NCBI GenBank assembly: GCA_947470805.1 | Contig: CANIVU010000030.1 | Coordinates: forward strand, 1 to 64,000 | Direction of reading: 5' to 3' | Source: Acidobacteriota bacterium | GTDB lineage: Bacteria; Acidobacteriota; Terriglobia; Bryobacterales; Bryobacteraceae | DNA: 64,000 nucleotides | Shown here: piece after piece, positions 1-64,000 of the stretch | Position numbering within the stretch: position 1 is the stretch's first letter | Layout of the letters: each line of letters starts with the position of its first letter | The notes under the pieces: generated by a model | The model's input: the letters and a program-made list of their open reading frames with translations, nothing else | The model's database searches: none | Told to the model about the DNA's origin: nothing | Made by a program: the position numbers and the translations under genes

Positions 1-348
1 CCTCGCTTCGCTCGCCTTCGCTCCGTTCCGCGGCTCCCCACGCCGTGGTCGATCCGTTCGTCTGCTGCTTGTTCATTCCGGTTCTCTTTCCCGCTCTGCT
101 CTTTAATTAGTCGAACCGGATTTGTCTCACCTATGTTGGCACGGAGGGGGGCGGCGGACGCGGGTGGAGGTGGCTGGCGGGGTGGTGGCGACGGTGGTTG
201 GTTTTGATGCGGTGGGGCGTGCGACGCGGTGGCGCCAGGTGACGAACAGCCTGGCCGCGCGAGTGTGCGGGCGCCGGCACATGAGTTCCCTCGGGGAGAG
301 ACGGGTAGCTTCGGACGGTTGCGACGAAGATGAGGTGCAGGAGCCATA
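1..348. other. No gene recognised at the left edge
   Basis: GC-rich sequence before the first toxin-antitoxin pair. Open frames on both strands here are short, arginine- and proline-rich and match no family I know. The only functional signal I can point to is the purine-rich GGAG just before 349, which fits a ribosome binding site for the first gene. The left part may belong to a gene or repeat that is cut by the window edge, but nothing shows this. Confidence 0.5.
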
Positions 349-651
349 ATGGAACGAATGGCAACCGTACACATGAGCGAAGCTGAAGTGGCTCGCGATC
401 TCCATGCCGTGCTGGCCAAGGTGCAGCAAGGCTTCGAAGTTGTGATCGAGCAAGATCACATGCCTATCGCTGTGTTGAAGTCTTCCGTGCCCGTCCGCCC
501 TGGTCGCAAGCTGAGCGATTGTATCGCTCTGGCGAAGGCCTATGAAACCAAGCTCGGCTTCGCGCCTATCCCGGATGAGGACTTCGCCAAGGACGTGCAA
601 GAGGGCATCGACTCGCGCCGTGACTCGTTCGAGCCGCCGGCATGGGATTAG
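349..651 (+). CDS. Antitoxin of a type II pair (Phd/YefM-like)
   Basis: A 100-residue protein that probably neutralises the PIN toxin encoded next. The N-terminal half (MATVHMSEAEVARDLHAVL, then a strand ending in VVIEQDHMPIAVL) follows the Phd/YefM layout: a short strand, a helix that sets out positions for the DNA-binding fold, then a 'V(I/V)xxxxxPxAVL' strand. The C-terminal 50 residues are acidic and would wrap the toxin. The ATG at 349 has GGAG about six bases upstream; an ATG three codons later is an alternative. It overlaps the toxin start by 10 nt, the usual sign of translational coupling. Such antitoxins normally repress their own promoter. The family call rests on pattern and context, so the exact class is uncertain. 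Confidence 0.75.
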   Translation: MERMATVHMSEAEVARDLHAVLAKVQQGFEVVIEQDHMPIAVLKSSVPVRPGRKLSDCIALAKAYETKLGFAPIPDEDFAKDVQEGIDSRRDSFEPPAWD

Positions 652-1055
652 TTCTCGACTCCAGCGTGCTCATCGCGGCGGAGCGGGAGAAACGCCCGGT
701 CAGCGCGCTGCTGGCGTCGCTGTCGGCCGAGTACGCTGAAACGGAGTTCCTGCTGTCTGCCATCTCCGTGATGGAGTTGGAGCACGGCTGGCACCGCGCC
801 AACACGCCGGAAGCCGCCGCGAAGCGCCGCCGTTATTTGGATGAGGTGTTGGCGGTCCTGCCGGTTGAGCCATTCACGCGTGAGATGGGCGTTCTGGCCG
901 CCAAGATCGACGCCGACATGAAGAAGACGGGCCTGGTCATCGCCACCGCCGATCTGCTGATCGGGATTACGGCGCTCTATACCGGTTATGCTATCGGCAC
1001 CCGCAATGTGCGCCACTTCAAAATGATCCCAGGACTGACAGTCGTTCCCCTTTAG
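642..1055 (+). CDS. PIN-domain ribonuclease toxin (VapC family)
   Basis: A 137-residue PIN protein, the usual VapC length. It opens with the canonical 'hhLDSSVLI' strand carrying the first catalytic aspartate (D5), has an acidic 'SVMELEHG' segment in the middle, and ends with 'IATADLLIGITAL' supplying a further metal-binding aspartate, then 'GTRNVRHFKMIPGL', which matches the family's 'xTxNxxHFxxIxGL' ending closely. PIN toxins cut RNA, often initiator tRNA or rRNA, when freed from the antitoxin. The start lies inside the last codons of the antitoxin. All signature residues are present, so the toxin looks intact. Confidence 0.9.
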   Translation: MGLVLDSSVLIAAEREKRPVSALLASLSAEYAETEFLLSAISVMELEHGWHRANTPEAAAKRRRYLDEVLAVLPVEPFTREMGVLAAKIDADMKKTGLVIATADLLIGITALYTGYAIGTRNVRHFKMIPGLTVVPL

Positions 1056-1289
1056 CCGCCTCGCGCGATCGCCTACTGGCGGGGCGGATCCGCTCCGTAC
1101 GCTCAGGGAATTGCTGCAAGCGGATCCACACGAATCACTCTTCCGGGCGCCGCAGGCCGGAAGTGGCATCGCGTGGTTGTCCATTGGGCGGTAGTGAGTA
1201 TCCGGGCGCAGCGGGGGAAGATATTTTTGCGCGGTTTGGCGGGGGCGGCATCTGAATGAGGGGGACGGGCGTGGGTCTCCCTTCGACAT

Positions 1290-1439
1290 ATGAAGAACGT
1301 GAAAAAAGCGAATCTGCCGAGCAAAATGTGCGTGGTGTGTAGCCGGCCGTTTGTGTGGAGGAAGAAGTGGGAACGGGTTTGGGACGAGGTGCGGTACTGC
1401 AGTGAGCGGTGCCGCCGGAACCGGAGCGGGCGAGGATGA
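1290..1439 (+). CDS. DUF2256 small zinc-finger-like protein
   Basis: A 49-residue protein with two Cys pairs (C14-x2-C17 and C37-x3-C41) and the core '[20 protein letters not shown]', which is the DUF2256 consensus. The cysteines presumably bind a metal. Members are often found beside, or fused to, cryptochrome/photolyase genes; their role is unknown. Here the stop codon overlaps the next start in an ATGA arrangement (1436-1439), so it is the first gene of the photolyase operon. Two lysine pairs near the N-terminus and an Arg-rich tail would suit nucleic-acid binding (inference). No clear Shine-Dalgarno sequence precedes the ATG. Confidence 0.9.
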
Positions 1440-2230
1440 GCGCGGCGATGCGGACGATGTTTTCGGGGCGGGAGGATTTGGCCGAGTACCTGCGGGACGC
1501 GTTTCCCGATGCGGTGGGGGCGGAGGCGGGGTTGAGCCCGTGGCGGGGCGGACGGACGGCGGCGTTGGCGCGGATGGCGGCGGTGGACCCGGTGCGCTAT
1601 GCGCGGACACGGAACTTTTTGGACGGCGCGGTGACGGGGCTATCTCCCTACCTACGGCACGGGGTGCTGACACTGGGGATGGTATGGCGGCACGCGCGGG
1701 CGCGGGTGGCCGACCCGGAGCGGGATGCGGGCAAGTTCGCCAGCGAACTGGCTTGGCGTGACTACTGGCAGCGGTTGTATGCGCAGTGGGGCGAAGGGGT
1801 TTGGGAGGACCGGGAGGCCTATAAGACAGGCTGGGGGGCGGCGGAGTATGCGGCGGAGTTGCCGGCGGATGTGGGGGAGGGGAGAACGGGGTTGGCGTGC
1901 ATGGACGCGTTCCGCGGGGAGTTGCACGGGACGGGGTATCTGCACAACCATGCGCGGATGTGGGTGGCGGCGTATGTGGTGCACTGGCGGCGGGTGCGGT
2001 GGCAGGCGGGGGCGCGGTGGTTTCTGGCGTATTTGCTGGACGGGGATGCGGCGTCGAACAACTTGTCGTGGCAGTGGGTGGCGTCCACGTTTTCCCATAA
2101 GCCGTATTTCTTTAACCGCGAGAATCTGGAGAAGTATACGGAGGGCCGGTACTGCCGCGGGTGCCGGGCGGCGTGCCCGTTTGAGGGTTCCTATGAAGAC
2201 TTATCGCGGAGGCTATTCCCGATCCTATGA
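1436..2230 (+). CDS. Stand-alone FAD-binding half of a photolyase/cryptochrome
   Basis: 264 residues that cover only the helical FAD-binding domain of the photolyase family. Recognisable blocks: '[16 protein letters not shown]', '[11 protein letters not shown]', '[17 protein letters not shown]' and '[25 protein letters not shown]', which line the flavin and DNA-lesion pocket in full-length enzymes. The N-terminal alpha/beta antenna domain is missing and is encoded as the next gene. The C-terminus has a Cys-rich piece (C-x2-C-x3-C, '[11 protein letters not shown]') that could bind metal or an iron-sulfur cluster; this is inference. I take the start at 1436 (ATGA overlap with the DUF2256 gene) rather than an upstream in-frame codon. 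Likely role: light-driven DNA repair or photoreception together with the next protein. Confidence 0.8.
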
Positions 2231-2625
2231 AACTGCACTGGATCCATAGCGATTGTCTGGACACGGGCGGGATTGAGTGGCCGGCGGTGTTCGTGTTTGA
2301 CGACCGGCAGTTGGCGCGGGAGCGGTGGAGCCTGCAACGCATCGGGTTTGTGTATGAGTGCCTGCTGGAGCTGCCGGAGGTGGAGATTTTCCGGGGGCCG
2401 ATGGCGGAGACGCTAACGCAATTGGCGGCGGAACGGCAGGCGGAGGCGGTGGTGGCGGTGCGCCCGATGGACCCGTGGCTGCAGGGCGAGGGGCGGGTGC
2501 TGGAGGCGGCCGGGGTGCGGGTGGAGTGGGCGACGGCGGAGCCGTTTGTGACGTTATCGGGAAAGGTGGATTTGGGTCGGTTTTCACGGTACTGGCGGCG
2601 GGCGGAGCGGGAGTTGTTCCGATGA
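2227..2625 (+). CDS. Photolyase alpha/beta-domain-like protein (N-terminal half as a separate gene)
   Basis: 132 residues resembling a trimmed Rossmann-like antenna domain of photolyases: '[11 protein letters not shown]' as the first strand, 'AVFVFDDRQLARERWSLQRIGF' like the 'FVFDxxxL...R' region, then 'QAEAVVAVRPMDPWLQ' and 'GVRVEWATAEPF'. It is clearly shorter than the roughly 170-200 residues of that domain in full-length enzymes. It overlaps both neighbours by 4 nt, so it is made together with the FAD-binding half, and the two may assemble into one two-chain enzyme. The call depends strongly on context; sequence similarity alone is modest. Confidence 0.6.
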   Translation: MKLHWIHSDCLDTGGIEWPAVFVFDDRQLARERWSLQRIGFVYECLLELPEVEIFRGPMAETLTQLAAERQAEAVVAVRPMDPWLQGEGRVLEAAGVRVEWATAEPFVTLSGKVDLGRFSRYWRRAERELFR

Positions 2626-4028
2626 TCGAAGTGGTGTGGTTCAAGCGGGACCTGCGGGTGGTGGACCATGCGCCGCTGGCGGAGGCGAGCCGGAGGGGGC
2701 CGGTGTTGCCGTTGTATGTGGTGGAGCCATCGGTGCTGGCGGGGGAGGATTTTGATGCCTGCCATTGGACGTTCGTGTCGGCGAGTTTGCGGGAGTTGCG
2801 AGCGGAGCTGGCGGCGCGGGGGCAGCCTCTGGTGGTGCGGGTGGGGGAGGTGGTGGCGGTGTTGCGGGCGATCCACGCCGAGTATGGGATTGCGCGGTTG
2901 TGGTCGCACGAGGAGACGGGCAATGGGTTGACGTTTCGGCGGGATGTGGAGGTGGGGCGGTGGTCACGGGCGGCGGGGATTGAGTGGCGGGAGACGCCGA
3001 ATGGGGGGGTGGTGCGGCGGCTGCGGAACCGGGACGGGTGGGCGCGGCGGTGGGAGGCGCGGATGGCCGAGCCGGTGGTGGCGGCGCCGGGGCGGATTGT
3101 GGGCGTGACGATGGCGCCGGGGCCGATTCCGGAGGGGCGGGAGTTGGGATTGGTCGTGGACCGGCGGGTGGGGGCGCAGGTTGGCGGGGCGGTGGCGGCG
3201 GGACGGTTGTTGGACAGTTTTCTGCGGGAGCGGGGGCTGCGGTATCACCGGGAGATGTCGTCACCAGTGACGGCGGGGGAGAGCTGTTCGCGGCTGAGTC
3301 CGCATTTGGCGTATGGGACGATCAGCACGCGGATGGTGGTGCAGCGGCTGCGGGAGCAGGCGGGGGGAATGGCGTGGCGGGCGTTTGACGCGCGGCTGCA
3401 TTGGCGGGACCACTTCATGCAGAAGCTGGAGGACGAGCCGGCGATTGAGCACCATAACTTTGTGCGGAGTTTTGATGGGATGCGGGAGAACGATTTTGAC
3501 GCGGAGCGGTTTGCGTTGTGGGCGGAGGGGCGGACGGGGTACCCGATGGTGGACGCGTGCATGCGGTGTTTGCGGGAGACGGGGTGGATTAACTTCCGGA
3601 TGCGGGCGATGTTGATGTCGTTTGCGGCGTACCATTTGTGGCTGCACTGGCGGCCGGCGGGGCTGCATTTGGCGCGACTGTTTGTGGACTATGAGCCGGG
3701 GATTCATTGGAGCCAGTGCCAGATGCAGTCCGGGACGACGGGGATGAACACGCTGCGGATTTACAATCCGTTGAAGCAGGCCGAGGACCACGATCCGGAC
3801 GGGGTGTTTGTGCGGCGGTGGGTGCCGGAGTTGGGGACGGACGGGTATGTGGCTCCGATGGTGGAGCATGCGGCGGCGGTGCGGCAGGCGCGGGCGCGGT
3901 TGAGCGAGTTCCGGGGGAGAGGGGGGGCGCGGGCGGAGATTGCGGCGGTGGTGAAGAAGCATGGGAGCCGGAAGGGGCGGGTAAGGGGGGCGGGGGAGCA
4001 GACGGTGTTGGTGTTTGGGGAGGGATAG
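2622..4028 (+). CDS. Full-length DNA photolyase / cryptochrome
   Basis: A 468-residue flavoprotein expected to use blue light to repair UV-damaged DNA, or to act as a photoreceptor. It starts with the hallmark 'VVWFKRDLRVVDHAPL', has an antenna domain up to about residue 130, and a helical FAD domain with 'SRLSPHLAYGTIS', 'RLHWRDHFMQKLED', 'GRTGYPMVDACMRCLRETGW', 'NFRMRAMLMSFA' and 'YEPGIHWSQCQMQSGTTG'. This pattern fits the bacterial cryptochrome/photolyase group rather than classical E. coli-type PhrB, where 'D.D.A.N...WQW' would be expected. The ATG overlaps the preceding stop by 4 nt. The coding strand is extremely G-rich, as in its neighbours. Substrate (CPD or 6-4 product) cannot be read from sequence. 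Confidence 0.92.
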   Translation: MIEVVWFKRDLRVVDHAPLAEASRRGPVLPLYVVEPSVLAGEDFDACHWTFVSASLRELRAELAARGQPLVVRVGEVVAVLRAIHAEYGIARLWSHEETGNGLTFRRDVEVGRWSRAAGIEWRETPNGGVVRRLRNRDGWARRWEARMAEPVVAAPGRIVGVTMAPGPIPEGRELGLVVDRRVGAQVGGAVAAGRLLDSFLRERGLRYHREMSSPVTAGESCSRLSPHLAYGTISTRMVVQRLREQAGGMAWRAFDARLHWRDHFMQKLEDEPAIEHHNFVRSFDGMRENDFDAERFALWAEGRTGYPMVDACMRCLRETGWINFRMRAMLMSFAAYHLWLHWRPAGLHLARLFVDYEPGIHWSQCQMQSGTTGMNTLRIYNPLKQAEDHDPDGVFVRRWVPELGTDGYVAPMVEHAAAVRQARARLSEFRGRGGARAEIAAVVKKHGSRKGRVRGAGEQTVLVFGEG

Positions 4029-4089
4029 GGGGTGATGGCGGATTGTGTTCTGGCATTATAATGGTTATTCGTATGGAGGGAGGCTGGCG

Positions 4090-4314
4090 ATGACCACGCT
4101 GAAGTTGACCAAGATTGGGACCTCTACCGGCACGATCCTGCCGAAAGAGATGCTGACGCGGTTGAAGGTGGAAAAGGGCGATATCCTCTACGCGATCGAA
4201 ACGAAGGAAGGCTACCTGATCACGCCTTACGATCCGGCGATCGCGGAAGAGATTGAGGCGGGGCGCGAGTTCATGAAGGAGTATCGGGACACCTTCAAAG
4301 CGCTTGCGGAATGA
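4090..4314 (+). CDS. AbrB/MazE-like antitoxin
   Basis: 74 residues with a SpoVT/AbrB-type swapped-hairpin DNA-binding fold: 'LTKIGTSTGTILPKEML' then 'LKVEKGDILYAIETKEGYLITPYD'. The rest is an acidic helix ('EEIEAGREFMKEYRDTFKALAE') typical of the toxin-binding tail. The ATG at 4090 is preferred over upstream in-frame codons because it follows GGAGG at 4076-4080 and opens directly on the fold. It overlaps the Doc gene by 4 nt (ATGA), so the pair is translationally coupled. It probably represses the pair's own promoter. Confidence 0.88.
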   Translation: MTTLKLTKIGTSTGTILPKEMLTRLKVEKGDILYAIETKEGYLITPYDPAIAEEIEAGREFMKEYRDTFKALAE

Positions 4315-4709
4315 GCGTCGAACCGCGGTGGATCAGCAAGAAGGCTTTATTGCTGTTGCATGAGGAGAGCTTGGCCACGTTCGGCGGCGCGTCGGGTCTG
4401 CGCGATGAAGGCCTTCTGGACTCGGCGTTGGTCCGGCCTCAGAATACCTTCGCGTATAGGCCGGAGAGCACCATGGCGGACCTGGCTGCTTCGTACTGTT
4501 TTGGGCTCGTCAAAAACCATGCGTTTGTTGACGGTAACAAGCGCGCCGGATTCCTGGCGATTGGACTGTTCCTGGCCATCAATGGCCTGCGGTTGGTGGC
4601 GAACCAGGTGGACGCCATTCGCACGATATTCGCCGTTGCCGCGGGCGGGCTTGATGAACGGGGGCTTTCGGTGTGGATTCAAGCCAACACCGGGCCGCGA
4701 ATTCGCTGA
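4311..4709 (+). CDS. doc: Doc-type death-on-curing toxin (Fic fold)
   Basis: 132 residues with the Fic/Doc active-site motif 'HAFVDGNKRAGF' starting at H70, matching HxFx(D/N)xNKR. Doc of phage P1 phosphorylates elongation factor Tu; the same action is likely here but is inferred. The N-terminal 'GLRDEGLLDSALVRPQNTF' block is also diagnostic of Doc proteins. It pairs with the AbrB-like antitoxin rather than the Phd-like antitoxin of the P1 system, a common swap in chromosomal modules. Length and motif are intact. Confidence 0.92.
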   Translation: MSVEPRWISKKALLLLHEESLATFGGASGLRDEGLLDSALVRPQNTFAYRPESTMADLAASYCFGLVKNHAFVDGNKRAGFLAIGLFLAINGLRLVANQVDAIRTIFAVAAGGLDERGLSVWIQANTGPRIR

Positions 4710-4871
4710 GTCGCTTGAGCGTTTTTGCTCGCGACTTTAACAGGTCAATGTTGAAACTCGATGACGGTTGGGTGAGTTTTCTGCGATTCTCCGCGGTTCG
4801 ACAGCCAGGGGTTTGCGGCGGGCTGGCGCGGGCGGATAGGATGGAGGGAAGGCTGCGCCTGGGTTCCGAAG

Positions 4872-5420
4872 ATGACGGCGGCGGAGTATCTGGCGATAGA
4901 GCGGAAGGCTCCGTTTAAGAGCGAGTTTGTGCGGGGCGAAGTGCTGGCGACGTCTGGCGGGCCGGTAGCGCATGCGGTCCTGATGGGCAGGACGGCGTGG
5001 GCGTTGGAGAATGCGGTGGAGGAGGGGCCGTGCGTGGTGACGGTGTCCCAACTGCGGTTGGAACTGGTTCGGGATCAGGCATACGTCTATCCGGATGTGA
5101 TGGTGTTTAGCGAAGGCTTCGCGCTGGCGGAAGGGCATCCGGATATCTTCACGAATCCATCGGTGGTGGTGGAGGTTCTGTCGGAGGCGACCGAGGCCTG
5201 GGACCGGGGCGGGAAGTTTGGGTTGTACCAGGGTGTGACGACGTTGCGGGAGTATGTGTCGGTGTCGACTTCGGCGATGCGGGTGGAGTGGTTTACGCGG
5301 GAAGAGGACGGGCGTTGGAGTTATCGGAAGGCGGAGGGGCCGGAGGGGGTGGTGCGGTTGGAGGGGTTGGGGGTGACGCTGGGGTTGGGGAGGATTTACC
5401 GGAAGGTGGAGTTGGGGTAA
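4872..5420 (+). CDS. Uma2-family protein (DUF820, PD-(D/E)XK-like putative nuclease)
   Basis: 182 residues beginning with the Uma2 signature 'MTAAEYLAIERKAPFKSEFVRGEVLATSGG', with strands 'VYPDVMVFSEG' (the conserved PD) and 'PSVVVEVLSEATEAWDRGGKF' (ExxS then RxxK-like block) and a 'LREYVSVSTSAMRVEWFTR' C-terminal part. These give the restriction-endonuclease-like catalytic set (E in FVRGE, D in YPD, E in VVEVLS, K in GGKF). The family is abundant in cyanobacteria, Planctomycetes and Acidobacteria; its true function is unproven. No partner gene is obvious. It sits beside the left hsp70 repeat copy. Confidence 0.85.
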   Translation: MTAAEYLAIERKAPFKSEFVRGEVLATSGGPVAHAVLMGRTAWALENAVEEGPCVVTVSQLRLELVRDQAYVYPDVMVFSEGFALAEGHPDIFTNPSVVVEVLSEATEAWDRGGKFGLYQGVTTLREYVSVSTSAMRVEWFTREEDGRWSYRKAEGPEGVVRLEGLGVTLGLGRIYRKVELG

Positions 5421-5446
5421 CGCCTCTTCCGGTTCGTTCGGGTCGC

Positions 5447-6342
5447 CTAGGCGCTTTCCGCTTGCAACGCGAGACCCTGGGCGATGGAGGTGAATTCGTC
5501 GCCGGATTGGATCTTTTCGGGGCCGAAGCGGGTTGTGATCAGCTCGCGGACGGCGGGCACGAATGACGTGCCGCCGGAGAGGAAGGCTCGGTCGATGGCT
5601 GCGAGGTCCGGGGCGATCCACGAGTTGAACTCGGCGTGGCGGACGGTGGCGCTGATGTCGACATGGCCGTCGCAGAAGTGGAAATCGGCTTCGGGTTGGG
5701 ACGCCAGCAGTCGCGTGGTGTGTTGCACCGATTCGTGGAGGCGGTAGCCGAGATCGTCGTTCACCAGATTGTAGAGCGCCTCCAGCGTTTCCGGCTCTTC
5801 GGCCCGGCCGGGGAGGGAGCGGAGGAGGTGGAGCGTTTTGTTGGACTGCAGGAACGACAGGTAGTGCCAGCGCTCCAGGTGGGAGTAGAGCCAGACGGGG
5901 ACGGGGAGGTACTTTTCTCCGGAGCGGAGCCAGGTGCCGAGGCCGAGTTCGGGGCTGACGACGTGGCGGATGAGGCGGGAGTCGAACGCGTCGTCGTCAT
6001 CGGTTTCGGCGATGATGCGGCGGATGGGTTGGGCGACGAACGCCTCGGCTTGCGTGCGGATATCGCGGAGGAAGATGGCGATCGTCTCCTCGATGCGGTA
6101 TTGCGGCCGGAGAGCTCCATGCTATTCAGGCTGCGGCTGGCTAGGAAGGATTTGAGCGATTGGATGAGACGGCGCCTGGCGTCGGCGTCGAGGATGAAAT
6201 GGAACCATTCGACGCCGCTGGTGAAGGTAGCTAAGGCAACCGTGTTCTGGCGGGCGAAGGCGACGGACCTGTTCGTGGTGCCAAAGTCGATGCCGAAGCC
6301 GGGTTCAGTGTGCTTCTTGCGGGGCAGTCTTTGGGAACGCAC
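5447..6342 (-). pseudogene. Decayed Hsp70-family gene, copy 1
   Basis: The reverse strand is a broken version of the Hsp70-type gene at 18441-19706. It keeps the start of the ATPase domain ('KKHTEPGFGIDFGTTN') and, in another frame, the C-terminal part from 'NDDLGYRLHESVQHT' to 'SGDEFTSIAQGLALQAE'. Between these there are internal deletions and a stretch read out of frame: after 'SFLASRSLNSMELSGR' the remaining frame is a shifted copy of 'QYRIEELIAIFLRD...' and of the segment around 'RLIRHVVSPELG'. In the intact copy the regions 'SILYAES...ISEYL', the middle of the ATPase domain and 'EGAVNQLLQQTGIAPA' are present; here they are gone. No functional ATPase could be made. A GTG lies at the position corresponding to the original start. 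Confidence 0.9.
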
Positions 6343-6351
6343 GGCGGGCGG

Positions 6352-6505
6352 TTAGGGGTTCAGGGTTTGTTTCAGAACGGCGGATTTTGTGGTGAGGCGG
6401 AGCTAGAGGCCGCCGGCGTTGCGTTCTTCGCGGTTGGGATCGAAGAGGGTACTGAGAGTTGTTGGAAGTGGGTGTTGGCGATGACGGGGCCGTTCGGTGG
6501 CGTGA
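6352..6505 (-). pseudogene. Remnant of the 3' end of a secreted amidase gene
   Basis: About 150 bp immediately upstream of the hsp70 pseudogene matches the 3' end of the amidase gene at 19725-21533. Shared blocks include the plus-strand string ggcggattttgtggtgaggc and the string gagagttgttggaagtg, in the same order and spacing apart from small gaps. Only the last roughly 50 codons are represented and they contain stops. The homology stops close to 6505, just before the AtzH-like gene. It shows that copy 1 came from a locus arranged like copy 2. Confidence 0.85.
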
Positions 6506-6527
6506 TACGGCGAAGCGGGAAGGCACG

Positions 6528-6929
6528 TCAACCGCGGGGGAGTAGCGAAACGTGCGCGGATACAATGCGCCAGCCGGCCGGAAAGCGGACCCACACCTGG
6601 CTCTGGCGTCCGCGCACATCGCCCTGCGGAGTGCTCCGGGAAAACTCCAGTGTGACGCTGGCAAAGTCACCGCCGAAAGCGACCACATCCAACCGGTCCA
6701 CGGTCCGCGCCAGGTTGACGGCGGGTCGACCCTTGCGGAAGGCCTCCAACTCGTCGTGGCCGTAGAGATTCTCGGCCACTCCGAAACGCATCACCTCCGT
6801 CGAAGCCCAAAACATGGCCACCAGCGTGTCGACGTCGTTCGTCACCAGAGCTTGCTCGTAGCGGGGATAGAGCTCGTGCAATTCCGCCACCACGTCAGGC
6901 AGGTTCACTTCATCGGGATGGATCGCCAT
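6528..6929 (-). CDS. AtzH/HpxZ-like protein (SnoaL-type small enzyme)
   Basis: 133 residues of the NTF2-like fold. 'HELYPRYEQALVTNDVDTLVAMFW', 'EVMRFGVAENLYGHDELEAFRKGR' and 'GDVRGRQSQVWVRFPAGWRIVSAHVSLLP' match the AtzH/HpxZ group (DUF3225). HpxZ belongs to oxalurate catabolism; AtzH was shown in the cyanuric-acid pathway to act on 1,3-dicarboxyurea, yielding allophanate. It is the last gene of a minus-strand set with an acetamidase/formamidase and RidA, which fits breakdown of a urea- or amide-containing compound. Twelve bases separate it from the formamidase. The natural substrate here is unknown. Confidence 0.82.
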   Translation of the reverse strand: MAIHPDEVNLPDVVAELHELYPRYEQALVTNDVDTLVAMFWASTEVMRFGVAENLYGHDELEAFRKGRPAVNLARTVDRLDVVAFGGDFASVTLEFSRSTPQGDVRGRQSQVWVRFPAGWRIVSAHVSLLPRG

Positions 6930-6941
6930 CGGACACCTCCA

Positions 6942-7889
6942 TTACCGGGACGGGAACAATGCCCGATCCGGGAGAATCTGCTTACTGATCGAGCCGCTGA
7001 CTGTGTACACAGGCTCGTTTACCACCTGGCTCAGCCGCAGCCGTAGCGCGACGCTGCAAAGAATATAGGCGTGGACAGGATCCATGGCCCAGCGGCTGAC
7101 CAGCAGGTCCACCATCCGGCTGGTGGCGTTGCGTGCGGCCGTGGCAATGTCTTCGCCGCACTCCACCACCATCCACGAGTCGCCGTGGGTGTCCGGCGCC
7201 ACGGTTTCGCTGGACTCCACTAACGGCCCGGCGAGCGGCTCGTGCTTATGCAGTTGAAAGCGTAACGTCGCGTCGAGCGGAGACTCGATACCGTTGATGC
7301 AGACCTCGCCATCGCCTTGTGCCGCGTGCCCATCCCCACAACTGAAAAGCGCCCCAGGACAATACACCGGCAGGTAGAGCTTCGCGCCCGCGCATAGCTC
7401 ACGTACGTCGAGGTTGCCGCCAAAGTTGCCCGGCGGACGCGTCCGGAACTGGCCGTCTTCGGCACGCGCGACTCCCATCACGCCAAGAAAAGGCCGCAGG
7501 GGCAGGACGACCGGAGCAAGCGACCGCGATTCGCTCCCGTCCAAACTCCAATGAAACAGGTACGCATCCGGAAATCGTTCCTTGAGGAAGCCCAAGCCGG
7601 GAGTGACGCTCGACCAACCCCAGCCATGATGGCGTGTTTCGAGCACCTCGACCTCAAGTACATCGCCGGGCTCAGCGCCGTCGATGGCAATCGGACCGGT
7701 GAGCGAATGGATGCGCGTGCGGTCAATCGTAAGGAATTCCGCGGCCGTCATGCCGGGCTTCACCTGGCCGCCGCTGGCGTCCTGGCACTCGATGTGTACC
7801 GTATCGCCCGGAGCAATGTGCAAGCGCGGCGGCAGCGTCCGGTCCCAAACGGAATGTGTGGGTGTGGGCGAGAGAGAATGCTGGCTCAT
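6942..7889 (-). CDS. Acetamidase/formamidase family hydrolase
   Basis: 315 residues of the FmdA/AmdA family, which hydrolyses small amides to acid and ammonia. Seen: 'HSVWDRTLPPRLHIAPGDTVHIECQDASGG' near the N-terminus, 'GPIAIDGAEPGDVLEVEV', 'FLGVMGVARAEDGQFRTRPPGNFGGNLDVRELC' with the conserved GNFGGNLD, and 'LPVYCPGALFSCGDGHAAQGDGEVCINGIE', the metal-site block with conserved Asp and His. The length is usual. The start ATG overlaps the RidA stop by 4 nt. The protein looks complete. Cytoplasmic; the exact amide is not predictable. Confidence 0.93.
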   Translation of the reverse strand: MSQHSLSPTPTHSVWDRTLPPRLHIAPGDTVHIECQDASGGQVKPGMTAAEFLTIDRTRIHSLTGPIAIDGAEPGDVLEVEVLETRHHGWGWSSVTPGLGFLKERFPDAYLFHWSLDGSESRSLAPVVLPLRPFLGVMGVARAEDGQFRTRPPGNFGGNLDVRELCAGAKLYLPVYCPGALFSCGDGHAAQGDGEVCINGIESPLDATLRFQLHKHEPLAGPLVESSETVAPDTHGDSWMVVECGEDIATAARNATSRMVDLLVSRWAMDPVHAYILCSVALRLRLSQVVNEPVYTVSGSISKQILPDRALFPSR

Positions 7890-8344
7890 GCCTTGGGCCT
7901 TACTGTCATCTGGATCTCCACCATCGCGGCGCGGGGAAGCGCATTCACCCCGACCGCGGCGCGTACATGCCGACCGGCTTCGCCGAAGAGTTGTACCAGC
8001 AGATCAGAGGCTCCGTTGATTACCGCTGGCGACTCTGTAAAGCCCGCCACGCAGTTTACGTAGCCGTTCACCGAGACGACTTCGGCCACCGCGTCCAGCG
8101 AACCCAGTTCGCGCCGAATCGCCGCCAGTTGGGTCAGCGCACAGGCGCGGGCCGCGGCGTAGCCATCGGCCACTGTCGCTCCTTCTCCCACCACTCCCGT
8201 GATGACGCCGGCCGGGCCTGAGGAGATGACGCCCGCCAAAAACAACAACTCCCCCACCCGCTTGGCGGAAACATACGTGCCGCCGGGCGCCGGCGGAGGC
8301 GGCAATTCCAAGCCCAGTTCTGAGAGGCGCTCGTCCGCAGTCAT
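7886..8344 (-). CDS. RidA-family protein (YjgF/UK114)
   Basis: 152 residues of the RidA family, which hydrolyses reactive enamine/imine intermediates or acts as a pathway enzyme (aminoacrylate-type deaminase). Blocks: 'PPPPAPGGTYVSAKRVGELLFLAGVIS', 'GATVADGYAAARACALTQLAAIRRELGSLDAVAEVVSVNGYVN' and 'RAAVGVNALPRAAMVEIQMTV'. The latter resembles RutC- and AtzG-context paralogues rather than housekeeping RidA, since the usual catalytic Arg lies in 'VRAAVGVNALP'. The ATG at 8344 is taken; an upstream GTG exists but would run into the divergent promoter. It heads the minus-strand RidA-formamidase-AtzH operon. Confidence 0.85.
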   Translation of the reverse strand: MTADERLSELGLELPPPPAPGGTYVSAKRVGELLFLAGVISSGPAGVITGVVGEGATVADGYAAARACALTQLAAIRRELGSLDAVAEVVSVNGYVNCVAGFTESPAVINGASDLLVQLFGEAGRHVRAAVGVNALPRAAMVEIQMTVRPKA

Positions 8345-8388
8345 AACACGTGAATGTAGCACAGCTACAATCGACCGTAGGATTCCGC

Positions 8389-8886
8389 GTGATCACTCGC
8401 CTTACTAAACTTCTTCTCCTCGCCAGCATCGCACTCTTCTACACGCTGGTCGTCTTCAACAATCTGACGGACTTTGATTCCAACTATCAGTTTGTCCGGC
8501 ACGTGCTCATGATGGACTCCACGTTTCCGGGCAACCAGGGCATGTGGCGCGCGCTGAACAGCCCCGCGCTCCATCTGGCGTCGTATTGGTCCCTGATCGC
8601 ATGGGCGTTCGCCACAATGGTCCTTTGCTGGTGGGGTGTCTGGCAGTTACTGCGCCGTTTGAAGAGCCCGGCGGCCGAATTCAACGCCGCCAAACGCATC
8701 CCCATTCTGGCGCTCCTGTTCGGAATGCTGCTCTGGCTCGGCGCGTTTCTCACCGTTGGCGGCGAGTGGTTTCTGATGTGGCAATCGGCAAAGTGGAACG
8801 GCCAGCAGGCGGCCTTTCGGATGTTCACCACGATCGGCGTGGTGTTGCTCCTGATGCTACAGCCGGAGCGGGACGATCAGCCGTAG
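8389..8886 (+). CDS. DUF2165-type small membrane protein
   Basis: About 165 residues with four hydrophobic segments: 'LTKLLLLASIALFYTLVVFNNL', 'HLASYWSLIAWAFATMVLCWWGVW', 'RIPILALLFGMLLWLGAFLTVGGEWFLMWQS' and 'FRMFTTIGVVLLLMLQ'. The pattern, with 'TDFDSNYQFVRHVLMMD' after the first helix and 'GGEWFLMWQS' in the third, fits the DUF2165 family, whose function is unknown. I take the GTG at 8389; another GTG at 8350 would add 13 poorly hydrophobic residues. It diverges from the RidA operon and converges on the transport gene. A TACAAT at 8366-8371 could be its -10 box. Confidence 0.8.
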   Translation: MITRLTKLLLLASIALFYTLVVFNNLTDFDSNYQFVRHVLMMDSTFPGNQGMWRALNSPALHLASYWSLIAWAFATMVLCWWGVWQLLRRLKSPAAEFNAAKRIPILALLFGMLLWLGAFLTVGGEWFLMWQSAKWNGQQAAFRMFTTIGVVLLLMLQPERDDQP

Positions 8887-8901
8887 CCGGCAAACTACGG
8901 C
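8880..8901. terminator. Possible two-way terminator between converging genes
   Basis: A perfect 7-bp inverted repeat (GCCGTAG ... CTACGGC, 8-base loop) contains the stop codons of both the DUF2165 gene and the converging binding-protein gene. Both directions lack a strong T run, so it may only be a weak or Rho-assisted terminator. Confidence 0.35.
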
Positions 8902-9863
8902 AGAAACTTTGTCGTATACGCCGTGGCCGGATCAATCGGCCGGCGGACAATGCCGAGTCCGGTCAGCTGTTCGTTCAGTACCACCCAACGCTCTGGAGCC
9001 ATCCGGCCCACGGCGGCGCCGGAGGGGTCTGCACCGGTGATGAAATGGCCTTCCCGCAGTGCCTCGAAGGTAAACCCGATTTGGTCGGCCTTCTGCGCGG
9101 GATTCGACTTCAGGATCAGGGCATGGGCCGGGCCGGGGTCGCGCAGATACTCTTGCCAACCCGCTATGGAGGCCTGCACGAACTTGCGCACCGCGTCCGG
9201 CTGACGATCCAGGTAACGCTTGTCCACAAAGAAGAGCCGGTAGGGATCATAGCCGGCGTTGCTGATGAGGATTGTGCGGTAGGCCACGTTGGCTTGCCTG
9301 ACGAAGAAGGGCTCGCTGGTAACGAAAATCTGTTGGATGTAGTTCGGGTCCGCCAAAAAGTTGGCGATGGAGTGCGTTGCGGGCGTTTCGCGCACATTCT
9401 TGAGCCGATACTTGCTGACCAGGAACTTGAACCACGTCGCCCCCGGCTGCGCCGCCACCGAGCGGCCTTCCAGGTCCGCAAAATCCTTGACCGGAGATTT
9501 CTCGTGCACCATGATCCCCTGCGGATCATGCTGCATCGTGGCGCCCACGGTAACGACGGGCAGCCCGTTCGAGACCGCTTCCAGTACCTGGTCACTGGAG
9601 CCGAGGCCGAACTCGGCCCGGCCGGTCGCCACCACCTGGAAGGGACTGGTGTATTGGCCGACCGGAAGGATTGTGACATCCAAGCCTTGGGCCTCGTAGT
9701 AGCCCTTGGCAAGGGCGGTGTAAAAGCCGCCATGCTCGGGCTGGGGATACCAGTCGGCCTGCAGCCGGATGGGGATGCGTCCATCGCGGCCGGCCGGCGG
9801 AGCTTCAGATTGGCAGCCCGTCAGAATCGCCAGCGTGGCGAACAAGTAATAAACACGGTTCAT
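8895..9863 (-). CDS. ABC transporter substrate-binding lipoprotein, NMT1/THI5-like
   Basis: 322 residues. The N-terminus is a lipoprotein signal ('YYLFATLAILTGCQSE', lipobox cysteine C17), so it is anchored outside the cytoplasmic membrane. The body follows the NMT1/THI5 (SsuA-like) fold: 'RLQADWYPQPEHGGFYTALAKGYYEAQGLDV', 'GRAEFGLGSSDQVLEA', 'GIMVHEKSPVKDFADLEGRSVAAQPG'. Relatives bind thiamine-pyrimidine precursors, riboflavin, alkanesulfonates or pyrimidines. Its start overlaps the amidase stop by 4 nt. The matching ATPase and permease lie on the other strand at 15503-17067. Together they should import the substrate of the neighbouring enzymes (inference). Confidence 0.92.
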   Translation of the reverse strand: MNRVYYLFATLAILTGCQSEAPPAGRDGRIPIRLQADWYPQPEHGGFYTALAKGYYEAQGLDVTILPVGQYTSPFQVVATGRAEFGLGSSDQVLEAVSNGLPVVTVGATMQHDPQGIMVHEKSPVKDFADLEGRSVAAQPGATWFKFLVSKYRLKNVRETPATHSIANFLADPNYIQQIFVTSEPFFVRQANVAYRTILISNAGYDPYRLFFVDKRYLDRQPDAVRKFVQASIAGWQEYLRDPGPAHALILKSNPAQKADQIGFTFEALREGHFITGADPSGAAVGRMAPERWVVLNEQLTGLGIVRRPIDPATAYTTKFLP

Positions 9864-11089
9864 GAATGTCTCCTGTCCCGTTGGTGGCGGCCAAGCGCCG
9901 CCGCTACCGCCAGCAGGCGTGCATCGTCTTCGCGGGCGGCAGCCAGCTGCATGCCGCCCGCCGGCCAGTAAGGGATGGTGACCGCGGGCATGCCGGAAAG
10001 GCTCACCGGCGTGGTGTAGCGCAGTAGGCGCGGCCGGATCGCCGTATGGTCGGCCCCTGCCGCCAGCCGCGTCACCGGCGCGGCGGGGAGCAGCAAAAGG
10101 GAATGCTCGGCAAGCAGCAAGTCCATCCGGTTGCGAAACGCGCTGTGACGCCGGCGCCACTCCGCCACTTCCGTTTCCGTCAGGCTGGCGCCCCACGCCA
10201 GGCGCTGCCGGATGGACGCGTCCAGCGACGGGTAGCCGCCACGGTGATGGCGGCAGGCTTCGGCGGCCTGAATCGGCGCGAAAATCTCCCGCGCCTCACT
10301 CCACCAGCCGACGTCAACCGATTGGCCGGTCATCCCCAGCGACTCGAGTTCAGCCTTACACTGACGCAGGCTCTCCACCACCGCCGGTTCGCAATCTTCC
10401 AGGTACTCATCGTGGACCACGGCAAAGCGCCCGGGCCGTTCCGCCGTTACCGCGGGGCCAAAGAAGGAGCCCAGCCGCGGACCATCGGCCAGATCACGAA
10501 ACAGCCAGCCAAAGGTGTCGAACGACTCTGCCAGGTGCGCGCCCCCACGCCAGTTCCCGCGGCCTATCGACGCCCGATACCCCGCCAATCCGCACAACGC
10601 CGCCGGGACGCGAATCGAACCTCCCGTATCGGTGCCGATGGCCGCCACAGCGGAGCCTTCCATTACGCTCGCCGCGGCGCCGCTCGACGACCCGCCCGTC
10701 AGCGCGCCGGCATCGCCCGGCTGCAGGCAGTCGCCAAAATCGGGATTCTCGCCGGTCAGTCCATACGCCAGCGGATGCATATGCGTCTTGCCGGTAATCA
10801 CGGCGCCGGCGGCGCGCAATTGTTGGACCAGCCAGGAGTCCGCCGGGGCAGCTTCGCGATTGTCGCGCAGGCCGAGCGTCGTCGGCGTACCGGTCAGGTC
10901 AAAGCAGTCCTTCACCGAGACGGGCATGCCGGCAAGCAGGCCGCCCAAGCCGGCACAGCGGTTGGCCTCGGCCAGCGTCCAGGCCGCGTCGCGCCACACA
11001 TAGGTGTTGTGGCTCGGGTTACTGTTCGCCCGCGCCAGGGCCGCTTCCACCGTTGCGATCAATGCCGATGGACTCGAAAAGGAAGCCAT
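9860..11089 (-). CDS. Amidase-signature amidohydrolase (AtzE/AtzF/GatA type)
   Basis: 409 residues with the Ser-cisSer-Lys triad of amidase-signature enzymes: K60 in 'PVSVKDCFD', the 'GGSSSGAAASV' loop around residues 132-141, and the nucleophile S158 in 'GTDTGGSIRVPAALCGLAGYR'. It is cytoplasmic and lacks a signal peptide. It lies upstream of and overlaps the substrate-binding lipoprotein gene, so uptake and hydrolysis are co-expressed. Length fits allophanate-hydrolase-like or biuret-type amidases without a C-terminal extra domain. Substrate cannot be assigned. Confidence 0.9.
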   Translation of the reverse strand: MASFSSPSALIATVEAALARANSNPSHNTYVWRDAAWTLAEANRCAGLGGLLAGMPVSVKDCFDLTGTPTTLGLRDNREAAPADSWLVQQLRAAGAVITGKTHMHPLAYGLTGENPDFGDCLQPGDAGALTGGSSSGAAASVMEGSAVAAIGTDTGGSIRVPAALCGLAGYRASIGRGNWRGGAHLAESFDTFGWLFRDLADGPRLGSFFGPAVTAERPGRFAVVHDEYLEDCEPAVVESLRQCKAELESLGMTGQSVDVGWWSEAREIFAPIQAAEACRHHRGGYPSLDASIRQRLAWGASLTETEVAEWRRRHSAFRNRMDLLLAEHSLLLLPAAPVTRLAAGADHTAIRPRLLRYTTPVSLSGMPAVTIPYWPAGGMQLAAAREDDARLLAVAAALGRHQRDRRHS

Positions 11090-11146
11090 GGTTGCTTTTC
11101 AGTATAGGCGAGGACGAAATAGCCGCCATCGTGCTAATTTCCAGTA

Positions 11147-11671
11147 ATGCCCGAGATTTCCCGAATGCCCGATGAGCAGCGGATGGCGGCGTTGGTGGCG
11201 TTTACCGCCCGCTCCTTCACCACCGGGTTTCCCGTTCCTTTTGGCGCCTGTATCGTGGAAACCGCCAGCGGCAAGCCACTGCTGCGAACCGTGAACGCGG
11301 TGGCCCAGCAGTTTGACACCAGTTGCCATGCCGAGGTGCGCGCGATTCGTCTCGCTACTAAAAAGCTAAAGCGGTTGTCGCTCGCCGGATACACGCTGTA
11401 CACCACCTGCGAACCGTGCCCGATGTGCATGAGCGCGGCGTTGTGGGCGCGGCTCGACCGCGTTGTCTATGGCGCCACCATCGAGGACGCTGCCCGTCAC
11501 TGCGACCAGATCCACATCCCGGCGCGCGAGGTAGCCACACGCGGCGACCTCCGTTGCGTTGTCGACGGTCCGGTGCTGCAAAGCAAGTGCTACGAGCTGT
11601 TCACCCATCCGGTGATGCGGCGCGTCTTCCGCCAATGGCGGCCTGGCAAGAAGAGCAAGCAACATGCATGA
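11147..11671 (+). CDS. Nucleoside/purine deaminase (guanine deaminase-like, CDA fold)
   Basis: 174 residues with both zinc motifs of the cytidine-deaminase superfamily: 'CHAEVRAIRLA' (HAE) and 'TTCEPCPMCMSA' (PCxxC). The C-terminal part, 'LDRVVYGATIEDAARHCDQIHIPAREVA', resembles guanine deaminase GuaD/YkoA-type proteins rather than tRNA adenosine deaminase TadA. It would release ammonia from a purine, pyrimidine or aminated ring. It is the first gene of a seven-gene plus-strand run and overlaps the next one by 8 nt. The start at 11147 leaves a short 57-bp gap to the divergent amidase gene, which must hold both promoters. Confidence 0.9.
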   Translation: MPEISRMPDEQRMAALVAFTARSFTTGFPVPFGACIVETASGKPLLRTVNAVAQQFDTSCHAEVRAIRLATKKLKRLSLAGYTLYTTCEPCPMCMSAALWARLDRVVYGATIEDAARHCDQIHIPAREVATRGDLRCVVDGPVLQSKCYELFTHPVMRRVFRQWRPGKKSKQHA

Positions 11672-13025
11672 ATCCCTCCGCGCCGCCCTGGCGGAACAAC
11701 TGGCCGACCCGGCTCGCGTGATTACGGCGCCCGCCGTGGTGGAGCGTCTTTCCAAAGACTTCTACTGGTACTCTCCCGTGCTCAAGCGCCAACTCGAAGG
11801 CAAGGCCGGCGACATCGTGGTGCAACCCATCAACGAACAAGAGGTGTTGGCCATCGCCCGCTACGCGCGGCAACACAACGTGCCGATTACTGTGCGCGGG
11901 GCCGGCACGGGCAATTATGGGCAGTGCATTCCGCTCGCCGGGGGCATTGTGCTCGACCTGTCCTTGATGGACCAACTGGAGGGGATCACGCCCGGCGGCG
12001 TCGCCATCTGTCAGCCAGGCCTGCGCCTGGCCCCGCTGGAGCAGGAGGCGGTCAAGCAGGGTTGGGAGATGCGCATGTATCCCTCCACCTTGGCCAAGGC
12101 CACGGTGGGCGGCTTTCTCGGCGGTGGGTCCGGCGGCATCGGCTCCATCGCGCACGGCATGTTGCGCGATTTCGACAACGTGCGCGCCCTCGACGTGGTC
12201 ACGCTCGAAGCAGAGCCCCGGGTGGTGCGCCACGAAGGAGCGGCGGTGCATGACGTGTTGCACTGCTGGGGTACCAACGGCATCTTCACCCGGATTTGGC
12301 TGGCGCTTACGCCGGCGGTCGCCTGGAGCCAGTTCACGGCTGCCTTCGATACCTTCGATCAAGCGTTCGGATTCGCCCAGGAAGTGGCCGCAGAGGACGC
12401 CTGGACAAAACGTCTTGTGACCGTGTTCGAGTGGCCCATCCACTCGTTCTTCACGCCATTGAAGCAGATTGTGGCCGACGGGAAGGCTCTGGTGGTGATC
12501 ATGATCGCCACCGCGCAGTTGCCGGACCTGCGCGCAGCGGCAGAGCGCGCGAAGGGCCAGGTGACCTTCACCGGGCCCTACCAAGGGCCGCGTACCCAAC
12601 CGTTGCTGAGTGATTACACCTGGAACCACACCACGCTCTGGGCCATTAAGGCCGACCCGCGGTGGACCTACATTCAAGCCGGCTTCTCGCCATCCCATTG
12701 CCGCGAGCAGTTCCGCCTGCTGCGCGAGCGCTTCGGCAACGAACTGCTCTGGCACATTGAATTCATGAAGAACGGGGAGGGCGCGGTCGTCCCCGGCTCC
12801 ATCCCCTTGGTCTACTTCCAGAGCGAAGAGCGCCTGAACGAAATCATCGCCTACTGCCGGGAAATTGGTGTCTTCATCGCCAATCCCCACGTGAACTATC
12901 TGGAAGACTCCGGCCGTTATCGCTTCGATAACATCCAACTTAAAACCAAGCAAATCTATGATCCGCGGGGACTGCTGAACCCGGGCAAAATGATCAGTTT
13001 CGCTCGAAAGGACGATGAATCGTGA
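11664..13025 (+). CDS. FAD-linked oxidoreductase (GlcD/VAO-type)
   Basis: 453 residues with an FAD_binding_4 (PCMH) domain: 'DIVVQPINEQEVLAIARYARQHNVPITVRGAGTGNYGQCIPLAGGIVLDLSLMD' at about residues 48-103, then 'STLAKATVGGFLGGGSGGIGSIAHGMLRDFDNVRALDVVT', which encloses the flavin. The C-terminal end ('QIYDPRGLLNPGKM') is the classic FAD-linked oxidase tail. It probably oxidises an alpha-hydroxy acid or a related intermediate. There is no Fe-S partner subunit next to it, so the electron acceptor is unknown. The 4-nt GTGA overlap with the next gene supports a shared transcript. Confidence 0.9.
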   Translation: MHESLRAALAEQLADPARVITAPAVVERLSKDFYWYSPVLKRQLEGKAGDIVVQPINEQEVLAIARYARQHNVPITVRGAGTGNYGQCIPLAGGIVLDLSLMDQLEGITPGGVAICQPGLRLAPLEQEAVKQGWEMRMYPSTLAKATVGGFLGGGSGGIGSIAHGMLRDFDNVRALDVVTLEAEPRVVRHEGAAVHDVLHCWGTNGIFTRIWLALTPAVAWSQFTAAFDTFDQAFGFAQEVAAEDAWTKRLVTVFEWPIHSFFTPLKQIVADGKALVVIMIATAQLPDLRAAAERAKGQVTFTGPYQGPRTQPLLSDYTWNHTTLWAIKADPRWTYIQAGFSPSHCREQFRLLRERFGNELLWHIEFMKNGEGAVVPGSIPLVYFQSEERLNEIIAYCREIGVFIANPHVNYLEDSGRYRFDNIQLKTKQIYDPRGLLNPGKMISFARKDDES

Positions 13026-13816
13026 AGACCTGGATCCCGGACCGAAGGAACTTCGCCTACCTCACCTGGAAAGAGGTGGACGCACTGCCGCGCGAATCCA
13101 CCCTGTTGATTCTCCCTACCGCAGCGATCGAGCAGCACGGCCATCACTTGCCCCTGGCCACCGACACGCTCTTGAACAATCTTTTGCTGGGCAAGGCACT
13201 GGAACTGGTCGACGAAAATTTGCCCGTCTACGCTCTGCCACCCATCTGCTATGGCAAAAGCAACGAGCACCTGGGCTATCCGGGAACGCTCTCGGTTTCG
13301 TCCAGCACCTTTATGGCCGTGGTGCGAGATCTGGGCGCCAGCCTTCATGCGGGCGGCTTCCGGAAGCTGGCGCTCTACAACTCCCACGGCGGCAACACCT
13401 CCCTGGTGGATGTGATGGCCCGCGATCTGCGCGCCGAGTTCGGTTTCCGAACTTTCTCACTCTTCGGTTCGCCCGGCGCGAGCTTCGATACGGTCAGCCC
13501 GCAGGAGCTTACCTATGGCTTTCATGCCGGCGAAATCGAGACAGCCTTTCTGCTCTACGCCACGCCTGAACTGGTCCGCCAGGATCAATACACCTCGAAT
13601 TACATCGCTCGCGTCGACCAGCCTGAGTTGCTGAAGCCCGAGGGTTCGCACGCCAACTTCGCCTGGCTCACCCGCGATATTGCACCCAGCGGCGTGATGG
13701 GCGACCCGGCGGCGGCAACGGCCGAAAACGGCGAGCGCTGGGTAAAGGAGTCCGCCCGGCAGATTGCGAAGATCATTGAGGCGATGTACCACTTCGTGCC
13801 GCGTCATGACGCCTGA
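13022..13816 (+). CDS. Creatininase-family amidohydrolase
   Basis: 264 residues of the creatininase fold with its metal ligands: E37 and H39 in 'AAIEQHGHHLPLATDTLL', D48, a later 'NSHGGNTS' block and E in 'HAGEIETAFLL'. The family includes creatinine amidohydrolase, formamidopyrimidine-type deformylases and MftE-like proteases; all open C-N bonds, often in rings. It starts with GTG. Both ends overlap neighbouring genes, so it belongs to the catabolic operon. Whether creatinine itself is the substrate is open, since no creatinase or sarcosine oxidase gene lies nearby. Confidence 0.92.
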   Translation: MKTWIPDRRNFAYLTWKEVDALPRESTLLILPTAAIEQHGHHLPLATDTLLNNLLLGKALELVDENLPVYALPPICYGKSNEHLGYPGTLSVSSSTFMAVVRDLGASLHAGGFRKLALYNSHGGNTSLVDVMARDLRAEFGFRTFSLFGSPGASFDTVSPQELTYGFHAGEIETAFLLYATPELVRQDQYTSNYIARVDQPELLKPEGSHANFAWLTRDIAPSGVMGDPAAATAENGERWVKESARQIAKIIEAMYHFVPRHDA

Positions 13817-15509
13817 GATGCGAATCGATTGTGGCAGCGGTGTTTGGCTGGAGCGGGGCGTGCGCTGCACGCTCTCCGACGGCGTGGCACTCGTCTCCGA
13901 CCACTACTACCCCGCCGGTCCGGGGCCTTGGCCCACATTACTGATGCGCCAGCCCTACGGTCGCGACATCGCCTCTACTGTGGTCTACGCCCATCCCGTT
14001 TGGTTTGCGAGTCACGGCTATCATGTGGTGATTCAGGACGTGCGCGGACGCGGCGAATCACAAGGCGAGTTTTACCCGTTTCGTCACGAAGGCCGCGACG
14101 GCGCCGAAACCATCGCCTGGCTCCTGCGGCACCCGGCCTGCAACGGCCGCATCGGCATGTATGGGTTCTCCTATCAGGGTTCCACCCAGCTGTTGGCCGC
14201 GGCGGAGAATCCGGAGGGCCTGCTCTGTATCGCGCCCCATATGACAGCCGTCGATCTCTATCACGGCTGGTTCTATCATCAGGGCGCGCTACGCCTCTTC
14301 TCCACCCTCGCCTGGGGCATCCAGATGTTGCGCGAGGATGCGCGCCGTAAGGACCGCCGTCAGGATAGTGATCAACTCGAAGCCGCCTGGACCAACATCC
14401 GGGCGCAGGCCAGCACGGCACCCTATGGCGACCATCCGGCCGTCGGGGACAGCTACCTGCGCGATTGGATCCTCCATCGCGATCGCGGCGCCGCATTCTG
14501 GGCCGAACTCGATATCAGCACCCGCCTGCATCAAATCCGGACCCCCGCACTGCACATCTCCGGCTGGTACGATCTCTATCTCGAAGGCTCCGTCGCCGGC
14601 TATCAGGCGTTGCGCGCCGGTGCCGGCAGCCCATTCGCCCGGGACCATCAGTATCTGCTCGCCGGGCCTTGGGTCCACATTCCGTGGGGCGATCAAGCGG
14701 GTGAGGCCCGTCTGGGTCCGGCGGCGAATTTCGACACGGACGACTTCCTGCTGCGTTGGTTCAACCACTGGCTGAAGGACTCCGGTGAGTTCGCCCAGGA
14801 GCCTCGGGTACGGCACTTTGCCATGGGCGCTAACGAATGGCATGCCGCTGACGAATGGCCGGCGGAGGCCGCCTGTACGCTCTATCTGCACAGCGGCGGC
14901 CGTGCCAACTCGCGCAAGGGGGACGGCGCGTTGACGGCCCTTCCCCCGGCCGGCGAAGAGCCTCGTGACATCTTTGTCTATGATCCGGAAGTGCCTGTCG
15001 CCGCGCCCGGCGGTCCGCAAGGTTTCAGTGGTTCCTTCGACCAAGCGGCGCTTGAACTGGGCAACAACCTGCTCGTCTACGCCACTGCTCCGGTTGCGGC
15101 CGCAATCCACCTTTTTGGCCGGCCCTGCGTGACGTTGTATGCCGCCACCTCCGCCGCCTGCGCGGACCTCACCGCCAAACTGGTCCGCGTGACCGCCGCC
15201 GGCCGCACCGAGTTTCTCTGTATTGGCATAGCCCGCTCCTCCTGGCTTTTCGACAGCTATGCCGCTGACAGCATCCACCGCTGGCATTTCACGCTTGAGC
15301 CTCTCTCCGTCGTTCTCGCGCCGGGCGATGCCTTACGCCTGGAAGTGGCCAGCTCCGCGTTTCCTCTTTACGACCGGAATCCGTCCACCGATATCCCCCC
15401 CGAACAGGCCGGCCCGTGGACCTGGCGGCGTTCCACCCAGCAGCTCCTCCACAGCGCCGAACACCCCTCGGCGCTGCATCTTCCACTCTGCGGAGGTTCC
15501 GTATGGTAA
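13806..15509 (+). CDS. CocE/NonD-family serine hydrolase
   Basis: 567 residues of the X-Pro dipeptidyl-peptidase/cocaine-esterase (S15) family. The alpha/beta-hydrolase part carries 'QDVRGRGESQGEFYPF' and the nucleophile elbow 'YGFSYQGST' with S122; 'GPWVHIPWGD' provides the catalytic His region, and the C-terminal 250 residues are a jelly-roll domain ending 'LHLPLCGG'. It hydrolyses an ester or amide. I use the ATG at 13806, which overlaps the creatininase gene; an ATG at 13818 is equally possible. No signal peptide. It ends inside the start of the ABC ATPase gene (7-nt overlap). Confidence 0.9.
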   Translation: MTPEMRIDCGSGVWLERGVRCTLSDGVALVSDHYYPAGPGPWPTLLMRQPYGRDIASTVVYAHPVWFASHGYHVVIQDVRGRGESQGEFYPFRHEGRDGAETIAWLLRHPACNGRIGMYGFSYQGSTQLLAAAENPEGLLCIAPHMTAVDLYHGWFYHQGALRLFSTLAWGIQMLREDARRKDRRQDSDQLEAAWTNIRAQASTAPYGDHPAVGDSYLRDWILHRDRGAAFWAELDISTRLHQIRTPALHISGWYDLYLEGSVAGYQALRAGAGSPFARDHQYLLAGPWVHIPWGDQAGEARLGPAANFDTDDFLLRWFNHWLKDSGEFAQEPRVRHFAMGANEWHAADEWPAEAACTLYLHSGGRANSRKGDGALTALPPAGEEPRDIFVYDPEVPVAAPGGPQGFSGSFDQAALELGNNLLVYATAPVAAAIHLFGRPCVTLYAATSAACADLTAKLVRVTAAGRTEFLCIGIARSSWLFDSYAADSIHRWHFTLEPLSVVLAPGDALRLEVASSAFPLYDRNPSTDIPPEQAGPWTWRRSTQQLLHSAEHPSALHLPLCGGSVW

Positions 15510-16282
15510 CGACACCCGAGATCGCGATCGATCAGGTGAGTAAGCAGTTCCGCGGCGGATCACTCGCCCTCGACAATGTTTCCCTGACAGTGGAGAAAGG
15601 CGAATTTGTCTCCCTGCTCGGGCCCTCCGGCTGCGGCAAGTCCACCTTGCTTCGGTTGGTCTCCGGGCTCACGCCCGCGACGCAGGGTACCATCACCGTC
15701 AATGGCATCGAGCCCGCGAACGCCCGCGAACTGATGAGTTTCATCTTTCAGGATGCCACTCTGTTGCCTTGGCGCACCGTGGAGCAAAACGTCGGGCTCG
15801 GTCTGGAACTGGAAGGCGTCGCGCGTCCGGTACTGGAAAAGTCCGTCAACGCCATGCTCTCGCTTGTCGGCCTCGAGAATCTGGCCCAGCGGTATCCGCG
15901 CCACCTCTCCGGCGGGATGAAGATGCGCGTCTCCATCGCCCGCGCCCTCGTCAGCCGCCCGCGAATTCTGCTGCTCGACGAACCGTTTGCCGCCCTCGAC
16001 GAAATGAGCCGGGACCGTCTCAACGAGGAACTCCTCCGACTCTACGCCGAACAGCACTGGACCGTGCTGTTCGTCACCCACTCTGTCGCCGAAGCCGTGT
16101 TTCTTTCCAGCCGCATCGTTGTCCTGGCGCCGCATCCCGGGCGCGTCGCCCACGTCGTTCCCATCGATCTACCTTGGCCCCGCACCGCGGACACCCGGCT
16201 CAGCGACGCCTTCGACGAACAGGTCACTCACGTCTCGCGGCTGCTGCGCAGTGTGCAGGCCGCTGCTCCGGAGGCCCGATGA
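15503..16282 (+). CDS. ABC transporter ATP-binding subunit (SsuB/TauB-type)
   Basis: 259 residues with Walker A 'GPSGCGKST' (residues 40-48), signature 'LSGGMKMRVSIARAL', Walker B 'ILLLDEPFAALD' and the H-loop 'VLFVTHSVAEA'. 'GPSGCGKSTLLRLVSGL' and 'DATLLPWRTVEQNV' are typical of the nitrate/sulfonate/taurine/thiamine-precursor importer group, the same group as the NMT1-like binding protein at 8895. The ATG at 15503 is used because it lies at the 3' end of the preceding gene and opens directly on the domain. It powers uptake together with the next gene. Confidence 0.94.
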   Translation: MVTTPEIAIDQVSKQFRGGSLALDNVSLTVEKGEFVSLLGPSGCGKSTLLRLVSGLTPATQGTITVNGIEPANARELMSFIFQDATLLPWRTVEQNVGLGLELEGVARPVLEKSVNAMLSLVGLENLAQRYPRHLSGGMKMRVSIARALVSRPRILLLDEPFAALDEMSRDRLNEELLRLYAEQHWTVLFVTHSVAEAVFLSSRIVVLAPHPGRVAHVVPIDLPWPRTADTRLSDAFDEQVTHVSRLLRSVQAAAPEAR

Positions 16283-17067
16283 AGCGCCATCTCTGGTTCG
16301 CCCTCAACAGTCTGATCGTCCTGGGGGTCCTCCTGCTCATCTGGCAATCGGGCGTTTGGCTCGGCGTGCCTCCCTACATGCTGCCAGGGCCGCTGGTGGT
16401 CGGCGAGGCCGTCGTCAACCGGTTCCCTTCGCTGATCCGCTCACTCTGGCTCACGTCCGAAGCCGCGGCGCTCGGTCTCGGGGCGAGCATCGTAGTGGGC
16501 GTCGCCATCGCGCTCGCCTTCGCCCAATGGCGTTGGCTCCGGTGCTTGCTTTTTCCGTATACCATCCTTCTACAGACCGTGCCCATCGTTGCCATCGCCC
16601 CGCTGGTGCTGATGTGGGCGGGCAACGGACTGCTCTCGGTCGCCCTGGTGGCCTTCATCATCTGCCTGCCACCGATCATCGCCAACACCACGCAAGGGCT
16701 CATTAGCGTGGAAGAGAACTTCCTCCATCTCTTCCTCATGCACAAGGCCACTCCGGTGCAGGTCTTGCTGCACTTGCGCCTGCCGCACGCGCTGCCCCAT
16801 CTATTTACTGGCATTCGCATCTCGGCCGGCATCTCCGTCATTGGCGCCATTACGGGCGAACTCTTTGCCGGCTCCAGCCGCGTCGGCGAAGGCGGCCTGG
16901 GCTATTCGATCCTGTATGCGAGCGGCCAGCTGGAGACCGACTATCTGTTCGCCCTCGTGCTGGCCGCCAGCGCTTTAGGGTTCTGTTTCTTTTTCGCCAC
17001 CATGTTTCTCGAATGGTACTTGCTGCATGATTGGCATGAGGCGAACCGGTCCGATATTCCTGAGTAA
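16279..17067 (+). CDS. ABC transporter permease (SsuC/TauC-type)
   Basis: 262 residues with about six transmembrane segments. The EAA-type cytoplasmic loop is seen around 'LHLFLMHKATPVQVLLHLRLPHALPHLFTGIRISAGISVIGAITGELF', as in the BPD_transp_1 family. The early 'YMLPGPLVVGEAVVNRFPSLIRSLWLTSEAAALGLGAS' segment is typical of SsuC/TauC/ThiX permeases. It overlaps the ATPase gene by 4 nt. With the lipoprotein encoded at 8895-9863 it forms a complete importer whose parts are split over the two strands of the same cluster. Confidence 0.94.
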   Translation: MKRHLWFALNSLIVLGVLLLIWQSGVWLGVPPYMLPGPLVVGEAVVNRFPSLIRSLWLTSEAAALGLGASIVVGVAIALAFAQWRWLRCLLFPYTILLQTVPIVAIAPLVLMWAGNGLLSVALVAFIICLPPIIANTTQGLISVEENFLHLFLMHKATPVQVLLHLRLPHALPHLFTGIRISAGISVIGAITGELFAGSSRVGEGGLGYSILYASGQLETDYLFALVLAASALGFCFFFATMFLEWYLLHDWHEANRSDIPE

Positions 17068-17081
17068 GAGGTGCTGAAAAA

Positions 17082-17903
17082 ATGCTACGCATGGAATCTC
17101 CCAATGGTTGGTGGCTGATTACGCATCCCGACCATGCCCGTCTGGCCGGGCAGTTCGCGGCCGCTTGGGGCAATGATCGCTTTCGCCGGCCGGAGCCGCG
17201 CTCGCGGGTCCTCCATGGCATCTCTACCCACGACGACGGCTGGGCCGCGCGCGACGCCCACCCCTCCATTACCCGAGAAGGCAAGCCCTCCGCTTTCTCC
17301 ACCGAACTGGTAGGGAAGTACTCGGCGTTCGAAGAGATTGATCTGGCCGACTACCTCGCCGTGCGGGAACGCGCGGTCCGCATCATTGCCGAAGCGGACC
17401 CGTATGCCGGTCTGCTGATCGCCAAACATACCTACAACCTGCTCACCGCGCATGCTGACCGTTCCACCATCGCCCCGTCCCAATTGCCGTTGCTCGACAC
17501 ATTCCTCGAACAGCAACTGGCCTATCAGCAACAACTGCTCCGCCGCATCGAATCCGACGATTCGCTCACCGCGCTGGAAAGAGAACCCGAAACGATTGAG
17601 GAGCACTTCCGGTTACTGCAGGCCTGCGACAATCTCTCCCTGCTGGCCTGTGTGGCCTTCGCTTCCCCCGCGCATCTCCTCCATCCCCTTCCGCTGTGCG
17701 ACGGATCCACGGCCGAGGTACGCGTGGAGCCGCTGGCCCCGCGGCACTTCCGGCTGGATCCCTGGCCTTTCGCGCAGCCCGAATGGACGTTCCGCTTTCC
17801 GGCCCGTCACGTCGACGGTCATCGCTTTGCTTCGTCCGCCGAGCTTGAGGCGCTCTTCACTGCGGCCGCCGTTGAGTCGCTGGAAGTGCATTTGACTGCC
17901 TGA
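17082..17903 (+). CDS. DUF3891-family protein
   Basis: 273 residues matching DUF3891: 'WWLITHPDHARLAGQFAAAWGN' at the start, 'SRVLHGISTHDDGWAARDAHPSI', 'SKYTYNLLTAH'-like 'AKHTYNLLTAHADRS', and 'FRLLQACDNLSLLACVAF'. Conserved His and Asp residues (HPDH, HDDGW, H in AKHTY, D in CDNLSL) suggest an HD-like metal hydrolase, but no function is established. AGAGGTG precedes the ATG. It is the last gene of the plus-strand catabolic run, 14 bp after the permease. A role in the pathway is possible but unproven. Confidence 0.85.
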   Translation: MLRMESPNGWWLITHPDHARLAGQFAAAWGNDRFRRPEPRSRVLHGISTHDDGWAARDAHPSITREGKPSAFSTELVGKYSAFEEIDLADYLAVRERAVRIIAEADPYAGLLIAKHTYNLLTAHADRSTIAPSQLPLLDTFLEQQLAYQQQLLRRIESDDSLTALEREPETIEEHFRLLQACDNLSLLACVAFASPAHLLHPLPLCDGSTAEVRVEPLAPRHFRLDPWPFAQPEWTFRFPARHVDGHRFASSAELEALFTAAAVESLEVHLTA

Positions 17904-18440
17904 GGCGGCGGTGGCAAAAGGCATCGAAACGAACGCTCTGCGCCTGGACGCCGTGAACGAAAATCTGTGGGCGAAGCGGATTGCGTAACTCCCGTAAGGA
18001 GCTGCCAATCGAGATGAAGATCGGTGCAGACCAGTAAGGCCGGTTGGCGGTACATCAGCTTGGAGCCGTTCCGGAGCCGATCGTCCAGAGCCTTGATCAC
18101 CACCCGCTATAACGGCCGGTCCGTGGCGGCTTTTCGCTACTAAATGGGGCCAGAGGCTTTCGGCGGAACGACGGAGCCTTACCTCGCGGATGGAACCGTC
18201 CTGGAGAACATGCAGCGTTTCGCATCTGGGGAGGGGCTGCCGGCCCAGACTATTCCACAACCCGGCGATGCGTGGCAAGCGCTTTGGCGGCGATCTATTG
18301 AGAGCACGGAACTCGCCGGGTCAAGGCACAATTACCAATCGTTTTCACCGATGCACCTCAGCGGTCAGCGATGCGTTCCTGGCCGGAGTGGTTCCTCTGC
18401 TTGCGCGAGGTGGATGGCTCGCGTTCCGGGGCTTTTCCCG
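17904..18440. other. Intergenic stretch of about 540 bp, no gene recognised
   Basis: Between the DUF3891 gene and the end of the intact hsp70 copy. Open frames on both strands exist but have no recognisable domain, and their composition differs from the flanking genes. A minus-strand frame near 17900-18100 reads like an old, degraded coding region but I cannot name a parent gene. This is the right junction of the putative island, so it may hold scars of the insertion event. No inverted-repeat ends or target duplications were seen by eye. Confidence 0.5.
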
Positions 18441-19706
18441 TCAGGCGCCCTCTGCCTGCAGCGCGAGGCCTTGGGCGATGGAGGTGAATTCGTCGCCGGA
18501 CTGGATTTTTTCGGGACCGAAGCGGGTGAGGAACAGCTCGCGGACGGCGGGGACGAAGGAGGTGCCGCCGGTGAGGAAGACGCGGTCGATGGCGGCCGGG
18601 GCGATGCCGGTTTGTTGGAGGAGTTGGTTGACGGCGCCTTCGATGGCTTCGAGGTCCGGGGCGATCCACGTGTTGAACTCTTCGCGGTGGACGGTGGCGC
18701 GGATGTCGACAGCGCCGTCGCGGAAGTGGAAATCGGCTTCGGCTTGGGATGACAGCAGACGCTTGGTGTGTTGGACCGATTCGTGGAGGCGGTAGCCGAG
18801 ATCGTCGTTCACCAGATTGTAGAGCGCTTCCAGTTTTTCCGGCTCTTCGGCCTGGCCGGGGAGAGAGCGGAGGAGGTGGAGCGTTTTGTTGGACTGCAGG
18901 AACGACAGGTAGTGCCAGCGCTCCAGGTGAGAGTAGAGCCAGACCGGGACGGGGAGGCGCTTTTCGCCGGAGCGGAGCCAGGTCCCGTGGCCGAGTTCGG
19001 GGCTGACGACGTGGCGGATGAGGCGGGAATCGAACGCGTCGCCGGCGAGGCCGACGCCCGAGTTGCCCAATAACTGGCGCTTGCCGGGGCCGACGCGGAG
19101 GAGGGAGAAATCGCTGGTACCGCCGCCGAAATCGCCGACTAGGAGGAGTTCCTCCTGCTTGAGCTGGGAGGCGTGGAACCAGGCGGCGGCGACGGGCTCC
19201 ATTTCGAAGTCGACGGTTTCGAAGCCGGCTATCAGGTAGGATTCGCGGAGACGGGCGAGGGCGAAAGCGTCGTCGTCATCGGTTTCGGCGCCGACGAAGC
19301 GGACGGGGCGGCCGGCGATGACGCGGCGGATGGGTTGGGCGAAGAACGCCTCGGCTTGGGTGCGTATATCGCGGAGGAAGATGGCGATCAGTTCTTCAAT
19401 GCGGTACTGGCGGCCGAAGACCTCTGTGCTTTTGAGGCTGCGGCTGGCGAGGAAAGATTTCAGCGACTGGATGAGGCGGCCCTTGGCGTCGGCGTCGAGA
19501 TACTCGCTGATGGCTTCGGGGCCGGCGAACCAGCGGGAGCGCTGGGCGGCCTGGGATTCGGCGTAGAGGATGGAACGGAACGATTCGACACCGGCGGTGA
19601 AGGTGGCCAGCTGTACCTGCCCCTCGCGGGCGAAGGCGATGGAGCTGTTGGTGGTGCCGAAATCGATGCCGAAGCCGGGTTCTGTATGCTTCTTTTTGCG
19701 CGGCAA
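18441..19706 (-). CDS. Hsp70-family protein (short YegD-like), copy 2
   Basis: 421 residues with an actin-like ATPase fold: phosphate-1 'GIDFGTTNSSIAFA', 'VDFEMEPVAAAWF', 'LLLVGDFGGGTSDFSLL' (phosphate-2) and 'AIDRVFLTGGTSFVPAVRELF' (adenosine motif). It lacks the roughly 200-residue substrate-binding domain of DnaK, as in the YegD group, so its client handling is unclear. The reading frame opens with TTG: the ATG that aligns with the start of copy 1 (ATGCGATCC) is followed directly by TAA. It lies 18 bp downstream of the secreted amidase gene on the same strand. This copy is intact after the start region. Confidence 0.87.
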   Translation of the reverse strand: MPRKKKHTEPGFGIDFGTTNSSIAFAREGQVQLATFTAGVESFRSILYAESQAAQRSRWFAGPEAISEYLDADAKGRLIQSLKSFLASRSLKSTEVFGRQYRIEELIAIFLRDIRTQAEAFFAQPIRRVIAGRPVRFVGAETDDDDAFALARLRESYLIAGFETVDFEMEPVAAAWFHASQLKQEELLLVGDFGGGTSDFSLLRVGPGKRQLLGNSGVGLAGDAFDSRLIRHVVSPELGHGTWLRSGEKRLPVPVWLYSHLERWHYLSFLQSNKTLHLLRSLPGQAEEPEKLEALYNLVNDDLGYRLHESVQHTKRLLSSQAEADFHFRDGAVDIRATVHREEFNTWIAPDLEAIEGAVNQLLQQTGIAPAAIDRVFLTGGTSFVPAVRELFLTRFGPEKIQSGDEFTSIAQGLALQAEGA

Positions 19707-19880
19707 TCTTTTAGGATCGCATGGCTAGGGTTGGAGAGTGAGTTTCAGCACGGTGGATTTTGTGGTGAGGCGGAGGTAGAGGCCGCCTTTGGCTAGTTTT
19801 TCGCGGTCGGGGTCGGAGAGGGTCTCGGTGCCGGAGAGTTGTTGGAAGTGGCGGTTGGCGAGGACGGCGATGACGGGGCC
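18441..19880. repeat. Right copy of the large direct repeat (hsp70 + amidase end)
   Basis: Homologous to 5447-6505 in the same orientation. It includes all of hsp70 and about 150 bp of the amidase 3' end. This copy carries longer, coding sequence throughout, so it is nearer the ancestral state. The right limit is approximate and was judged by eye from the loss of shared strings. Confidence 0.85.
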
Positions 19881-21533
19881 GGTGTCGTCTTTGGTTGTGC
19901 GGTGGAGCGTGGCGGCGAGGATTTCGCCGGGCGGGAGCGTGGCGGTGATGGCGTAGGCGAGTTCACCGGTGGCGGGCGTGAGGGTGAATTTGGCGGTGAG
20001 GTTGGTGGCGCTGTTTTGCCAGGAGCGGGGGGCGAGTTGCTTTACTGAGGGGGTGCGGGCGGGGGCGCGGCGGTGGTGGGTGGCCTGTTCGTAGGCGTAG
20101 GCGTAGCCGAGGAGTTTCGCGTCGCTGAAGGCGGGGCCGAGGAGTTCCAGGCCGACCGGGAGGCCATCGGCGGTGAAGCCGGCGGGGACGGTGATGGCGG
20201 GGAAGCCGGTGGTGGCGCTGAGCTGGCAGGTGCCACCGGGCTGCGCTTCGCCGATGCGGACGGGCTTGCGGCGGAGGGTGGGGTAGACGAGGGCGTCGAG
20301 CTTTTCCTCCTCCATGAGCTTGAGGATCATCTGCTGGACGGCGGCGCGTTTGGCGAGGGCGATTTTGTGGTCGTGGGTGCCGCGGCCCTTGGAGGCCAGG
20401 TGGCGGGCGAAGGTGGCTTCGAGGGCGGTGTGGATGAGGCCGCCTTTGACGATTTCCTCGAGCGAGTGGACGGGCGCCGGGCCATGGGTGGCAAGGTACT
20501 GGGCGAGATCCTCCTTGAATTCGTGGGTGATGACGGAGGAGTTGTTGAGCGCTTCGAGGAGGTCCTTCATGGGGACGGGGGAGACGGTGGCGCCTTGTTT
20601 CTTGAGATCGTCGATGGCGGTGCGGACTAATTTGAGGACTTCGGTGTCGTCAGTGGCGTCGCCAAAGAGCGGTTCCAAGATGCCGATTTTGGCGCCTTTG
20701 AGGGCGCCGGGTTGGAGGGCGGCTGTGAAGTTGAGCTTGGGGGCGTTGCGGGTGGCGGCGTCGTTGGGGTCTTCGCCGGTGGTGGCGTCGAGGACCGCGG
20801 CGAGGTCGGCTACGGTGCGGGCGAGTGGGCCGCCGGTGTCTTGCGTGACGGAGAGGGGGACGATGCCGGCGATGCTCGAGAGCCCCTTGGTGGGGCGGAG
20901 GCCGGTGAGGTTATTGACGGAGGCGGGGATGCGGATGGAGCCGCAGGTATCGGAGCCCATGCCGGCGGCGGCGAGGCTGGCGGCGACGGCGGCGCCGGTG
21001 CCACCGCTGGAGCCGCCGGGGTGGCGGGTGGGGTCATAGGGGTTGCGGGATTGGCCGAAGGCGGAGCCGACGGTGGTGATGCCGGAGGCGAGTTCGTGGA
21101 GGTTGGATTTCGCGATGAGAATGGCGCCGGCGTCGCGGAGTTTCTTGACCTGGAAAGCGTCGGCGTTGGGGGTGAAGCCCGCTAGCGCGAGGGTGCCGGC
21201 GGTGGTGGGCATGTCGCGGGTGGAGTAGTTGTCCTTGACGATGATGGGGATGCCGTGGAGAGGGCCGCGGGGGCCTTTGGCTTTGCGTTCGCGGTCGAGG
21301 GCGTCGGCTTCGGCGAGGGCGTTGGGGTTGAGGGTGATGAGGGCGTTGAGGCGGGGGCCTTGTTGGTCGAAGGCCGCGATGCGGTTCAGATAGGCCTGGA
21401 CTAGTTCGCGGGAGGTGGCGCGGCCTTCGGTGAGGGCCCTTTGCAGATCGGCGATGGAGGCTTCGGCGACTTCCACGGGCTGGGCGTGGAGGGTGAGCAG
21501 GGTTAGTAGGACGAGGGTTGCGGTGGCCTTCAT
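19725..21533 (-). CDS. Secreted amidase-signature enzyme with C-terminal CHRD-like domain
   Basis: 602 residues. A signal peptide ('ATLVLLTLLTLHAQ') directs export. The amidase domain has K100 in 'PIIVKDNYS', 'HPGGSSGGTGAAVAAS' (residues 171-186) and S199 in 'GSDTCGSIRIPAS', so the Ser-cisSer-Lys triad is complete. The last about 110 residues ('LTAKFTLTPATGELAYAITATLPPGE' to 'LAKGGLYLRLTTKSTVLKL') look like a CHRD-type beta domain, unusual for an amidase. Substrate could be a peptide amide or other extracellular amide. It overlaps the upstream GH-like gene by 4 nt and is followed by hsp70. Confidence 0.88.
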   Translation of the reverse strand: MKATATLVLLTLLTLHAQPVEVAEASIADLQRALTEGRATSRELVQAYLNRIAAFDQQGPRLNALITLNPNALAEADALDRERKAKGPRGPLHGIPIIVKDNYSTRDMPTTAGTLALAGFTPNADAFQVKKLRDAGAILIAKSNLHELASGITTVGSAFGQSRNPYDPTRHPGGSSGGTGAAVAASLAAAGMGSDTCGSIRIPASVNNLTGLRPTKGLSSIAGIVPLSVTQDTGGPLARTVADLAAVLDATTGEDPNDAATRNAPKLNFTAALQPGALKGAKIGILEPLFGDATDDTEVLKLVRTAIDDLKKQGATVSPVPMKDLLEALNNSSVITHEFKEDLAQYLATHGPAPVHSLEEIVKGGLIHTALEATFARHLASKGRGTHDHKIALAKRAAVQQMILKLMEEEKLDALVYPTLRRKPVRIGEAQPGGTCQLSATTGFPAITVPAGFTADGLPVGLELLGPAFSDAKLLGYAYAYEQATHHRRAPARTPSVKQLAPRSWQNSATNLTAKFTLTPATGELAYAITATLPPGEILAATLHRTTKDDTGPVIAVLANRHFQQLSGTETLSDPDREKLAKGGLYLRLTTKSTVLKLTLQP

Positions 21534-23746
21534 TGGCGAAGGGTACCACGGAGGAGCCAGACTTCCGAGAGGCGGGAGCGATTGCGCCAGTTGAGGTGCG
21601 CTTCATCGCCGGCTTTGTCCCAGGTGAGGACGATGCGGCCGTTGGTGAGGTCCGACGGGGGGACGGGGAACTCTTTGAACTCGCCGATCTGTTTGCCGTC
21701 CTTGGTGGGTTGGACGCGCTTGCCGTTGATCTTGAGCAGGGCCTGGCCGTAGCCGGTGGTGCGGACGGTGTATTCGTATTCGGGGTCGAGGCCTTCGTAG
21801 ACCATTTTGTGGGGCCACTGGGTGACGAGCCAGCTGCGCCGTTCGCGGCTATAGCCGTCGTTGCGCCACCAGAAGAGGGGCGTGGCTTCGTCCTCGTCGA
21901 TGTCGCGTTCGACGTGGGGCATTTTGGCGATGTTGCCGATAGCGTCGTAGAAGCTGCCTTCGCCGGGGGATTCCCAGTTGGCGAGTTCCATTAGGCGCGC
22001 GTTGCGTGCGGGGGCGGGGAGTTTTTCGGCTTTGGTGATTTCGTCTTCGAGCCACCAGCGGTTGTTGAGGGGGAGGTCGACGAAGTCGCGAATGGCGCCG
22101 CGCTGGGCGTCGCGGGTCTGGTATTTTCCGACGCTGGATTGGAGGTTGATGGAGAGCCAGAGAGCGTCGCAGAGATTGAGGATTTGCGGGCGGAGTTGGG
22201 CCTCTTGAGTGGGACGGGCGAGGGCTTGGCGGGCGGCGATGATGTCGCCGCGGCGGAGGGCGGCGTTGGCATCGGCTTCGGCTTGCGTGTCTTCGAGGAG
22301 ACGGCGGCGGAGGTAGGCGTCGTAGACGGCGCGGAGGTGGTGCATCTGCCAGCGCCAGTTTTTGGCGAGTTCGGGGTGGCGGGTGGCGAGGGATTGCCAC
22401 CAGCGGAGGGTGCCTTCGACGGCGCCGTTGGCGAGGAGGGGGCCGCGCCAGTTGTTTTCGAGCGCCAGGATGGCGTCGGCGATTTCTTCGGCGTCGCGGG
22501 AGTTGATGAAGAGGCGAGCGTATTCGATGAGGATGTCGCGTGGGGCGCGGGTGGGGTCCCAATCGAGGGCGGTCCAGATGATTTTGTTGACGTCATCGTG
22601 GACGCCGTCGGAGTAGGTGATGCCGCCGCTAGCGAGGGCGGCGGTTTTGCGGTGGCGGGCGGCGTATTCGACGGGGCGGGGGTTGATGGCTTCGCGGCCG
22701 AGGGTGAGGGCGTATGTCTGGTCCCAATCGGGGACTTCGAACTGGGAGCGGACGTTGTGGGAGACGTCGGGGTAGAGGCGAATCTTCATACCGGCGGGGA
22801 TGCGGCGGCGGGTTTCGGCCACGGGCGGGCTGGAGGGGCCGGCGACGATGCCGCCGAACCAGGGCGGGGTTTCGCGGGCGAGCCAGGCGTAGACGGTGTT
22901 GGCTTTGGCTTCGTTGAAGCCTTGGAGGCTGAGCCAGATTTGGGCCTGCGGGTGGACGGCGCGGACGCGAGTGGCCATTTGGGCGAGGAAGGGAAGGAGG
23001 GTTTCGGGCGGGTTGTCGCCGGGGTCGCCGCCGGGGACGAAGAGGGCGGAGAGGGTGGCGGAATCGCGGGCGATTTGGGTGATTTCGTCGAGGTAGGCGG
23101 CGGCTTTGGCGGTGTCGGCCGGTTTGAACTGAACGGGGGCCCAGATCCAGTAATCGAGGCCGTAGCGGGCGCAGATTTGGGTGATGGCGCGGTTCATTTC
23201 GCGGGCGGGGAGTTTGGCGTGCGGGCTGGGTTTTTCGCTGAAGAGGGGGATGCCTTCGACGGCGTTCATGCCGAAGAGGGTGAGCTCGCGGATGTAGGTT
23301 TCGAACTGCGGTACGGTCCATGCGTCCCAGGTGTTGTTGGTGTTGCGGTAGCCGAGTTGGTGGCCTCGGATGGGGAGTTTGGGGGCGGAGGTGATGTTGA
23401 TGTTTTTTGGGAGTTCGAGGGTGTGTGGGCCCCAGTGGAGGTGGCGGAGGAGGTGGCCGACGCCGTAGAGGAGGGCGCGGGGGGAGGCGCCTTGGATGTG
23501 GAGGGTGTTGGTTGTGGTGGTGATTTGGTAGGCGTCTGTTGGGAGAGCGGGGTCGATGCTGAGGGTGATGACTTCGCCTTGGGCGGGGCGGGTCGTGGTG
23601 ACTTTCAGGCGCAGGCCGGAGCGGTGTTCGAGCTCCTCGGCGAGGACGGTGGCGGCGGTCGATTCCGGGCTGACGATGACGGCTTTCGTGAGATCGATGG
23701 CGTGGAGGGAGGAGGCCAGCAGGAGGGCGAGCAGTGGGTAACGCAT
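21530..23746 (-). CDS. Secreted glycoside-hydrolase-like protein (GH67/GH20-type N-terminal domain)
   Basis: 738 residues with signal peptide 'LLALLLASSLHA'. An N-terminal alpha/beta domain ('KAVIVSPESTAATVLAEELEHRSGLRL', 'LLYGVGHLLRHLHW') resembles the domain that precedes the barrel in GH67 alpha-glucuronidases and GH20 hexosaminidases. The central part reads like a TIM barrel: 'PIRGHQLGYRNTNNTWDAW', 'YGLDYWIWAPVQF', 'ALFVPGGDPGDNPP', 'IWLSLQGFN' and 'KIRLYPDVSH'. The final 100 residues ('YEYTVRTTGYGQALLKINGKRV') form a beta domain. I cannot name catalytic residues or substrate with confidence. Probably acts on plant or microbial polysaccharide outside the cytoplasm. Confidence 0.75.
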   Translation of the reverse strand: MRYPLLALLLASSLHAIDLTKAVIVSPESTAATVLAEELEHRSGLRLKVTTTRPAQGEVITLSIDPALPTDAYQITTTTNTLHIQGASPRALLYGVGHLLRHLHWGPHTLELPKNINITSAPKLPIRGHQLGYRNTNNTWDAWTVPQFETYIRELTLFGMNAVEGIPLFSEKPSPHAKLPAREMNRAITQICARYGLDYWIWAPVQFKPADTAKAAAYLDEITQIARDSATLSALFVPGGDPGDNPPETLLPFLAQMATRVRAVHPQAQIWLSLQGFNEAKANTVYAWLARETPPWFGGIVAGPSSPPVAETRRRIPAGMKIRLYPDVSHNVRSQFEVPDWDQTYALTLGREAINPRPVEYAARHRKTAALASGGITYSDGVHDDVNKIIWTALDWDPTRAPRDILIEYARLFINSRDAEEIADAILALENNWRGPLLANGAVEGTLRWWQSLATRHPELAKNWRWQMHHLRAVYDAYLRRRLLEDTQAEADANAALRRGDIIAARQALARPTQEAQLRPQILNLCDALWLSINLQSSVGKYQTRDAQRGAIRDFVDLPLNNRWWLEDEITKAEKLPAPARNARLMELANWESPGEGSFYDAIGNIAKMPHVERDIDEDEATPLFWWRNDGYSRERRSWLVTQWPHKMVYEGLDPEYEYTVRTTGYGQALLKINGKRVQPTKDGKQIGEFKEFPVPPSDLTNGRIVLTWDKAGDEAHLNWRNRSRLSEVWLLRGTLRQ

Positions 23747-23818
23747 GGGTTTGTGGGCAGTTTATCAGGTGGTCTGCTATATTCGCGGTAATGGGTTGGA
23801 AGGGATAGGGGATACGCG

Positions 23819-24253
23819 GTGACACGGTTTGGATTGGCAGTGGTTGTGATGGTGTTTGCCGCCTCGTGTGAGCGGGGGAAACCGGTTTGTGCCGAGGGGC
23901 AGCCGAGCGGGGCGGAGTTGATTCGCGGTGCCGATGTGGTGTTGGTGGGTACGGCGAAGGGCGGGGAAGTGACGGTTCATTCGGTGCTGCAGGGGCGGCT
24001 GCGGGAGTTGGCCGATCGGGGGGCGTTGACGGTGGACGGGGTGCCGGATGGCGTGGCGATTGTACCGTTGCGGCTGGTGGAAGGGCGGTACCGGACGGTG
24101 ACGGGGTGTTGGACGCCGGTGATCCCGTTGGCGTGGCGGCCGGCGGAGGGGTTGGCGCTGGGGGAGATATTGCGGTCGGGTGCTCCGGCGGGGATGAAGG
24201 GCCCGATTACGCCGGAGGCCGAACGGATATTTGGGGAACTGCCATCGCTATGA
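23819..24253 (+). CDS. Small putative lipoprotein, function unknown
   Basis: 144 residues with a lipoprotein signal ('LAVVVMVFAASCERG', C17). The mature part has a beta-rich pattern ('ADVVLVGTAKGGEVTVHSVLQGRL', 'VAIVPLRLVEGRYRTVTGCW') but no family I recognise. It starts at GTG, with a purine-rich AGGGATAGGGG a few bases upstream, and overlaps the next gene by 4 nt (ATGA). The pair may form one envelope unit. Codons end mostly in G, like other plus-strand genes here. Confidence 0.75.
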   Translation: MTRFGLAVVVMVFAASCERGKPVCAEGQPSGAELIRGADVVLVGTAKGGEVTVHSVLQGRLRELADRGALTVDGVPDGVAIVPLRLVEGRYRTVTGCWTPVIPLAWRPAEGLALGEILRSGAPAGMKGPITPEAERIFGELPSL

Positions 24254-25125
24254 TGGATGGCATGGGCTGGACGATTCCGAATCCGTGTTCGAAGCGGTTT
24301 GCCGATATGGCGGGGGATGAGCGGCGGCGGTTTTGCGAGACGTGCGGGACGCATGTGCATTCGGTGGAGTTGTATTCGGAGGCGGAGTTGGCTGCGATGG
24401 GGCCGATTTGCGGTTATAGTGGCGGTACGACGGAGGGGCCGCGGCAGGGGCGGCGAGCGTTGCTGGCGGGGGCGCTGTTGACGACGATTGCGCCGCTGCT
24501 GGCGCAGGAGGGGCAGTTTGTGATTGCCGTGAAGGACGCGAAGGGGGCGGGGGTGCCTTATGCGGAGGTTACGGTTGGGAGTCGCAAAGTGTTGGCGGAC
24601 GAGGCGGGGGTGGCGAACATTTCGGGGTTGCCGGTCGGTCGCCAGGAGGTGCAGGTGGCGAGTCGCGGATTTCGGATTTGGCGTGGGGCATACACCATTA
24701 CCAACCACGAACCGCGGAGAGTGGCGGCGGTTCTGGAGGTGGGATCGGTCGGGATTGTGGAATATGTGCAGCCAAAGGCGCGCGGCGGTGCTCCTGGGCG
24801 CGTGAGTCTTTCGGTACGTGATGGGAGCGGTGGTGTGATTGCGGGGGCTGAGGTTGTGGTCGTGAGCGCAAGTGGCGCCACGCGGCACAGCCGGACGGAC
24901 GACGATGGAAATGCAGTTGTGAGCGATGTGGAGCCGGGCGAAGTGAAGGTGAGCGTAGAGCGGGATGGATTTTCGGTTTGGAGGGCGAAACGGGGGGTGA
25001 ATGGGGGAGGGGAATTGCGGTTGGAAGTCTCGTTGATACTGCGGGGGCAGGACGTGAAAGTCGACGTGAAGGAGTCAGCCGGGCGCCGGTTTTGGAACTG
25101 GCTGAGCTCCTGCACGCGGAAGTAG
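24250..25125 (+). CDS. Envelope protein: Cys-rich N-terminus, one membrane segment, two Ig-like (CNA-B/carboxypeptidase-regulatory) domains
   Basis: 291 residues. The N-terminal 'PCSKRFADMAGDERRRFCETCGTHVHSVELYSEAE' (C13, C29, C32) is a short Cys-containing module seen on several Bacteroidetes and acidobacterial membrane proteins ('C..RW..M....RFC..C...V.D....'). Then comes an Arg-Arg plus hydrophobic stretch (residues 68-86, 'GRRALLAGALLTTIAPLLAQ') and two Ig-like repeats: 'QFVIAVKDAKGAGVPYAEVTVGS' and 'RVSLSVRDGSGGVIAGAEVVVVSA'. The topology would put the Cys module inside and the Ig domains outside. Such Ig repeats also cap Oar-type receptors. Function unknown. Confidence 0.8.
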   Translation: MMDGMGWTIPNPCSKRFADMAGDERRRFCETCGTHVHSVELYSEAELAAMGPICGYSGGTTEGPRQGRRALLAGALLTTIAPLLAQEGQFVIAVKDAKGAGVPYAEVTVGSRKVLADEAGVANISGLPVGRQEVQVASRGFRIWRGAYTITNHEPRRVAAVLEVGSVGIVEYVQPKARGGAPGRVSLSVRDGSGGVIAGAEVVVVSASGATRHSRTDDDGNAVVSDVEPGEVKVSVERDGFSVWRAKRGVNGGGELRLEVSLILRGQDVKVDVKESAGRRFWNWLSSCTRK

Positions 25126-25170
25126 GGGAGACGTTTTCCCACGGTGCGGTTGCGGGGGAGTGCAACGTTT

Positions 25171-25211
25171 GGGGACATACGGCCTATGCTCGTTCCGGCG
25201 CGTATGTCCCC
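25171..25211. terminator. Perfect 11-bp inverted repeat between converging genes
   Basis: GGGGACATACG (25171-25181) and CGTATGTCCCC (25201-25211) form a perfect stem with a 19-base loop, in the gap between two convergent genes. A T6 run follows only at 25237-25242, so it is not a textbook intrinsic terminator. It may work as a two-way transcription stop or be a dispersed palindromic element. Confidence 0.4.
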
Positions 25212-25263
25212 GGGGAGGCGAGTTGCTGCGTGCGTGTTTTTTGCTTCTGGGCTGATTCTGTCC

Positions 25264-26754
25264 CTAGAGCTTTTGGCCGATGATGGCGTAGTCCAGGCAG
25301 CCGAAGAAGGCTTCGCGGAAGTCGTCCGGGAGCGATGCCAGACTGGGCATGGAATCGATCGCTGGGGCTAACCGTTTGACCTCAATGCGGCCTAAACCGG
25401 CCTCTTCCATGTGGAAGGCGGCAAGGATGGGGGGCACGGGGCGGTGGTGTGTCGGATCGAGGTAAAAGTGCGTCGCGAAGATGGCAAGACACTCCGGATT
25501 GGGCGTTTCGAGGATCAAAACGCCACCTTTTTGCAGCTTTTTGGCGCAGTTTTTGACGAATTTTGGCAGCTCTAGAGGGGGTAAATGCTCGATCACCTGG
25601 CTGCAGAAGAGCACTTCATGGGCTTCGTCGGGTTCGTTTTCGAGCCACTGGAAGAGATCGGCCACGCGAGCGTTGAGTCCCTTCGATTGGCAGATGGCGA
25701 CCGACTCCTGGTCCCCATCGATGCCGAGGGCGGGGATGCCTTTTTCCTTCAGCAACTCCAGCATTTCGCCGCGGCCACAGCCCAGGTCGATGACGCGGGT
25801 TTTGCCGGTGAAGTAGTCGAGGTAGTTTTCGAAGTTCTGGCGAACGTACAGTTCCGGGCCGCGGTAGCGTTCGGCGAAACGGAGGAAGTCGTAGGGGTGT
25901 TGGGATTCCGCCGCTGGCGCTGGGACGGGCGGGAGGGTGGCGGCGGCGAAGGCCTTTTGGCGAACCGAGCGAAGTTCGGAGTGGATGATGGTTTCGTATT
26001 CAGTCCGGATGCGGTCGAGATCGGCCCAGAGACGTTTTTGGATGCCGTCGTTGGCGCGGTTGAGGGCGCCTTCGAAATCGCGGTGTTGGGCTTGGGCGAT
26101 CTCGCGGAACGTCCCTTCCATTTGCGATGTGCGATGGCTGAAGCCGCTCTGCAGATCGGCGACGCTGCGGAGGAACTGGGTTTCGTTGATGCCCAGTTTG
26201 CGCTCCCACTCCTTGCGCCATTCGTGCCAGTGCTTGGTGATGTCGGCGAGTTCGGTGGCGCGATCTTTCAGCGGTTCGATGCGCACTTCAGCGGCGGCGA
26301 TGCGATGGTTGGTGTGTTCGAGGGCTTCGGGGAGATAGCCGAATCGGTTGGCGACGGTATCGATGGCGGCCTGGCATTCGCTGATGGCGGTGGCGATGGA
26401 TTCGAGGGCGCGGTTGTGATCGTTGAGCGCTTCGAGTGTAGCCTGTACACAGTTCATCTGGGCTCGGTTGAACTCCACCTGTTCGCGGACGTGCCAATCT
26501 AGGACGCGGGCGATGAAGTGCTTCCACTTCTGGATGAGCTTATTTTTGAGGCCGCCGGGACGCGGGTTGACGGTGCCGATGGCGGCGACCTTCGCTTCGG
26601 CGGCGTCGCGGGCGTGGAGGAGCGGCAGGAGCGGGGCCAGAGGCACGCCGAAGGTGCCGCGCTCGCCTTGGGGATGGCGGGCGCGGACACGGTCCTGGAT
26701 TTCGCGGACGGCCTGTTCGAGTTCGCGCAACGAGGCGTCCTGCTCAGCGGCCAC
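25264..26754 (-). CDS. Class I methyltransferase with long coiled-coil N-terminus
   Basis: 496 residues, GTG start overlapping queF by 11 nt. Residues about 90-265 are heptad-rich and charged (several 'LEALNDHNRALESIATAIS'-like stretches), predicting coiled coil. Residues about 300-496 form an SAM-dependent methyltransferase: motif I 'VIDLGCGRGEMLELL' (321-335), 'GIDGDQESVAICQSKGL', 'EVLFCSQVIEHLPPLELPKFVKNC' and 'GGVLILETPNPE'. This layout resembles chain-length regulators that cap or methylate O-antigen and other surface glycans, such as WbdD-like proteins, although the kinase part is missing. Role inferred: polysaccharide modification. Confidence 0.8.
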   Translation of the reverse strand: MAAEQDASLRELEQAVREIQDRVRARHPQGERGTFGVPLAPLLPLLHARDAAEAKVAAIGTVNPRPGGLKNKLIQKWKHFIARVLDWHVREQVEFNRAQMNCVQATLEALNDHNRALESIATAISECQAAIDTVANRFGYLPEALEHTNHRIAAAEVRIEPLKDRATELADITKHWHEWRKEWERKLGINETQFLRSVADLQSGFSHRTSQMEGTFREIAQAQHRDFEGALNRANDGIQKRLWADLDRIRTEYETIIHSELRSVRQKAFAAATLPPVPAPAAESQHPYDFLRFAERYRGPELYVRQNFENYLDYFTGKTRVIDLGCGRGEMLELLKEKGIPALGIDGDQESVAICQSKGLNARVADLFQWLENEPDEAHEVLFCSQVIEHLPPLELPKFVKNCAKKLQKGGVLILETPNPECLAIFATHFYLDPTHHRPVPPILAAFHMEEAGLGRIEVKRLAPAIDSMPSLASLPDDFREAFFGCLDYAIIGQKL

Positions 26755-27166
26755 GCTTGCTGCCCTTTTTCTGCGGCCGTTCGTAGCTGGCGCGGATGAT
26801 GGTGGCGATGCCGCCTCGGGGGGTGAAATCGCCGATGACGGTGGCGCGGATGGGGTCGGCGTATTTGACCACGTCGCGGAGGAACTTATTGACGATGTTT
26901 TCCTGGAAGATACCGAGGTTGCGGTAGGCGAGCCAGTACATCTTCAATGACTTCAGCTCCAGGCAATTTTCGCCGGGGGTATAGCGGAGCGTGATCACGC
27001 CGTGATCGGGCAGCCCGGTTTTGGGGCACACGGAGGTGAACTCCGGGTTGATGATTTCGATCTCGTACTCCTCGCTGTACTGGCTGGGCCAGCATTCGAT
27101 TTCGGGGAGTTCGGCATCTACGCCGGAGTGGGCGTGATCGTCGGTATAAGCCTTGTTCTTTTTCAT
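26744..27166 (-). CDS. queF: NADPH-dependent 7-cyano-7-deazaguanine reductase
   Basis: 140 residues of the short (unimodular) QueF. It reduces preQ0 to preQ1 in queuosine biosynthesis. C47 in 'TSVCPKTGLPDHG' forms the thioimide with preQ0; D54 follows; the NADPH-binding 'ELKSLKMYW' block is present. Other queuosine genes (queC, queD, queE, tgt) are not in the window. It starts with ATG overlapping the upstream TIGR00300 gene by 4 nt. Cytoplasmic. All diagnostic residues are present. Confidence 0.95.
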   Translation of the reverse strand: MKKNKAYTDDHAHSGVDAELPEIECWPSQYSEEYEIEIINPEFTSVCPKTGLPDHGVITLRYTPGENCLELKSLKMYWLAYRNLGIFQENIVNKFLRDVVKYADPIRATVIGDFTPRGGIATIIRASYERPQKKGSKRGR

Positions 27167-28401
27167 GCGGGAATGAGGAAGCGGGATAGGTGATCGAGGA
27201 AGAGGCCGACGTCGGTAACGACGCCGACGGCCTGGCCGGTGCCACGGTCACTGACCTTGGTGGCGACTGCCGGATTGATGTCGACACAGACGATTTTGAC
27301 CCAGCTAGGGAGCATGTTGCCGGTGGCGATGGAGTGGAGCATGGAGCTCAAGCAGATTACCAGGCCAGCGCCTTGGAGATGCTCGTTGTAGGCGTCCTGC
27401 GCCTCGTTCATGTCGGTGATGGTGTCGGGCAGGGGGCCGTCGTCACGCAGGCTGCCGGCGAGGACGAAGGGCACGTTGGCTTTCACGCATTCGTACATGA
27501 CGCCGGTGGTGAGGCGGCCGGATTCGACGGCGCCTTTGATGCCGCCGGCGTGGTTGATGGCGTTAATGGCGCGCATGTGATTGCGGTGGCCGTGTTCTTC
27601 CAGGCGCCCATCGACGACGCGGACGCCGAGCGAGGTGCCGAGGAGGGCGGCTTCAATATCGTGGACGGCGAGGGCGTTGCCGGCGAGCAGGGCGTCGACC
27701 CAGCCATTCTGGATGAGCTTCGACAGCGGGCCGACGCCACCGGTGTGGACGACGACGGGGCCGGAGACGATGATGATCTTCTTCCCATCGCGGCGCATCT
27801 GTTCCATGATGGCGGCGGTTTGGCGGACGGCGGTATCGACCTGCCGTTCGGAAGAGATCTCGTTGCTCATGAAGCTGAAGCCGTGGCGATCGCGTTCCTT
27901 CGACTCCGGGATGACGCGGATGCCGCGCATGCCGACGACGACTTTATCGTTCGCCTTCAAGTCGCGGAGGCGGCGGCAGGAGGCGGTGCCATCGGCGGCG
28001 AGGACGACCATGGCGTCCATGCGCTGGCGGCCGACGGGGACCCAATTGTTGTTGATGCGGACTTCGGTGCGGTGGTTGGTGGTGGAGTAGAAGTCCTCCG
28101 GGGCGCAGCAATCCTTTTCGACGATGCGGGTTTCGGCGTCGCCGTCTTCGGCCGGGGTGCAGCCGAGGCCGAGGAGCTGGCCGAGGAGGGAGTCCATGCG
28201 CTCGCGGTCCGGGGTCTCGATTTTGAGGCGGAGGTGGGAGGGGTCGGAGTTGGTGCGGCCGATCTGAAAGATCTCGACTTCGAAGCGTCCTTGAAACTCG
28301 ACGACGGTGTCGAAGATCCTTTCCATGATGTGCGAATCAATTAAATGGCCGTGGGCTTCGACGGTTTCCTGGAAGGGAAGTGGAACGTTTACGGGATCCA
28401 T
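27163..28401 (-). CDS. TIGR00300-family protein (LOR/SDH bifunctional region, ornithine-cyclodeaminase-like)
   Basis: 412 residues. The N-terminal about 100 ('DTVVEFQGRFEVEIFQIGRTNSDPSHLRLKIE') is the LOR/SDH-type domain; the rest is a Rossmann domain with 'KKIIIVSGPVVVHTGG', 'VDALLAGNALAVHDIEAALLGTSLG', 'NHMRAINAINHAGGIKGAVESG' and 'WVKIVCVDINPAVATKVSDRG'. Relatives include the archaeal ornithine cyclodeaminase and the C-terminal half of cyanobacterial AgrE/ArgZ arginine dihydrolase, so conversion of ornithine to proline plus ammonia is a reasonable guess. Not homologous to classical ornithine cyclodeaminase. It leads the operon with queF and the coiled-coil methyltransferase. Confidence 0.85.
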   Translation of the reverse strand: MDPVNVPLPFQETVEAHGHLIDSHIMERIFDTVVEFQGRFEVEIFQIGRTNSDPSHLRLKIETPDRERMDSLLGQLLGLGCTPAEDGDAETRIVEKDCCAPEDFYSTTNHRTEVRINNNWVPVGRQRMDAMVVLAADGTASCRRLRDLKANDKVVVGMRGIRVIPESKERDRHGFSFMSNEISSERQVDTAVRQTAAIMEQMRRDGKKIIIVSGPVVVHTGGVGPLSKLIQNGWVDALLAGNALAVHDIEAALLGTSLGVRVVDGRLEEHGHRNHMRAINAINHAGGIKGAVESGRLTTGVMYECVKANVPFVLAGSLRDDGPLPDTITDMNEAQDAYNEHLQGAGLVICLSSMLHSIATGNMLPSWVKIVCVDINPAVATKVSDRGTGQAVGVVTDVGLFLDHLSRFLIPA

Positions 28402-28452
28402 GCTTCCTTACAGGATAACGGGTAATAGCGACTACAATGAAAAAACGAGACC

Positions 28453-30393
28453 ATGACGATCCCGATTGCCTGGCAACCGGACTCCGACGCGCAGGCGCGG
28501 GCACGGCTAACTGAGTTTCTCCGCCAATGCGGCGAGGCGGATTTTGACTCGCTTTATAAGCGATCTGTAGCGGATGTGGAGTGGTTTACCGAGCAGTTGC
28601 TGCGGTTTTTGGCCATCAAGTTTGACCCGCCTTACGAGAAGTTACTGGACACCTCGGCGGGAGTGGAATGGGCGCGGTGGTGTGTGGGCGGCGGGCTGAA
28701 TATCAGCACGGCGTGTTTGGCGGGCAAGGACCTGGCGCAGACGGCGGTGGCCTGGGAGGGGGAAGAGGGCACGACGCGGGCGTGGAGTTACCGGGCGTTG
28801 AAGGTGATGGTGCAGAAGTGTTCGGCCGGGTTGCGGGACCTGGGGATTGGCAAGGGCGACGCGGTGGGCGTGCACCTGCCGATGATGCCGGAGACGGTGG
28901 CGGTGATGCTGGCGTTGGCGCGGATTGGGGCGATTGCCGTGCCGTTGTTTACGGGTTACGGGCCTGTGGCGATTGCCGAGCGGATGCAGGACGTGGGCGC
29001 GAAGCTGATTTTTACGGCGAACGCGTTTCCGCGGCGGGGACGGGTGATTGGTTCGAAGGTGACGGTGGACGAGGCGATTGCGCGGTGTGAGGCGATTCGG
29101 CATGTGGTGGTGGTGACACGCGTTGAAGGCCATGCGACGCCGATGACCGAGGGCCGGGATGTGACGTGGGAGGCGCTGTGCGAGCGCGGTACGGACCAAC
29201 ACGTGGAGCCGACGGGGGCGGAGGACCCGCTACTCATCGTTTATACGTCCGGGACGACGGGGCGGCCGAAGGGGATCGTGCACGCGCACTGCGGGTTTCC
29301 GATTAAATCGGCGGCCGATATGGCGTTTGGGTTCAACGTCGGCTGGCGGACGCGGATTGGCTGGGTGACCGATATTGGCTGGATGATGGGGCCGTGGCTG
29401 ATCTACGGCTCGCTGTTGCTGGGCGGGACGATGGCGCTATTTGACGGGGCGCCGGATCATCCGCATCCGGCGCGGATCTGGGCGTTTGCGGACCGGCAGA
29501 ATGTTTCGGTGCTGGGCCTTTCGCCGACGCTGATCCGGGCGCTGGAGGTGCATGGAGAAGAGTGGTCGCACCTGCATAGTTTGGGATCACTGAACTGCTT
29601 TGGTTCGACGGGGGAGCCGTGGAATCCCGATCCTTGGTGGTGGCTGTTCGATAAGGTGGGGAAGCGGAAGATACCGATCATCAACTACTCCGGCGGGACG
29701 GAGATTGCCGGTGGGATTCTGTGCGATAACCCGGTGTTGGGGACGAAGCCGTGCGGGTTTGCGGCGCCGTGTTTGGGTATGGCCGCCGATGTGGTGAACG
29801 AGCAGGGGGAGAGCGTGCGGGGCGAGGTGGGCGAACTGGTGATTCGTAAGCCGTGGCTGGGCATGGCGCGTGGTTTTCACGGGGATCCGGAGCGGTATCT
29901 GGACACGTATTGGCGGACGTTCCCGGGCGTTTGGCGGCACGGCGATTTTGCGCGGATTGACGCCGACGGGTATTGGTTTATTGAAGGCCGTAGCGACGAC
30001 ACGATCAAAGTTGCCGGCAAGCGCGTGGGGCCGGCGGAGGTGGAGAGCGTGTTGGTGGGCCATCCGCAGGTACGGGAGGCGGCGGCGGTGGCGGTGCCGG
30101 ATGCGTTGAAGGGTTCGGCGATTGCGGCGTTTGTGGTGTTGCGGGAGGGGGAGGGAAGTGACGCGTTGTGTGAGGAGTTGAAGGACCGGGTGGCGGTGGA
30201 GCTGGGTAAGCCGTTGCGGCCGGCGGAGGTGGTGGTGGTGCGCGGGATTCCGAAGACGCGGAATGGGAAGTTGATGCGGCGGCTGGTGCGGGCGGCGTGG
30301 CTGGGCGAGGCGGCGGGCGATGTGACGGCGCTCGAAGACGCGAGGTTGCTGGACGAGATTGCGGCGGCGCGCGGGAACATGAAGAAATCCTGA
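28453..30393 (+). CDS. Acetyl-CoA-synthetase-like AMP-forming ligase
   Basis: 646 residues of the ANL (AMP-dependent synthetase) superfamily: P-loop 'LLIVYTSGTTGRPKGIVHAH', 'INYSGGTEIAGG', 'GVWRHGDFARIDADGYWFIEGRSDDTIKVAGKRVGPAEVES' and the catalytic lysine region 'GIPKTRNGKLMRR'. The N-terminal cap ('GLNISTACL') and length fit the acetyl/propionyl/acetoacetyl-CoA synthetase branch rather than fatty-acyl ligases. It activates a short-chain acid to its CoA thioester. Divergent from the TIGR00300 gene with 51 bp between starts. The next gene starts 38 bp downstream. Exact acid unknown. Confidence 0.92.
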   Translation: MTIPIAWQPDSDAQARARLTEFLRQCGEADFDSLYKRSVADVEWFTEQLLRFLAIKFDPPYEKLLDTSAGVEWARWCVGGGLNISTACLAGKDLAQTAVAWEGEEGTTRAWSYRALKVMVQKCSAGLRDLGIGKGDAVGVHLPMMPETVAVMLALARIGAIAVPLFTGYGPVAIAERMQDVGAKLIFTANAFPRRGRVIGSKVTVDEAIARCEAIRHVVVVTRVEGHATPMTEGRDVTWEALCERGTDQHVEPTGAEDPLLIVYTSGTTGRPKGIVHAHCGFPIKSAADMAFGFNVGWRTRIGWVTDIGWMMGPWLIYGSLLLGGTMALFDGAPDHPHPARIWAFADRQNVSVLGLSPTLIRALEVHGEEWSHLHSLGSLNCFGSTGEPWNPDPWWWLFDKVGKRKIPIINYSGGTEIAGGILCDNPVLGTKPCGFAAPCLGMAADVVNEQGESVRGEVGELVIRKPWLGMARGFHGDPERYLDTYWRTFPGVWRHGDFARIDADGYWFIEGRSDDTIKVAGKRVGPAEVESVLVGHPQVREAAAVAVPDALKGSAIAAFVVLREGEGSDALCEELKDRVAVELGKPLRPAEVVVVRGIPKTRNGKLMRRLVRAAWLGEAAGDVTALEDARLLDEIAAARGNMKKS

Positions 30394-30431
30394 GGGACCG
30401 GGCGCGCGATCTATGTTACGATTCGCGTGGA

Positions 30432-31124
30432 ATGGATGTCACCAGAGTACTTGTCGTAGAAGACGAAAAACGCATTGCGGACTTTATCTCGCGAGGCTTG
30501 GAGAGCGCGGGCTATCAGGTTGCCACGGTGCACGATGGGACCAGCGCGTTGGAAAAGATCCACGAGATTGAGTTCGACATGATCGTGCTGGATCTGGGGT
30601 TGCCGGACATGGACGGGCTGAAGGTTTTGGAAAAGATCCGGAACCGGAAGATGTCTCCGTCGGTGCTGATTTTGTCGGCGCGGGGCAATGTGGAAGACCG
30701 CGTGAAGGGTTTGGAGATGGGCGCCGACGACTATCTGGTGAAGCCGTTTGCGTTTGTGGAGTTTCTGGCGCGGGTGCGGGCGCTGCTGCGGCGCGGGTCG
30801 ACGATGCCGGAGCGGTTCCAGGTGGGGGATTTGGCGTTGGACGCGTTGCGCCGGAAAGTCACGCGCGCCGGCGAGCCGATTGATCTGGCGCCGAAGGAGT
30901 TCAGCATACTGGAATATCTGATGCGGCACCGGGGCAAGGCGTTGAGCCGGACGATGATCGTGGAGCATGTCTGGGACATGGACTACGACGGGTTGACGAA
31001 TATCGTGGACGTCTATATTCGGCACCTGCGCAGCAAGATTGACGATGAGTATCCGGTGAAGCTGATCCACACTGTGCGCGGCATCGGTTATATGATCGAT
31101 TTGCCGGCCGAATTGAAGAGCTAA
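30432..31124 (+). CDS. OmpR/PhoB-family response regulator
   Basis: 230 residues: receiver domain with acidic pocket (E10, D11), phosphoacceptor D54 in 'IVLDLGLPDMDG', and 'DDYLVKPF' lysine; then a winged-helix DNA-binding domain ('APKEFSILEYLMRHRGKALSRTMIVEHVWD', 'VDVYIRHLRSKID', 'VRGIGYMI'). The ATG at 30432 starts directly on the receiver; upstream in-frame codons would run into the synthetase gene. Forms a two-component pair with the histidine kinase 21 bp downstream. The 'MDVTRVLVVEDEKRIADFISRGLE' start resembles the CusR/heavy-metal-type subgroup. Signal unknown. Confidence 0.95.
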   Translation: MDVTRVLVVEDEKRIADFISRGLESAGYQVATVHDGTSALEKIHEIEFDMIVLDLGLPDMDGLKVLEKIRNRKMSPSVLILSARGNVEDRVKGLEMGADDYLVKPFAFVEFLARVRALLRRGSTMPERFQVGDLALDALRRKVTRAGEPIDLAPKEFSILEYLMRHRGKALSRTMIVEHVWDMDYDGLTNIVDVYIRHLRSKIDDEYPVKLIHTVRGIGYMIDLPAELKS

Positions 31125-31145
31125 TTCGGCGCGGGCCTCGCGGGC

Positions 31146-32609
31146 ATGCCTCATACAGGAAGATATAAGAGCCTCCGGTTCCGGCTGACGATCAGCTACA
31201 TTCTGATTTTCGGCCTCTTGCTGACGGCGATCGGGATTACCTTCCGTTCGCGGTTGATGACGATCATCCAGGACCGCGTGGAAGAGGCGGTGATGGAGGA
31301 TTGGAGCGCGGCGCGCGGGTTCTTGAAGGTGGAGCGCGAGCAGGCGATCTGGACGGTGGATCCGCGGGAGATGGACCGGACGGTGTTTCTGGAACGGTTG
31401 CGCCGGTTTGTGATGGTTGCCGATTCGCAGGGCGAAGTGCTGGAGATGTCGAACGGGTACCGGCAGCAAGGCGTGGAGTCGGCCGCGGAGATCCGGGAGC
31501 GGTTCCGCGAAGGCAGTCCGCAACTGGTGGTGAAGGAGCAGGGGAAGGACCGGGTGCTGCTGCGGTACGGGGTGTTCCGGAGTGAGGGCAAGCCGTATCT
31601 GCTGGTGGTGGGGCGGCGGATGACGGACGTCGATGGTTTGCCGAACGCGTTTTTGAGCGACTACTTTACGGTGCTTCCGGTACTGCTGCTGGTGACCGGG
31701 ATTTTGGGCTGGTTCATGGCGGGGCGCGCGTTGATGCCGGTGAACAAGGTGGCTGAGGCGGCGCAGCGCATTTCCGGATCGAATCTGCATTTGCGGATTC
31801 CGCTACGGTTTGCCAACGACGAATTGGAGCAGTTGATTGTCGCGTTCAACACGATGATGGACCGGTTGTCGGAGAGTTTTGAACAGGTTCGGCGATTTTC
31901 GACCGATGTTTCGCATGAGCTGCGCACTCCGTTGACGGCGATTCGGGGGCAGTTGGAAGTGGCGTTGATGACCGCGGAAAAGGAAGAGGACTTCCGGGAA
32001 GCGATTGTGAATGCGCTGGAGGATGTGGACCGGATTTCGAACATCGTGCGAGCGCTGTTGTTGTTGTCGCAGGCCGAGACGGGCCAGTTGGCGTTGCACA
32101 AGGACGCGGTGAATTTGACGGAAGTGGTGGCGGAGCTGGCCGAGCAGTTCCGGACGACGGCGCAGGAGTCGGGGTTGGAGCTGGAGTGGAATCTGGACGA
32201 CGACGTCTACATTCTGGGTGACCGGACGCAGATGGACCGGCTGGTGACGAATCTGCTTTCGAACGCGTTGAAGTACACGCCGGCCGAGGGGCATGTGCTG
32301 GTGGAGGTGCGGCGGGAGTTGTCGACGGGATCGGCGATCCTGACGGTGGCCGATGATGGGAAGGGCATTCCGCCGGAGAGTTTGCCGCATATTTTTGACC
32401 GGTTTTACCGTGTGCCGGGCGAGGATCCGGACAAGGGATTGGGGCTGGGATTGAGCTTCGTGAACTGGATTGTGAAGGCGCACGAGGGCCGGTTGGACGT
32501 GCAGAGCACGGTGGGGGCGGGGACGACGTTTACGATCACGTTGAAGTTGCACCAACCTGAACCGGTTGCCGATGCGGGTTCCATTCCGCTGGCGGAAGCG
32601 CGACAATAA
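31146..32609 (+). CDS. Membrane sensor histidine kinase
   Basis: 487 residues. TM1 about residues 12-32, a periplasmic sensor of about 140 residues with no recognised domain, TM2 about 174-193, HAMP about 195-247, HisKA with H257 in 'FSTDVSHELRTPLTAIRGQL', and HATPase with 'DRLVTNLLSNALKYTP' (N box), 'VADDGKGIPPESLPHIFDRFYRV' and 'GLGLGLSFVNWIV'. It pairs with the preceding response regulator. Architecture resembles CusS-type kinases. All catalytic blocks are intact. The sensor part is charged and may bind a cation or a partner protein (inference). Confidence 0.95.
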   Translation: MPHTGRYKSLRFRLTISYILIFGLLLTAIGITFRSRLMTIIQDRVEEAVMEDWSAARGFLKVEREQAIWTVDPREMDRTVFLERLRRFVMVADSQGEVLEMSNGYRQQGVESAAEIRERFREGSPQLVVKEQGKDRVLLRYGVFRSEGKPYLLVVGRRMTDVDGLPNAFLSDYFTVLPVLLLVTGILGWFMAGRALMPVNKVAEAAQRISGSNLHLRIPLRFANDELEQLIVAFNTMMDRLSESFEQVRRFSTDVSHELRTPLTAIRGQLEVALMTAEKEEDFREAIVNALEDVDRISNIVRALLLLSQAETGQLALHKDAVNLTEVVAELAEQFRTTAQESGLELEWNLDDDVYILGDRTQMDRLVTNLLSNALKYTPAEGHVLVEVRRELSTGSAILTVADDGKGIPPESLPHIFDRFYRVPGEDPDKGLGLGLSFVNWIVKAHEGRLDVQSTVGAGTTFTITLKLHQPEPVADAGSIPLAEARQ

Positions 32610-32613
32610 CGAG

Positions 32614-33027
32614 ATGGATCTTTCGCTCACGGAACGGACGAAGGAAGGTATCGTCATCATCGACGCCAAGGGCGCGATTGTTGCTGGCGACGGGGCCGAC
32701 CGGCTGCGCGACCGGCTGAAGGCGCTGGCGGAGGCGGGTACGCCGAACGCGGTGCTGAATCTGGCGCAGGTGGACTATATCGATTCGTCCGGCCTGGGCG
32801 CGCTGGTGATGAGCTATTCCACGTTGAAGAAGAAAGACGGCTCGTTGAAGCTGCTGAATCTGACGCGGCGCAATGTGGAACTGCTGGTGTTGACGAAGCT
32901 GGAGACGGTGTTCGAGGTTTTCGACGACGAGCAGAACGCGGTGAACAGTTTCTTTCCGAACCGGGAGATCAAGAAATTCGATATTCTGGCTTTCCTGCAG
33001 CAGCGCAAGAAGGGCGCCGGGGAGTAG
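32614..33027 (+). CDS. STAS-domain anti-sigma-factor-antagonist-like protein
   Basis: 137 residues. The STAS fold is complete, with the regulatory serine pair in 'VDYIDSSGLGALVMSY' (S58/S59), which in SpoIIAA-type proteins is phosphorylated by an anti-sigma kinase. A C-terminal extension of about 30 residues ('FFPNREIKKFDILAFLQQRKKG') is longer than in minimal STAS proteins. The ATG at 32614 is 4 bp after the kinase stop and follows AACGAG. No anti-sigma kinase is seen nearby; its partner may be elsewhere or the output may be non-sigma. Confidence 0.88.
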   Translation: MDLSLTERTKEGIVIIDAKGAIVAGDGADRLRDRLKALAEAGTPNAVLNLAQVDYIDSSGLGALVMSYSTLKKKDGSLKLLNLTRRNVELLVLTKLETVFEVFDDEQNAVNSFFPNREIKKFDILAFLQQRKKGAGE

Positions 33028-33030
33028 CGC

Positions 33031-33474
33031 ATGCTGGTGGTAGGGAGCGCGGCGCCGGCGTTTCGGCTCGGATCGGTTTCACTCGAGAATCTGACCGGCC
33101 CGATTTTGTTGGCGTTTTTCAAGATTACTTGCCCGACGTGCCAGCTGACGTTTCCGTTTTTGCAGCGATTGGTGGACCGGGGCGGACCGCGGGTTGTGGG
33201 CATCTCGCAGGACGACGCGGCGGGGACGGCGGAGTTCAACGAAGCGTTTGGCGTGCGGTTTGAGACTGTTTCCGATCCGAAAGCCGATGGATACGCGGTG
33301 AGCGGCGCCTACGGGTTGGAATACGTTCCGGCGCTATTTCTGGTGGAGCCGGATGGGCGAATCAGTTGGAAAAGTGAGGCGTTCTCCAAGCCCGATTTGG
33401 AGGCGCTGGCGGCGCGATGGGCAATAAATCTGTTCGACGCGAGCGATCGCGTGCCGATTTATAAGCCTGGTTGA
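33031..33474 (+). CDS. Thiol-disulfide redoxin (TlpA/AhpC-TSA fold)
   Basis: 147 residues with the thioredoxin-like CxxC 'FKITCPTCQLTFPFL' (C34, C37), 'VVGISQDDAAGTAEFNEAFGV' and the cis-Pro loop 'GLEYVPALFLVEPDGRI'. There is no clear signal peptide, so it may be cytoplasmic, or the true start may lie elsewhere. It would reduce disulfides or peroxides. The start is 3 bp after the STAS stop, so it is likely co-transcribed with the regulator genes. Confidence 0.88.
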   Translation: MLVVGSAAPAFRLGSVSLENLTGPILLAFFKITCPTCQLTFPFLQRLVDRGGPRVVGISQDDAAGTAEFNEAFGVRFETVSDPKADGYAVSGAYGLEYVPALFLVEPDGRISWKSEAFSKPDLEALAARWAINLFDASDRVPIYKPG

Positions 33475-33487
33475 GGATCACGGAACT

Positions 33488-33504
33488 GACTCCGGGCCGG
33501 AGTC
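33488..33504. promoter_or_regulatory. Perfect 8-bp palindrome upstream of the ferredoxin gene
   Basis: GACTCCGG and CCGGAGTC are separated by one base, 20 bp before the ATG of the NuoI-like gene and just after the redoxin stop. It could be an operator for a dimeric regulator or a small RNA hairpin. There is no T run. Confidence 0.3.
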
Positions 33505-33523
33505 GCGATACACTGGAGAACGA

Positions 33524-34024
33524 ATGGCATCCAAGATTTCGGAAGTGCTCGGCAATACGGCAGCAATCGTGAAGGGTTTGAGCGTCACATTCAAAGAAAT
33601 GATGGCGCCGACGATCACCGAAGACTACCCGGCGGCGCCGGCAATCTTCCAGGAGCGGTTCCGCGGCACGCACGTGCTGCAGCGGGACGAGAGCGGGTTG
33701 GAAAAGTGCGTGGCCTGCTTCCTGTGCGCGGCGGCCTGCCCGGCGTCGTGCATCTACATCGAAGCCGCTGAGAACACGGACACCAAGCGCATGAGCGGCG
33801 GCGAACGCTACGCCGAGGTGTACAACATCGACTACAGCCGCTGCATTTTCTGCGGGTTCTGCGTCGAGGCGTGCCCGACGGACGCAATCACCCATGGCCA
33901 TGGTTTCGAGACGGCCAGCTACAATACCTCCACCCTGATCATGCGGAAAGAGCAGATGTTGACGCAGATCTCACCCGCCGCCAAGCCGGCGAAACCGTTG
34001 GGCGAAGGCGCCGGCGCGCACTAG
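33524..34024 (+). CDS. nuoI: NuoI-like 2x[4Fe-4S] ferredoxin subunit
   Basis: 166 residues with two [4Fe-4S] motifs, 'CVACFLCAAACP' (C62, C65, C68, C72) and 'CIFCGFCVEACPTDAITHG' (C107, C110, C113, C117). The surroundings ('VKGLSVTFKEMM', 'FRGTHVLQRDESGLEKC', 'YNIDYSRCIFCGFCVEACP') match the NADH dehydrogenase subunit I family well, better than ordinary ferredoxins. No other nuo gene is in the window, so it may be a separately placed or extra copy. It carries electrons at the cytoplasmic arm of complex I or another hydrogenase/dehydrogenase. Confidence 0.9.
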   Translation: MASKISEVLGNTAAIVKGLSVTFKEMMAPTITEDYPAAPAIFQERFRGTHVLQRDESGLEKCVACFLCAAACPASCIYIEAAENTDTKRMSGGERYAEVYNIDYSRCIFCGFCVEACPTDAITHGHGFETASYNTSTLIMRKEQMLTQISPAAKPAKPLGEGAGAH

Positions 34025-34491
34025 GCGCTGGGCTGGTTCTTAACCCAGACGACAAAATCGAGCGTGGGCGGCGAGCCGCCCAGTTCCCGAAGCCGGGTCA
34101 GGCACTGACCGCGGTGGTTTTGGCTGTGCATGACGACCTGGAGCAGGGCTTGGGCGAGCGTTGGTTCGTTGCCTTCGATGGACGGTATGGGCAAGGGGCG
34201 CGCGAGCGCAGCGTCGGTGAGGCCTTTGACAAACTCCAACTGCTCCCGATGGGCATGGCGGAAGTGCTCTTCGAGGTCGGCGATGGTGGCGTTGGGGGCA
34301 ATCGCTTCCTCCTGGTGGAAGGGGCAATCCAGGAAGAGGGAGAGAAAGTATCGGTGGACGCCGACGATATGCCGGAGGTTGTCCATCAGGATAGAGTCAT
34401 TGCGGGCCGTCCGGTGGATGCGGACGGATTGGAGCAGCGTTGCATCGGCCCATGCCTGATGCTGAACGAGATCACGAATCAGCGCTAGCAT
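34021..34491 (-). CDS. DinB-family protein
   Basis: About 156 residues, four-helix DinB/YfiT fold. Metal-ligand histidines are seen in 'RDLVQHQAWADATLL', 'NLRHIVGVHRYFLSL' and 'VVMHSQNHRGQCLTRLRELGG', the usual three-His pattern. Members act as thiol transferases or have unknown roles; the name comes from a DNA-damage-inducible gene. I take ATG at 34491; a GTG two codons upstream is an alternative. It converges on the ferredoxin gene with a 4-nt overlap. Confidence 0.85.
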   Translation of the reverse strand: MLALIRDLVQHQAWADATLLQSVRIHRTARNDSILMDNLRHIVGVHRYFLSLFLDCPFHQEEAIAPNATIADLEEHFRHAHREQLEFVKGLTDAALARPLPIPSIEGNEPTLAQALLQVVMHSQNHRGQCLTRLRELGGSPPTLDFVVWVKNQPSA

Positions 34492-34517
34492 CCTCACATG
34501 CTATCGCTGCCGGACAT

Positions 34518-35636
34518 TTATTGCAGATGGTACTGGCTGCGAATCGAAGCGGCGTTTTGCTTCGCCTGGCTCTGGAAGGTGCTTGCGATGCCGCCGCAGA
34601 GCTGGTTGAACCGCACGGCATCGGCGAGGCGTTTGGTGTCCTGTTTGGCTTCGCCGAGTTTGAGGTTGACGAGGCCGAGGTGGTAGAGCGTTTCGGCGTG
34701 GATGTCTTTGTTCTGCCCGACGAGGGGGAGCGCGGCGCGCAGGTGGAGATCGGCGTCGGGCCAACGTTGCTCCTGACTGGCTAGCATTCCCAGCATCCAA
34801 CGGGCGATGCCGAGCTTCAGTTGTTTGTTCCGAGCCCAATCCGCTTCGGCTACGCCTTGCGGCGCTGGGGTGGCTGGGAGTGTCTCCAGGAGGCGCTTGG
34901 CGTAGAGGGTGACCTTCGCCTTGTCCCGCTTCTCGTGCGCCTTGGTGGCGGCGTAGAAGAGCATATCGGGGCTATTGGTGCCGGCCTTGATCTCATCCTC
35001 GGCTAATTGCAGCGCCCGGGCATGGTGGCCGGCCTGTTGGTAGGCGGCGAACAGTTCGGGCCGGATGCGAGGGGTGTAGGGGGACTGCGGGTGCTCCTGG
35101 GCGAACTCCTCGAGCCATTGCATCCGCTGGGAGGGGGGAGTGGCGCTGCTGGCCGTGTTGTAGATCGTGTAGTCTGCGTAGGTCTCCACTTGTTTGACGA
35201 ACGACTGGTCTTCCTGGGGTGATTGCCGTAGACGTGTGGCGGCGGTGAGCGCCACGTTGGCCGCGCGGCGGATCTTCGTGGGATCTTTCGTCGCCTCGGC
35301 GGCCCGCAGATTCTCCTGGGCGATGGCCAGATCGTCGGGATCGGCGGCGAGGATCCTGTCGCCGGCGGCGATCGCCTGATCGAGCTTTCCGGCTCTTAAA
35401 TAGATTGCCTGCAGTTCCGCCAGGACCCATGTTGCCGACACATGTTTCGGGTATTTATCGGCAAAAGACTCCATTAATCCGACTTTATCCGGTGGTTCGG
35501 GTGTGCTGATAAAGTAGCGAATGAGGGTGCCTTCTGTATCGTCGGCGTCGGAGATGAGCTTCCGTTTTGACGCTTCCAATGGGGGCGAAAAGAAAACCGA
35601 GGCCAGCGCCAAAGAAAAGAAAAGCAGCCGAGTCAT
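34518..35636 (-). CDS. Exported TPR-repeat protein
   Basis: 372 residues with a signal peptide ('LLFFSLALASVFFSPPLEA'). The mature part is built of helix pairs reading as TPR-like units: 'WVLAELQAIYLRAGKLDQAIAAGDRILAADPDD', 'FAAYQQAGHHARALQLAEDEIKAG', and 'AETLYHLGLVNLKLGEAKQD'. No catalytic domain. TPR arrays usually hold partner proteins, so an envelope scaffold role is likely. It follows the SPOR-domain gene by 125 bp on the same strand. Confidence 0.85.
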   Translation of the reverse strand: MTRLLFFSLALASVFFSPPLEASKRKLISDADDTEGTLIRYFISTPEPPDKVGLMESFADKYPKHVSATWVLAELQAIYLRAGKLDQAIAAGDRILAADPDDLAIAQENLRAAEATKDPTKIRRAANVALTAATRLRQSPQEDQSFVKQVETYADYTIYNTASSATPPSQRMQWLEEFAQEHPQSPYTPRIRPELFAAYQQAGHHARALQLAEDEIKAGTNSPDMLFYAATKAHEKRDKAKVTLYAKRLLETLPATPAPQGVAEADWARNKQLKLGIARWMLGMLASQEQRWPDADLHLRAALPLVGQNKDIHAETLYHLGLVNLKLGEAKQDTKRLADAVRFNQLCGGIASTFQSQAKQNAASIRSQYHLQ

Positions 35637-35761
35637 TTGGTTATCTCCGTGTCAATTGTCTGCAGATTCGAAAAAAGACAATGCCGATTGTAGAGCAATT
35701 CGAATCGTCAAACAATTGGGAGAGATACCTTACCCGCGTTGCCGGTCCAGGGGGATTTTCC

Positions 35762-36295
35762 CTAGTATCGGCGCGGGAAGAACTGATAGCCATCCGACTG
35801 CAGCTTCAAGGAAAGTTCCTTTTCTCTGGCTGCCGATTCTATGGGTCCAACGAGAACTCGAGCGACTGGCGAATTCTCCATCGGGAGGAGTTTCACGTTG
35901 TAGCCCAGTTCGGTCAACCGCAATTGCATGGACCGGTCCGCCGATGGGTTCATCAACCCGACTTGGAGGTAGCTTCCGGCGGGAATCGCGGTTGCCGCTG
36001 CGGGGGCCGGCGCGGCCACGACGGGCGCCGGAATGACTGCGGCGGGAACTGCCGCGACTAACGGAGACGGCTTACTGATGGGATTCACGACCACCGGAGC
36101 CGATGGCGCCATGGTGCGAGAGGCGGACTCCTCTCCGTTCTTCATTTGGGTTACCGTGCGGCCTGCCAGATAGCTAAGGCAAGCGATCAACCCCATGAGC
36201 AATGTCATGCCCAGGATGGCGGTGGTTAGGCGGCGGTTTGCTGCGGCAAGCTCTACGTTTTCAGCGTTCGGTTGGGGGAATGTCATGTCGCTCAT
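35762..36295 (-). CDS. SPOR-domain membrane protein
   Basis: 177 residues: one membrane segment ('LTTAILGMTLLMGLIACLSYLAG', about residues 23-45), a Pro/Ala/Val-rich linker and a C-terminal about 75-residue SPOR-like domain ('YLQVGLMNPSADRSMQLRLTELGYNVKLLP', 'ARVLVGPIESAAREKELSLKLQSDGYQFF'). SPOR domains bind denuded peptidoglycan at the septum, so it may localise to division sites. The start ATG follows a 5' leader that can fold (see 36343-36387). Nothing else in the area is a division gene. Confidence 0.85.
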   Translation of the reverse strand: MSDMTFPQPNAENVELAAANRRLTTAILGMTLLMGLIACLSYLAGRTVTQMKNGEESASRTMAPSAPVVVNPISKPSPLVAAVPAAVIPAPVVAAPAPAAATAIPAGSYLQVGLMNPSADRSMQLRLTELGYNVKLLPMENSPVARVLVGPIESAAREKELSLKLQSDGYQFFPRRY

Positions 36296-36342
36296 AGGTG
36301 GGGCTACGTCCTCTAGAGGTCTATCGGAAGCCTAGGTAGGCA

Positions 36343-36387
36343 GCTTTAGACACTAGGTAAAAAAGATTAGCGTCTAAGGCCTTTTTT
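36343..36387 (+). terminator. Terminator-like hairpin upstream of the SPOR gene, reading towards the repeat array
   Basis: GCTTTAGAC (36343-36351) can pair with GTCTAAGGC (36372-36380) and is followed by T6 (36382-36387) on the plus strand. No plus-strand gene ends here. Read on the minus strand it lies in the 5' leader of the SPOR gene. It could stop antisense transcription or be a leader structure controlling the SPOR gene. Confidence 0.4.
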
Positions 36388-36560
36388 CGATGTAGTTTGC
36401 GCGATAGGGCGTAACCCATTGATAAATCGATGGTTAAGTGGTGTTTGCGGAAAAAGTCCTCGGCCTCGATACGCCAGTCACAAGGTTTATAAATTTATAT
36501 TTGCTTTGTTTTCAGTTACTTGCTGGTGCAAAGTGGAAAAGGGCTTCGGCGGGGCTGCTA
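36388..36560 (+). promoter_or_regulatory. AT-rich leader before the tandem repeat array
   Basis: This stretch is clearly poorer in GC than the surrounding sequence, with TATAAA at 36488-36493 and TATATT at 36497-36502. It is a plausible promoter region for a plus-strand RNA covering the 215-bp repeats. No convincing -35 box is seen at the right distance, so the exact promoter is not assigned. Confidence 0.35.
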
Positions 36561-36775
36561 GTTTGGAATTGCGAGACGGGCCGCGCGGTTGAGCGCCCGC
36601 CGCCAACCTATGGGGATGGGTTGGTGGCGATGCTGCTGCTCCTGCACCGCCAATCTTGCAATCACGGTCCAGGCGGGCCCGGCCCTCCGGTGGGGCCCGG
36701 GAGGTCGTGCCCACCTGGACCGTTTCCGCGCGATGCGCTGCTTTGGGAGAGGCAGCGCATCGCCTCTTCTTGCGA
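36561..36775 (+). ncRNA. Candidate structured RNA, unit 1
   Basis: Stems: P1 36569-36580 with 36650-36661 (10 of 12 pairs); P2 CGCCAACC/GGTTGGTG region with a G-U pair where unit 2 has A-U; P3 GGTCCAGGCGGGC (36666-36678) with GCCCACCTGGACC (36709-36721); P4 a perfect 12-bp hairpin near 36730-36763 followed by a broken T run (CTCTTCTT). P3 here has G36677-C36710 where the other units have A-U. The reading strand is taken from the T runs after P4. Confidence 0.5.
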
Positions 36776-36990
36776 GTTTGAAATTGCGAGACGGGTAGCG
36801 CGGTTGAGCGCCCGCCACCAACCGATGGGGATGGGTTGGTGGCGATGCTGCAGCTCCTGCGCCGCCCGTTTCGCAATCACGGTCCAGGCGGACCCGACCC
36901 CCCGGTGGGGCCCGGGAGTTGGTGTCCACCTGGACCGTTTCCGTGCGATGCGCTGCTTTGGGAGAGGCAGCGCATCGCCTCTTTTATCAA
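36776..36990 (+). ncRNA. Candidate structured RNA, unit 2
   Basis: The best-paired copy. P1 36784-36795 with 36865-36876 (12 of 12, one G-U); P2 36813-36823 with 36834-36844 (11 of 11, loop GATGGGGAT..); P3 36881-36893 with 36924-36936 (12 of 13), enclosing a CCCC/GGGG inner stem; P4 36945-36956 with 36967-36978 (12 of 12), then CTCTTTT. The order P1(P2)-P3-P4 is the same in all three units. Confidence 0.55.
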
Positions 36991-37205
36991 GTTTGAAATT
37001 GCGAGACGGGCCGTGCGGTCGAGCGCCCGCCACCAACCGATGGGGATGGGTTGGCGGCGATGCTGCAGCTCCTGCGCTGGCGGTCTTGCAATCACGGTCC
37101 AGGCGGACCCGACCCCCCGGTGGGGCCCGGGCGTTCGAGTCCACCTGGACCTTTTTCGGGCGATGCGCTGCTTGGAGAGAAGCAGCGCATCGCCCCTTTT
37201 TTTGT
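36991..37205 (+). ncRNA. Candidate structured RNA, unit 3
   Basis: P1 36999-37010 with 37080-37091 (10 of 12, including a G-U; the two mismatches fall at the inner end); P2 with one A-C mismatch; P3 37096-37108 with 37139-37151, A37107-U37140 as in unit 2; P4 is lengthened to 14 bp and followed by T7. This last unit alone carries a strong intrinsic terminator, as expected if transcription runs through the array and stops here. Confidence 0.5.
37158..37203 (+). terminator. Strong intrinsic terminator at the end of the repeat array
   Basis: GGGCGATGCGCTGC (37158-37171) pairs perfectly with GCAGCGCATCGCCC (37182-37195), 10-base loop, followed by C and T7 (37197-37203). The orientation is plus, that is, away from the SPOR gene. 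On the minus strand, downstream of the receptor gene, the hairpin has no T run after it. Confidence 0.8.
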
Positions 37206-40200
37206 TAGAACGTGTAGCGCAGCACCAACTGGCCGAGGCGCGCGGCGCCGGCCGAGGGGAAAATGTGGGTGCTGGTGATCACGCCGCCATTGGCGATGTT
37301 GGCCGTCATATTGGGCTGGCCGTAGTTGACGTGGTTGAGGACGTTCTGGAAGTTGGCTCCGAGCGTTACGTTGCCGCAGCGCTCAAAGTGGAACACCTTC
37401 TGCATGCCGGCGTTGAAGAGTCCGTATCCGGGCCCCACGACCGAATTGCGGGCGGCGTTGCCGAAGCGGCCGTTGGGCGGCACGGCAAAAGCGGAGCGGT
37501 CGAACCAGTTGGTGAGGGTGCCGGGGTATTGGACGGCGCTGACGGCGTCAGGGCGGCCGCCGACGTTGTTCGTGTTCGACGGATCGGAGCCGGAGAACTG
37601 CGGGTTGAGGAAGTTGCCGGTGGAGAGGTTCACGAGCGCCGAGATCTGCCAGCCGCCCCACAGCTTGTTTTTGGCGAAGGGAATCTCATAGAGCACCTGA
37701 TTCATCCACATGTGGCGCGGGATGGAGTAGAGATCGGCCCGGTCGCGACGGCGGTTGTAGGCGTCTTCGATTTGCGTGTTCAACTCGGCCGAGCCGGTGT
37801 CGTCGACTTCGCTCAGCGACTTAGCCCAGGTCCAGGCCGACATTACCATCAGCCCCTTTTCAAAGCGTCGGTTCAACTGGACTTGGAGGCCGTTATAGAT
37901 GGAATTGGCGCCGCTTTCGGCGTAGACGATGTTGTTGTAGCGCGGGTAGGGGCGGCGGGCAGCCGTGAAGGCCACTGTGGAGGCGACCGGCTGGTTGATA
38001 TTGCGCTGGTAGGGGAGTTGCGAGCCCTTGGCGCCGATGTAGTTGATGCGGACGCCGGTGGATTTGGTCAGTTCGCGTTCGATGGTGAAGCTCCACTGCG
38101 TGGACACTTGATTGCGGAGGTCCGGGGCGATGCCGTTTAGGTTGAGCGCGCCGGGGACGCCGGCGGCGGCGAAGGGTTTATCGAACGTGAAGACGGCCTG
38201 GCCGTTGACGATGTTGTTATTTGCCGTGGTGGAGAGCGAGAACGGGCCACCGGAGATGGCCGAGGGGACCACGCCCGAGAAGTGGCCGTAGTAGGCGCCG
38301 ATGCCGCCGCGCAGAACGGTGCGGCTGTTCAACTGGTAGGCGAGGCCGAGGCGCGGGGCCCAGTTGTTTTTGTCGGCGTTGCGGAAGGTCTTCGGCAGAC
38401 CGAGGCTGGCCGCGGTGACGATCGGCACGTCGGTGGGGAAGAAGGGGCTGAAGAGCTTGCGGGCGCTGTCGTCGGGGATGATGACGGAGCCACTCTTCGG
38501 ATCGAAGCTGAACATGTTGCCGTCGCGGGCGTAGGCGGGCTGGTTGTATTCGTAGCGCAGGCCGAGGCTGATGGTCAGCTGGCGAGAAATTTTCCAGTCG
38601 TCCTGAGCGTAGAAAGACGCGTCGGCCCAGCGGTTGTACTGGGTGGGGTAGGGATCGATGCGGGTGACCGAAGTCGGCAGGCCGAGGAGGTAATCGGCAT
38701 AGGGGGTGCCGGTGTAACGGTTGGTGAAGCTGAAGCTGCCGTAGAGGCCCTGGACGCTGGGCAGGTAACGGTTGACGAACCAGTTAATGTATTCGCCGCC
38801 GAATTTGAAGGTATGCTTGCCAGTGTTCCAGGTGAAGTTATCGGAGAACTGCCAGTGGCCGTCGTTGACGGGGTTGAGCAGGCTTTGGAGCGGGGAGTTG
38901 AGGCCGGTGATGTTGAGCACCGGGATGCCGGGGGCGTAGCTGCGCGCGGGCAGGCCGGTGATGCCGATCGTGTCGATCAGCTTCTGGCCGGTGACGTCGG
39001 CGAAGGATTTGGATGAGAGCACGACGAAGCCGAAGCGGGCTTCATTGAACATGTTCGGCTTGATGGTGTAAACGTCGCCGAGCGAGGCGAAGTGGACTTC
39101 GCGGATATTGGTGGAGGTGCCGACGGTTTCGGGAGGCAGAGTGCTGCGGGCGCCGGGGATCTTGTAGTCGCTCTTCTTCCATTGATAACGGGCGAAGGAG
39201 CTGTGGGCGGGCGTCCAGTTGTGATCGAAGCGGGACTCGTAGATGCTGTGGGTTTCCGGGCCGTTGTAAGCGGCGCGGTAGTTGGCGGCGGTGAGAGATG
39301 CCGGGCCGAAGTTGGGGAGCGGGAAGAGCAGTTCCTGCGCCTTCTTCGCTTGCGGGCTGATGAACTGGGGCAGGATGGTGTTGCCGCTGAAGGGGTTGAC
39401 GCCGTTGAAGGGGTTGCGGAGCGCGGCCTGACCGGTGAAGTCGCCGTTGCGCATGGCGAGGGTGGGGACGTTGGGGCTAAAGAGGTAGGCGCGGGAGCCG
39501 CGGGTTTGATCGAATGTCAGTTGGAAGAACGTCTTGTCCTTCTTCAGCGGGCCGCCGAAGGTGGCGCCGTAGTTGTGGATGTTCTGATAGGGCTTGGCGG
39601 TGGAGAAGGTATTGCGGGCGTCGAGGGCGCTGTTGCGGCCGTACCAGAACAGGTCGCCGTGGTACTTGTTGCTGCCGGAGCGGGTGACGGAGGTGACCAC
39701 GCCCATGCCGCCGAATTCGGCCTTATTGGAGAGGATGTTGGCGGTGAATTCGCCGATGGCTTCCATGGAGGGCTGGGAGACGGGGTCGGGCGTGCCGAAG
39801 TTGCCGAAGTTGGTTTCGATGCCGTCGACCTTGGTCTTGAGGCTATTGGCGCCGGCGCCGGGGGTGACCCAGGCGGCGCCCGCGCCCACCTGGACGAGGC
39901 CGGGGACGGTGAGCGGCATCATCTGCGAGATCATGCCGGAGTCGCCGGCGTTGTTGGAGACGGAACGCAGGTTGGAGGGCAGTTCGCGGAGGGCTTTGAG
40001 GGAGAGATTGGTAGCGATGGAGGCGCTTTCGGCTTGGAGCAGCGTGGTCACTTCGCCGAGGACTTCGACGGTGTTGATGGTCTCACCGACCAGGAGATTC
40101 AAGTCCGCGCGCACGGTGCGGTAGGCGGCGACCTGGAAGGCGGCACTGGCCAAGGGTTTGAAGCCCTTGGCCTCGGTGCGCAGGTCGTATTCGCCGGGCA

Positions 40201-40402
40201 GGACGTTGGCGAAAACGTAGATGCCGGCGCCATTGGAAACGGTCTTGGTTTCGATGTTGGTGGCGGTGTTCTTCAAGCGGATGGCGGCGTTGGGAACGGC
40301 GGCGCCGGAAGGATCGGCCACGAGTCCAGTCACTGTGCCTAAAGGCGATTGCGCAAACAGCGCGCACGAAAGGGCGGCAAGCCCGAGAAGCAAGCGATTC
40401 AT
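37205..40402 (-). CDS. Oar-like TonB-dependent receptor with carboxypeptidase-regulatory N-terminal domain (1)
   Basis: 1065 residues. Signal peptide 'LLLGLAALSCALFAQ', then a CarboxypepD_reg-like Ig domain ('GTVTGLVADPSGAAVPNAAIRLKNTATNIETKTVSNGAGIYVFANVLPGEYDL', about residues 22-75), a plug-like region, and a long beta barrel ending in 'QLVLRYTF' with the terminal Phe used by the BAM machinery. This architecture is greatly expanded in Acidobacteria and is thought to take up plant or polymer-derived compounds. I use the ATG at 40402 rather than the TTG at 40408. No SusD-like partner is nearby. Ligand unknown. Confidence 0.92.
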   Translation of the reverse strand: MNRLLLGLAALSCALFAQSPLGTVTGLVADPSGAAVPNAAIRLKNTATNIETKTVSNGAGIYVFANVLPGEYDLRTEAKGFKPLASAAFQVAAYRTVRADLNLLVGETINTVEVLGEVTTLLQAESASIATNLSLKALRELPSNLRSVSNNAGDSGMISQMMPLTVPGLVQVGAGAAWVTPGAGANSLKTKVDGIETNFGNFGTPDPVSQPSMEAIGEFTANILSNKAEFGGMGVVTSVTRSGSNKYHGDLFWYGRNSALDARNTFSTAKPYQNIHNYGATFGGPLKKDKTFFQLTFDQTRGSRAYLFSPNVPTLAMRNGDFTGQAALRNPFNGVNPFSGNTILPQFISPQAKKAQELLFPLPNFGPASLTAANYRAAYNGPETHSIYESRFDHNWTPAHSSFARYQWKKSDYKIPGARSTLPPETVGTSTNIREVHFASLGDVYTIKPNMFNEARFGFVVLSSKSFADVTGQKLIDTIGITGLPARSYAPGIPVLNITGLNSPLQSLLNPVNDGHWQFSDNFTWNTGKHTFKFGGEYINWFVNRYLPSVQGLYGSFSFTNRYTGTPYADYLLGLPTSVTRIDPYPTQYNRWADASFYAQDDWKISRQLTISLGLRYEYNQPAYARDGNMFSFDPKSGSVIIPDDSARKLFSPFFPTDVPIVTAASLGLPKTFRNADKNNWAPRLGLAYQLNSRTVLRGGIGAYYGHFSGVVPSAISGGPFSLSTTANNNIVNGQAVFTFDKPFAAAGVPGALNLNGIAPDLRNQVSTQWSFTIERELTKSTGVRINYIGAKGSQLPYQRNINQPVASTVAFTAARRPYPRYNNIVYAESGANSIYNGLQVQLNRRFEKGLMVMSAWTWAKSLSEVDDTGSAELNTQIEDAYNRRRDRADLYSIPRHMWMNQVLYEIPFAKNKLWGGWQISALVNLSTGNFLNPQFSGSDPSNTNNVGGRPDAVSAVQYPGTLTNWFDRSAFAVPPNGRFGNAARNSVVGPGYGLFNAGMQKVFHFERCGNVTLGANFQNVLNHVNYGQPNMTANIANGGVITSTHIFPSAGAARLGQLVLRYTF

Positions 40403-40425
40403 TAACAACTATTTTCGCACGCAGC

Positions 40426-40770
40426 TCAGACGCGCTGGTACGAAGCGCCCGCAGGCAGGGCTCGATAGTCGTTGCGGGACATCACGGCCCAGCAGATGGG
40501 ATAGGCGATCAGCGGCAGACCGGTAGTGAAGAACAACACCACCCAGATTAAGCGCATCACCGTGGGGTCCATGCCGAAATACTTGGCGAATCCGGAGCAG
40601 ACGCCGGCGATCTTGCGATCGTACATGTCCCGTTCCAGGTGCTTCGGAGGCGGGGGCGGACCCTGTGGGACCGCGGACCATTGGAACTGGGCGTCGGTGG
40701 CGGGTTTGCCGCAACGGGCGCAGTAGCGGTGTTCGTCGTTCATCGTGAAGCCACAAGCGGTGCAGAACAT
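40426..40770 (-). CDS. Zinc-ribbon plus PspC-domain membrane protein
   Basis: 114 residues. A zinc ribbon at the N-terminus ('MFCTACGF', 'RYCARCGK': C3, C6, C17, C20) is followed by a PspC domain ('RDMYDRKIAGVCSGFAKYFGMDPTVMRLIWVVLFFTTGLPLIAYPICWAVM') with one or two membrane segments. PspC-type proteins take part in the phage-shock envelope-stress response. A good AAGGAG lies 11 bp before the ATG. No pspA is present in the window. Confidence 0.9.
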   Translation of the reverse strand: MFCTACGFTMNDEHRYCARCGKPATDAQFQWSAVPQGPPPPPKHLERDMYDRKIAGVCSGFAKYFGMDPTVMRLIWVVLFFTTGLPLIAYPICWAVMSRNDYRALPAGASYQRV

Positions 40771-40790
40771 GATTGGAATTGCTCCTTGTT

Positions 40791-40802
40791 GTAACTTGTT
40801 AC
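40791..40802. promoter_or_regulatory. Palindrome GTAACTTGTTAC upstream of the PspC gene
   Basis: A 5+5 bp inverted repeat (GTAAC/GTTAC) lies 21 bp upstream of the PspC start, in the divergent region shared with msrP. It has the size of an operator half-site pair. No known regulator motif is recognised. Confidence 0.3.
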
Positions 40803-40885
40803 GGATTCAGAAACGAAAATGTTCCGGGCTCATCTGGAATAAAATCAGATCTGTACAGGATGAACGAGAGGGAGAGCACTTCACC

Positions 40886-41809
40886 ATGTTGATTCGCAAG
40901 CCAGAAGGTTGGGAAATTCCGGAGCGGGAAGCGACACCGGAGTCGGTTTACATGAACCGCCGCCAGATTTTGCAGGCGGCTGGACTGCTGGCGACGCCGT
41001 CGCTATTCGGCCAGGCTAAGCCCCTTTACCCGGCCGCCAAGAACGACGAATTCAACGTCCCCGCAGCTGCGATGACGCCGGAATGGGCGGCGGCGGGCTA
41101 CAACAACTATTACGAGTTCGATCCGTACGGCAAGGAAACCGTGAAGAACCTTGTCGGCGATTTCAACATCTCGCCGTGGCAGATTCAGGTCTCCGGCCTG
41201 GTGAAGGAGCCGAAGACGTACGACCTGGACGACCTGCTGAAGAAGCTGCCAATTCAGGAACGCGTCTACCGTTTCCGGTGCGTGGAGCGCTGGGCGATGG
41301 TGGTGCCGTGGACCGGGTTCCCGCTGGCTTCGTTGATCAAGCTGTTGGAGCCGAAATCGACGGCGAAGTATGTCCGGTTCGTCACCGTGAGCCGTCCGAA
41401 AGAAATGCCGGGAATGAAGCAGGCGCCGTATCCGTGGCCCTATTTTGAAGGCCTTCGGATGGATGAGGCGATGAACCCGTTGACGATGATGGTGACGGGC
41501 CTGTATGGTAAGCCGGTGCCGAAGCAGAACGGCGCGCCGGTGCGGTTGATTGTGCCGTGGAAGTACGGCTACAAGAGTCCGAAGTCCATTGCGAAGATCG
41601 ACTTCATGTCGAACGAGCCGCCCATTTTCTGGAACAAGCTGCAGCCGGCCGAGTATGGGTTCTACTCCAACGTGGAGCCGAAGAAGCCGCATCCGCGGTG
41701 GTCGCAGGCCTATGAGCAGATGATTCCGACGATGGAACGGCGGCCTACGCTGCAGTACAACGGCTACGAAAAGTTCGTGGCGGGGATGTACAACGGCAAG
41801 GAGTTTTAG
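40886..41809 (+). CDS. msrP: Protein-methionine-sulfoxide reductase, molybdopterin catalytic subunit
   Basis: 307 residues of the MsrP/YedY sulfite-oxidase-fold family. It repairs oxidised methionines in periplasmic proteins. A Tat-like signal is seen ('NRRQILQAAGLLATPSLFGQA'). The molybdenum ligand is C132 in 'VYRFRCVERWAMVVPWTGFPL'. 'FNISPWQIQVSGLVKEPKTYDL' and 'GRPKEMP'-like 'VSRPKEMPGMKQ' also fit. The ATG at 40886 has GAGAGGGAGAG shortly upstream. The membrane haem partner msrQ is not adjacent, so electrons must come from elsewhere. Confidence 0.93.
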   Translation: MLIRKPEGWEIPEREATPESVYMNRRQILQAAGLLATPSLFGQAKPLYPAAKNDEFNVPAAAMTPEWAAAGYNNYYEFDPYGKETVKNLVGDFNISPWQIQVSGLVKEPKTYDLDDLLKKLPIQERVYRFRCVERWAMVVPWTGFPLASLIKLLEPKSTAKYVRFVTVSRPKEMPGMKQAPYPWPYFEGLRMDEAMNPLTMMVTGLYGKPVPKQNGAPVRLIVPWKYGYKSPKSIAKIDFMSNEPPIFWNKLQPAEYGFYSNVEPKKPHPRWSQAYEQMIPTMERRPTLQYNGYEKFVAGMYNGKEF

Positions 41810-42612
41810 CGCTTTGCGCTTTCCAGAGCGCGCAGCGTGGCGGCATGCACCGCGGCGCGCTCTGGGCTGCCAGCCTGTTGCCAGGCGCGGAGGAGCAGGT
41901 AGTGGATGGCGCTGTCGGTAATGACGCCATCGGACAGCGTCAGCGCGCGTTCGCCTTCGGCGGCGGCTTCGGCAGGGTTGGCTTTCTTCAGCAGCAGCCT
42001 GGCTAAGTCGAAATGGGCGTCGCGCAGGTTTGGCGCCAGTTTCACGGCTTGTCGCAGCCAGTCTTCGGACTCGTCTATGCGGTCGAGCAGGAGCAGTAAT
42101 CGCGCTCCGGGAAGCAGCGTGTCGGCACTCGGTTTGCCGGTGGCGCGTTCCAGGCGGACGGCCTCCTGATAGAGGGCCAGCGCATCCGATGGCGCGCCGA
42201 CGCTCTCCGTGGTTAAGGCCAGATAGAGCGCTGCGCGTGGGTCCTTTGGCGCCAGTTCCCGTGCCCGGCGGAAGCGCGACAGCGCCTCTTTCATCTCGTT
42301 ATTCATGTAGGCCGCCATGCCGTAGAGGAACTGGGCGTAGGCTGCCTTCGGATCCACCGCCAGCGCGCGCTCCAACGCCTCGCTTGCCAGGTCGTAGCGG
42401 TTGGCGGCCATGGCCAGTTTCGCTTTGAGAGTTAGGGCCGGGACCAGCTTCGCGTCCAACAGCAGCGCTTCTTCAACGGCGGCGAGCGACTCGTTGAACT
42501 GTTTCGCGACGAAGTGACGGTTGGCCCGCTCGTAGACCGCTTTGCCGGGCGACTCCGCGGCCAGCGCCGACGCGGCGAATGCAATCGCGAGGCATCGCTT
42601 CCACGGCGTCAC
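41806..42612 (-). CDS. Exported TPR-repeat protein
   Basis: 268 residues starting at a GTG that overlaps the upstream gene's stop (GTGA); the longer frame upstream is not needed. A signal-like segment ('CLAIAFAASALAAE') is followed by helix pairs reading as TPR: 'YERANRHFVAKQFNESLAAVEEALLLD', 'RYDLASEALERALAVDPKAAYAQFLYG', 'LAPNLRDAHFDLARLLLKKANPAEAAAEGERAL'. It is the third gene of an operon with a seven-haem cytochrome and an ASPIC/UnbV protein, and probably serves as an envelope scaffold. It converges on msrP with 4 nt overlap. Confidence 0.85.
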   Translation of the reverse strand: MTPWKRCLAIAFAASALAAESPGKAVYERANRHFVAKQFNESLAAVEEALLLDAKLVPALTLKAKLAMAANRYDLASEALERALAVDPKAAYAQFLYGMAAYMNNEMKEALSRFRRARELAPKDPRAALYLALTTESVGAPSDALALYQEAVRLERATGKPSADTLLPGARLLLLLDRIDESEDWLRQAVKLAPNLRDAHFDLARLLLKKANPAEAAAEGERALTLSDGVITDSAIHYLLLRAWQQAGSPERAAVHAATLRALESAKR

Positions 42613-44264
42613 TGGTTGGTCCCCTCGGTGATCTCGATGAGTTGATCGGCGGCGACGTTCGCGAGCTTCTGGATTCGCCCGCCGGGCCACTGGATTGTGA
42701 CGGACGCGGCTTGGTCCGTGCTGCCGAGTCCGAAGCGAACGACGGCTTCGCTGGAGCTGGCATAACCGACGGAGGTGGTCATGTGGTTGTAGAGATCGCG
42801 GCCATCGGCGAGGTGGATGTGAACGGTCGCCCCGATCCCCTGCCGGTTTGCACGGACGCCGCGCAGCCGAATGCCCAGCCAGTGTCCCTTGCCGCCTGTC
42901 GTGTTGTGAAACAGCTTCGCAGGGCTGTTCGCTGCGCTGACCACGACATCGACTCGGCCGTCATTATCGAAATCCGCGAACGCCGCGCCGCGGTGGGCTG
43001 CCGCCGCTTGGAATGCTGCTCCGGCGCCTGCTGAGACGTCCTCCAATCGCTTGCCTTGTAGATTGCGATAGACACGATTTGGCAGAATCGATTCGCGCCC
43101 CAGGTAGCGATCCAACTGCATCAAATGGGCGAGCGCGAAGAAGAGATCCTTCCATCCATCGTTGTCGAAATCGTACATGCCCAAGCTCCAGCCGGTGAGT
43201 TGGCGCGTGCTCATAAACAGGCCCGTGCGCTGCGCGTAGTCCTCAAATCCTCGTCGTCCGCCGAGATTGTGAAACAGCAGGAATGAATCATTCAGGATGC
43301 CGGAGACGAGCAGGTCCGGCTTGCCATCGTTGTCCAGATCCCGGAAGTCCGCGCCCATACCGGCGATGGCGTGACCGTCGTCGCGGAGCGCGACACCTGC
43401 CTCCAAGCCGATCTCTTCGAACCTCCCATTGCCCTGGTTGCGGAACAGGAGACCTCGCACGGAATCGTTGGCGATGAAGACGTCGGTGAACCCATCGCCA
43501 TCCATATCCGCGAACGAGACACCCATGCCTTTGCCGATGTGGCTGCCGATGCCGGAGCCCGCCGAAACATCGGTGAACGTGCCGTCGTGGTTGTTGTGGA
43601 AGAGCTGATTGGGCAAGCCGCGATAGGCGTCCGGATGGCAGTAATACTGGCGCTCCGGTGTGCCGCAGCGGGGTTCTTTGGCGCCGTCCCACTCCACGTA
43701 GTTGGCGACGAAGAGGTCCAGCCAGCCGTCGTTATCGTAGTCGAACCAGCCGGCGGAAACGGCCCACTTCGGGGCGGGGTTCGCCAGGCCGGCCTTTGCC
43801 GTGAGGTCGGCGAAGCGCCCCTTGCCGAGGTTGCGATAGAGCGTATTGCCCTTCACGCCGGCGACGAATAGATCGACCAATCCGTCGTTGTCGAAATCGG
43901 CGGTGGCGACGGCCATCGCGTATCCTTCTCCGGCGAGGCCGGCTTCGGCCGTGACATCGGTGAAGGTCAAATTGCAGTTGTTTCGGAAGAGCCGGTTGGA
44001 GAAGCCGGGGCCGGTTTTGCGGAGGCTGGGAACGGCCGCGCCGTTGGTGAAAAAGATGTCGGTACAGCCGTCGTTGTTGAAGTCGAAGGCGGCTACGCCG
44101 CCGAGGGTGAGTTCGATCTGATGGAACCCGCCAGCTTCGCCGTTGTGGAGTTCGAAGCGGAGGCCGGCCTTGGCGGCGATCTCCTCAAAACGAATGGGCG
44201 CGGTCTCTTCCGCGGCCGGCGCGGCGAATGCAAACAACAAGGCAATGAGGGCGGAGCGGAGCAA
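42609..44264 (-). CDS. FG-GAP / ASPIC-UnbV (CRTAC1-type) secreted protein
   Basis: 551 residues. Signal peptide ('SALIALLFAFAAPAAE'), several FG-GAP/VCBS calcium-binding repeats of the form 'DFDNDGxxDLFV' (for example 'AFDFNNDGCTDIFF', 'DFDNDGLVDLFVAG', 'DYDNDGWLDLFVANY', 'DMDGDGFTDVFIAND'), forming a beta-propeller, and a C-terminal ASPIC/UnbV domain ('GKGHWLGIRLRGVRANRQGIGATVHI', 'VTIQWPGGRIQKLANV'). It opens with TTG; a stop lies just upstream in frame. Such proteins often travel with multihaem cytochromes in Acidobacteria. Function is unknown, perhaps surface binding. Confidence 0.88.
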   Translation of the reverse strand: MLRSALIALLFAFAAPAAEETAPIRFEEIAAKAGLRFELHNGEAGGFHQIELTLGGVAAFDFNNDGCTDIFFTNGAAVPSLRKTGPGFSNRLFRNNCNLTFTDVTAEAGLAGEGYAMAVATADFDNDGLVDLFVAGVKGNTLYRNLGKGRFADLTAKAGLANPAPKWAVSAGWFDYDNDGWLDLFVANYVEWDGAKEPRCGTPERQYYCHPDAYRGLPNQLFHNNHDGTFTDVSAGSGIGSHIGKGMGVSFADMDGDGFTDVFIANDSVRGLLFRNQGNGRFEEIGLEAGVALRDDGHAIAGMGADFRDLDNDGKPDLLVSGILNDSFLLFHNLGGRRGFEDYAQRTGLFMSTRQLTGWSLGMYDFDNDGWKDLFFALAHLMQLDRYLGRESILPNRVYRNLQGKRLEDVSAGAGAAFQAAAAHRGAAFADFDNDGRVDVVVSAANSPAKLFHNTTGGKGHWLGIRLRGVRANRQGIGATVHIHLADGRDLYNHMTTSVGYASSSEAVVRFGLGSTDQAASVTIQWPGGRIQKLANVAADQLIEITEGTNQ

Positions 44265-44281
44265 ACCCTATGCTATCGAAA

Positions 44282-45697
44282 TTACTCGTGGGCTGAGGCG
44301 AGCTTTGTCAGCTGTTCGCGGGCTTTGCGCGACACCGGATTGAATTCCAAGTACCGGAGCAACAGGGCTCGCGCGTCCTTGGGCGGACGAACCTGCGCGA
44401 GGTTCAGTACGGCTTCTTCGAGCGCCGGGTTCGTCAGCAGCGCGCGGTCCCAAAGTTGGCCCGCTTCGGTGTATCTCCCCAGCCGCGCCAGATGCGTCCC
44501 TAGATTCACCAGAGCCGCCGGCTCATACGGATTTTCGCGCAACACAGATTCGTAGAGCTGCGCCGCGCGCGCCGCATCGGGTTCCAACACAGCCAATCGC
44601 AAACGCACCGGCCAATCCTGTGGCGCCGCGCGCAGCAGAAACTCCTTGGCGCGCCGGTCGCCCAGTTCGGCATAGGCGAGGCCCAACGCGCGGTCGTCGC
44701 CAGTACCCAGAAACGGGACGAGTGTCTTCTGCGCCGGCGCCGCTACGCTCTTGCCCGTGCGCGGAATGCTGTGATCGGTCATCACGCCGTGATTTGCGTC
44801 GACGGCCAACGTACGCGGCATGTGGCAGGTAGCGCAGCGTTCCTGCTGGCGGTGGGCCTCGGTGTGGCACCCGACACAGGCTTGCTGGGTCTTGTCTGCA
44901 TTAGTGTGTGGTTCATGGCACGTACCGCACCACAACTTGTCCCCGGCGGCGGTTTTGCAGGTGCTGCCGGCCAGCTTCTCCACATGGCTGGTGACCTTCA
45001 AATCCCGGCGGCCCAGTTTCCAGACGAAGTACGTGGCGACGTCCGACAACCGGTCGCCCGCGCGGTATTCAGAGAATTTTCGGCCGGCTCGGTCGATCCG
45101 CGCTTCGCCGGTAAGATGGCACTGGATGCACACCGCGTCACGCCGTTCGGCGTCGAGCTTTGCCGGGTTCACCATCGGGCTCTTTGCCGGATTTTGCGCG
45201 TGTTCGCTGCCCGGCCCATGACAGCGCTCGCAGGCCACTCCGTTCTCCAAAAACGGCGGGTCTCCGTAGCGGTTCTGCGTGCCAAGAACAGGTCGAACCC
45301 GGCTGGAATGGCACTGCAGGCAGGTGGGCTCGACGGCGCGCGTCAGCCGCACCTCGCTGTCTTTTTCGTAGCCGGGCGAGGCGTCCCAGGCCTGCTTCTG
45401 CGCGTACCAGGTAACGGGCAGTTCGAATAGGTACCCCTCGCGCTCGCGCAGATACGTTCGGCCTGCCGCGTTGGAGCCGATGAAGTAGTCAATGGTCGAC
45501 GAACCGCCATCAAACCGTAGCGTCCGGTCCGCAATTTCGTAGCGGTGCCCGGCGGCTGTGAACTGGGCTGCCGGGACCGCTTCCACCCGTCCGCTGGACC
45601 GGGCCATCGGCGTCCGCGAATAGGCGTCGAACACCTCCGCATGGCAGTGCCTGCAGAGTTGGCTACCGATGAACACCGCGGCGGCGGCTAACAGCAT
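44282..45697 (-). CDS. Seven-haem cytochrome c with TPR tail
   Basis: 471 residues. Seven CxxCH haem sites are visible: CRHCH, CLQCH, CERCH, CIQCH, CGTCH, CVGCH and CATCH, all in the first about 290 residues. The arrangement resembles the cytochrome c-554/multihaem nitrite-reductase-like superfamily, but I cannot assign a substrate. The last about 170 residues form TPR-like repeats ('PYEPAALVNLGTHLARLGRYTEAGQLWDRALLTNPALEEAVLNLAQV'). The short hydrophobic N-terminus ('MLLAAAAVFIGSQLC') should export it. It opens the operon with the ASPIC/UnbV and TPR genes. Likely an envelope electron carrier or reductase. Confidence 0.9.
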   Translation of the reverse strand: MLLAAAAVFIGSQLCRHCHAEVFDAYSRTPMARSSGRVEAVPAAQFTAAGHRYEIADRTLRFDGGSSTIDYFIGSNAAGRTYLREREGYLFELPVTWYAQKQAWDASPGYEKDSEVRLTRAVEPTCLQCHSSRVRPVLGTQNRYGDPPFLENGVACERCHGPGSEHAQNPAKSPMVNPAKLDAERRDAVCIQCHLTGEARIDRAGRKFSEYRAGDRLSDVATYFVWKLGRRDLKVTSHVEKLAGSTCKTAAGDKLWCGTCHEPHTNADKTQQACVGCHTEAHRQQERCATCHMPRTLAVDANHGVMTDHSIPRTGKSVAAPAQKTLVPFLGTGDDRALGLAYAELGDRRAKEFLLRAAPQDWPVRLRLAVLEPDAARAAQLYESVLRENPYEPAALVNLGTHLARLGRYTEAGQLWDRALLTNPALEEAVLNLAQVRPPKDARALLLRYLEFNPVSRKAREQLTKLASAHE

Positions 45698-45711
45698 GGG
45701 GGGCTACTTGG

Positions 45712-46122
45712 CTATGCCTTCCACTTGTAGAAATAGAACGTCAGGTTCTTCGGGCCGGCCTTGATGCCGTGCATTTTATTGGCGCCGCAGTACATCATCG
45801 ATCCCGGCCCCACCTTGTATTTCTTGCCGTCGACAATCATCTCTCCGGTGCCCTCGGTGATGATCATGAACTCTTCATCGGGGTGCGAATGCGGCGGGTG
45901 CGGTTCCTGATTGGCGTAAAGCAGCAGACTGCCGCCGGTCATCGATTTCAACTGCTCCGTCGGGCCATCGAAGAAGATCTTCAGTTCGCCGAACGGGGCC
46001 TTGCTCGTCCGCACCTTGGCGGCGTCGACCACGGTGTTCTGCAACTCGCCCGGCTTGGCGGCGAAGAGCGCCATCGGGGCCAAAAAAGCGGGCAGCTTAA
46101 AAACGTCTCTGCGTTTGGGCAT
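45712..46122 (-). CDS. Cupin-domain protein with N-terminal export signal
   Basis: 136 residues. N-terminal 'KRRDVFKLPAFLAPMALFAA' looks like a Tat-type or simple signal. The cupin_2 fold has motif 1 'HPPHSHPDEEFMIITEGTGEMIVDGKKYKVGPGS' with the metal-binding His, His, Glu set, and motif 2 with 'NKMHGIKAGPKNL' His. A metal-dependent binding protein or small enzyme is likely. It lies 14 bp upstream of the cytochrome gene's start side on the same strand, and may belong to that operon. Confidence 0.85.
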   Translation of the reverse strand: MPKRRDVFKLPAFLAPMALFAAKPGELQNTVVDAAKVRTSKAPFGELKIFFDGPTEQLKSMTGGSLLLYANQEPHPPHSHPDEEFMIITEGTGEMIVDGKKYKVGPGSMMYCGANKMHGIKAGPKNLTFYFYKWKA

Positions 46123-46125
46123 GGT

Positions 46126-46806
46126 TCATTTTCGCGTATTTTCCAAGACCGCGAGGTAGCCCAGCGTAAAGTCTTTTCGCTTGTCGAACCCATCGAGCAA
46201 CGGCAGCACCAGCGCCATCGGCGCCACCCACAGAAACCACAGCAGATTCAGCGGCAGCGGGAAGAACTGGCCCCCGTTCAACAACCGCCGCGCCAACAGC
46301 CGGAAGTAGCCGCCGCCGGGCGCGAGGCTCACCACGCGGAGCCCGGCGCGCGCCGCCAACTCCTCCACGCCAAACTTGGTATACCGGAAAAAATCGTGCG
46401 GGTGTTGATGTACCTCCCACTCGTGCGGCACTACCAGTAACAAGCGTCCGCCGGGGCGCAGCACGCGGCCCAATTCACACAGCACCCGCGCCGGGTCCTT
46501 CACATGTTCCAGCGTGACGATGTTCAGAGCCGCATCGAAAACCCCATCGGCAAAGGGTAGGGAAGTGAGATCCCCCAGCACGTCCAGCTGCGTGTAGTCC
46601 CACTGTTGATCGCCGATGCCCAGGTCCAGGCCGACGTACCTGCGCCTGGGAAAATAGCTCTTATACGCGCCCTCGCCGGCTCCAGCGTCCAACACGCGCG
46701 CCCCAGCTTGCAGCCCCGCGGCGAACGCGCTGACCGCATCGGCAATCCGCCGCTCAAAGTCCAGCACATACCGTCGCAACGGGCCCGGCAGCAGGCCCGG
46801 GTTCAT
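46126..46806 (-). CDS. SAM-dependent methyltransferase
   Basis: 226 residues with motif I 'GARVLDAGAGEGAYKSYF', 'YVGLDLGIGD', 'FDAALNIVTLEHVKDPARVLCELGRVLRPGGRLLLVVPHEWEVHQHPHDFFRYT'. The 'EVHQHPHDFFRYT' stretch is typical of methyltransferases in polysaccharide gene clusters. The ATG at 46806 overlaps the upstream methyltransferase gene by 4 nt (ATGA). A hydrophobic C-terminal stretch ('LPLNLLWFLWVAPMALVLPLL') may attach it to the membrane. Confidence 0.88.
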   Translation of the reverse strand: MNPGLLPGPLRRYVLDFERRIADAVSAFAAGLQAGARVLDAGAGEGAYKSYFPRRRYVGLDLGIGDQQWDYTQLDVLGDLTSLPFADGVFDAALNIVTLEHVKDPARVLCELGRVLRPGGRLLLVVPHEWEVHQHPHDFFRYTKFGVEELAARAGLRVVSLAPGGGYFRLLARRLLNGGQFFPLPLNLLWFLWVAPMALVLPLLDGFDKRKDFTLGYLAVLENTRK

Positions 46807-47786
46807 TTCTTCCGCGCCTCGATCATGATCGTCGAACCGGCCCGGCACGCCGCTTCAATCAGTGTGAACGGCAGGCACAACAGCGTCAGCCCGAAGTAGA
46901 TCCCGTCTTTCAACAACCGCATCCCGGGCGTCTCCGGCACCTTGCGGACGCGCCGGCTCATCGGGTCGAGCGCGGCGGAAATCGACGTCGCCATCCCCGC
47001 CGGGTTATCCCGCAGCGAGAAATACTTCCGCCGTTCCACGGTGAAACCGCAGGATTCGACCAGCGCCACAATGTCCCTGTCCTTGAAATTCACCAGATGG
47101 CGCGGCACGTCGATGCCGTTCCAGTTCTGGCCGAACAGCAGGAACTGCCAGCTGGCCGCGTTCGGCACTTGAATCACCAATCGTCCACCGGGCCCCAGCA
47201 GTTTGCATGCCTCTTCCACGTACCCTACCGGATCGTAGAGGTGTTCCAGTACATGGAACATCGTGATAACGCTGAACGACTCCGGCCGAAGCGGCGCCTT
47301 CGACAACGTTCCGCACATCGCCGGCACGCGGTTTACCTTCCAGGCCGTCTGAGCCGCGTCGAGCGAAAAATCGAGCCCCATCACTTTGTGGCCACGCTCC
47401 CGCAACAGCCGCAAGAACAGCCCGCCGCCACAGCCCACATCAAGCAGGGGCCCTTTCGCCGTCGAGGATTCAATGGCTGTTTCCACAAACCGGACATGAT
47501 CTCCCAGCACCAGGCGCCGGTAGAAATCCTCGGCCTTCGACGCGGCGTCGGTCCCCGGCGCGAACCAGTAGTTCGGCGGATAGTATTGGCCCAATTCGGC
47601 CGCCGTTGGTTGCGGGAATAGACGCATCAGCCGGCAGTCGGTACATTCCACCACTTCAAAGAACTTGGTCGTCGTGGCGAACAGGCGGTCGGTCCCATGG
47701 AACAGCGTGCGCAGGTTCGCGCTGCCACAGGCCGGGCAGAGGTCCGCTTCGCGGATAGTTTCAGGCGCCACAGCTTCCTCGGTCAT
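46803..47786 (-). CDS. Zinc-binding SAM-dependent methyltransferase
   Basis: 327 residues. The N-terminus is a zinc finger ('CPACGSANLRTLFHG...VVECTDCRLMRLFPQP'), as in many sugar or polyketide C-methyltransferases of the Methyltransf_13/ 23 groups. Then 'GPLLDVGCGGGLFLRLLRERGHKVMGLDFS' and 'FSVITMFHVLEHLYDPVGYVEEACKLLGPGGRLVIQVPN'. A hydrophobic C-terminal stretch ('LKDGIYFGLTLLCLPFTLIE') suggests membrane association. Its start overlaps the glycosyltransferase gene by 4 nt. Together with the two neighbours it likely decorates a surface glycan or lipid. Confidence 0.88.
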   Translation of the reverse strand: MTEEAVAPETIREADLCPACGSANLRTLFHGTDRLFATTTKFFEVVECTDCRLMRLFPQPTAAELGQYYPPNYWFAPGTDAASKAEDFYRRLVLGDHVRFVETAIESSTAKGPLLDVGCGGGLFLRLLRERGHKVMGLDFSLDAAQTAWKVNRVPAMCGTLSKAPLRPESFSVITMFHVLEHLYDPVGYVEEACKLLGPGGRLVIQVPNAASWQFLLFGQNWNGIDVPRHLVNFKDRDIVALVESCGFTVERRKYFSLRDNPAGMATSISAALDPMSRRVRKVPETPGMRLLKDGIYFGLTLLCLPFTLIEAACRAGSTIMIEARKK

Positions 47787-48898
47787 GGGCCAACCTCCCC
47801 ACCGCGCACAATACCGAACAATGCGGCGAGCGTCAACCGGTTGGCGAGAATCAACTGCCGCCGTTCGGCCGCCGTCAACAGAGCCATCCGCTCTACCGCC
47901 GCGCGCTTTCGCAGCGTCATCGGCAGCATCCTCAGCGCCTGCCACTGCCCGCGGATCATCGCCCAGGCGACGCGCAGCTTGTTCGCAAATCCGGGAAACG
48001 CCGCCAGATCGCCCTCACCGCTCCCGGCCGCCACGACGCCCGCCAACAAGCGCACCGCGAAGTAGAACGGATTCAAAACCAGCAGGCTCCAAGGAAACAG
48101 CTTCGCCGCCAGCAGGATCCGGTTCCGTTCAATCAATCGGACCCGCTCCGGGTTCCCCTGGCCCATCGTCGATCCCCGCCGGTGCCGCACCACCGCGCCC
48201 GGCATGTACAAGCAACGCCACCCCGCGATCCGCGCCCGCAGGCCTAGTTCGGCATCATCTCCGTAGGCAAAGAGATCCTCGTCAAACGCGCCGATTTGGT
48301 CCAACATCGATTTGCGATACATAGCGGCACACCCGTCCGGCCAGAGAACTTCTTCCACTCTCTCATATTGTCCCCGGTCCCGCTCCCCGGTGCCGCGCCC
48401 CCGGTTCTGCCCATCCGGGAAGATCAGGTGGCCTACTTTGTCGATCCGGCCCGTGTCCTCCCACGTGACGATCTTCGAAGCTGCCATGCCGATATCAGGT
48501 GTTTCTTGAAAGGCTGCCCGTAAACTCTCAATCCAAAGCGGTTGCGCCGCCGCGTCGTTGTTCAGCAACGCGATGAACTCCCCCCGTGCCACCGCGATCC
48601 CCTGGTTGTTCGCATGGCAATAGCCCAGATTTTTCTCGTTCCGAAGTAACACTACTCCCGGGAACTCTCTCTCAACCAAGGCCTTAGAACCATCGGTGGA
48701 TCCATTGTCGACGACGATGACCTCCAACGGCCAGCGGCGCCCTTCGCCGTTTACTTGTATCTCCAATGATTGCAAACACTCCCGCAGCATTTCGGCCCGG
48801 TTCCAATTGACCACCACGACACTGATGGCTACGGTTGTTTGCTTCGTCGACAAAGGTATATTATAAGATTGATCCTTTGGGATTTCTTGAAATGGCAT
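47783..48898 (-). CDS. Family 2 glycosyltransferase (rhamnosyltransferase-like)
   Basis: 371 residues of the GT-A fold: 'ISVVVVNWNRAEMLRECLQSLE', 'EVIVVDNGSTDGS', 'YCHANNQGIAVARGEFIALLNNDA' (the DxD-like NND), 'GCAAMYRKSMLDQIGAFDEDLFAYGDDAELGLRARIAGWRCLYMPGAVVRHRRGST'. The latter is typical of rhamnosyl/galactosyl transferases acting on surface glycans. The ATG at 48898 would overlap the divergent RodZ-like gene by 7 nt; a TTG nearer the GT domain is possible. First gene of the glycan operon with two methyltransferases. Confidence 0.88.
   Translation of the reverse strand: MPFQEIPKDQSYNIPLSTKQTTVAISVVVVNWNRAEMLRECLQSLEIQVNGEGRRWPLEVIVVDNGSTDGSKALVEREFPGVVLLRNEKNLGYCHANNQGIAVARGEFIALLNNDAAAQPLWIESLRAAFQETPDIGMAASKIVTWEDTGRIDKVGHLIFPDGQNRGRGTGERDRGQYERVEEVLWPDGCAAMYRKSMLDQIGAFDEDLFAYGDDAELGLRARIAGWRCLYMPGAVVRHRRGSTMGQGNPERVRLIERNRILLAAKLFPWSLLVLNPFYFAVRLLAGVVAAGSGEGDLAAFPGFANKLRVAWAMIRGQWQALRMLPMTLRKRAAVERMALLTAAERRQLILANRLTLAALFGIVRGGEVGP
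48835..48866. promoter_or_regulatory. Divergent promoter region, RodZ-like gene and GT2 operon
   Basis: On the plus strand TTGTTT (48835-48840) and TATATT (48857-48862) are 16 bp apart and would start transcription about 20 nt before the RodZ-like ATG. On the minus strand TATAAT reads at 48865-48860. The two -10 boxes overlap, so the two directions may compete. If the minus box is used, the GT2 protein must begin downstream of 48898. Confidence 0.4.
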
Positions 48899-49767
48899 CA
48901 CTTGGTCAAAAATTGAAGGAAGAACGGCTCCGCCAAGGGAAGCAACTGCGCTCCATTGCGGATGACCTTTGTATCGGATCGCGCTACCTGGAAGCAATTG
49001 AAGCCGAGGATTGGAAGCAACTGCCCGGCGGTTTTTTCAACCGCAGCTTTATCCGGCAGTACGCGCAGGCTCTTGGTTTTGATCCCTCGAAAATCGAAGA
49101 GGAGTTCGCTTCGATCGTGAAGCCGGAACCCCCGGTGGACCTGGATCTGATCGCCGCCGCGCACGACCCCCGTGCCCGCCGTTCCGAAGAAAAGAAGCTG
49201 ATTTCGGTGGAACCGCTGCGTGGGGCCTCCTCTGGTTTCTTCGATTCGCGCACCGGTTTGGCCGCCGCCGCCCTGGTTCTGCTAGTCGCTGGCGGGGGTG
49301 CTCTTTCGCTCTTCGTCGACCGTTGGAATCAGCCCCAGGAAGTCCGGAAGCAGTCCAATTCCAACATGCCCGCGCCCGTTGTGCCGGCGCCGGCAGCAGC
49401 CCGTGAAACCGCCCAACCGCAGGTGACCGCGGCCAGTACCACCGAAACCGCCAAGGTCGTTCCTACCCTCTCCACCGATCCCAACGGCAACCTCACCCTG
49501 AACATTGAGGCCACCGAAAAGACATGGATTGAAGTCACCGCCGATGGCAAGCGCGTCTTTATGGGTGTTTTAGAGCCCGGTGATAAGAAATTAATCTCCA
49601 CCCTGCAGAACACCAAGATGGTCGTCGGCAACGCCGGTGGCATCGCGGTCAGCAAGGGCGGGCGCGACATCGGCCCCATCGGTCCGCGCGGCCAGGTTCG
49701 CACCGTGAACATCACCGAAAAGGGCGTTGAGATCGTCGAGCCGAAAAAGCCCACCGACGCGATCTAA
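48892..49767 (+). CDS. RodZ-like helix-turn-helix membrane protein (DUF4115)
   Basis: 291 residues: a cytoplasmic HTH_25 domain ('SLGQKLKEERLRQGKQLRSIADDLCIGSRYLEAIEAEDWKQLPGGFFNRSFIRQYAQALGFD', residues 3-64), one membrane segment ('GLAAAALVLLVAGGGALSLFV', about 123-144), a Pro/Ala/Thr-rich linker and a C-terminal DUF4115 domain ('LTLNIEATEKTWIEVTADGKRVFMGVLEPGDKK', 'VGNAGGIAVSKGGRDIG'). RodZ proteins link MreB to the cell-wall machinery and set rod shape. No mre genes are present here. Confidence 0.9.
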   Translation: MASLGQKLKEERLRQGKQLRSIADDLCIGSRYLEAIEAEDWKQLPGGFFNRSFIRQYAQALGFDPSKIEEEFASIVKPEPPVDLDLIAAAHDPRARRSEEKKLISVEPLRGASSGFFDSRTGLAAAALVLLVAGGGALSLFVDRWNQPQEVRKQSNSNMPAPVVPAPAAARETAQPQVTAASTTETAKVVPTLSTDPNGNLTLNIEATEKTWIEVTADGKRVFMGVLEPGDKKLISTLQNTKMVVGNAGGIAVSKGGRDIGPIGPRGQVRTVNITEKGVEIVEPKKPTDAI

Positions 49768-51347
49768 CGTATCTTTTCGAGGAGCAACGCGGTCAGTTCC
49801 GAGATGAGGATGTTGCCCACATTGTCGGGCGAATAGTCCGTTTTCGGCATGCCGTCCACGGTAACAGCCAGCGCGTACTTCTCGTTACCGCGCGTCACCA
49901 GGCCGACATCGCTGCGCAGTGCATCCAGCCCGCCGGATTTCGACGCCACCACGAACCCATCCAGGTGCCGGCCAATGCCATCGGTGTGCTGCTGCCGGCG
50001 CAGGATTTCGAGCATCGCCTTCGACGCCTCCGCGCTAACCACCTTTCCCTGGTCCAGCATCTCCACTAGCCGCACCATCTCGCGCGGTGTGGAAACGCCG
50101 ATGCCGAACTTCTTGTTGTCGCCCGTCTGCCCGAATACGCTCCAGCCACTGGCCACCGGCTTCAGGTTCTTACCATCGCCCAGAATTTTGCGGTTCGACC
50201 GCGTCTTGGCGAAGCCGTACTTCTCCATCACGCTATTGACGTAATCCGCAGTCAGCCGGTCAATCAGCAGGTTGGTGGCGGTGTTGTCGCTGACCACGAT
50301 CATCAGATTCGCCAGATCGCGGACGAGAAACTTACGGCCCGGGGAGAACTCAAACAGGATGCCGGAGCCGGATACCTTATCGTCCGCCGTCAGCAGGATC
50401 TCCTCGTCCAAACTCGCCTTGCTGTCGGCCACGGCTTGGAACAGCGCTACCAGGATCGGCAGCTTGATCGTGGACGCCGTGCGCACGCGATCATCAGCGC
50501 GAATGGCGTATTCAGTGCCGGTCACCAGGTTCTTGGCATAGAGAGAAACGGTCCCTTGGAATGCGGCGATCTTTTCCTTGATCCGCTCCTCGGCAGGCGG
50601 CGCATCTTTCGCGCACCGGAAGCCGATATTGGGCTGGCGCTGCGTGGGCCGCACCCAGTTGCGGAAGAACACTGTGATTCGCTTTCCCTGGTCACTCCAC
50701 GCCCCGCCGCGAATGATGCGGTAGGTGCCGGTGGCCGGTCCCTTCGGGTTCTCCGCGGGGGAGTTCTTGTAGTATTCCCGTTCGAACCAGTCGGCGGTCC
50801 ACTCGGACATATTGCCAGCCATGTCGTACAGCCCGAAGCCGTTCGGTGCGTACCGGCCCACTTCGCCAGGGCCCGTCTCCACGTTATGCCTTGCCAGCTT
50901 GGCGTCGTACTTGTCGCCCCACGGATAATCGGCCGATTCAATTCCGCCCCGCGCCGCGCGCTCCCATTCGGCTTCGGTCGGCAACCGCTTGCCCCGTGAC
51001 TCGCAGTAGCTCTGCGCGTCGTCCCAGGTGACGTTATAAGCGGCGATCTTGCCGGTGCCTGCGGGTACCACGCCGCCCACCCAGTGATAGGGCGCTGGAC
51101 GCTTGGTTGCTGCGACGAACGCGGCGTATTCGGCCTGCGTCACTTCATGCGTGTCCATCAGGAACGCGGGCATCGTCACGGCGTGCACCGGACGGTCGTC
51201 CAACAGCACCTGCGGGCGCATCGTCGTCTTGTCGTCCGATGTCAGCTTGCTCCGGCCCATCTGAAACGTGCCGGCGGGTATCAATGCCATGCCCGGCTCG
51301 GCCGCGTAGGCCGCCCCGGCGATTAACAAAACAGCAAGCCTACGCAT
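49764..51347 (-). CDS. Fusion of a formylglycine-generating-enzyme-like domain with a class A beta-lactamase-like domain
   Basis: 527 residues. Signal peptide ('LAVLLIAGAAYA'). Residues about 18-247 are an FGE-sulfatase (SUMF1-like) domain: 'GMALIPAGTFQMG', 'DTHEVTQAEYAAFV', 'VTWDDAQSYCESRGKRLPTEAEWERAARGG', 'GLYDMAGNMSEW', 'RIIRGGAWSD' and 'PNIGFRCAK'. Residues about 258-527 are a serine-hydrolase domain with SxxK S292-K295 ('TASTIKLPIL'), SDN 353-355, and KSG 470-472, the class A beta-lactamase set. It follows DUF1501 with a one-base stop/start overlap (TGATG) and ends inside the end of the RodZ-like gene on the other strand. Likely an exported enzyme on a protein or cell-wall substrate; the combination is unusual. 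Confidence 0.87.
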   Translation of the reverse strand: MRRLAVLLIAGAAYAAEPGMALIPAGTFQMGRSKLTSDDKTTMRPQVLLDDRPVHAVTMPAFLMDTHEVTQAEYAAFVAATKRPAPYHWVGGVVPAGTGKIAAYNVTWDDAQSYCESRGKRLPTEAEWERAARGGIESADYPWGDKYDAKLARHNVETGPGEVGRYAPNGFGLYDMAGNMSEWTADWFEREYYKNSPAENPKGPATGTYRIIRGGAWSDQGKRITVFFRNWVRPTQRQPNIGFRCAKDAPPAEERIKEKIAAFQGTVSLYAKNLVTGTEYAIRADDRVRTASTIKLPILVALFQAVADSKASLDEEILLTADDKVSGSGILFEFSPGRKFLVRDLANLMIVVSDNTATNLLIDRLTADYVNSVMEKYGFAKTRSNRKILGDGKNLKPVASGWSVFGQTGDNKKFGIGVSTPREMVRLVEMLDQGKVVSAEASKAMLEILRRQQHTDGIGRHLDGFVVASKSGGLDALRSDVGLVTRGNEKYALAVTVDGMPKTDYSPDNVGNILISELTALLLEKIR

Positions 51348-52747
51348 CAGACAAACAGGTCCGTGATCTCGTCGTCCATCACCATTTCGGTGGCGCCCAG
51401 CGGATCCACATAGCGGTAGGCGCGCTTGGACGGCGTGTTCGTGATCGCCTTCGTCCAGTCGATGCCCAGAGCCGAGTAGATTGACGCGTAGATGTTCTCG
51501 GTCTTGATCTGCTGCTTCTTGTACTTCCAGCCGGTTTCGATGACGTGTTCGCCCTGCGCGTCCGTCTTGCCGAGGATCCGCCCGCCCTTCACGCCGCCGC
51601 CGGCGAACAGCGAAACGTAGGCCAGGTTGTAGTGGTGCCGCCCGGCGATACCGTTCAGCGCTCCGGGGACGCGGCCGAACTCGGTGGCCATCACCACCAT
51701 CGTTTCGTCGAGCAGCGTCTTGCCCGGCTGGCGCGGTGAGGGCTCGGCGGCCAAATCCCGGAGCAGAGACGCCATGGCGCGGTCGAACTCGTTGCAGCGG
51801 ATGTAGTGGTTGCTCTTCGACGCGTGATTGTAGATGTTCCGATGGTGGTCCCAATCGGGATGGGTGATGTGGATGTAGCGTGTGCCCGCGTCGGCCTTCA
51901 CCGCATTGCGCGCGAACAGGCAGCCCAGGCCGACGGAGTTATCGCCGTAACGGGCGATCTCTTCCTTCGACATCTGGAACGTCTGCGGCCAGCGGGTGTC
52001 GCCCAACAGTTGAAATGCCGAATGCTGGAAGTCCCGGAACGCGCCGAACTGCCGGTCCTTGCCGGACCGCGACGAGGCCATCACCTCGTCCAGTTTGCTG
52101 AGGATCCGGTAGCGCTCTTCCAGCACCGCCATCGCCTCCGCGCTGCCCGGCGCCGAGGCCGACCCTTCCTTCAAATTCACGTCCAACACCGAAAACCGCG
52201 GCGGCAGGAACCCGGTCGAAAGCGCACCGCAGCCGGCCGTATCCAGATTGCAGCCGATGTAGGTCGGGAACGTGTCCTTCTCCCGCCGCAGCTTTTCAAA
52301 CTCGTAGCTGATTACCGATCCGACGGATGGAATCTCCGAGGCCTGCGCCGGGTTCAAGGGCCGCCCCGCCTGCGTGTAATATTGCCCGCGGAAGTGCACG
52401 ACCTCGTGGCTCTTCATGGAGCGAACGATGGCGATCTTGTCCATCTCTTTCGAGAGCTCCGGGAACAGCCGGTACGGCAGATACAGGTCGTCTTTGATCT
52501 TCCGGACGTCGAAGTCTTTCTGCGTGCCCGCGTCTTCCTTGAAATCGAACGAGTCGATATGGCTCAACGCGCCGGCCAGCTCGATCAGGATGCAGAACCG
52601 GGCCGAGCCGCGCGGATTCCCACGGCCCGCGGCGCTCACCTGCAACGGCAGCATCGCCTGGCTGGCAAAGGCGCCCAACAGTCCATGGCCGCCTAGCTTC
52701 AGCAGGTCCCGGCGGGCAGGGAGGAAATCGGATACACGCTTGTCCAT
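51347..52747 (-). CDS. DUF1501 exported protein
   Basis: 466 residues. Tat-like twin-arginine start ('PARRDLLKLGGHGLLGAFASQAML'). The alkaline-phosphatase-like fold fits 'FCILIELAGALSHIDSFDFKEDAG', 'VRSMKSHEVVHFRGQYYTQAG', 'YIHITHPDWDHHRNIYN', 'LLDETMVVMATEFGRVPGA' and 'GRHHYNLAYVSLFAGGGVKGGRILGKTD', which are DUF1501 hallmarks. In Planctomycetes and Acidobacteria it nearly always follows a DUF1549/DUF1553 gene, as here. Metal-binding Asp/His residues are present, but no activity has been established. Confidence 0.93.
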   Translation of the reverse strand: MDKRVSDFLPARRDLLKLGGHGLLGAFASQAMLPLQVSAAGRGNPRGSARFCILIELAGALSHIDSFDFKEDAGTQKDFDVRKIKDDLYLPYRLFPELSKEMDKIAIVRSMKSHEVVHFRGQYYTQAGRPLNPAQASEIPSVGSVISYEFEKLRREKDTFPTYIGCNLDTAGCGALSTGFLPPRFSVLDVNLKEGSASAPGSAEAMAVLEERYRILSKLDEVMASSRSGKDRQFGAFRDFQHSAFQLLGDTRWPQTFQMSKEEIARYGDNSVGLGCLFARNAVKADAGTRYIHITHPDWDHHRNIYNHASKSNHYIRCNEFDRAMASLLRDLAAEPSPRQPGKTLLDETMVVMATEFGRVPGALNGIAGRHHYNLAYVSLFAGGGVKGGRILGKTDAQGEHVIETGWKYKKQQIKTENIYASIYSALGIDWTKAITNTPSKRAYRYVDPLGATEMVMDDEITDLFV

Positions 52748-52753
52748 AAGGCC

Positions 52754-54589
52754 TCAGTAGTTAAACAGAAACTCGGGCGAATTCAACAGCGCCCACTGCA
52801 GATTTTCCGCGCCGCTCCGGCGGTTCTTCTTCACCGCCTCCAGCCCCACGGCCAGCTCCGGCGCCGACGGTTTGCGTGACACTGTGTGCAGGTAAAGCTG
52901 TTCAACCAGCGCCTTGTCGTCCGGCGTCTTGTCCAACAGCGACGCCAACAGCCCGCCCTTCGACGAATTCACCCGATCTGTGACCACCTTCGACTGCATC
53001 AGCAGCATCGCCTGCAGCGAGTTGTGCGGCACCTTCTTCGGCATATCGTCGCGGCTGGCCTGGCCAAACGTGCGCATGAACGTCTTCACGTCGTTGCCCG
53101 CTTTACCCGGCTCGGGCATCTGCATCGCCATACCCACTTTTTCCGAACTACTGGCGAACGAACCCGGCCGCCCCGTCGCCACCGCAATGGCATCGTGCAG
53201 TTCCGGCGCTGATAACATCCGCACAAACTTGCGTGCGTAGTAGGGTGTATAGGTCTCCTGCCATTCGCCAGGGAAGCTGGACGACAGCTGGTAGGCCGAT
53301 GACTTCATGATCGTTTTCACCACGTGCCGGAAGCTGTAGTTGTGTGCGCCGAAATCCTCGGCCATCGCATCCAGCAAGGCCGGGTTCGATGGCTGCACCG
53401 TCCACGGCGCTGGCGGCGGGTTCTTCGGGTCGTAGCGTTCCAAGTCGAAATCGTCTACCGGTTCCACAATGCCGAAGCCCATCAGTTCACCCCAAATACG
53501 GTTCACCAGCGCGCGGCGAAATTGAATGTGGCTGGTCATCATGCGGGCCAGCCCGTCGCGGGCATTTTCGCCCTCGCGCGGCGCTTCACCGGTCAGCAGG
53601 AAGCGCGGCTGCGAAATGCCTTTCCCGCGGCGCGGTACCCGCAGAATGCTCTCCGCGTTGCGGTCGTAGCCGGGGGCTTCATCGTCCACCGTGTATTCGG
53701 TGTTCGCCTGATAGCCATTCTCCCAGTTCATGATCTGCCGCGTTTTGCCATAAAACGCCGCCTGGCTGAAGAATTCGTCCCGCTTCTTCTTCACCAGAAA
53801 CAGATTGACCTTCTCCAAATGGTTAGCGCCGTCGTGGCAGGAGATGCAGGCCACGCTGATTCCCAAAAACACCTTCGAATAGGTGACCGTGAACTCGTCC
53901 ACCGTGTCCGGTTGGTTCACCAGGTCGTGGGCGTCCGGCGTCTCCGGATCGTCCTTGGCCTTCACGAAGTCGCGCTGATAGTAGAGCGAACCGGGCACCG
54001 AGAAGCTCGATTTGCCAGCGCCGGTCAAGAGATCGGTCACCACTTCGTTATAAGGCCGGTCCAGCTTCAACCACTCCCGGACCCAGTAGTGGAACAGGTT
54101 CAACCCCGAACCCATGCGCCCACCGGCGCGGAAGAGGTCTTCAAAGTAGTACGTCCACTTGTCGATAAACGCGTCCGACGACGTCAATGTGTCGACTAGC
54201 TTATCCCGCTTGTTCGGCGACTTATCCGCCAGGAACGCGCTTAAATCCGCGGGCGATGGAATGCGGCCCGTCGCGTCGATCCACGCCCGGCGCGCGAACT
54301 CTTCGTCGCTCGCCAGCGGCGCGTGCGGAATCTTGTCCGCCGCCATCCGCGCAAAAATGTGTTTGTCGATGAACGTCCGCTGCGCCACCGCGCCCGCTAC
54401 GCCCCGGCCCGGCAACGCGCGCGACACCTGCGCCGTCGCCGCCGCGGCGTCCTTCGATTTTGGCCGTTCGGGCTGGATGAGCGGCTTGTGTGCCTGCTCA
54501 AACTCTTCGGCGTCCTGATGGGTCAGCTTCGGCGCTGGCGTCTGGGCCAGCATCACGACGGGCAGAAGCAGCAGTCCGAATCGCGTCAT
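52754..54589 (-). CDS. DUF1549/DUF1553 protein (PSCyt2/PSD1-type)
   Basis: 611 residues with a signal peptide ('LLLLPVVMLAQ'). DUF1549: 'FIDKHIFARMAADKIPHAPLASDEEFARRAWIDATGRIPSPADLSAFL'. DUF1553: 'MTSHIQFRRALVNRIWGELMGFGIVEPVDDF' and 'KTIMKSSAYQLSSSF'. One CxxCH ('VACISCHDGANHLEK') suggests a haem c site or a metal site. The pair with DUF1501 is a known functional unit of unknown role, linked in some lineages to polysaccharide breakdown. The ATG overlaps the NHL stop by one base (TAATG). Confidence 0.92.
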   Translation of the reverse strand: MTRFGLLLLPVVMLAQTPAPKLTHQDAEEFEQAHKPLIQPERPKSKDAAAATAQVSRALPGRGVAGAVAQRTFIDKHIFARMAADKIPHAPLASDEEFARRAWIDATGRIPSPADLSAFLADKSPNKRDKLVDTLTSSDAFIDKWTYYFEDLFRAGGRMGSGLNLFHYWVREWLKLDRPYNEVVTDLLTGAGKSSFSVPGSLYYQRDFVKAKDDPETPDAHDLVNQPDTVDEFTVTYSKVFLGISVACISCHDGANHLEKVNLFLVKKKRDEFFSQAAFYGKTRQIMNWENGYQANTEYTVDDEAPGYDRNAESILRVPRRGKGISQPRFLLTGEAPREGENARDGLARMMTSHIQFRRALVNRIWGELMGFGIVEPVDDFDLERYDPKNPPPAPWTVQPSNPALLDAMAEDFGAHNYSFRHVVKTIMKSSAYQLSSSFPGEWQETYTPYYARKFVRMLSAPELHDAIAVATGRPGSFASSSEKVGMAMQMPEPGKAGNDVKTFMRTFGQASRDDMPKKVPHNSLQAMLLMQSKVVTDRVNSSKGGLLASLLDKTPDDKALVEQLYLHTVSRKPSAPELAVGLEAVKKNRRSGAENLQWALLNSPEFLFNY

Positions 54590-55449
54590 TACTTTCTCCG
54601 GAAAATCTGCACGCGCTTTCCGTTCACTTCCGCGACGTACAGGTTACCTTTACGGTCGGTCGACATCAGATGCGGCAACTGCAGCGTCTGCGAGTCGCCC
54701 CACGAATTCACAATCTGGCCGCTCGCCAGATCGAAGTGGAAGATCTTGTTCACATCCCCTTCGCTGACCAGCAACTGCTTGCCCACTACCAGCAACCCGA
54801 ACGGATTACCGAAGCCGTCCCACACAGACAGGAACTCGCCGGAATTGGCGAATACCTGCACACGGTTGTTGCCGCGGTCGGCGACATAGATGCGGTCTTT
54901 AGAGTCGATCCCCAGGCCATGCGCCGTGGCGAATTGGCCCTTCTCCTTGCCCTTTTTGCCGAACTGAGAGACGAACTGTCCGCTCTTGTTCAGATGCACA
55001 ATCCGGCCGTTGCCGCTGTCGGCGACATAGATATCGCCGTTTGAGGCAAACACCAGATCGTCCGGCGCGCGGAAGTGTTTTTCGTCTCCTCCCGCCACGC
55101 CCTTCTCCCCAAGCGTCGCCAAAACCTTGCCCGTAGGCGAGAACTTGCGAACGATGTGAAAACCGTTATCGGTGGTCCAGATGTTGCCGTCTTTATCGGC
55201 GCGCAACCCGTGGGCCACCTTAAATTCGCCCGAGCCGAAACCGCCCTTATACTTGCCGTCTTTATCGAAGGCAAGCAATGGCGGTTCGCCCCGGTGCAGC
55301 ACGTAGGTGTTCCCTTTCCGGTCCACCTCCACGGCCGACATTGGCCCCAGTTTCACCTCCGCCGGAATCTTGAGGAATCCGGCGGAGACGTAGGGAGCAT
55401 CGGCCGCGAAGGCCAGACCAGCAAAGAGAACTGCGAACGTTAGTTTCAT
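54589..55449 (-). CDS. Exported NHL-repeat beta-propeller protein
   Basis: 286 residues. Signal peptide 'LTFAVLFAGLAFAADA'. At least five NHL-type blades: 'FRAPDDLVFASNGDIYVADSGNGRIVHLNKSGQFV', 'FATAHGLGIDSKDRIYVADRGNNRVQVFANSGEFL', 'LPHLMSTDRKGNLYVAEVNGKRVQIF'. Such propellers bind partner proteins or small ligands, and resemble the peptidyl-hydroxyglycine lyase fold, though no catalytic set is obvious. It directly follows the TonB receptor stop (TAAATG). Part of the five-gene operon 58806-49764. Confidence 0.88.
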   Translation of the reverse strand: MKLTFAVLFAGLAFAADAPYVSAGFLKIPAEVKLGPMSAVEVDRKGNTYVLHRGEPPLLAFDKDGKYKGGFGSGEFKVAHGLRADKDGNIWTTDNGFHIVRKFSPTGKVLATLGEKGVAGGDEKHFRAPDDLVFASNGDIYVADSGNGRIVHLNKSGQFVSQFGKKGKEKGQFATAHGLGIDSKDRIYVADRGNNRVQVFANSGEFLSVWDGFGNPFGLLVVGKQLLVSEGDVNKIFHFDLASGQIVNSWGDSQTLQLPHLMSTDRKGNLYVAEVNGKRVQIFRRK

Positions 55450-58400
55450 TTAGAACAGGAGTTTCAAGCCAAGTTGGATGTTACGCGGGTCGCGCGCTGA
55501 AGTGATCGTACCAAACGTGCCACTCTGATTCTTGCCGTTCGGACCGGCCGAGAAGCTCCCGTTCGGAATGCCCAGATTCACGTTGTTCATGAAGTTGAAC
55601 ATCTCCGCGCGGAACTGCAGATTGACACGCTCATGCACCCGGGTGTTCTTGATGAAGCTCAAGTCCCAGTTGAACGTTCCCGGACCACGCACGTCCGGCA
55701 ACACGCGGCCGATATTGCCGAAGGTGTAGTTCAGCGGATTGATGAAGGCATCCGTGTTGAACCACTTGGACGCCGACGGATTGTCGAGCTTTGCGGACAC
55801 GCCGGTCGAGTTGGGACGCGATGCACGGAAGTTGTTCGCGCCACCGATGACGATCGGCAGACCGGTCTGCATAATGCCAATCGTGTTCACCTGCCAGCCG
55901 CCGATGATCTTGTTCATAACGCCGGCGCCTTTGCCGAATGGCAGTTCATAGAGCAAACTGACCACGCCGCGCTTGGAGACGTCACTTGGGTCCACACTAC
56001 GTTCAAGCCGGCGGTTGAACCGGCCGTCCTGATAGGCCGTCTGGTTGGTCTGTTCCACCGAGCCGAAGTCGACGGGGGTTCCCAGGCCTTCGCTGACGAT
56101 CTTGCCGCCCGTGAAGTTCACCATGAAGGTGAGCCCCTTGGACATGCGCTTCTCCACACTCACAATCAACAGGTGGGAGTTGTAGTTCCCCATGCGCGGA
56201 TTGCGCACCGAAATACCCTGATAATAGGGGTAGGGAAGCAGCGACTGTTCCCGTGTGATGGTGGCGTTGCCGAGCGCGCCTGGAACCTTCCCAGCGTTCG
56301 GGTTCGGCACCTGATCCTGCAGCGCCAGGCCCAAGCCCAGATACTGGTTGTCCAGCTGGTTCATGTTGTAGCTGCCGGCCGTGAAGTGGCTGCCCTGGTT
56401 AGCCGAGTAGGAAACGTCCAACAGAACCTTGCCAGGCAGTTGATGTTGCAGCGAAGCGCTGAACTGCTGGGACAACGGCGTCGTGCCGATCGATTCGTCG
56501 TAGCTGGTGCCCTGGCCCAGGAAGGCCTTCGGACCCAGCGCGCGGCCGGCCGCCAGCAGAAGCGGCGTGGGGAACCCGCCACTGAACTGGAACGCCTTCA
56601 CGTTGCCGTTGCTGGAGGTATAGGAGGTGGAGGTGTTGGCGAAGCCGTTCACGCTGCCGTAATTGTTCCGCCAGAACTGCGACGGATAGTAGATGCCGTA
56701 GCCGGCGCGGAAGACCGTCTTGCCGTTGCCGAAGACGTCGAACGCCATGCCGAGGCGCGGCGCGAAGTCATTGAAATCGCCCTGCCGCCAATTACGCGGC
56801 TGGCCGCCGAAGTTGGCAAACACAGTCGCGCCGAGCAGTCCGTTGTCCATGCGAACGGTCGGATCGAAATTGGTCATGCCATCGTTGGCTTCCAGCGGCT
56901 GCGTCTGGTAATCCCAGCGCAAACCCGCGTTCACCGTCAGCCGGCGCGAGACTTTCCAGTCGTCCTGGAAGAAGAGGGAGTAGCTTTTGCCGCGCTGGCT
57001 TTCGCCGAGGTGGGTCGTGCCGCTGGCGCTCGAAACCTCGCCCAGTAGGAAAGTGGCGTAGGAGGAGCCCGTGCCCGCCTGCGCCGCCGGATTGCCGGTC
57101 AGACCGGCTCCGAAGCTGAAGTTCCCGGATGGCGCCGAGCGCTGCAGATTGTTGCCCTGCAGCGTGCGAATGTCCACGCCAAACTTCATCGTGTGATTGC
57201 CGCTGATCTTGGTCAGCATGTCGAACAACTGCAGATTGATGCTGGCGCGCAAACCCGCGGTGCCGGTGTTGAAGCCGGGCAGGCCGTTTGAAATCACCGG
57301 GAATGTATCAGCGGGCACCGATGCCGGAAGCCCAAGCTTGGCCGGCCAGCCGCCCTGGAAACTCCGGGCGACGAAGGGGAAATACCCGCGCGTGGCGCCC
57401 ACGCGCAATTCGTTCAACATCGTCGGCGAGAAGCTGTGCGTGTCAGAGAACGCGAAGTTCTGATTCTCCAGTGCGTCGTCGCGCTTGGAAACGATTGGAT
57501 CGGGATAGATGCTGCCGCCGTTGTCGGTCTTGTGCAGAAAGTAGGAGTAGCGCGCGAAGAAGGAGTTCTTGTCGTTGAAACGGTGGTCCACCTTCGCCGT
57601 GTACTGCCGCATGCTGCGGATCTGCCCCGAGTCGTTGCCGAAGTTGTTGGCGTTCGTGAACGCATTGGTTGGCGTGCGGTTGGGTAGCGGATAAAAATCG
57701 TTGACCTTTAGCGAAACCGGGTCCATGCGGCTCACCGGGATACGGTTGTTCGGGAACACCGAACGCGTCAGCCCGTTGGTCGTCGCTGGGTCATAGATCG
57801 GAATCAACGCGCCGTTGGTCCCCAACAGGTCGCCGAAATCGCCGCCACGCTGACGCGCCGTCGGCATGCTGCCAATAAAGGTTGTGGTCCGGCGGAAGTC
57901 ATACTGCTCCCAGTTGCCGAAGAAGAAGGTCTTGTCTTTGATGACAGGCCCGCCGACGGCAACGCCGTACTGGTTGTAGCGGAAGGGCGGATTCACGGTC
58001 GAAAACGTGTTCCGCGCGTCCAACTTGTTGTTCCGCAAGAACTCATAAACGGATCCGTGCAACTGGTTCGTTCCCGACTTCGAAACGACGTTGATAACGC
58101 CGCCGCCGGTGAACCCGTACTCGGCCGACATCGTGCCCGATTGCACTTTAAACTCTTCCACGGCGTCCACGGCCGGGTTGATCGCCACTTCCCCGATATA
58201 GCTCTGAATGTTGTTCGAGCCGTCGAGCGACTGCGCGTTCATCGCGTTCGGTCCGCCGTTGATCGAAATCGACGAGAGCTGAATCCCGCGATCGCCGAAG
58301 CCCGAATTCGTCGGGCCCGCGTTCGATTTGACCGACGGCGTCAGCAGCGTCAGCGCCAGTGCGTTCCGCCCGTTCAACGGCAGTTCCATCACGCGGCGGT

Positions 58401-58806
58401 TTTCAACAACCTTGCCGACCGTCGCCGATCCGGTATCCACCAGCGGCGCCTCGCCCTTCACTTCGATCACTTCGGCCACGCCACCAACATCCAACCGGAA
58501 ATCGATCTGCCCGCGCTGGTCAACCTGCAGCGTCAAACCGCTGCGAACCGCGCGCTTAAAGCCCGATTTCTCCACCTGAATCGTGTATTCACCGATCTGC
58601 AGCGCCGTGGCTGTATAGGTTCCATCGTTATTGGTTTCCGTTGTGACACTCATATTAGTGGCGACATTGGTTAAGGTAACTTTGGCGGCTGGCACCGCGG
58701 CGCCCGTCGTATCGGTGACGGTTCCAAAGTAGCTACCGCGGCCTTGTTGCGCCACAGCAGGGAGTGTTGCGGCCAGCACAATGGCCGCAAAAGCGAGTTT
58801 CGACAT
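55450..58806 (-). CDS. Oar-like TonB-dependent receptor with carboxypeptidase-regulatory N-terminal domain (2)
   Basis: 1118 residues. Signal peptide '[17 protein letters not shown]', Ig-like domain ('[57 protein letters not shown]'), plug ('[37 protein letters not shown]'-like region), and a barrel ending '[10 protein letters not shown]' with terminal Phe. The ATG at 58806 follows AGGAGAACCC; the frame upstream belongs to non-coding sequence. It heads the operon with NHL, DUF1549/1553, DUF1501 and the FGE/beta-lactamase fusion, suggesting a receptor plus surface-processing system. Only distantly related to the receptor at 37205. Confidence 0.92.
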   Translation of the reverse strand: [1118 protein letters not shown]

Positions 58807-58858
58807 GGGTTCTCCTGAAGGAAGTGTCGCTATTATTTCACATTTCAGGTGGAGGCTG

Positions 58859-59944
58859 TCAAGGCTTCGCCACCGTTTTGCAATGGACCACCACCCGGTC
58901 CAACTGTTCCCGCCCGTTGCGAATTCCCAGACGAACGGACTCAAAATGGACGACCGGAATGCCCGCCGCCTCGCCGAACAGGCGGGCCGCGAATCGGGCG
59001 TCGTTGTGCAGCAGGCACCCGCCCGGCCGCAGCGACTGCGCCAGATTGCCGAGTGCCAGCGCCAACTCCTGGTCACTCAAATAGACCAGCAGATTGGTCG
59101 CTACCGCCAGGTCGTAACGCGCAACCGGCAACTGGTCCACGACGAGATCCCCCGTCGACGCCCGGCACGGGGCCCCGGCGAGGGATTCGGCCACCTCCGC
59201 CCGAATGTCGACACAATCGAAGATCGATGGCCGCACCCGCAATTGTCCCAGTAGCGCAGCCGGTTGGGGCGACCGCACAGGCTGCGCGTCATCCACCCCA
59301 AAGCGGGAACCGAACTCGGCACCCGGCCCTGCCACCAGAACGGCATCTGTCGTGGCGACTTTCCGGAGACCCTGCGCGACCCCGCGCATGGAGGCTGGGA
59401 ACGGATCGGCGCTCAACCCCCGCTGCTGGTAAAGCTCATCCACATCAGCTGATTCAGGTAGCCGCAGGAGGAATCGGAACGCCACCCATAGGATCCGCTC
59501 CGGCTGCCAACCCAGCTTTCGCTCCATATTCCGTAACAGCTTGTGCCGTTCGGTCTGCGGTTGCGCATTCCAAAACGCATCCATGCGGCGCCGCACTGCC
59601 GCTGAAAACGGCGCATTCACCACCTCACCGGCAAGAAACGCCTTCCGCCGGCCCAAGGGCAGGGAATCGAAGTGCCGTTTCGCCTCAACCGCCGGATCCA
59701 ACCGTGGTTCTGCCCCCAACTCGGTTGTCTGGAGTAAATAGTAGGCAATGTGTTCGGCCGCGCCATCGGACAATCGCCGCCGCGCCGCCAGCCGGTGTTG
59801 CTCCTGCCACTCCGCGTAGCCCGCTGCGCTTACCCCCGTCTCGCCCAACAGACGCACCAGTTCCGCCGGGAGTACCCTCCACGGCAGGGGCTCGGCCGAT
59901 AACGCCCAGCACGTGGCTAAAAGGAAAACGGCCCGCAGGTACAT
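58859..59944 (-). CDS. Exported methyltransferase-like protein
   Basis: 361 residues. The N-terminus 'LRAVFLLATCWALSAEPLPW' is a signal peptide, unusual for a methyltransferase. The C-terminal half has 'AVLVAGPGAEFGSRFG', 'RYDLAVATNLLVYLSDQELALALGNLAQSLRPGGCLLHNDA', which resembles the CheR/methyltransferase core; a clear motif I glycine cluster is weak. SAM is not known outside the cytoplasm, so it may be a degenerate, non-catalytic domain. ATG at 59944 is preferred; the upstream in-frame codons add eight residues. Function unknown. Confidence 0.75.
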   Translation of the reverse strand: MYLRAVFLLATCWALSAEPLPWRVLPAELVRLLGETGVSAAGYAEWQEQHRLAARRRLSDGAAEHIAYYLLQTTELGAEPRLDPAVEAKRHFDSLPLGRRKAFLAGEVVNAPFSAAVRRRMDAFWNAQPQTERHKLLRNMERKLGWQPERILWVAFRFLLRLPESADVDELYQQRGLSADPFPASMRGVAQGLRKVATTDAVLVAGPGAEFGSRFGVDDAQPVRSPQPAALLGQLRVRPSIFDCVDIRAEVAESLAGAPCRASTGDLVVDQLPVARYDLAVATNLLVYLSDQELALALGNLAQSLRPGGCLLHNDARFAARLFGEAAGIPVVHFESVRLGIRNGREQLDRVVVHCKTVAKP

Positions 59945-59978
59945 TCGCCTAATGAATATAGAACACAAATGAAAAGTG

Positions 59979-60009
59979 CCGGAGCAGCGCCCTGCCGAGG
60001 CTGCTCCGG
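59979..60009 (-). terminator. Intrinsic terminator of the Roadblock gene
   Basis: CCGGAGCAGC (59979-59988) pairs with GCTGCTCCGG (60000-60009), 10 perfect bp, 11-base loop. Read on the minus strand it lies after the Roadblock stop and is followed by a T-rich tail (CACTTTTCATTT). Confidence 0.65.
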
Positions 60010-60041
60010 ACTGGTAGAAGTGGTGGCGATTGGTCCACTAA

Positions 60042-60410
60042 CTAGTTAAACTGTTCCCCAAGTTCCTTGGCCACGCCGCGCGCTTCCAAGTGAACGAGTC
60101 CTGCATTGCAGCCGGCCGGTCCGATGACCGCCAGCACACCCTTCGTCCCTGCCGAATACAGGAAGATGTGGCCTTCGGCTCCTGCCACCGAAATCTCCTC
60201 GAACGAACCGGCATGCAGCGTGTCGCTGACCCGTCGTCCCATGCTGGTTGCCGCGGCCGCCATCGCCGCCATCCGCGCCGGGTCTGTACCGTTCGACAAG
60301 GAATGGGCAATCGGAAGCCCTTCTGTCGATGCCAGTAACACCCCGCGCAATTCCGGAATTGCGTTCCGCAATCCGTCTACACTCTTTTGAAGTTGATCCA
60401 ATTTCGCCAT
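60042..60410 (-). CDS. Roadblock/LC7-domain protein
   Basis: 122 residues. 'LQKSVDGLRNAIPELRGVLLASTEGLPIAHSLSNGTDPARMAAMAAAATSMGRRVSDTL' and 'IFLYSAGTKGVLAVIGPAGCNAGLVHLEARGVAKELGEQF' fit the MglB-type Roadblock fold. These proteins usually regulate a small Ras-like GTPase such as MglA in polarity or motility. No GTPase gene is adjacent. The ATG at 60410 is preferred over an upstream codon. It diverges from the zinc-ribbon gene; 279 bp separate them and contain no recognised gene. Confidence 0.87.
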   Translation of the reverse strand: MAKLDQLQKSVDGLRNAIPELRGVLLASTEGLPIAHSLSNGTDPARMAAMAAAATSMGRRVSDTLHAGSFEEISVAGAEGHIFLYSAGTKGVLAVIGPAGCNAGLVHLEARGVAKELGEQFN

Positions 60411-60689
60411 TCTTTGCGACCTCTCTGCTTGGCGCCTTCCCGTCTGGCCACATCGCCGCGCCATTCTCTTAATCGCCTGAATCGTGCAAAAACTTTAGAA
60501 CAAAAGTGCGAGACATTTTGTCCCGTTCCGGGCCAGCGAACCGGGGACTCTCCGTAGCCGTGTCTAAGGTGAATCACCCCGGAAATCACATATGTCTTAA
60601 GGTATTTTGGGGCACTTAGGTGCTTTGCCGTCTAGTCGCGAACTGGTAGTTCCAGTACTCTGTGGTTGGGGGAGTTTCCAGCCAACTCA

Positions 60690-62630
60690 ATGAAGTGTTT
60701 GCAATGCGGAACCGAGCTCGACCGCCTATCCAAATGGCGCGGGTCCTCTGAATACTGTTCGGAGGAGTGCAAAAAGGCGAGCCAGGAGGAATTCAACCGA
60801 CTGGCGATGTCCCGCCTTATGCAGACCCGTCCGGCCCGGACGAACGCCCGCTCTGCAGCCGGCGGCGGCCGTAGTGTTGAAACTACCACCGGCTCAGTGA
60901 CGGTAGTCACGCACCCGGTCGGTGCGTCGGCACCCACCGTCAGCGAGCCTCCGGAAGCCGCTTTCATTATTGAGGTCTTTGCCGCTCTCAGCGCCGCGCA
61001 GCCCGGACCGCAAGCGCCGCTCGAACCGCGTCCCAACGATCCTCTAATCCCGGCCGCGGAACTGCCAATGGCGGATTCGCTTCTCGCTCTTGAATCGATG
61101 CTCCGGGGTATGCGGCCCAGCCGCCGCGGCGAGCGGCGTTTGCCGCGACTGCCGGCCACCGTACTTGCCCCGCTTGTTCACTCGAAACTTGGACTGGCGC
61201 TGCCGGAACCTTCTCTCGAATGGCCTGCCTCTTTGACGATCGCCTTCGGCGTCATTGGTCTCGACAACGTACCCGCAACGCCCGCCGTGGCCGGGAGCCG
61301 GTTCGAAACGTCGAAGGAAGTTACCGCGTCCATCGCTCCCGCTTCGGCGTCCGAGCCGGTGGCCCACCGATCCATTCCCGCCCGCCGGCCGCTGCGCGAA
61401 CTGCCCGCGCTGATGGCGTTGGCGGCGGGCACCGACTACCTCATCCAATCGCCGTCGCCCAGCGCACCGCGCCTGCGGATCCATCTTCCCAAACCTGTTC
61501 TGCAGCCCTACCGCCCCCGCTATGCGTTCGCGCCTCGCGAGACAGCGGTTGCCGAACCGGCGCCAACACCGTTGGCCATCGCCCCCATACCCTCCGTATC
61601 GCCAAAGGAAACCGCTCCGGAGCCGCAAAAAGCCGCCAAGGCTGAACCGGCCAAGCCTGAACCAGTGGTTGAAGCGAAACCTGCTGCGCGCGTCGAGCCC
61701 CGATCGGAGCCCAGGCAACAATCGAAAGCCGCCCGCAAGAACGACGTCAAAGCTGAATCTCCGCGTGCACCGCGTGCGGAAGTCCGGACCCAGGAGAAGG
61801 TTGAACCGCTGGCGGTCGCTTCTTCCCTGGCGGAGCCCGCCAAGCCCGCTCCAGCGAAAGCCGATCCGGCCCAGCTCGAAAAAAAGCTCGAGCTTGTCCC
61901 CCGGCAGGAGCCCCGTAAAGAGGCCTCAAAACCGGAGCCCGGGATCCCGGCCGCCTTCGCCGCCCCCTCGTTCGGTGGGAAGGCGGATGTGGACCCGGAT
62001 TCGGACGGCTTCTTCAGCCGGATGCCGGGCTGGCAAAAGGCAGCGGCGGCCATTGTACTGCTCGGCGTAGCGATCGCCGCCTGGGCGATTCCCGCCTACA
62101 ATCGCGGTTCCCATCCGTCCAAATCACCTGCTGTCGCACAGGCCGGTGCCACCATGGGCGCCGACAGTTGGGAGACTGATTCGAGCGGAGACACCGCCGG
62201 AATTGCCCGCCGCAGAGTCATCAGTCTCTATAAGCCCGGCCGTACAAAACGGAACTACGTCTTCGAATTCACCGGCCATGTGGAGCAACGCGCCATGGGT
62301 TGGGTTTTCCGGATGAAGGATCCGCGAAACTACTACTGCCTGAAATTGGAGCATACCGGCAACGGCGCTGGTTCCGCAGTTCAACTCGTGAAATTTGCCG
62401 TCGTCGATGGCGAAGAACAACCGCACCGCCTGGTATCGATCGCCGAACCGCTCGTTGCCGGTCAGCCGGTTCGGATTCGCCTCGATGTCCGCGGACAGAA
62501 CTTTGCCACCCAGGTCAACGGCCGTCCCGTTGATGTCTGGATCGACAATCAGATCGCAGAGGGCACCGTCGGTTTCTCCAATGAGAGCGGTGAACGCGCG
62601 GTCATTCGGACTGTAAAGGTCAGCTATTAA
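60690..62630 (+). CDS. Zinc-ribbon, Pro/Ala/Lys-rich membrane protein with C-terminal beta-sandwich domain
   Basis: 646 residues. N-terminal four-Cys zinc ribbon ('MKCLQCGTELDRLSKW...YCSEECKK': C3, C6, C23, C27). A long low-complexity region with Pro, Ala, Glu and Lys (about residues 280-440) follows, then one membrane segment ('WQKAAAAIVLLGVAIAAWAIPAY', about 447-469). The last 160 residues ('RNYVFEFTGHVEQRAMGWVFRMKDPRNYYCLKLEH', 'RIRLDVRGQNFATQVNGRPVDVWIDNQIAEGTVGFSNES') look like a LamG/DUF1080-type jelly roll. The layout would place the zinc ribbon inside and the sugar-binding-like domain outside. Start chosen at the zinc-ribbon Met. Ten bp before the next TPR gene. Confidence 0.8.
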   Translation: MKCLQCGTELDRLSKWRGSSEYCSEECKKASQEEFNRLAMSRLMQTRPARTNARSAAGGGRSVETTTGSVTVVTHPVGASAPTVSEPPEAAFIIEVFAALSAAQPGPQAPLEPRPNDPLIPAAELPMADSLLALESMLRGMRPSRRGERRLPRLPATVLAPLVHSKLGLALPEPSLEWPASLTIAFGVIGLDNVPATPAVAGSRFETSKEVTASIAPASASEPVAHRSIPARRPLRELPALMALAAGTDYLIQSPSPSAPRLRIHLPKPVLQPYRPRYAFAPRETAVAEPAPTPLAIAPIPSVSPKETAPEPQKAAKAEPAKPEPVVEAKPAARVEPRSEPRQQSKAARKNDVKAESPRAPRAEVRTQEKVEPLAVASSLAEPAKPAPAKADPAQLEKKLELVPRQEPRKEASKPEPGIPAAFAAPSFGGKADVDPDSDGFFSRMPGWQKAAAAIVLLGVAIAAWAIPAYNRGSHPSKSPAVAQAGATMGADSWETDSSGDTAGIARRRVISLYKPGRTKRNYVFEFTGHVEQRAMGWVFRMKDPRNYYCLKLEHTGNGAGSAVQLVKFAVVDGEEQPHRLVSIAEPLVAGQPVRIRLDVRGQNFATQVNGRPVDVWIDNQIAEGTVGFSNESGERAVIRTVKVSY

Positions 62631-62640
62631 AGGGGTTCGT

Positions 62641-64000
62641 ATGAGCACTCAGGACGATCGCTGGTTATGGTTTATCGATGACGCGCCCTTGCAGGCGCTG
62701 ATGAAGGCGGAAGGTTCCATGGGGACGATGCGTATGCGCGCCGCCTCCTCACCCGGGCTCGTGCGGGCGATGACACTCCATATGGAGGGCCGCACCGCCG
62801 ACGCAGCCGTTGAACTCCGTGCCGCAATCGACGCCGGCGAACGGCAGCCGGAATCGTTCCTCTTCCTCGGCCAAATCCACTTTGAGGCCCGTCAGTACGA
62901 AGACGCTGCCGCCGTTTATCAGCAGTTGGTCCAGGTGGACCCTGAAAATGCCATCGCCGCTCTCAACGCCGGTGTCTGTCACGAAAAGCTCTCTCGTTGG
63001 AACGAAGCCGCCGACATGTTCCGTCGCGCCGTCAACCTCGACCCCGAGCGTAAGGAATCCTCCCTCGGCCTCGGCCTGTGCTGTCTCCACCAACGCCGGG
63101 CCGAAGAGGCCATCAGCGCCTTTGACAAGTATCTCGATACGGACCCCGACAGTGAACCTGCCCAATTCGGAAGGGCCGTTGCCCTGCAGATGTTGCGCCG
63201 CTTCGATGATGCCTCGCTGATCTACGAACGGTTCCTCGCCGCCGGTGATCCCTCCGCCGAACTGCTGACCAATCTCCTGGCGCTTGCCGTGGCACGGAAG
63301 GATCAGGCCGCATTAACACGAATCTCCGAAAACCTGGCTAAAGTACGTCCGGGTACCCGGCAGGCGGCTGAGGCGCAGGCCTATTCGGCCATCGTCGCCG
63401 GCGAATGGGAGCCGGCCGCCTTGCACCTTGCCCAGTTTGCCGAGTCCGATCCACTTCCCGAAGACTGGGCCTATGTCCGCGCCTACGCCCTTTGGCGCAC
63501 CGGCCGCGGGGAGGAAGCGTCCCAGCATCTGACCACCCTGTTGTCCGCCCGTCCGAATCACCCGGCTGCTTTGCTCCTCCGCGGGGTACTGCTCGAAGAA
63601 GCCGGACAGCCCGGGGAAGCGTTGGCCGCTTATCGCAAGGCCGCCAGCCAGGCGCCCGATTCCGATGCCGCCTCCTGGAACGTCGCTCGCGTTGCCGCGG
63701 CCTCCGGCAAGGCCGACGTGTGCCGCATGGCTTCCAAGGCCCTGCTCGACCGGAATCGTAACTCGGCCGAGGGATGGTTTGCCAGCGGGCTGGCCGCCAT
63801 GCTCGAAAACCGCCCATCCGACGCCGTTCGCGGCTTCTCCGAAGCGCTTCGCCTTCGCCGGGAATGGCCGGAAGCGGAATGGAATCTCGGGTGCGCTTTG
63901 CTCGAGTCCGGCGACGCGGCAAAGGCCCTGAAATGTCTGGAAAAGGCCCATACGGTCCTGCTCAGCCACGTTTCCGCCGAACCGCTCACCCGCGCCGCCC
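62641..64000 (+). CDS. Large TPR-repeat protein, cut by the window end
   Basis: At least 453 residues, frame open to the last base of the window. Many TPR units follow each other, for example 'PESFLFLGQIHFEARQYEDAAAVYQQLVQVDPENAIAALNAGVCHEKLSRWNEAADMFRRAVNLDPERKE' and 'EGWFASGLAAMLENRPSDAVRGFSEALRLRREWPEAEWNLGCALLESGDAAKALKCLEKAH'. No signal peptide in the first residues. It follows the zinc-ribbon gene by 10 bp, so they are probably one operon and may form a complex. The true end and any further domain are unknown. Confidence 0.85.
   Translation, partial: MSTQDDRWLWFIDDAPLQALMKAEGSMGTMRMRAASSPGLVRAMTLHMEGRTADAAVELRAAIDAGERQPESFLFLGQIHFEARQYEDAAAVYQQLVQVDPENAIAALNAGVCHEKLSRWNEAADMFRRAVNLDPERKESSLGLGLCCLHQRRAEEAISAFDKYLDTDPDSEPAQFGRAVALQMLRRFDDASLIYERFLAAGDPSAELLTNLLALAVARKDQAALTRISENLAKVRPGTRQAAEAQAYSAIVAGEWEPAALHLAQFAESDPLPEDWAYVRAYALWRTGRGEEASQHLTTLLSARPNHPAALLLRGVLLEEAGQPGEALAAYRKAASQAPDSDAASWNVARVAAASGKADVCRMASKALLDRNRNSAEGWFASGLAAMLENRPSDAVRGFSEALRLRREWPEAEWNLGCALLESGDAAKALKCLEKAHTVLLSHVSAEPLTRAA

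Follow-up and report, generated by a model that had tools for sequence, protein, structure and literature searches.

The window analysed here, a stretch of 64,000 nucleotides from an acidobacterial genome of the family Bryobacteraceae (contig CANIVU010000030.1), appears to carry a structured, plus-strand non-coding RNA of ~200 nt in three tandem copies. The array is preceded by a long promoter element that we also found in front of phage-like terminase operons. The link of this RNA to a GTA-like regulon is well supported at the level of sequence and, because the RNA has the same promoter element as the GTA-like cluster, it probably takes part in the virus-like programme of that cluster. We consider it fairly likely that we are dealing with a plus-strand structured RNA that is co-regulated with the cluster and presumably acts in trans in the phage-like programme. 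Neither the upstream promoter element nor the link to a phage-like cluster had been noticed in the original prediction, an earlier note that described the array as three copies of an unrecognised, conserved RNA-like structure.

By using Tandem Repeats Finder, we located the array at 36556-37198, with a period of 215, 3.0 copies and no indels. The three 215-bp copies in register that had been predicted are therefore present, with limits about 5 bp away (36556-37200) from those first proposed (36561-37205). The units align without gaps, with pairwise identities of 91, 89 and 86%, and their hairpins H1, H2 and H3 occupy unit columns 13-107, 109-167 and 174-208, respectively (Table 1). The array occupies part of the 909 bp that separate the end of an outer-membrane beta-barrel/TonB-like gene from the start of a gene for a 177-aa protein, which we presume to be SPOR-like and of which a homologue is present in 18 of the 19 genomes of the genus. 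A 256-aa plus-strand open frame crosses the array; as the period is not divisible by three, which had already been pointed out, and homologous units vary between 207 and 218 bp, we rejected this frame as a gene.

Table 1. Features of the array and its surroundings, in positions of the window (R1 is the covariance model of the three window units)
Feature	Position	Strand	Remarks
Divergent neighbour, 177-aa protein gene	35762..36295	-	no Pfam match
Upstream promoter element, 46 bp	36477..36522	+	GTCACA...AAATTTATATTTGCTTTGTTTTCA...; common to terminase-operon promoters
Unit 1 of array	36556..36770	+	R1 242.7 bits; R1 built from units 1-3 themselves
-10-like hexamer TAGTTT	36559..36564	+	unit 1 columns 4-9; aligned by eye with TAGAGT of terminase-operon promoters
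H1 of unit 1	36568..36662	+	long branch with inner hairpin, GGGG apical loop; from unit 2 fold, conservation and covariation
H2 of unit 1	36664..36722	+	long, fast-changing hairpin
H3 of unit 1	36730..36763	+	terminator-like hairpin, GGAG loop, then CTCTTCT
Unit 2 of array	36771..36985	+	R1 252.5 bits; R1 built from units 1-3 themselves
H3 of unit 2	36945..36978	+	terminator-like hairpin, then CTCTTTT
Unit 3 of array	36986..37200	+	R1 245.5 bits; R1 built from units 1-3 themselves
H3 of unit 3	37158..37203	+	strongest terminator-like hairpin, 16 pairs, then T7
Convergent neighbour, outer-membrane beta-barrel/TonB-like gene	37205..40408	-	Pfam OMP_b-brl_4, CarboxypepD_reg, E 8e-200

Homologues were searched with three covariance models, R1 (the three window units), R2 (ten units) and R3 (H1 only). 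Family members were found in five other genomes of the genus and in one metagenomic contig, with full-length units 45-95% identical between genomes. First, the same locus holds one copy each in G002, G003 and G007, and three tandem copies in G014. Second, G018 has one copy at another locus, not at the 177-aa gene. Third, L208, a metagenomic viral contig of 4507 bp, ends inside a copy (R2, 61.5 bits over the last 116 bases); this break might mean that a tandem array is present there too. With R1, the units of G002, G007 and G003 and the first copy of G014 scored 147-167 bits, and those of G018 and copies 2 and 3 of G014 scored 82-98 bits. At 95% identity, the units of G002 and G007 amount to little more than one observation. 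Copies 2 and 3 of G014 are 93% identical to each other and only 53-54% to copy 1, so that this triplication is separate from that of the window.

Counting the source genome (G000), 6 of the 19 genomes of the genus carry the RNA. R2 applied to 237 genomes of the family and 257 of the order, two sets that overlap, recovered the same six carriers, all belonging to one genus, and neither R2 nor R3 gave a convincing match in the other genera among the 237 family genomes; about 10 candidates per genome were scored in these large searches under strict filters, so weak members may escape. A DNA search of 151 genomes returned long matches in G000, G002, G003, G007 and G014, and the other 71 of the 76 genomes listed were dropped as they had no match above 40.1 bits. 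Some further candidates were set aside: G013 (29.1 bits with R1, the seventh at E <= 0.01 among the 19 genus genomes), which aligns well only in one hairpin; G163 (26.2 bits with R2), treated as chance; and G154, G037 and G248 (22.9-25.3 bits with R3), for which rescoring with R2 gave 20.3 bits in G037 and nothing at E <= 0.1 in the other two. Phage and plasmid collections gave no RNA match at E 1e-5, at least 118 genome-contig stretches fitting a loose core pattern reached at best 17.5 bits with R2, and the viral-contig core patterns besides L208 yielded no R2 match (L209), 10.8 bits (L393) or no contigs at all (a third pattern).

In a tree of the 177-aa protein covering 17 of the 18 genomes that have the gene, the six carriers fall into one supported clade together with G006, G013 and G010; G006 and G013 are without a convincing RNA, and the G010 contig ends near the site. 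The RNA adjoins the 177-aa gene in 5 of 7 loci, either directly or, in G003, with two ORFs in between (L051 9054-11112, both without a Pfam match). On its other side, a homologue of the TonB-like gene adjoins the RNA in G003 and G014, the 3' end of this gene is visible in G007, and the G002 contig stops short. A DNA search of the 8.7-Mb source genome at E <= 0.01 returned the three copies of the array and no others; single units elsewhere in this genome, as envisaged originally, were thus not found, nor were the dispersed copies expected of a mobile palindromic element.

Upstream of unit 1, we found a 46-bp AT-rich element (GTCACA...TTTATATTTCCTTTGTTTTCA...) that aligns without gaps with the region preceding TerS in G000, G003, G014, G018 and L208. 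When scored with a matrix made from the five TerS sites only, with no RNA sites, the site before the array reached 57.9 bits and the next best site of the window 14.1 bits; by this measure, the RNA carries the promoter element of the terminase operon. With the same matrix, the RNA of each of the other six loci was likewise preceded by a site, of 41-55 bits. The element precedes unit 1 only, and no second copy was found in the window or in L052. Moreover, the alignment places a TAGyTT hexamer (unit columns 4-9) opposite the TAGAGT of the terminase promoters. As read from the alignment, the T at column 4 is retained by 6 of the 7 promoter-proximal units and by 0 of the 4 inner ones. Speaking against our reading, no clear -35 box was seen before unit 1, where a strict sigma-70 scan found nothing; CTTGG was rejected as a -35 box, being only ~10 bases from the -10-like hexamer.

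In G000, the 24-base core of the element gave three matches with 0-2 mismatches and two weak ones with 3 mismatches, and a reversed-pattern control gave none. The site with two mismatches lies before a remnant of the terminase operon, and that with one mismatch is ~300 bp upstream of a TPR-CHAT gene (CHAT protease), which is followed by a sigma-70-like gene and then by a zinc-finger-like one just under the Pfam cut-off. The stretch with these three genes behind the element (G000:C27, L356 3382-7128) also has a conserved hairpin-like leader, and starts similar to this leader were seen by eye in G002, G003, G004 and G014. Across the genus, element sites occur in 10 of 19 genomes, with 0 control matches. 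Inspection by eye assigned 18 of 30 sites, that is five TerS operons, five CHAT-type TPR genes (one of the five tested by Pfam), seven ENGAKSKGP-type small proteins and the array. G013 and G006 have eleven and seven sites, respectively, and no convincing RNA, which counts against our reading.

Several other features accompany the element. The ENGAKSKGP-type small proteins behind it (L331, L332, L343, L344, L349, L352, L354 and, in G000, C75 = L358) represent a second element, with a terminase-like gene nearby, seen by eye in L352 and by Pfam in L358. Another protein family stands directly behind the promoter element in L336 (G003) and L370 (G002). In G013 and G006 (L328, L338, L348, L339), a strong GG(A/C)..GGCCC...GGGCC.. 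hairpin comes soon after the element, perhaps another short RNA or a leader.

We then considered the element in front of TerL more widely. Out of the best-scoring 106 TerL loci, 54 had at least 460 bp upstream. A site of at least 30 bits lies 329-411 bp before TerL in 11 of these 54 loci, and one of at least 20 bits in 14; in 29, the best site falls within this same interval, and the highest score elsewhere was 20.4. From these scores, we take the element to be a promoter that belongs to the cluster itself in some members of the family; in most of these loci it was not detected. Four viral contigs with the exact 21-base core of the element scored 30.7-40.0 bits with the matrix, and no RNA was found in them at E <= 1.

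The RNA stands beside the TerL operon in 2 of 7 loci (G018 and L208), where it is directly divergent from a small TerS-like ORF and the TerL and portal genes, and elsewhere in the other five. The terminase stretches of G018 and L208 share 74% DNA identity. TerL and portal of G018 were recognised by Pfam or PHROGs, TerL matching Terminase_6N and Terminase_6C (Pfam) and general terminase PHROGs. Two metagenomic contigs that have this TerL break off in the RNA (L208) or in the TerS-like ORF (L210), and several ~16-kb IMG/VR contigs, which may be chromosomal and not viral, begin near the cluster's terminase.

TerL was present at E <= 1e-30 in 189 of 257 order genomes, with a single match in 179 of them (counted from the listing). 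The cluster of G003 spans ~16-17 kb (G003:C8, L387 393-17092), and the 14 ORFs scanned in it include TerL, portal, a scaffold-like protein (weak), a P22-like major head and tail families, with no integrase among them. A major head protein 83-93% identical to that of G003 occurs in nine further genomes of the 19 in the genus. What we found is a head-tail cluster, mostly in single copy, wide in the lineage and without an integrase; because of its mostly single copy, wide presence and missing integrase, we call it GTA-like, that is apparently a domesticated phage with a putative role in DNA packaging or transfer. In G003, the cluster is followed by a thiamine-pyrophosphate enzyme gene (Pfam), presumably acetolactate synthase-like; in G018, the neighbour is argJ instead. 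G000 holds a remnant (C84 ~22761-24750; L323, L357) made of the promoter element, a TerS-like ORF and a TerL start that continues into what is left of a tail protein. The central part of the cluster has been lost, and the same thiamine-pyrophosphate enzyme gene comes after. Searches of G000 for TerL (E <= 1e-30) and for the major head protein (E <= 1e-10) both gave nothing; the phage-like cluster of this genome is broken.

Part of these results goes against our favoured reading. G000 kept and triplicated the RNA despite its broken cluster, G002 and G007 are without TerL and major head (in assemblies that are 83% and 62% complete, respectively), and in G003 and G014, where the cluster is present, no RNA was detected beside it. 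A kept and triplicated RNA in a genome with a broken terminase operon, together with the same promoter element, would suit a decoy or brake, a copied piece of the regulon that now counteracts the phage-like regulon or invading relatives. We hold this to be unlikely, as G003, G014 and G018 have RNA and cluster together and nothing shows antagonism. The head-to-head arrangement of RNA and terminase operon in G018 and L208, with a promoter element common to both, could also mean that the RNA is a functional component of the phage-like particle or takes part in packaging DNA, like the packaging RNA of phi29, its copies away from the cluster being spare or decayed. This is quite unlikely, since three genomes retain the RNA without a detected TerL. 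Moreover, R3 found nothing at E <= 0.5 in 91 TerL loci and nine other stretches, many with little DNA upstream of TerL (in the near-identical set of 106 loci, only the 54 mentioned above had at least 460 bp). R2 on 40 TerL loci gave 13.9 bits at best.

The RNA itself was assessed by its fold. For unit 2, the folding energy was -140.5 kcal/mol (z -10.0) for the plus strand and -134.2 kcal/mol (z -10.2) for the minus strand, and none of 200 shuffles equalled either strand; as both strands surpass the shuffles by a wide margin, the fold cannot by itself tell which strand is used. The four stems of the original prediction fit the fold, as the outer stem and inner hairpin of H1, H2 and H3. H1 contains a conserved core, GGUUGAGCGCC ... 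UGCnGCUCCyG. H2 has both sides changed in 15 of 23 pairs, with 95.9% of cells paired, and includes the exchange first noticed between G36677-C36710 of unit 1 and A-U in units 2 and 3, which is a double change at columns 122 and 155. The strongest hairpin, with T7, is at the end of the last unit as had been stated, and the 3' hairpins of all three units are terminator-like.

In the ten-unit alignment, which is fitted to R1 and thereby biased in favour of the structure, double-sided changes affected 42 of 76 pairs, a count that 0 of 500 shuffles reached, and 94.6% of cells were paired, versus 37-46% for slid structures. The conserved RNA of the original prediction is borne out by the homologues and by these changes. 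RNAalifold, which had been proposed as a check, gave a covariation term of -12.25 on the fitted alignment; on an unfitted MAFFT alignment, the plus-strand term was slightly unfavourable (+3.3) and counts against our reading. On this unfitted alignment, double-sided changes affected 32 of 67 pairs on the plus strand versus 28 of 57 for the best minus-strand structure, and z was -16.3 and -17.3, respectively, against column shuffles; that the minus strand comes so close is a further point against our reading. As judged from the alignments, a conserved secondary structure with covariation is present in the RNA, and is weaker on the unfitted one.

The balance of G-U to A-C cells is informative on the strand. 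The ratio was 56:13 for the plus strand on the fitted alignment and, on the unfitted one, 50:15 for the plus strand versus 33:26 for the best minus-strand structure. Together with the T-tracts, these counts favour the plus strand as the RNA strand. A functional transcript on the minus strand, acting as terminator or 3' UTR for the TonB-like gene or as leader to the 177-aa gene, would agree with the nearly equal folding of that strand and with a position between two minus-strand genes. However, the T-tracts, the G-U excess and the promoter element all indicate the plus strand, the RNA of G018 and L208 lies elsewhere, and ~640 bp separate the RNA from the TonB-like gene in G007, which makes such a transcript very unlikely. 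That the array is a satellite or mobile palindrome with no role as an RNA, a thought prompted by the triplications in two lineages and the different place of the G018 copy, is most improbable for a sequence that is unique in its genome, with double-sided pair changes and a conserved promoter element. As for the mobile element that the original prediction had kept as an alternative, uniqueness in G000 speaks against it, and the terminase operon adjoining the RNA in two of the seven loci leaves it some probability; no transposase was recognised by eye in the ORF lists.

We therefore return to a plus-strand RNA co-regulated with the GTA-like cluster. An activator of the phage-like programme would bind the element and switch on the RNA and the capsid/terminase operon, and the same activator would induce the CHAT gene together with them. 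Transcription would start near the foot of H1 and stop at one of the three terminators, with predicted products of ~200, 415 and 630 nt. Because the column-4 T and the element are absent there, the inner units would be transcribed only by read-through of the preceding terminator, and tandem duplication would raise the dosage of the RNA. The RNA would act in trans, most likely by binding a protein or by using its conserved core to pair with mRNAs of the regulon. Since base pairs of H1 take up the conserved CUCC, a direct anti-Shine-Dalgarno action would need refolding, a point against this part of our reading; we do not rely on a possible pairing of CUCCyG with the Shine-Dalgarno of the terminase operon, seen by eye in several genomes, as the segment is paired in H1 and G003 misfits. 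CsrA/RsmA sponge RNAs carry several GGA motifs in hairpin loops; set against this pattern, GGAG is found in the H3 loop in 10 of 10 units (read from the alignment), and the apical loop of H1 is G-rich, reading GGGG or GGG across the ten units. More tentatively, it is possible that the GTA-like system has a dedicated structured RNA, be it a regulator, an anti-terminator or a packaging component, co-induced with the terminase operon and the CHAT protease through one element and amplified by tandem duplication, which would make this a GTA programme with an RNA arm.

We regard the RNA as a new family, covarying and without an Rfam 15 match at threshold, which a promoter element of unusual length and specificity connects with a GTA-like cluster found in 189 of 257 order genomes. 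The regulon suggested by this element, namely the terminase operon, the CHAT-protease gene, the second terminase element and the RNA, is testable. Unrecognised the RNA indeed is, since none of the 4227 families of Rfam 15 matched in the window at the gathering score. Around the array, 14 sub-threshold matches up to E 5 were seen, six of which concerned five families, miRNA or other, that are implausible here, and none was accepted. The lowest E-value among the 14 was 0.0039, for Trans44_sRNA at 21.3 of 108 bits. The highest bits were those of the Caulobacter sRNA CC1840 (RF01521), on the minus strand and once per unit (32.8, 27.1 and 26.3 bits), far below its gathering score of 50 and taken as chance. 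Trans-acting bacterial small RNAs with intrinsic terminators include tandem sibling sRNAs. The array resembles these by its candidate promoter, compact structured RNA, terminator-like end hairpin and tandem copies, and differs from them in that its inner copies are without the promoter element, that the element is common to a phage-like operon, and that no Rfam family matches at threshold.

Among phage components, the packaging RNA of phi29 is structured, phage-encoded and 174 nt long, and the phi29 packaging enzyme also has an RNase H-like domain, according to the sections of that work consulted (PMC11476376). The likeness lies in a structured RNA near packaging genes, here in G018 and L208; unlike in phi29, the RNA is retained here in genomes without a detected terminase, and its binding to a portal would be hypothetical (PMC11476376). 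In 24 Acidobacteria genomes, 35 prophages were reported, and the part of that survey consulted mentions no GTA cluster (PMC5900883). Among the open-access papers listed, none stood out as dealing with a non-coding RNA in the control of GTAs. The 14-kb GTA cluster of Caulobacter, in the portion of the account consulted, is controlled by GafY/IHF activation and GafZ anti-termination (PMC11150451). It is similar in size to the ~16-17 kb cluster described here and is coordinated with distant accessory genes; unlike for the array, its control is described there without an RNA component (PMC11150451). The Caulobacter peptidase system LypABC, which is CARD-NLR-like, is regulated together with the GTA and coupled to its release, as stated in the part of the report consulted (PMC13236601). 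Here, unlike in LypABC, a TPR-CHAT protein goes with a sigma-like gene, and any function in release would be presumptive (PMC13236601). Still, as the CHAT-protease gene carries the element of the GTA-like cluster, the arrangement would resemble this co-regulation of peptidase and GTA (PMC13236601).
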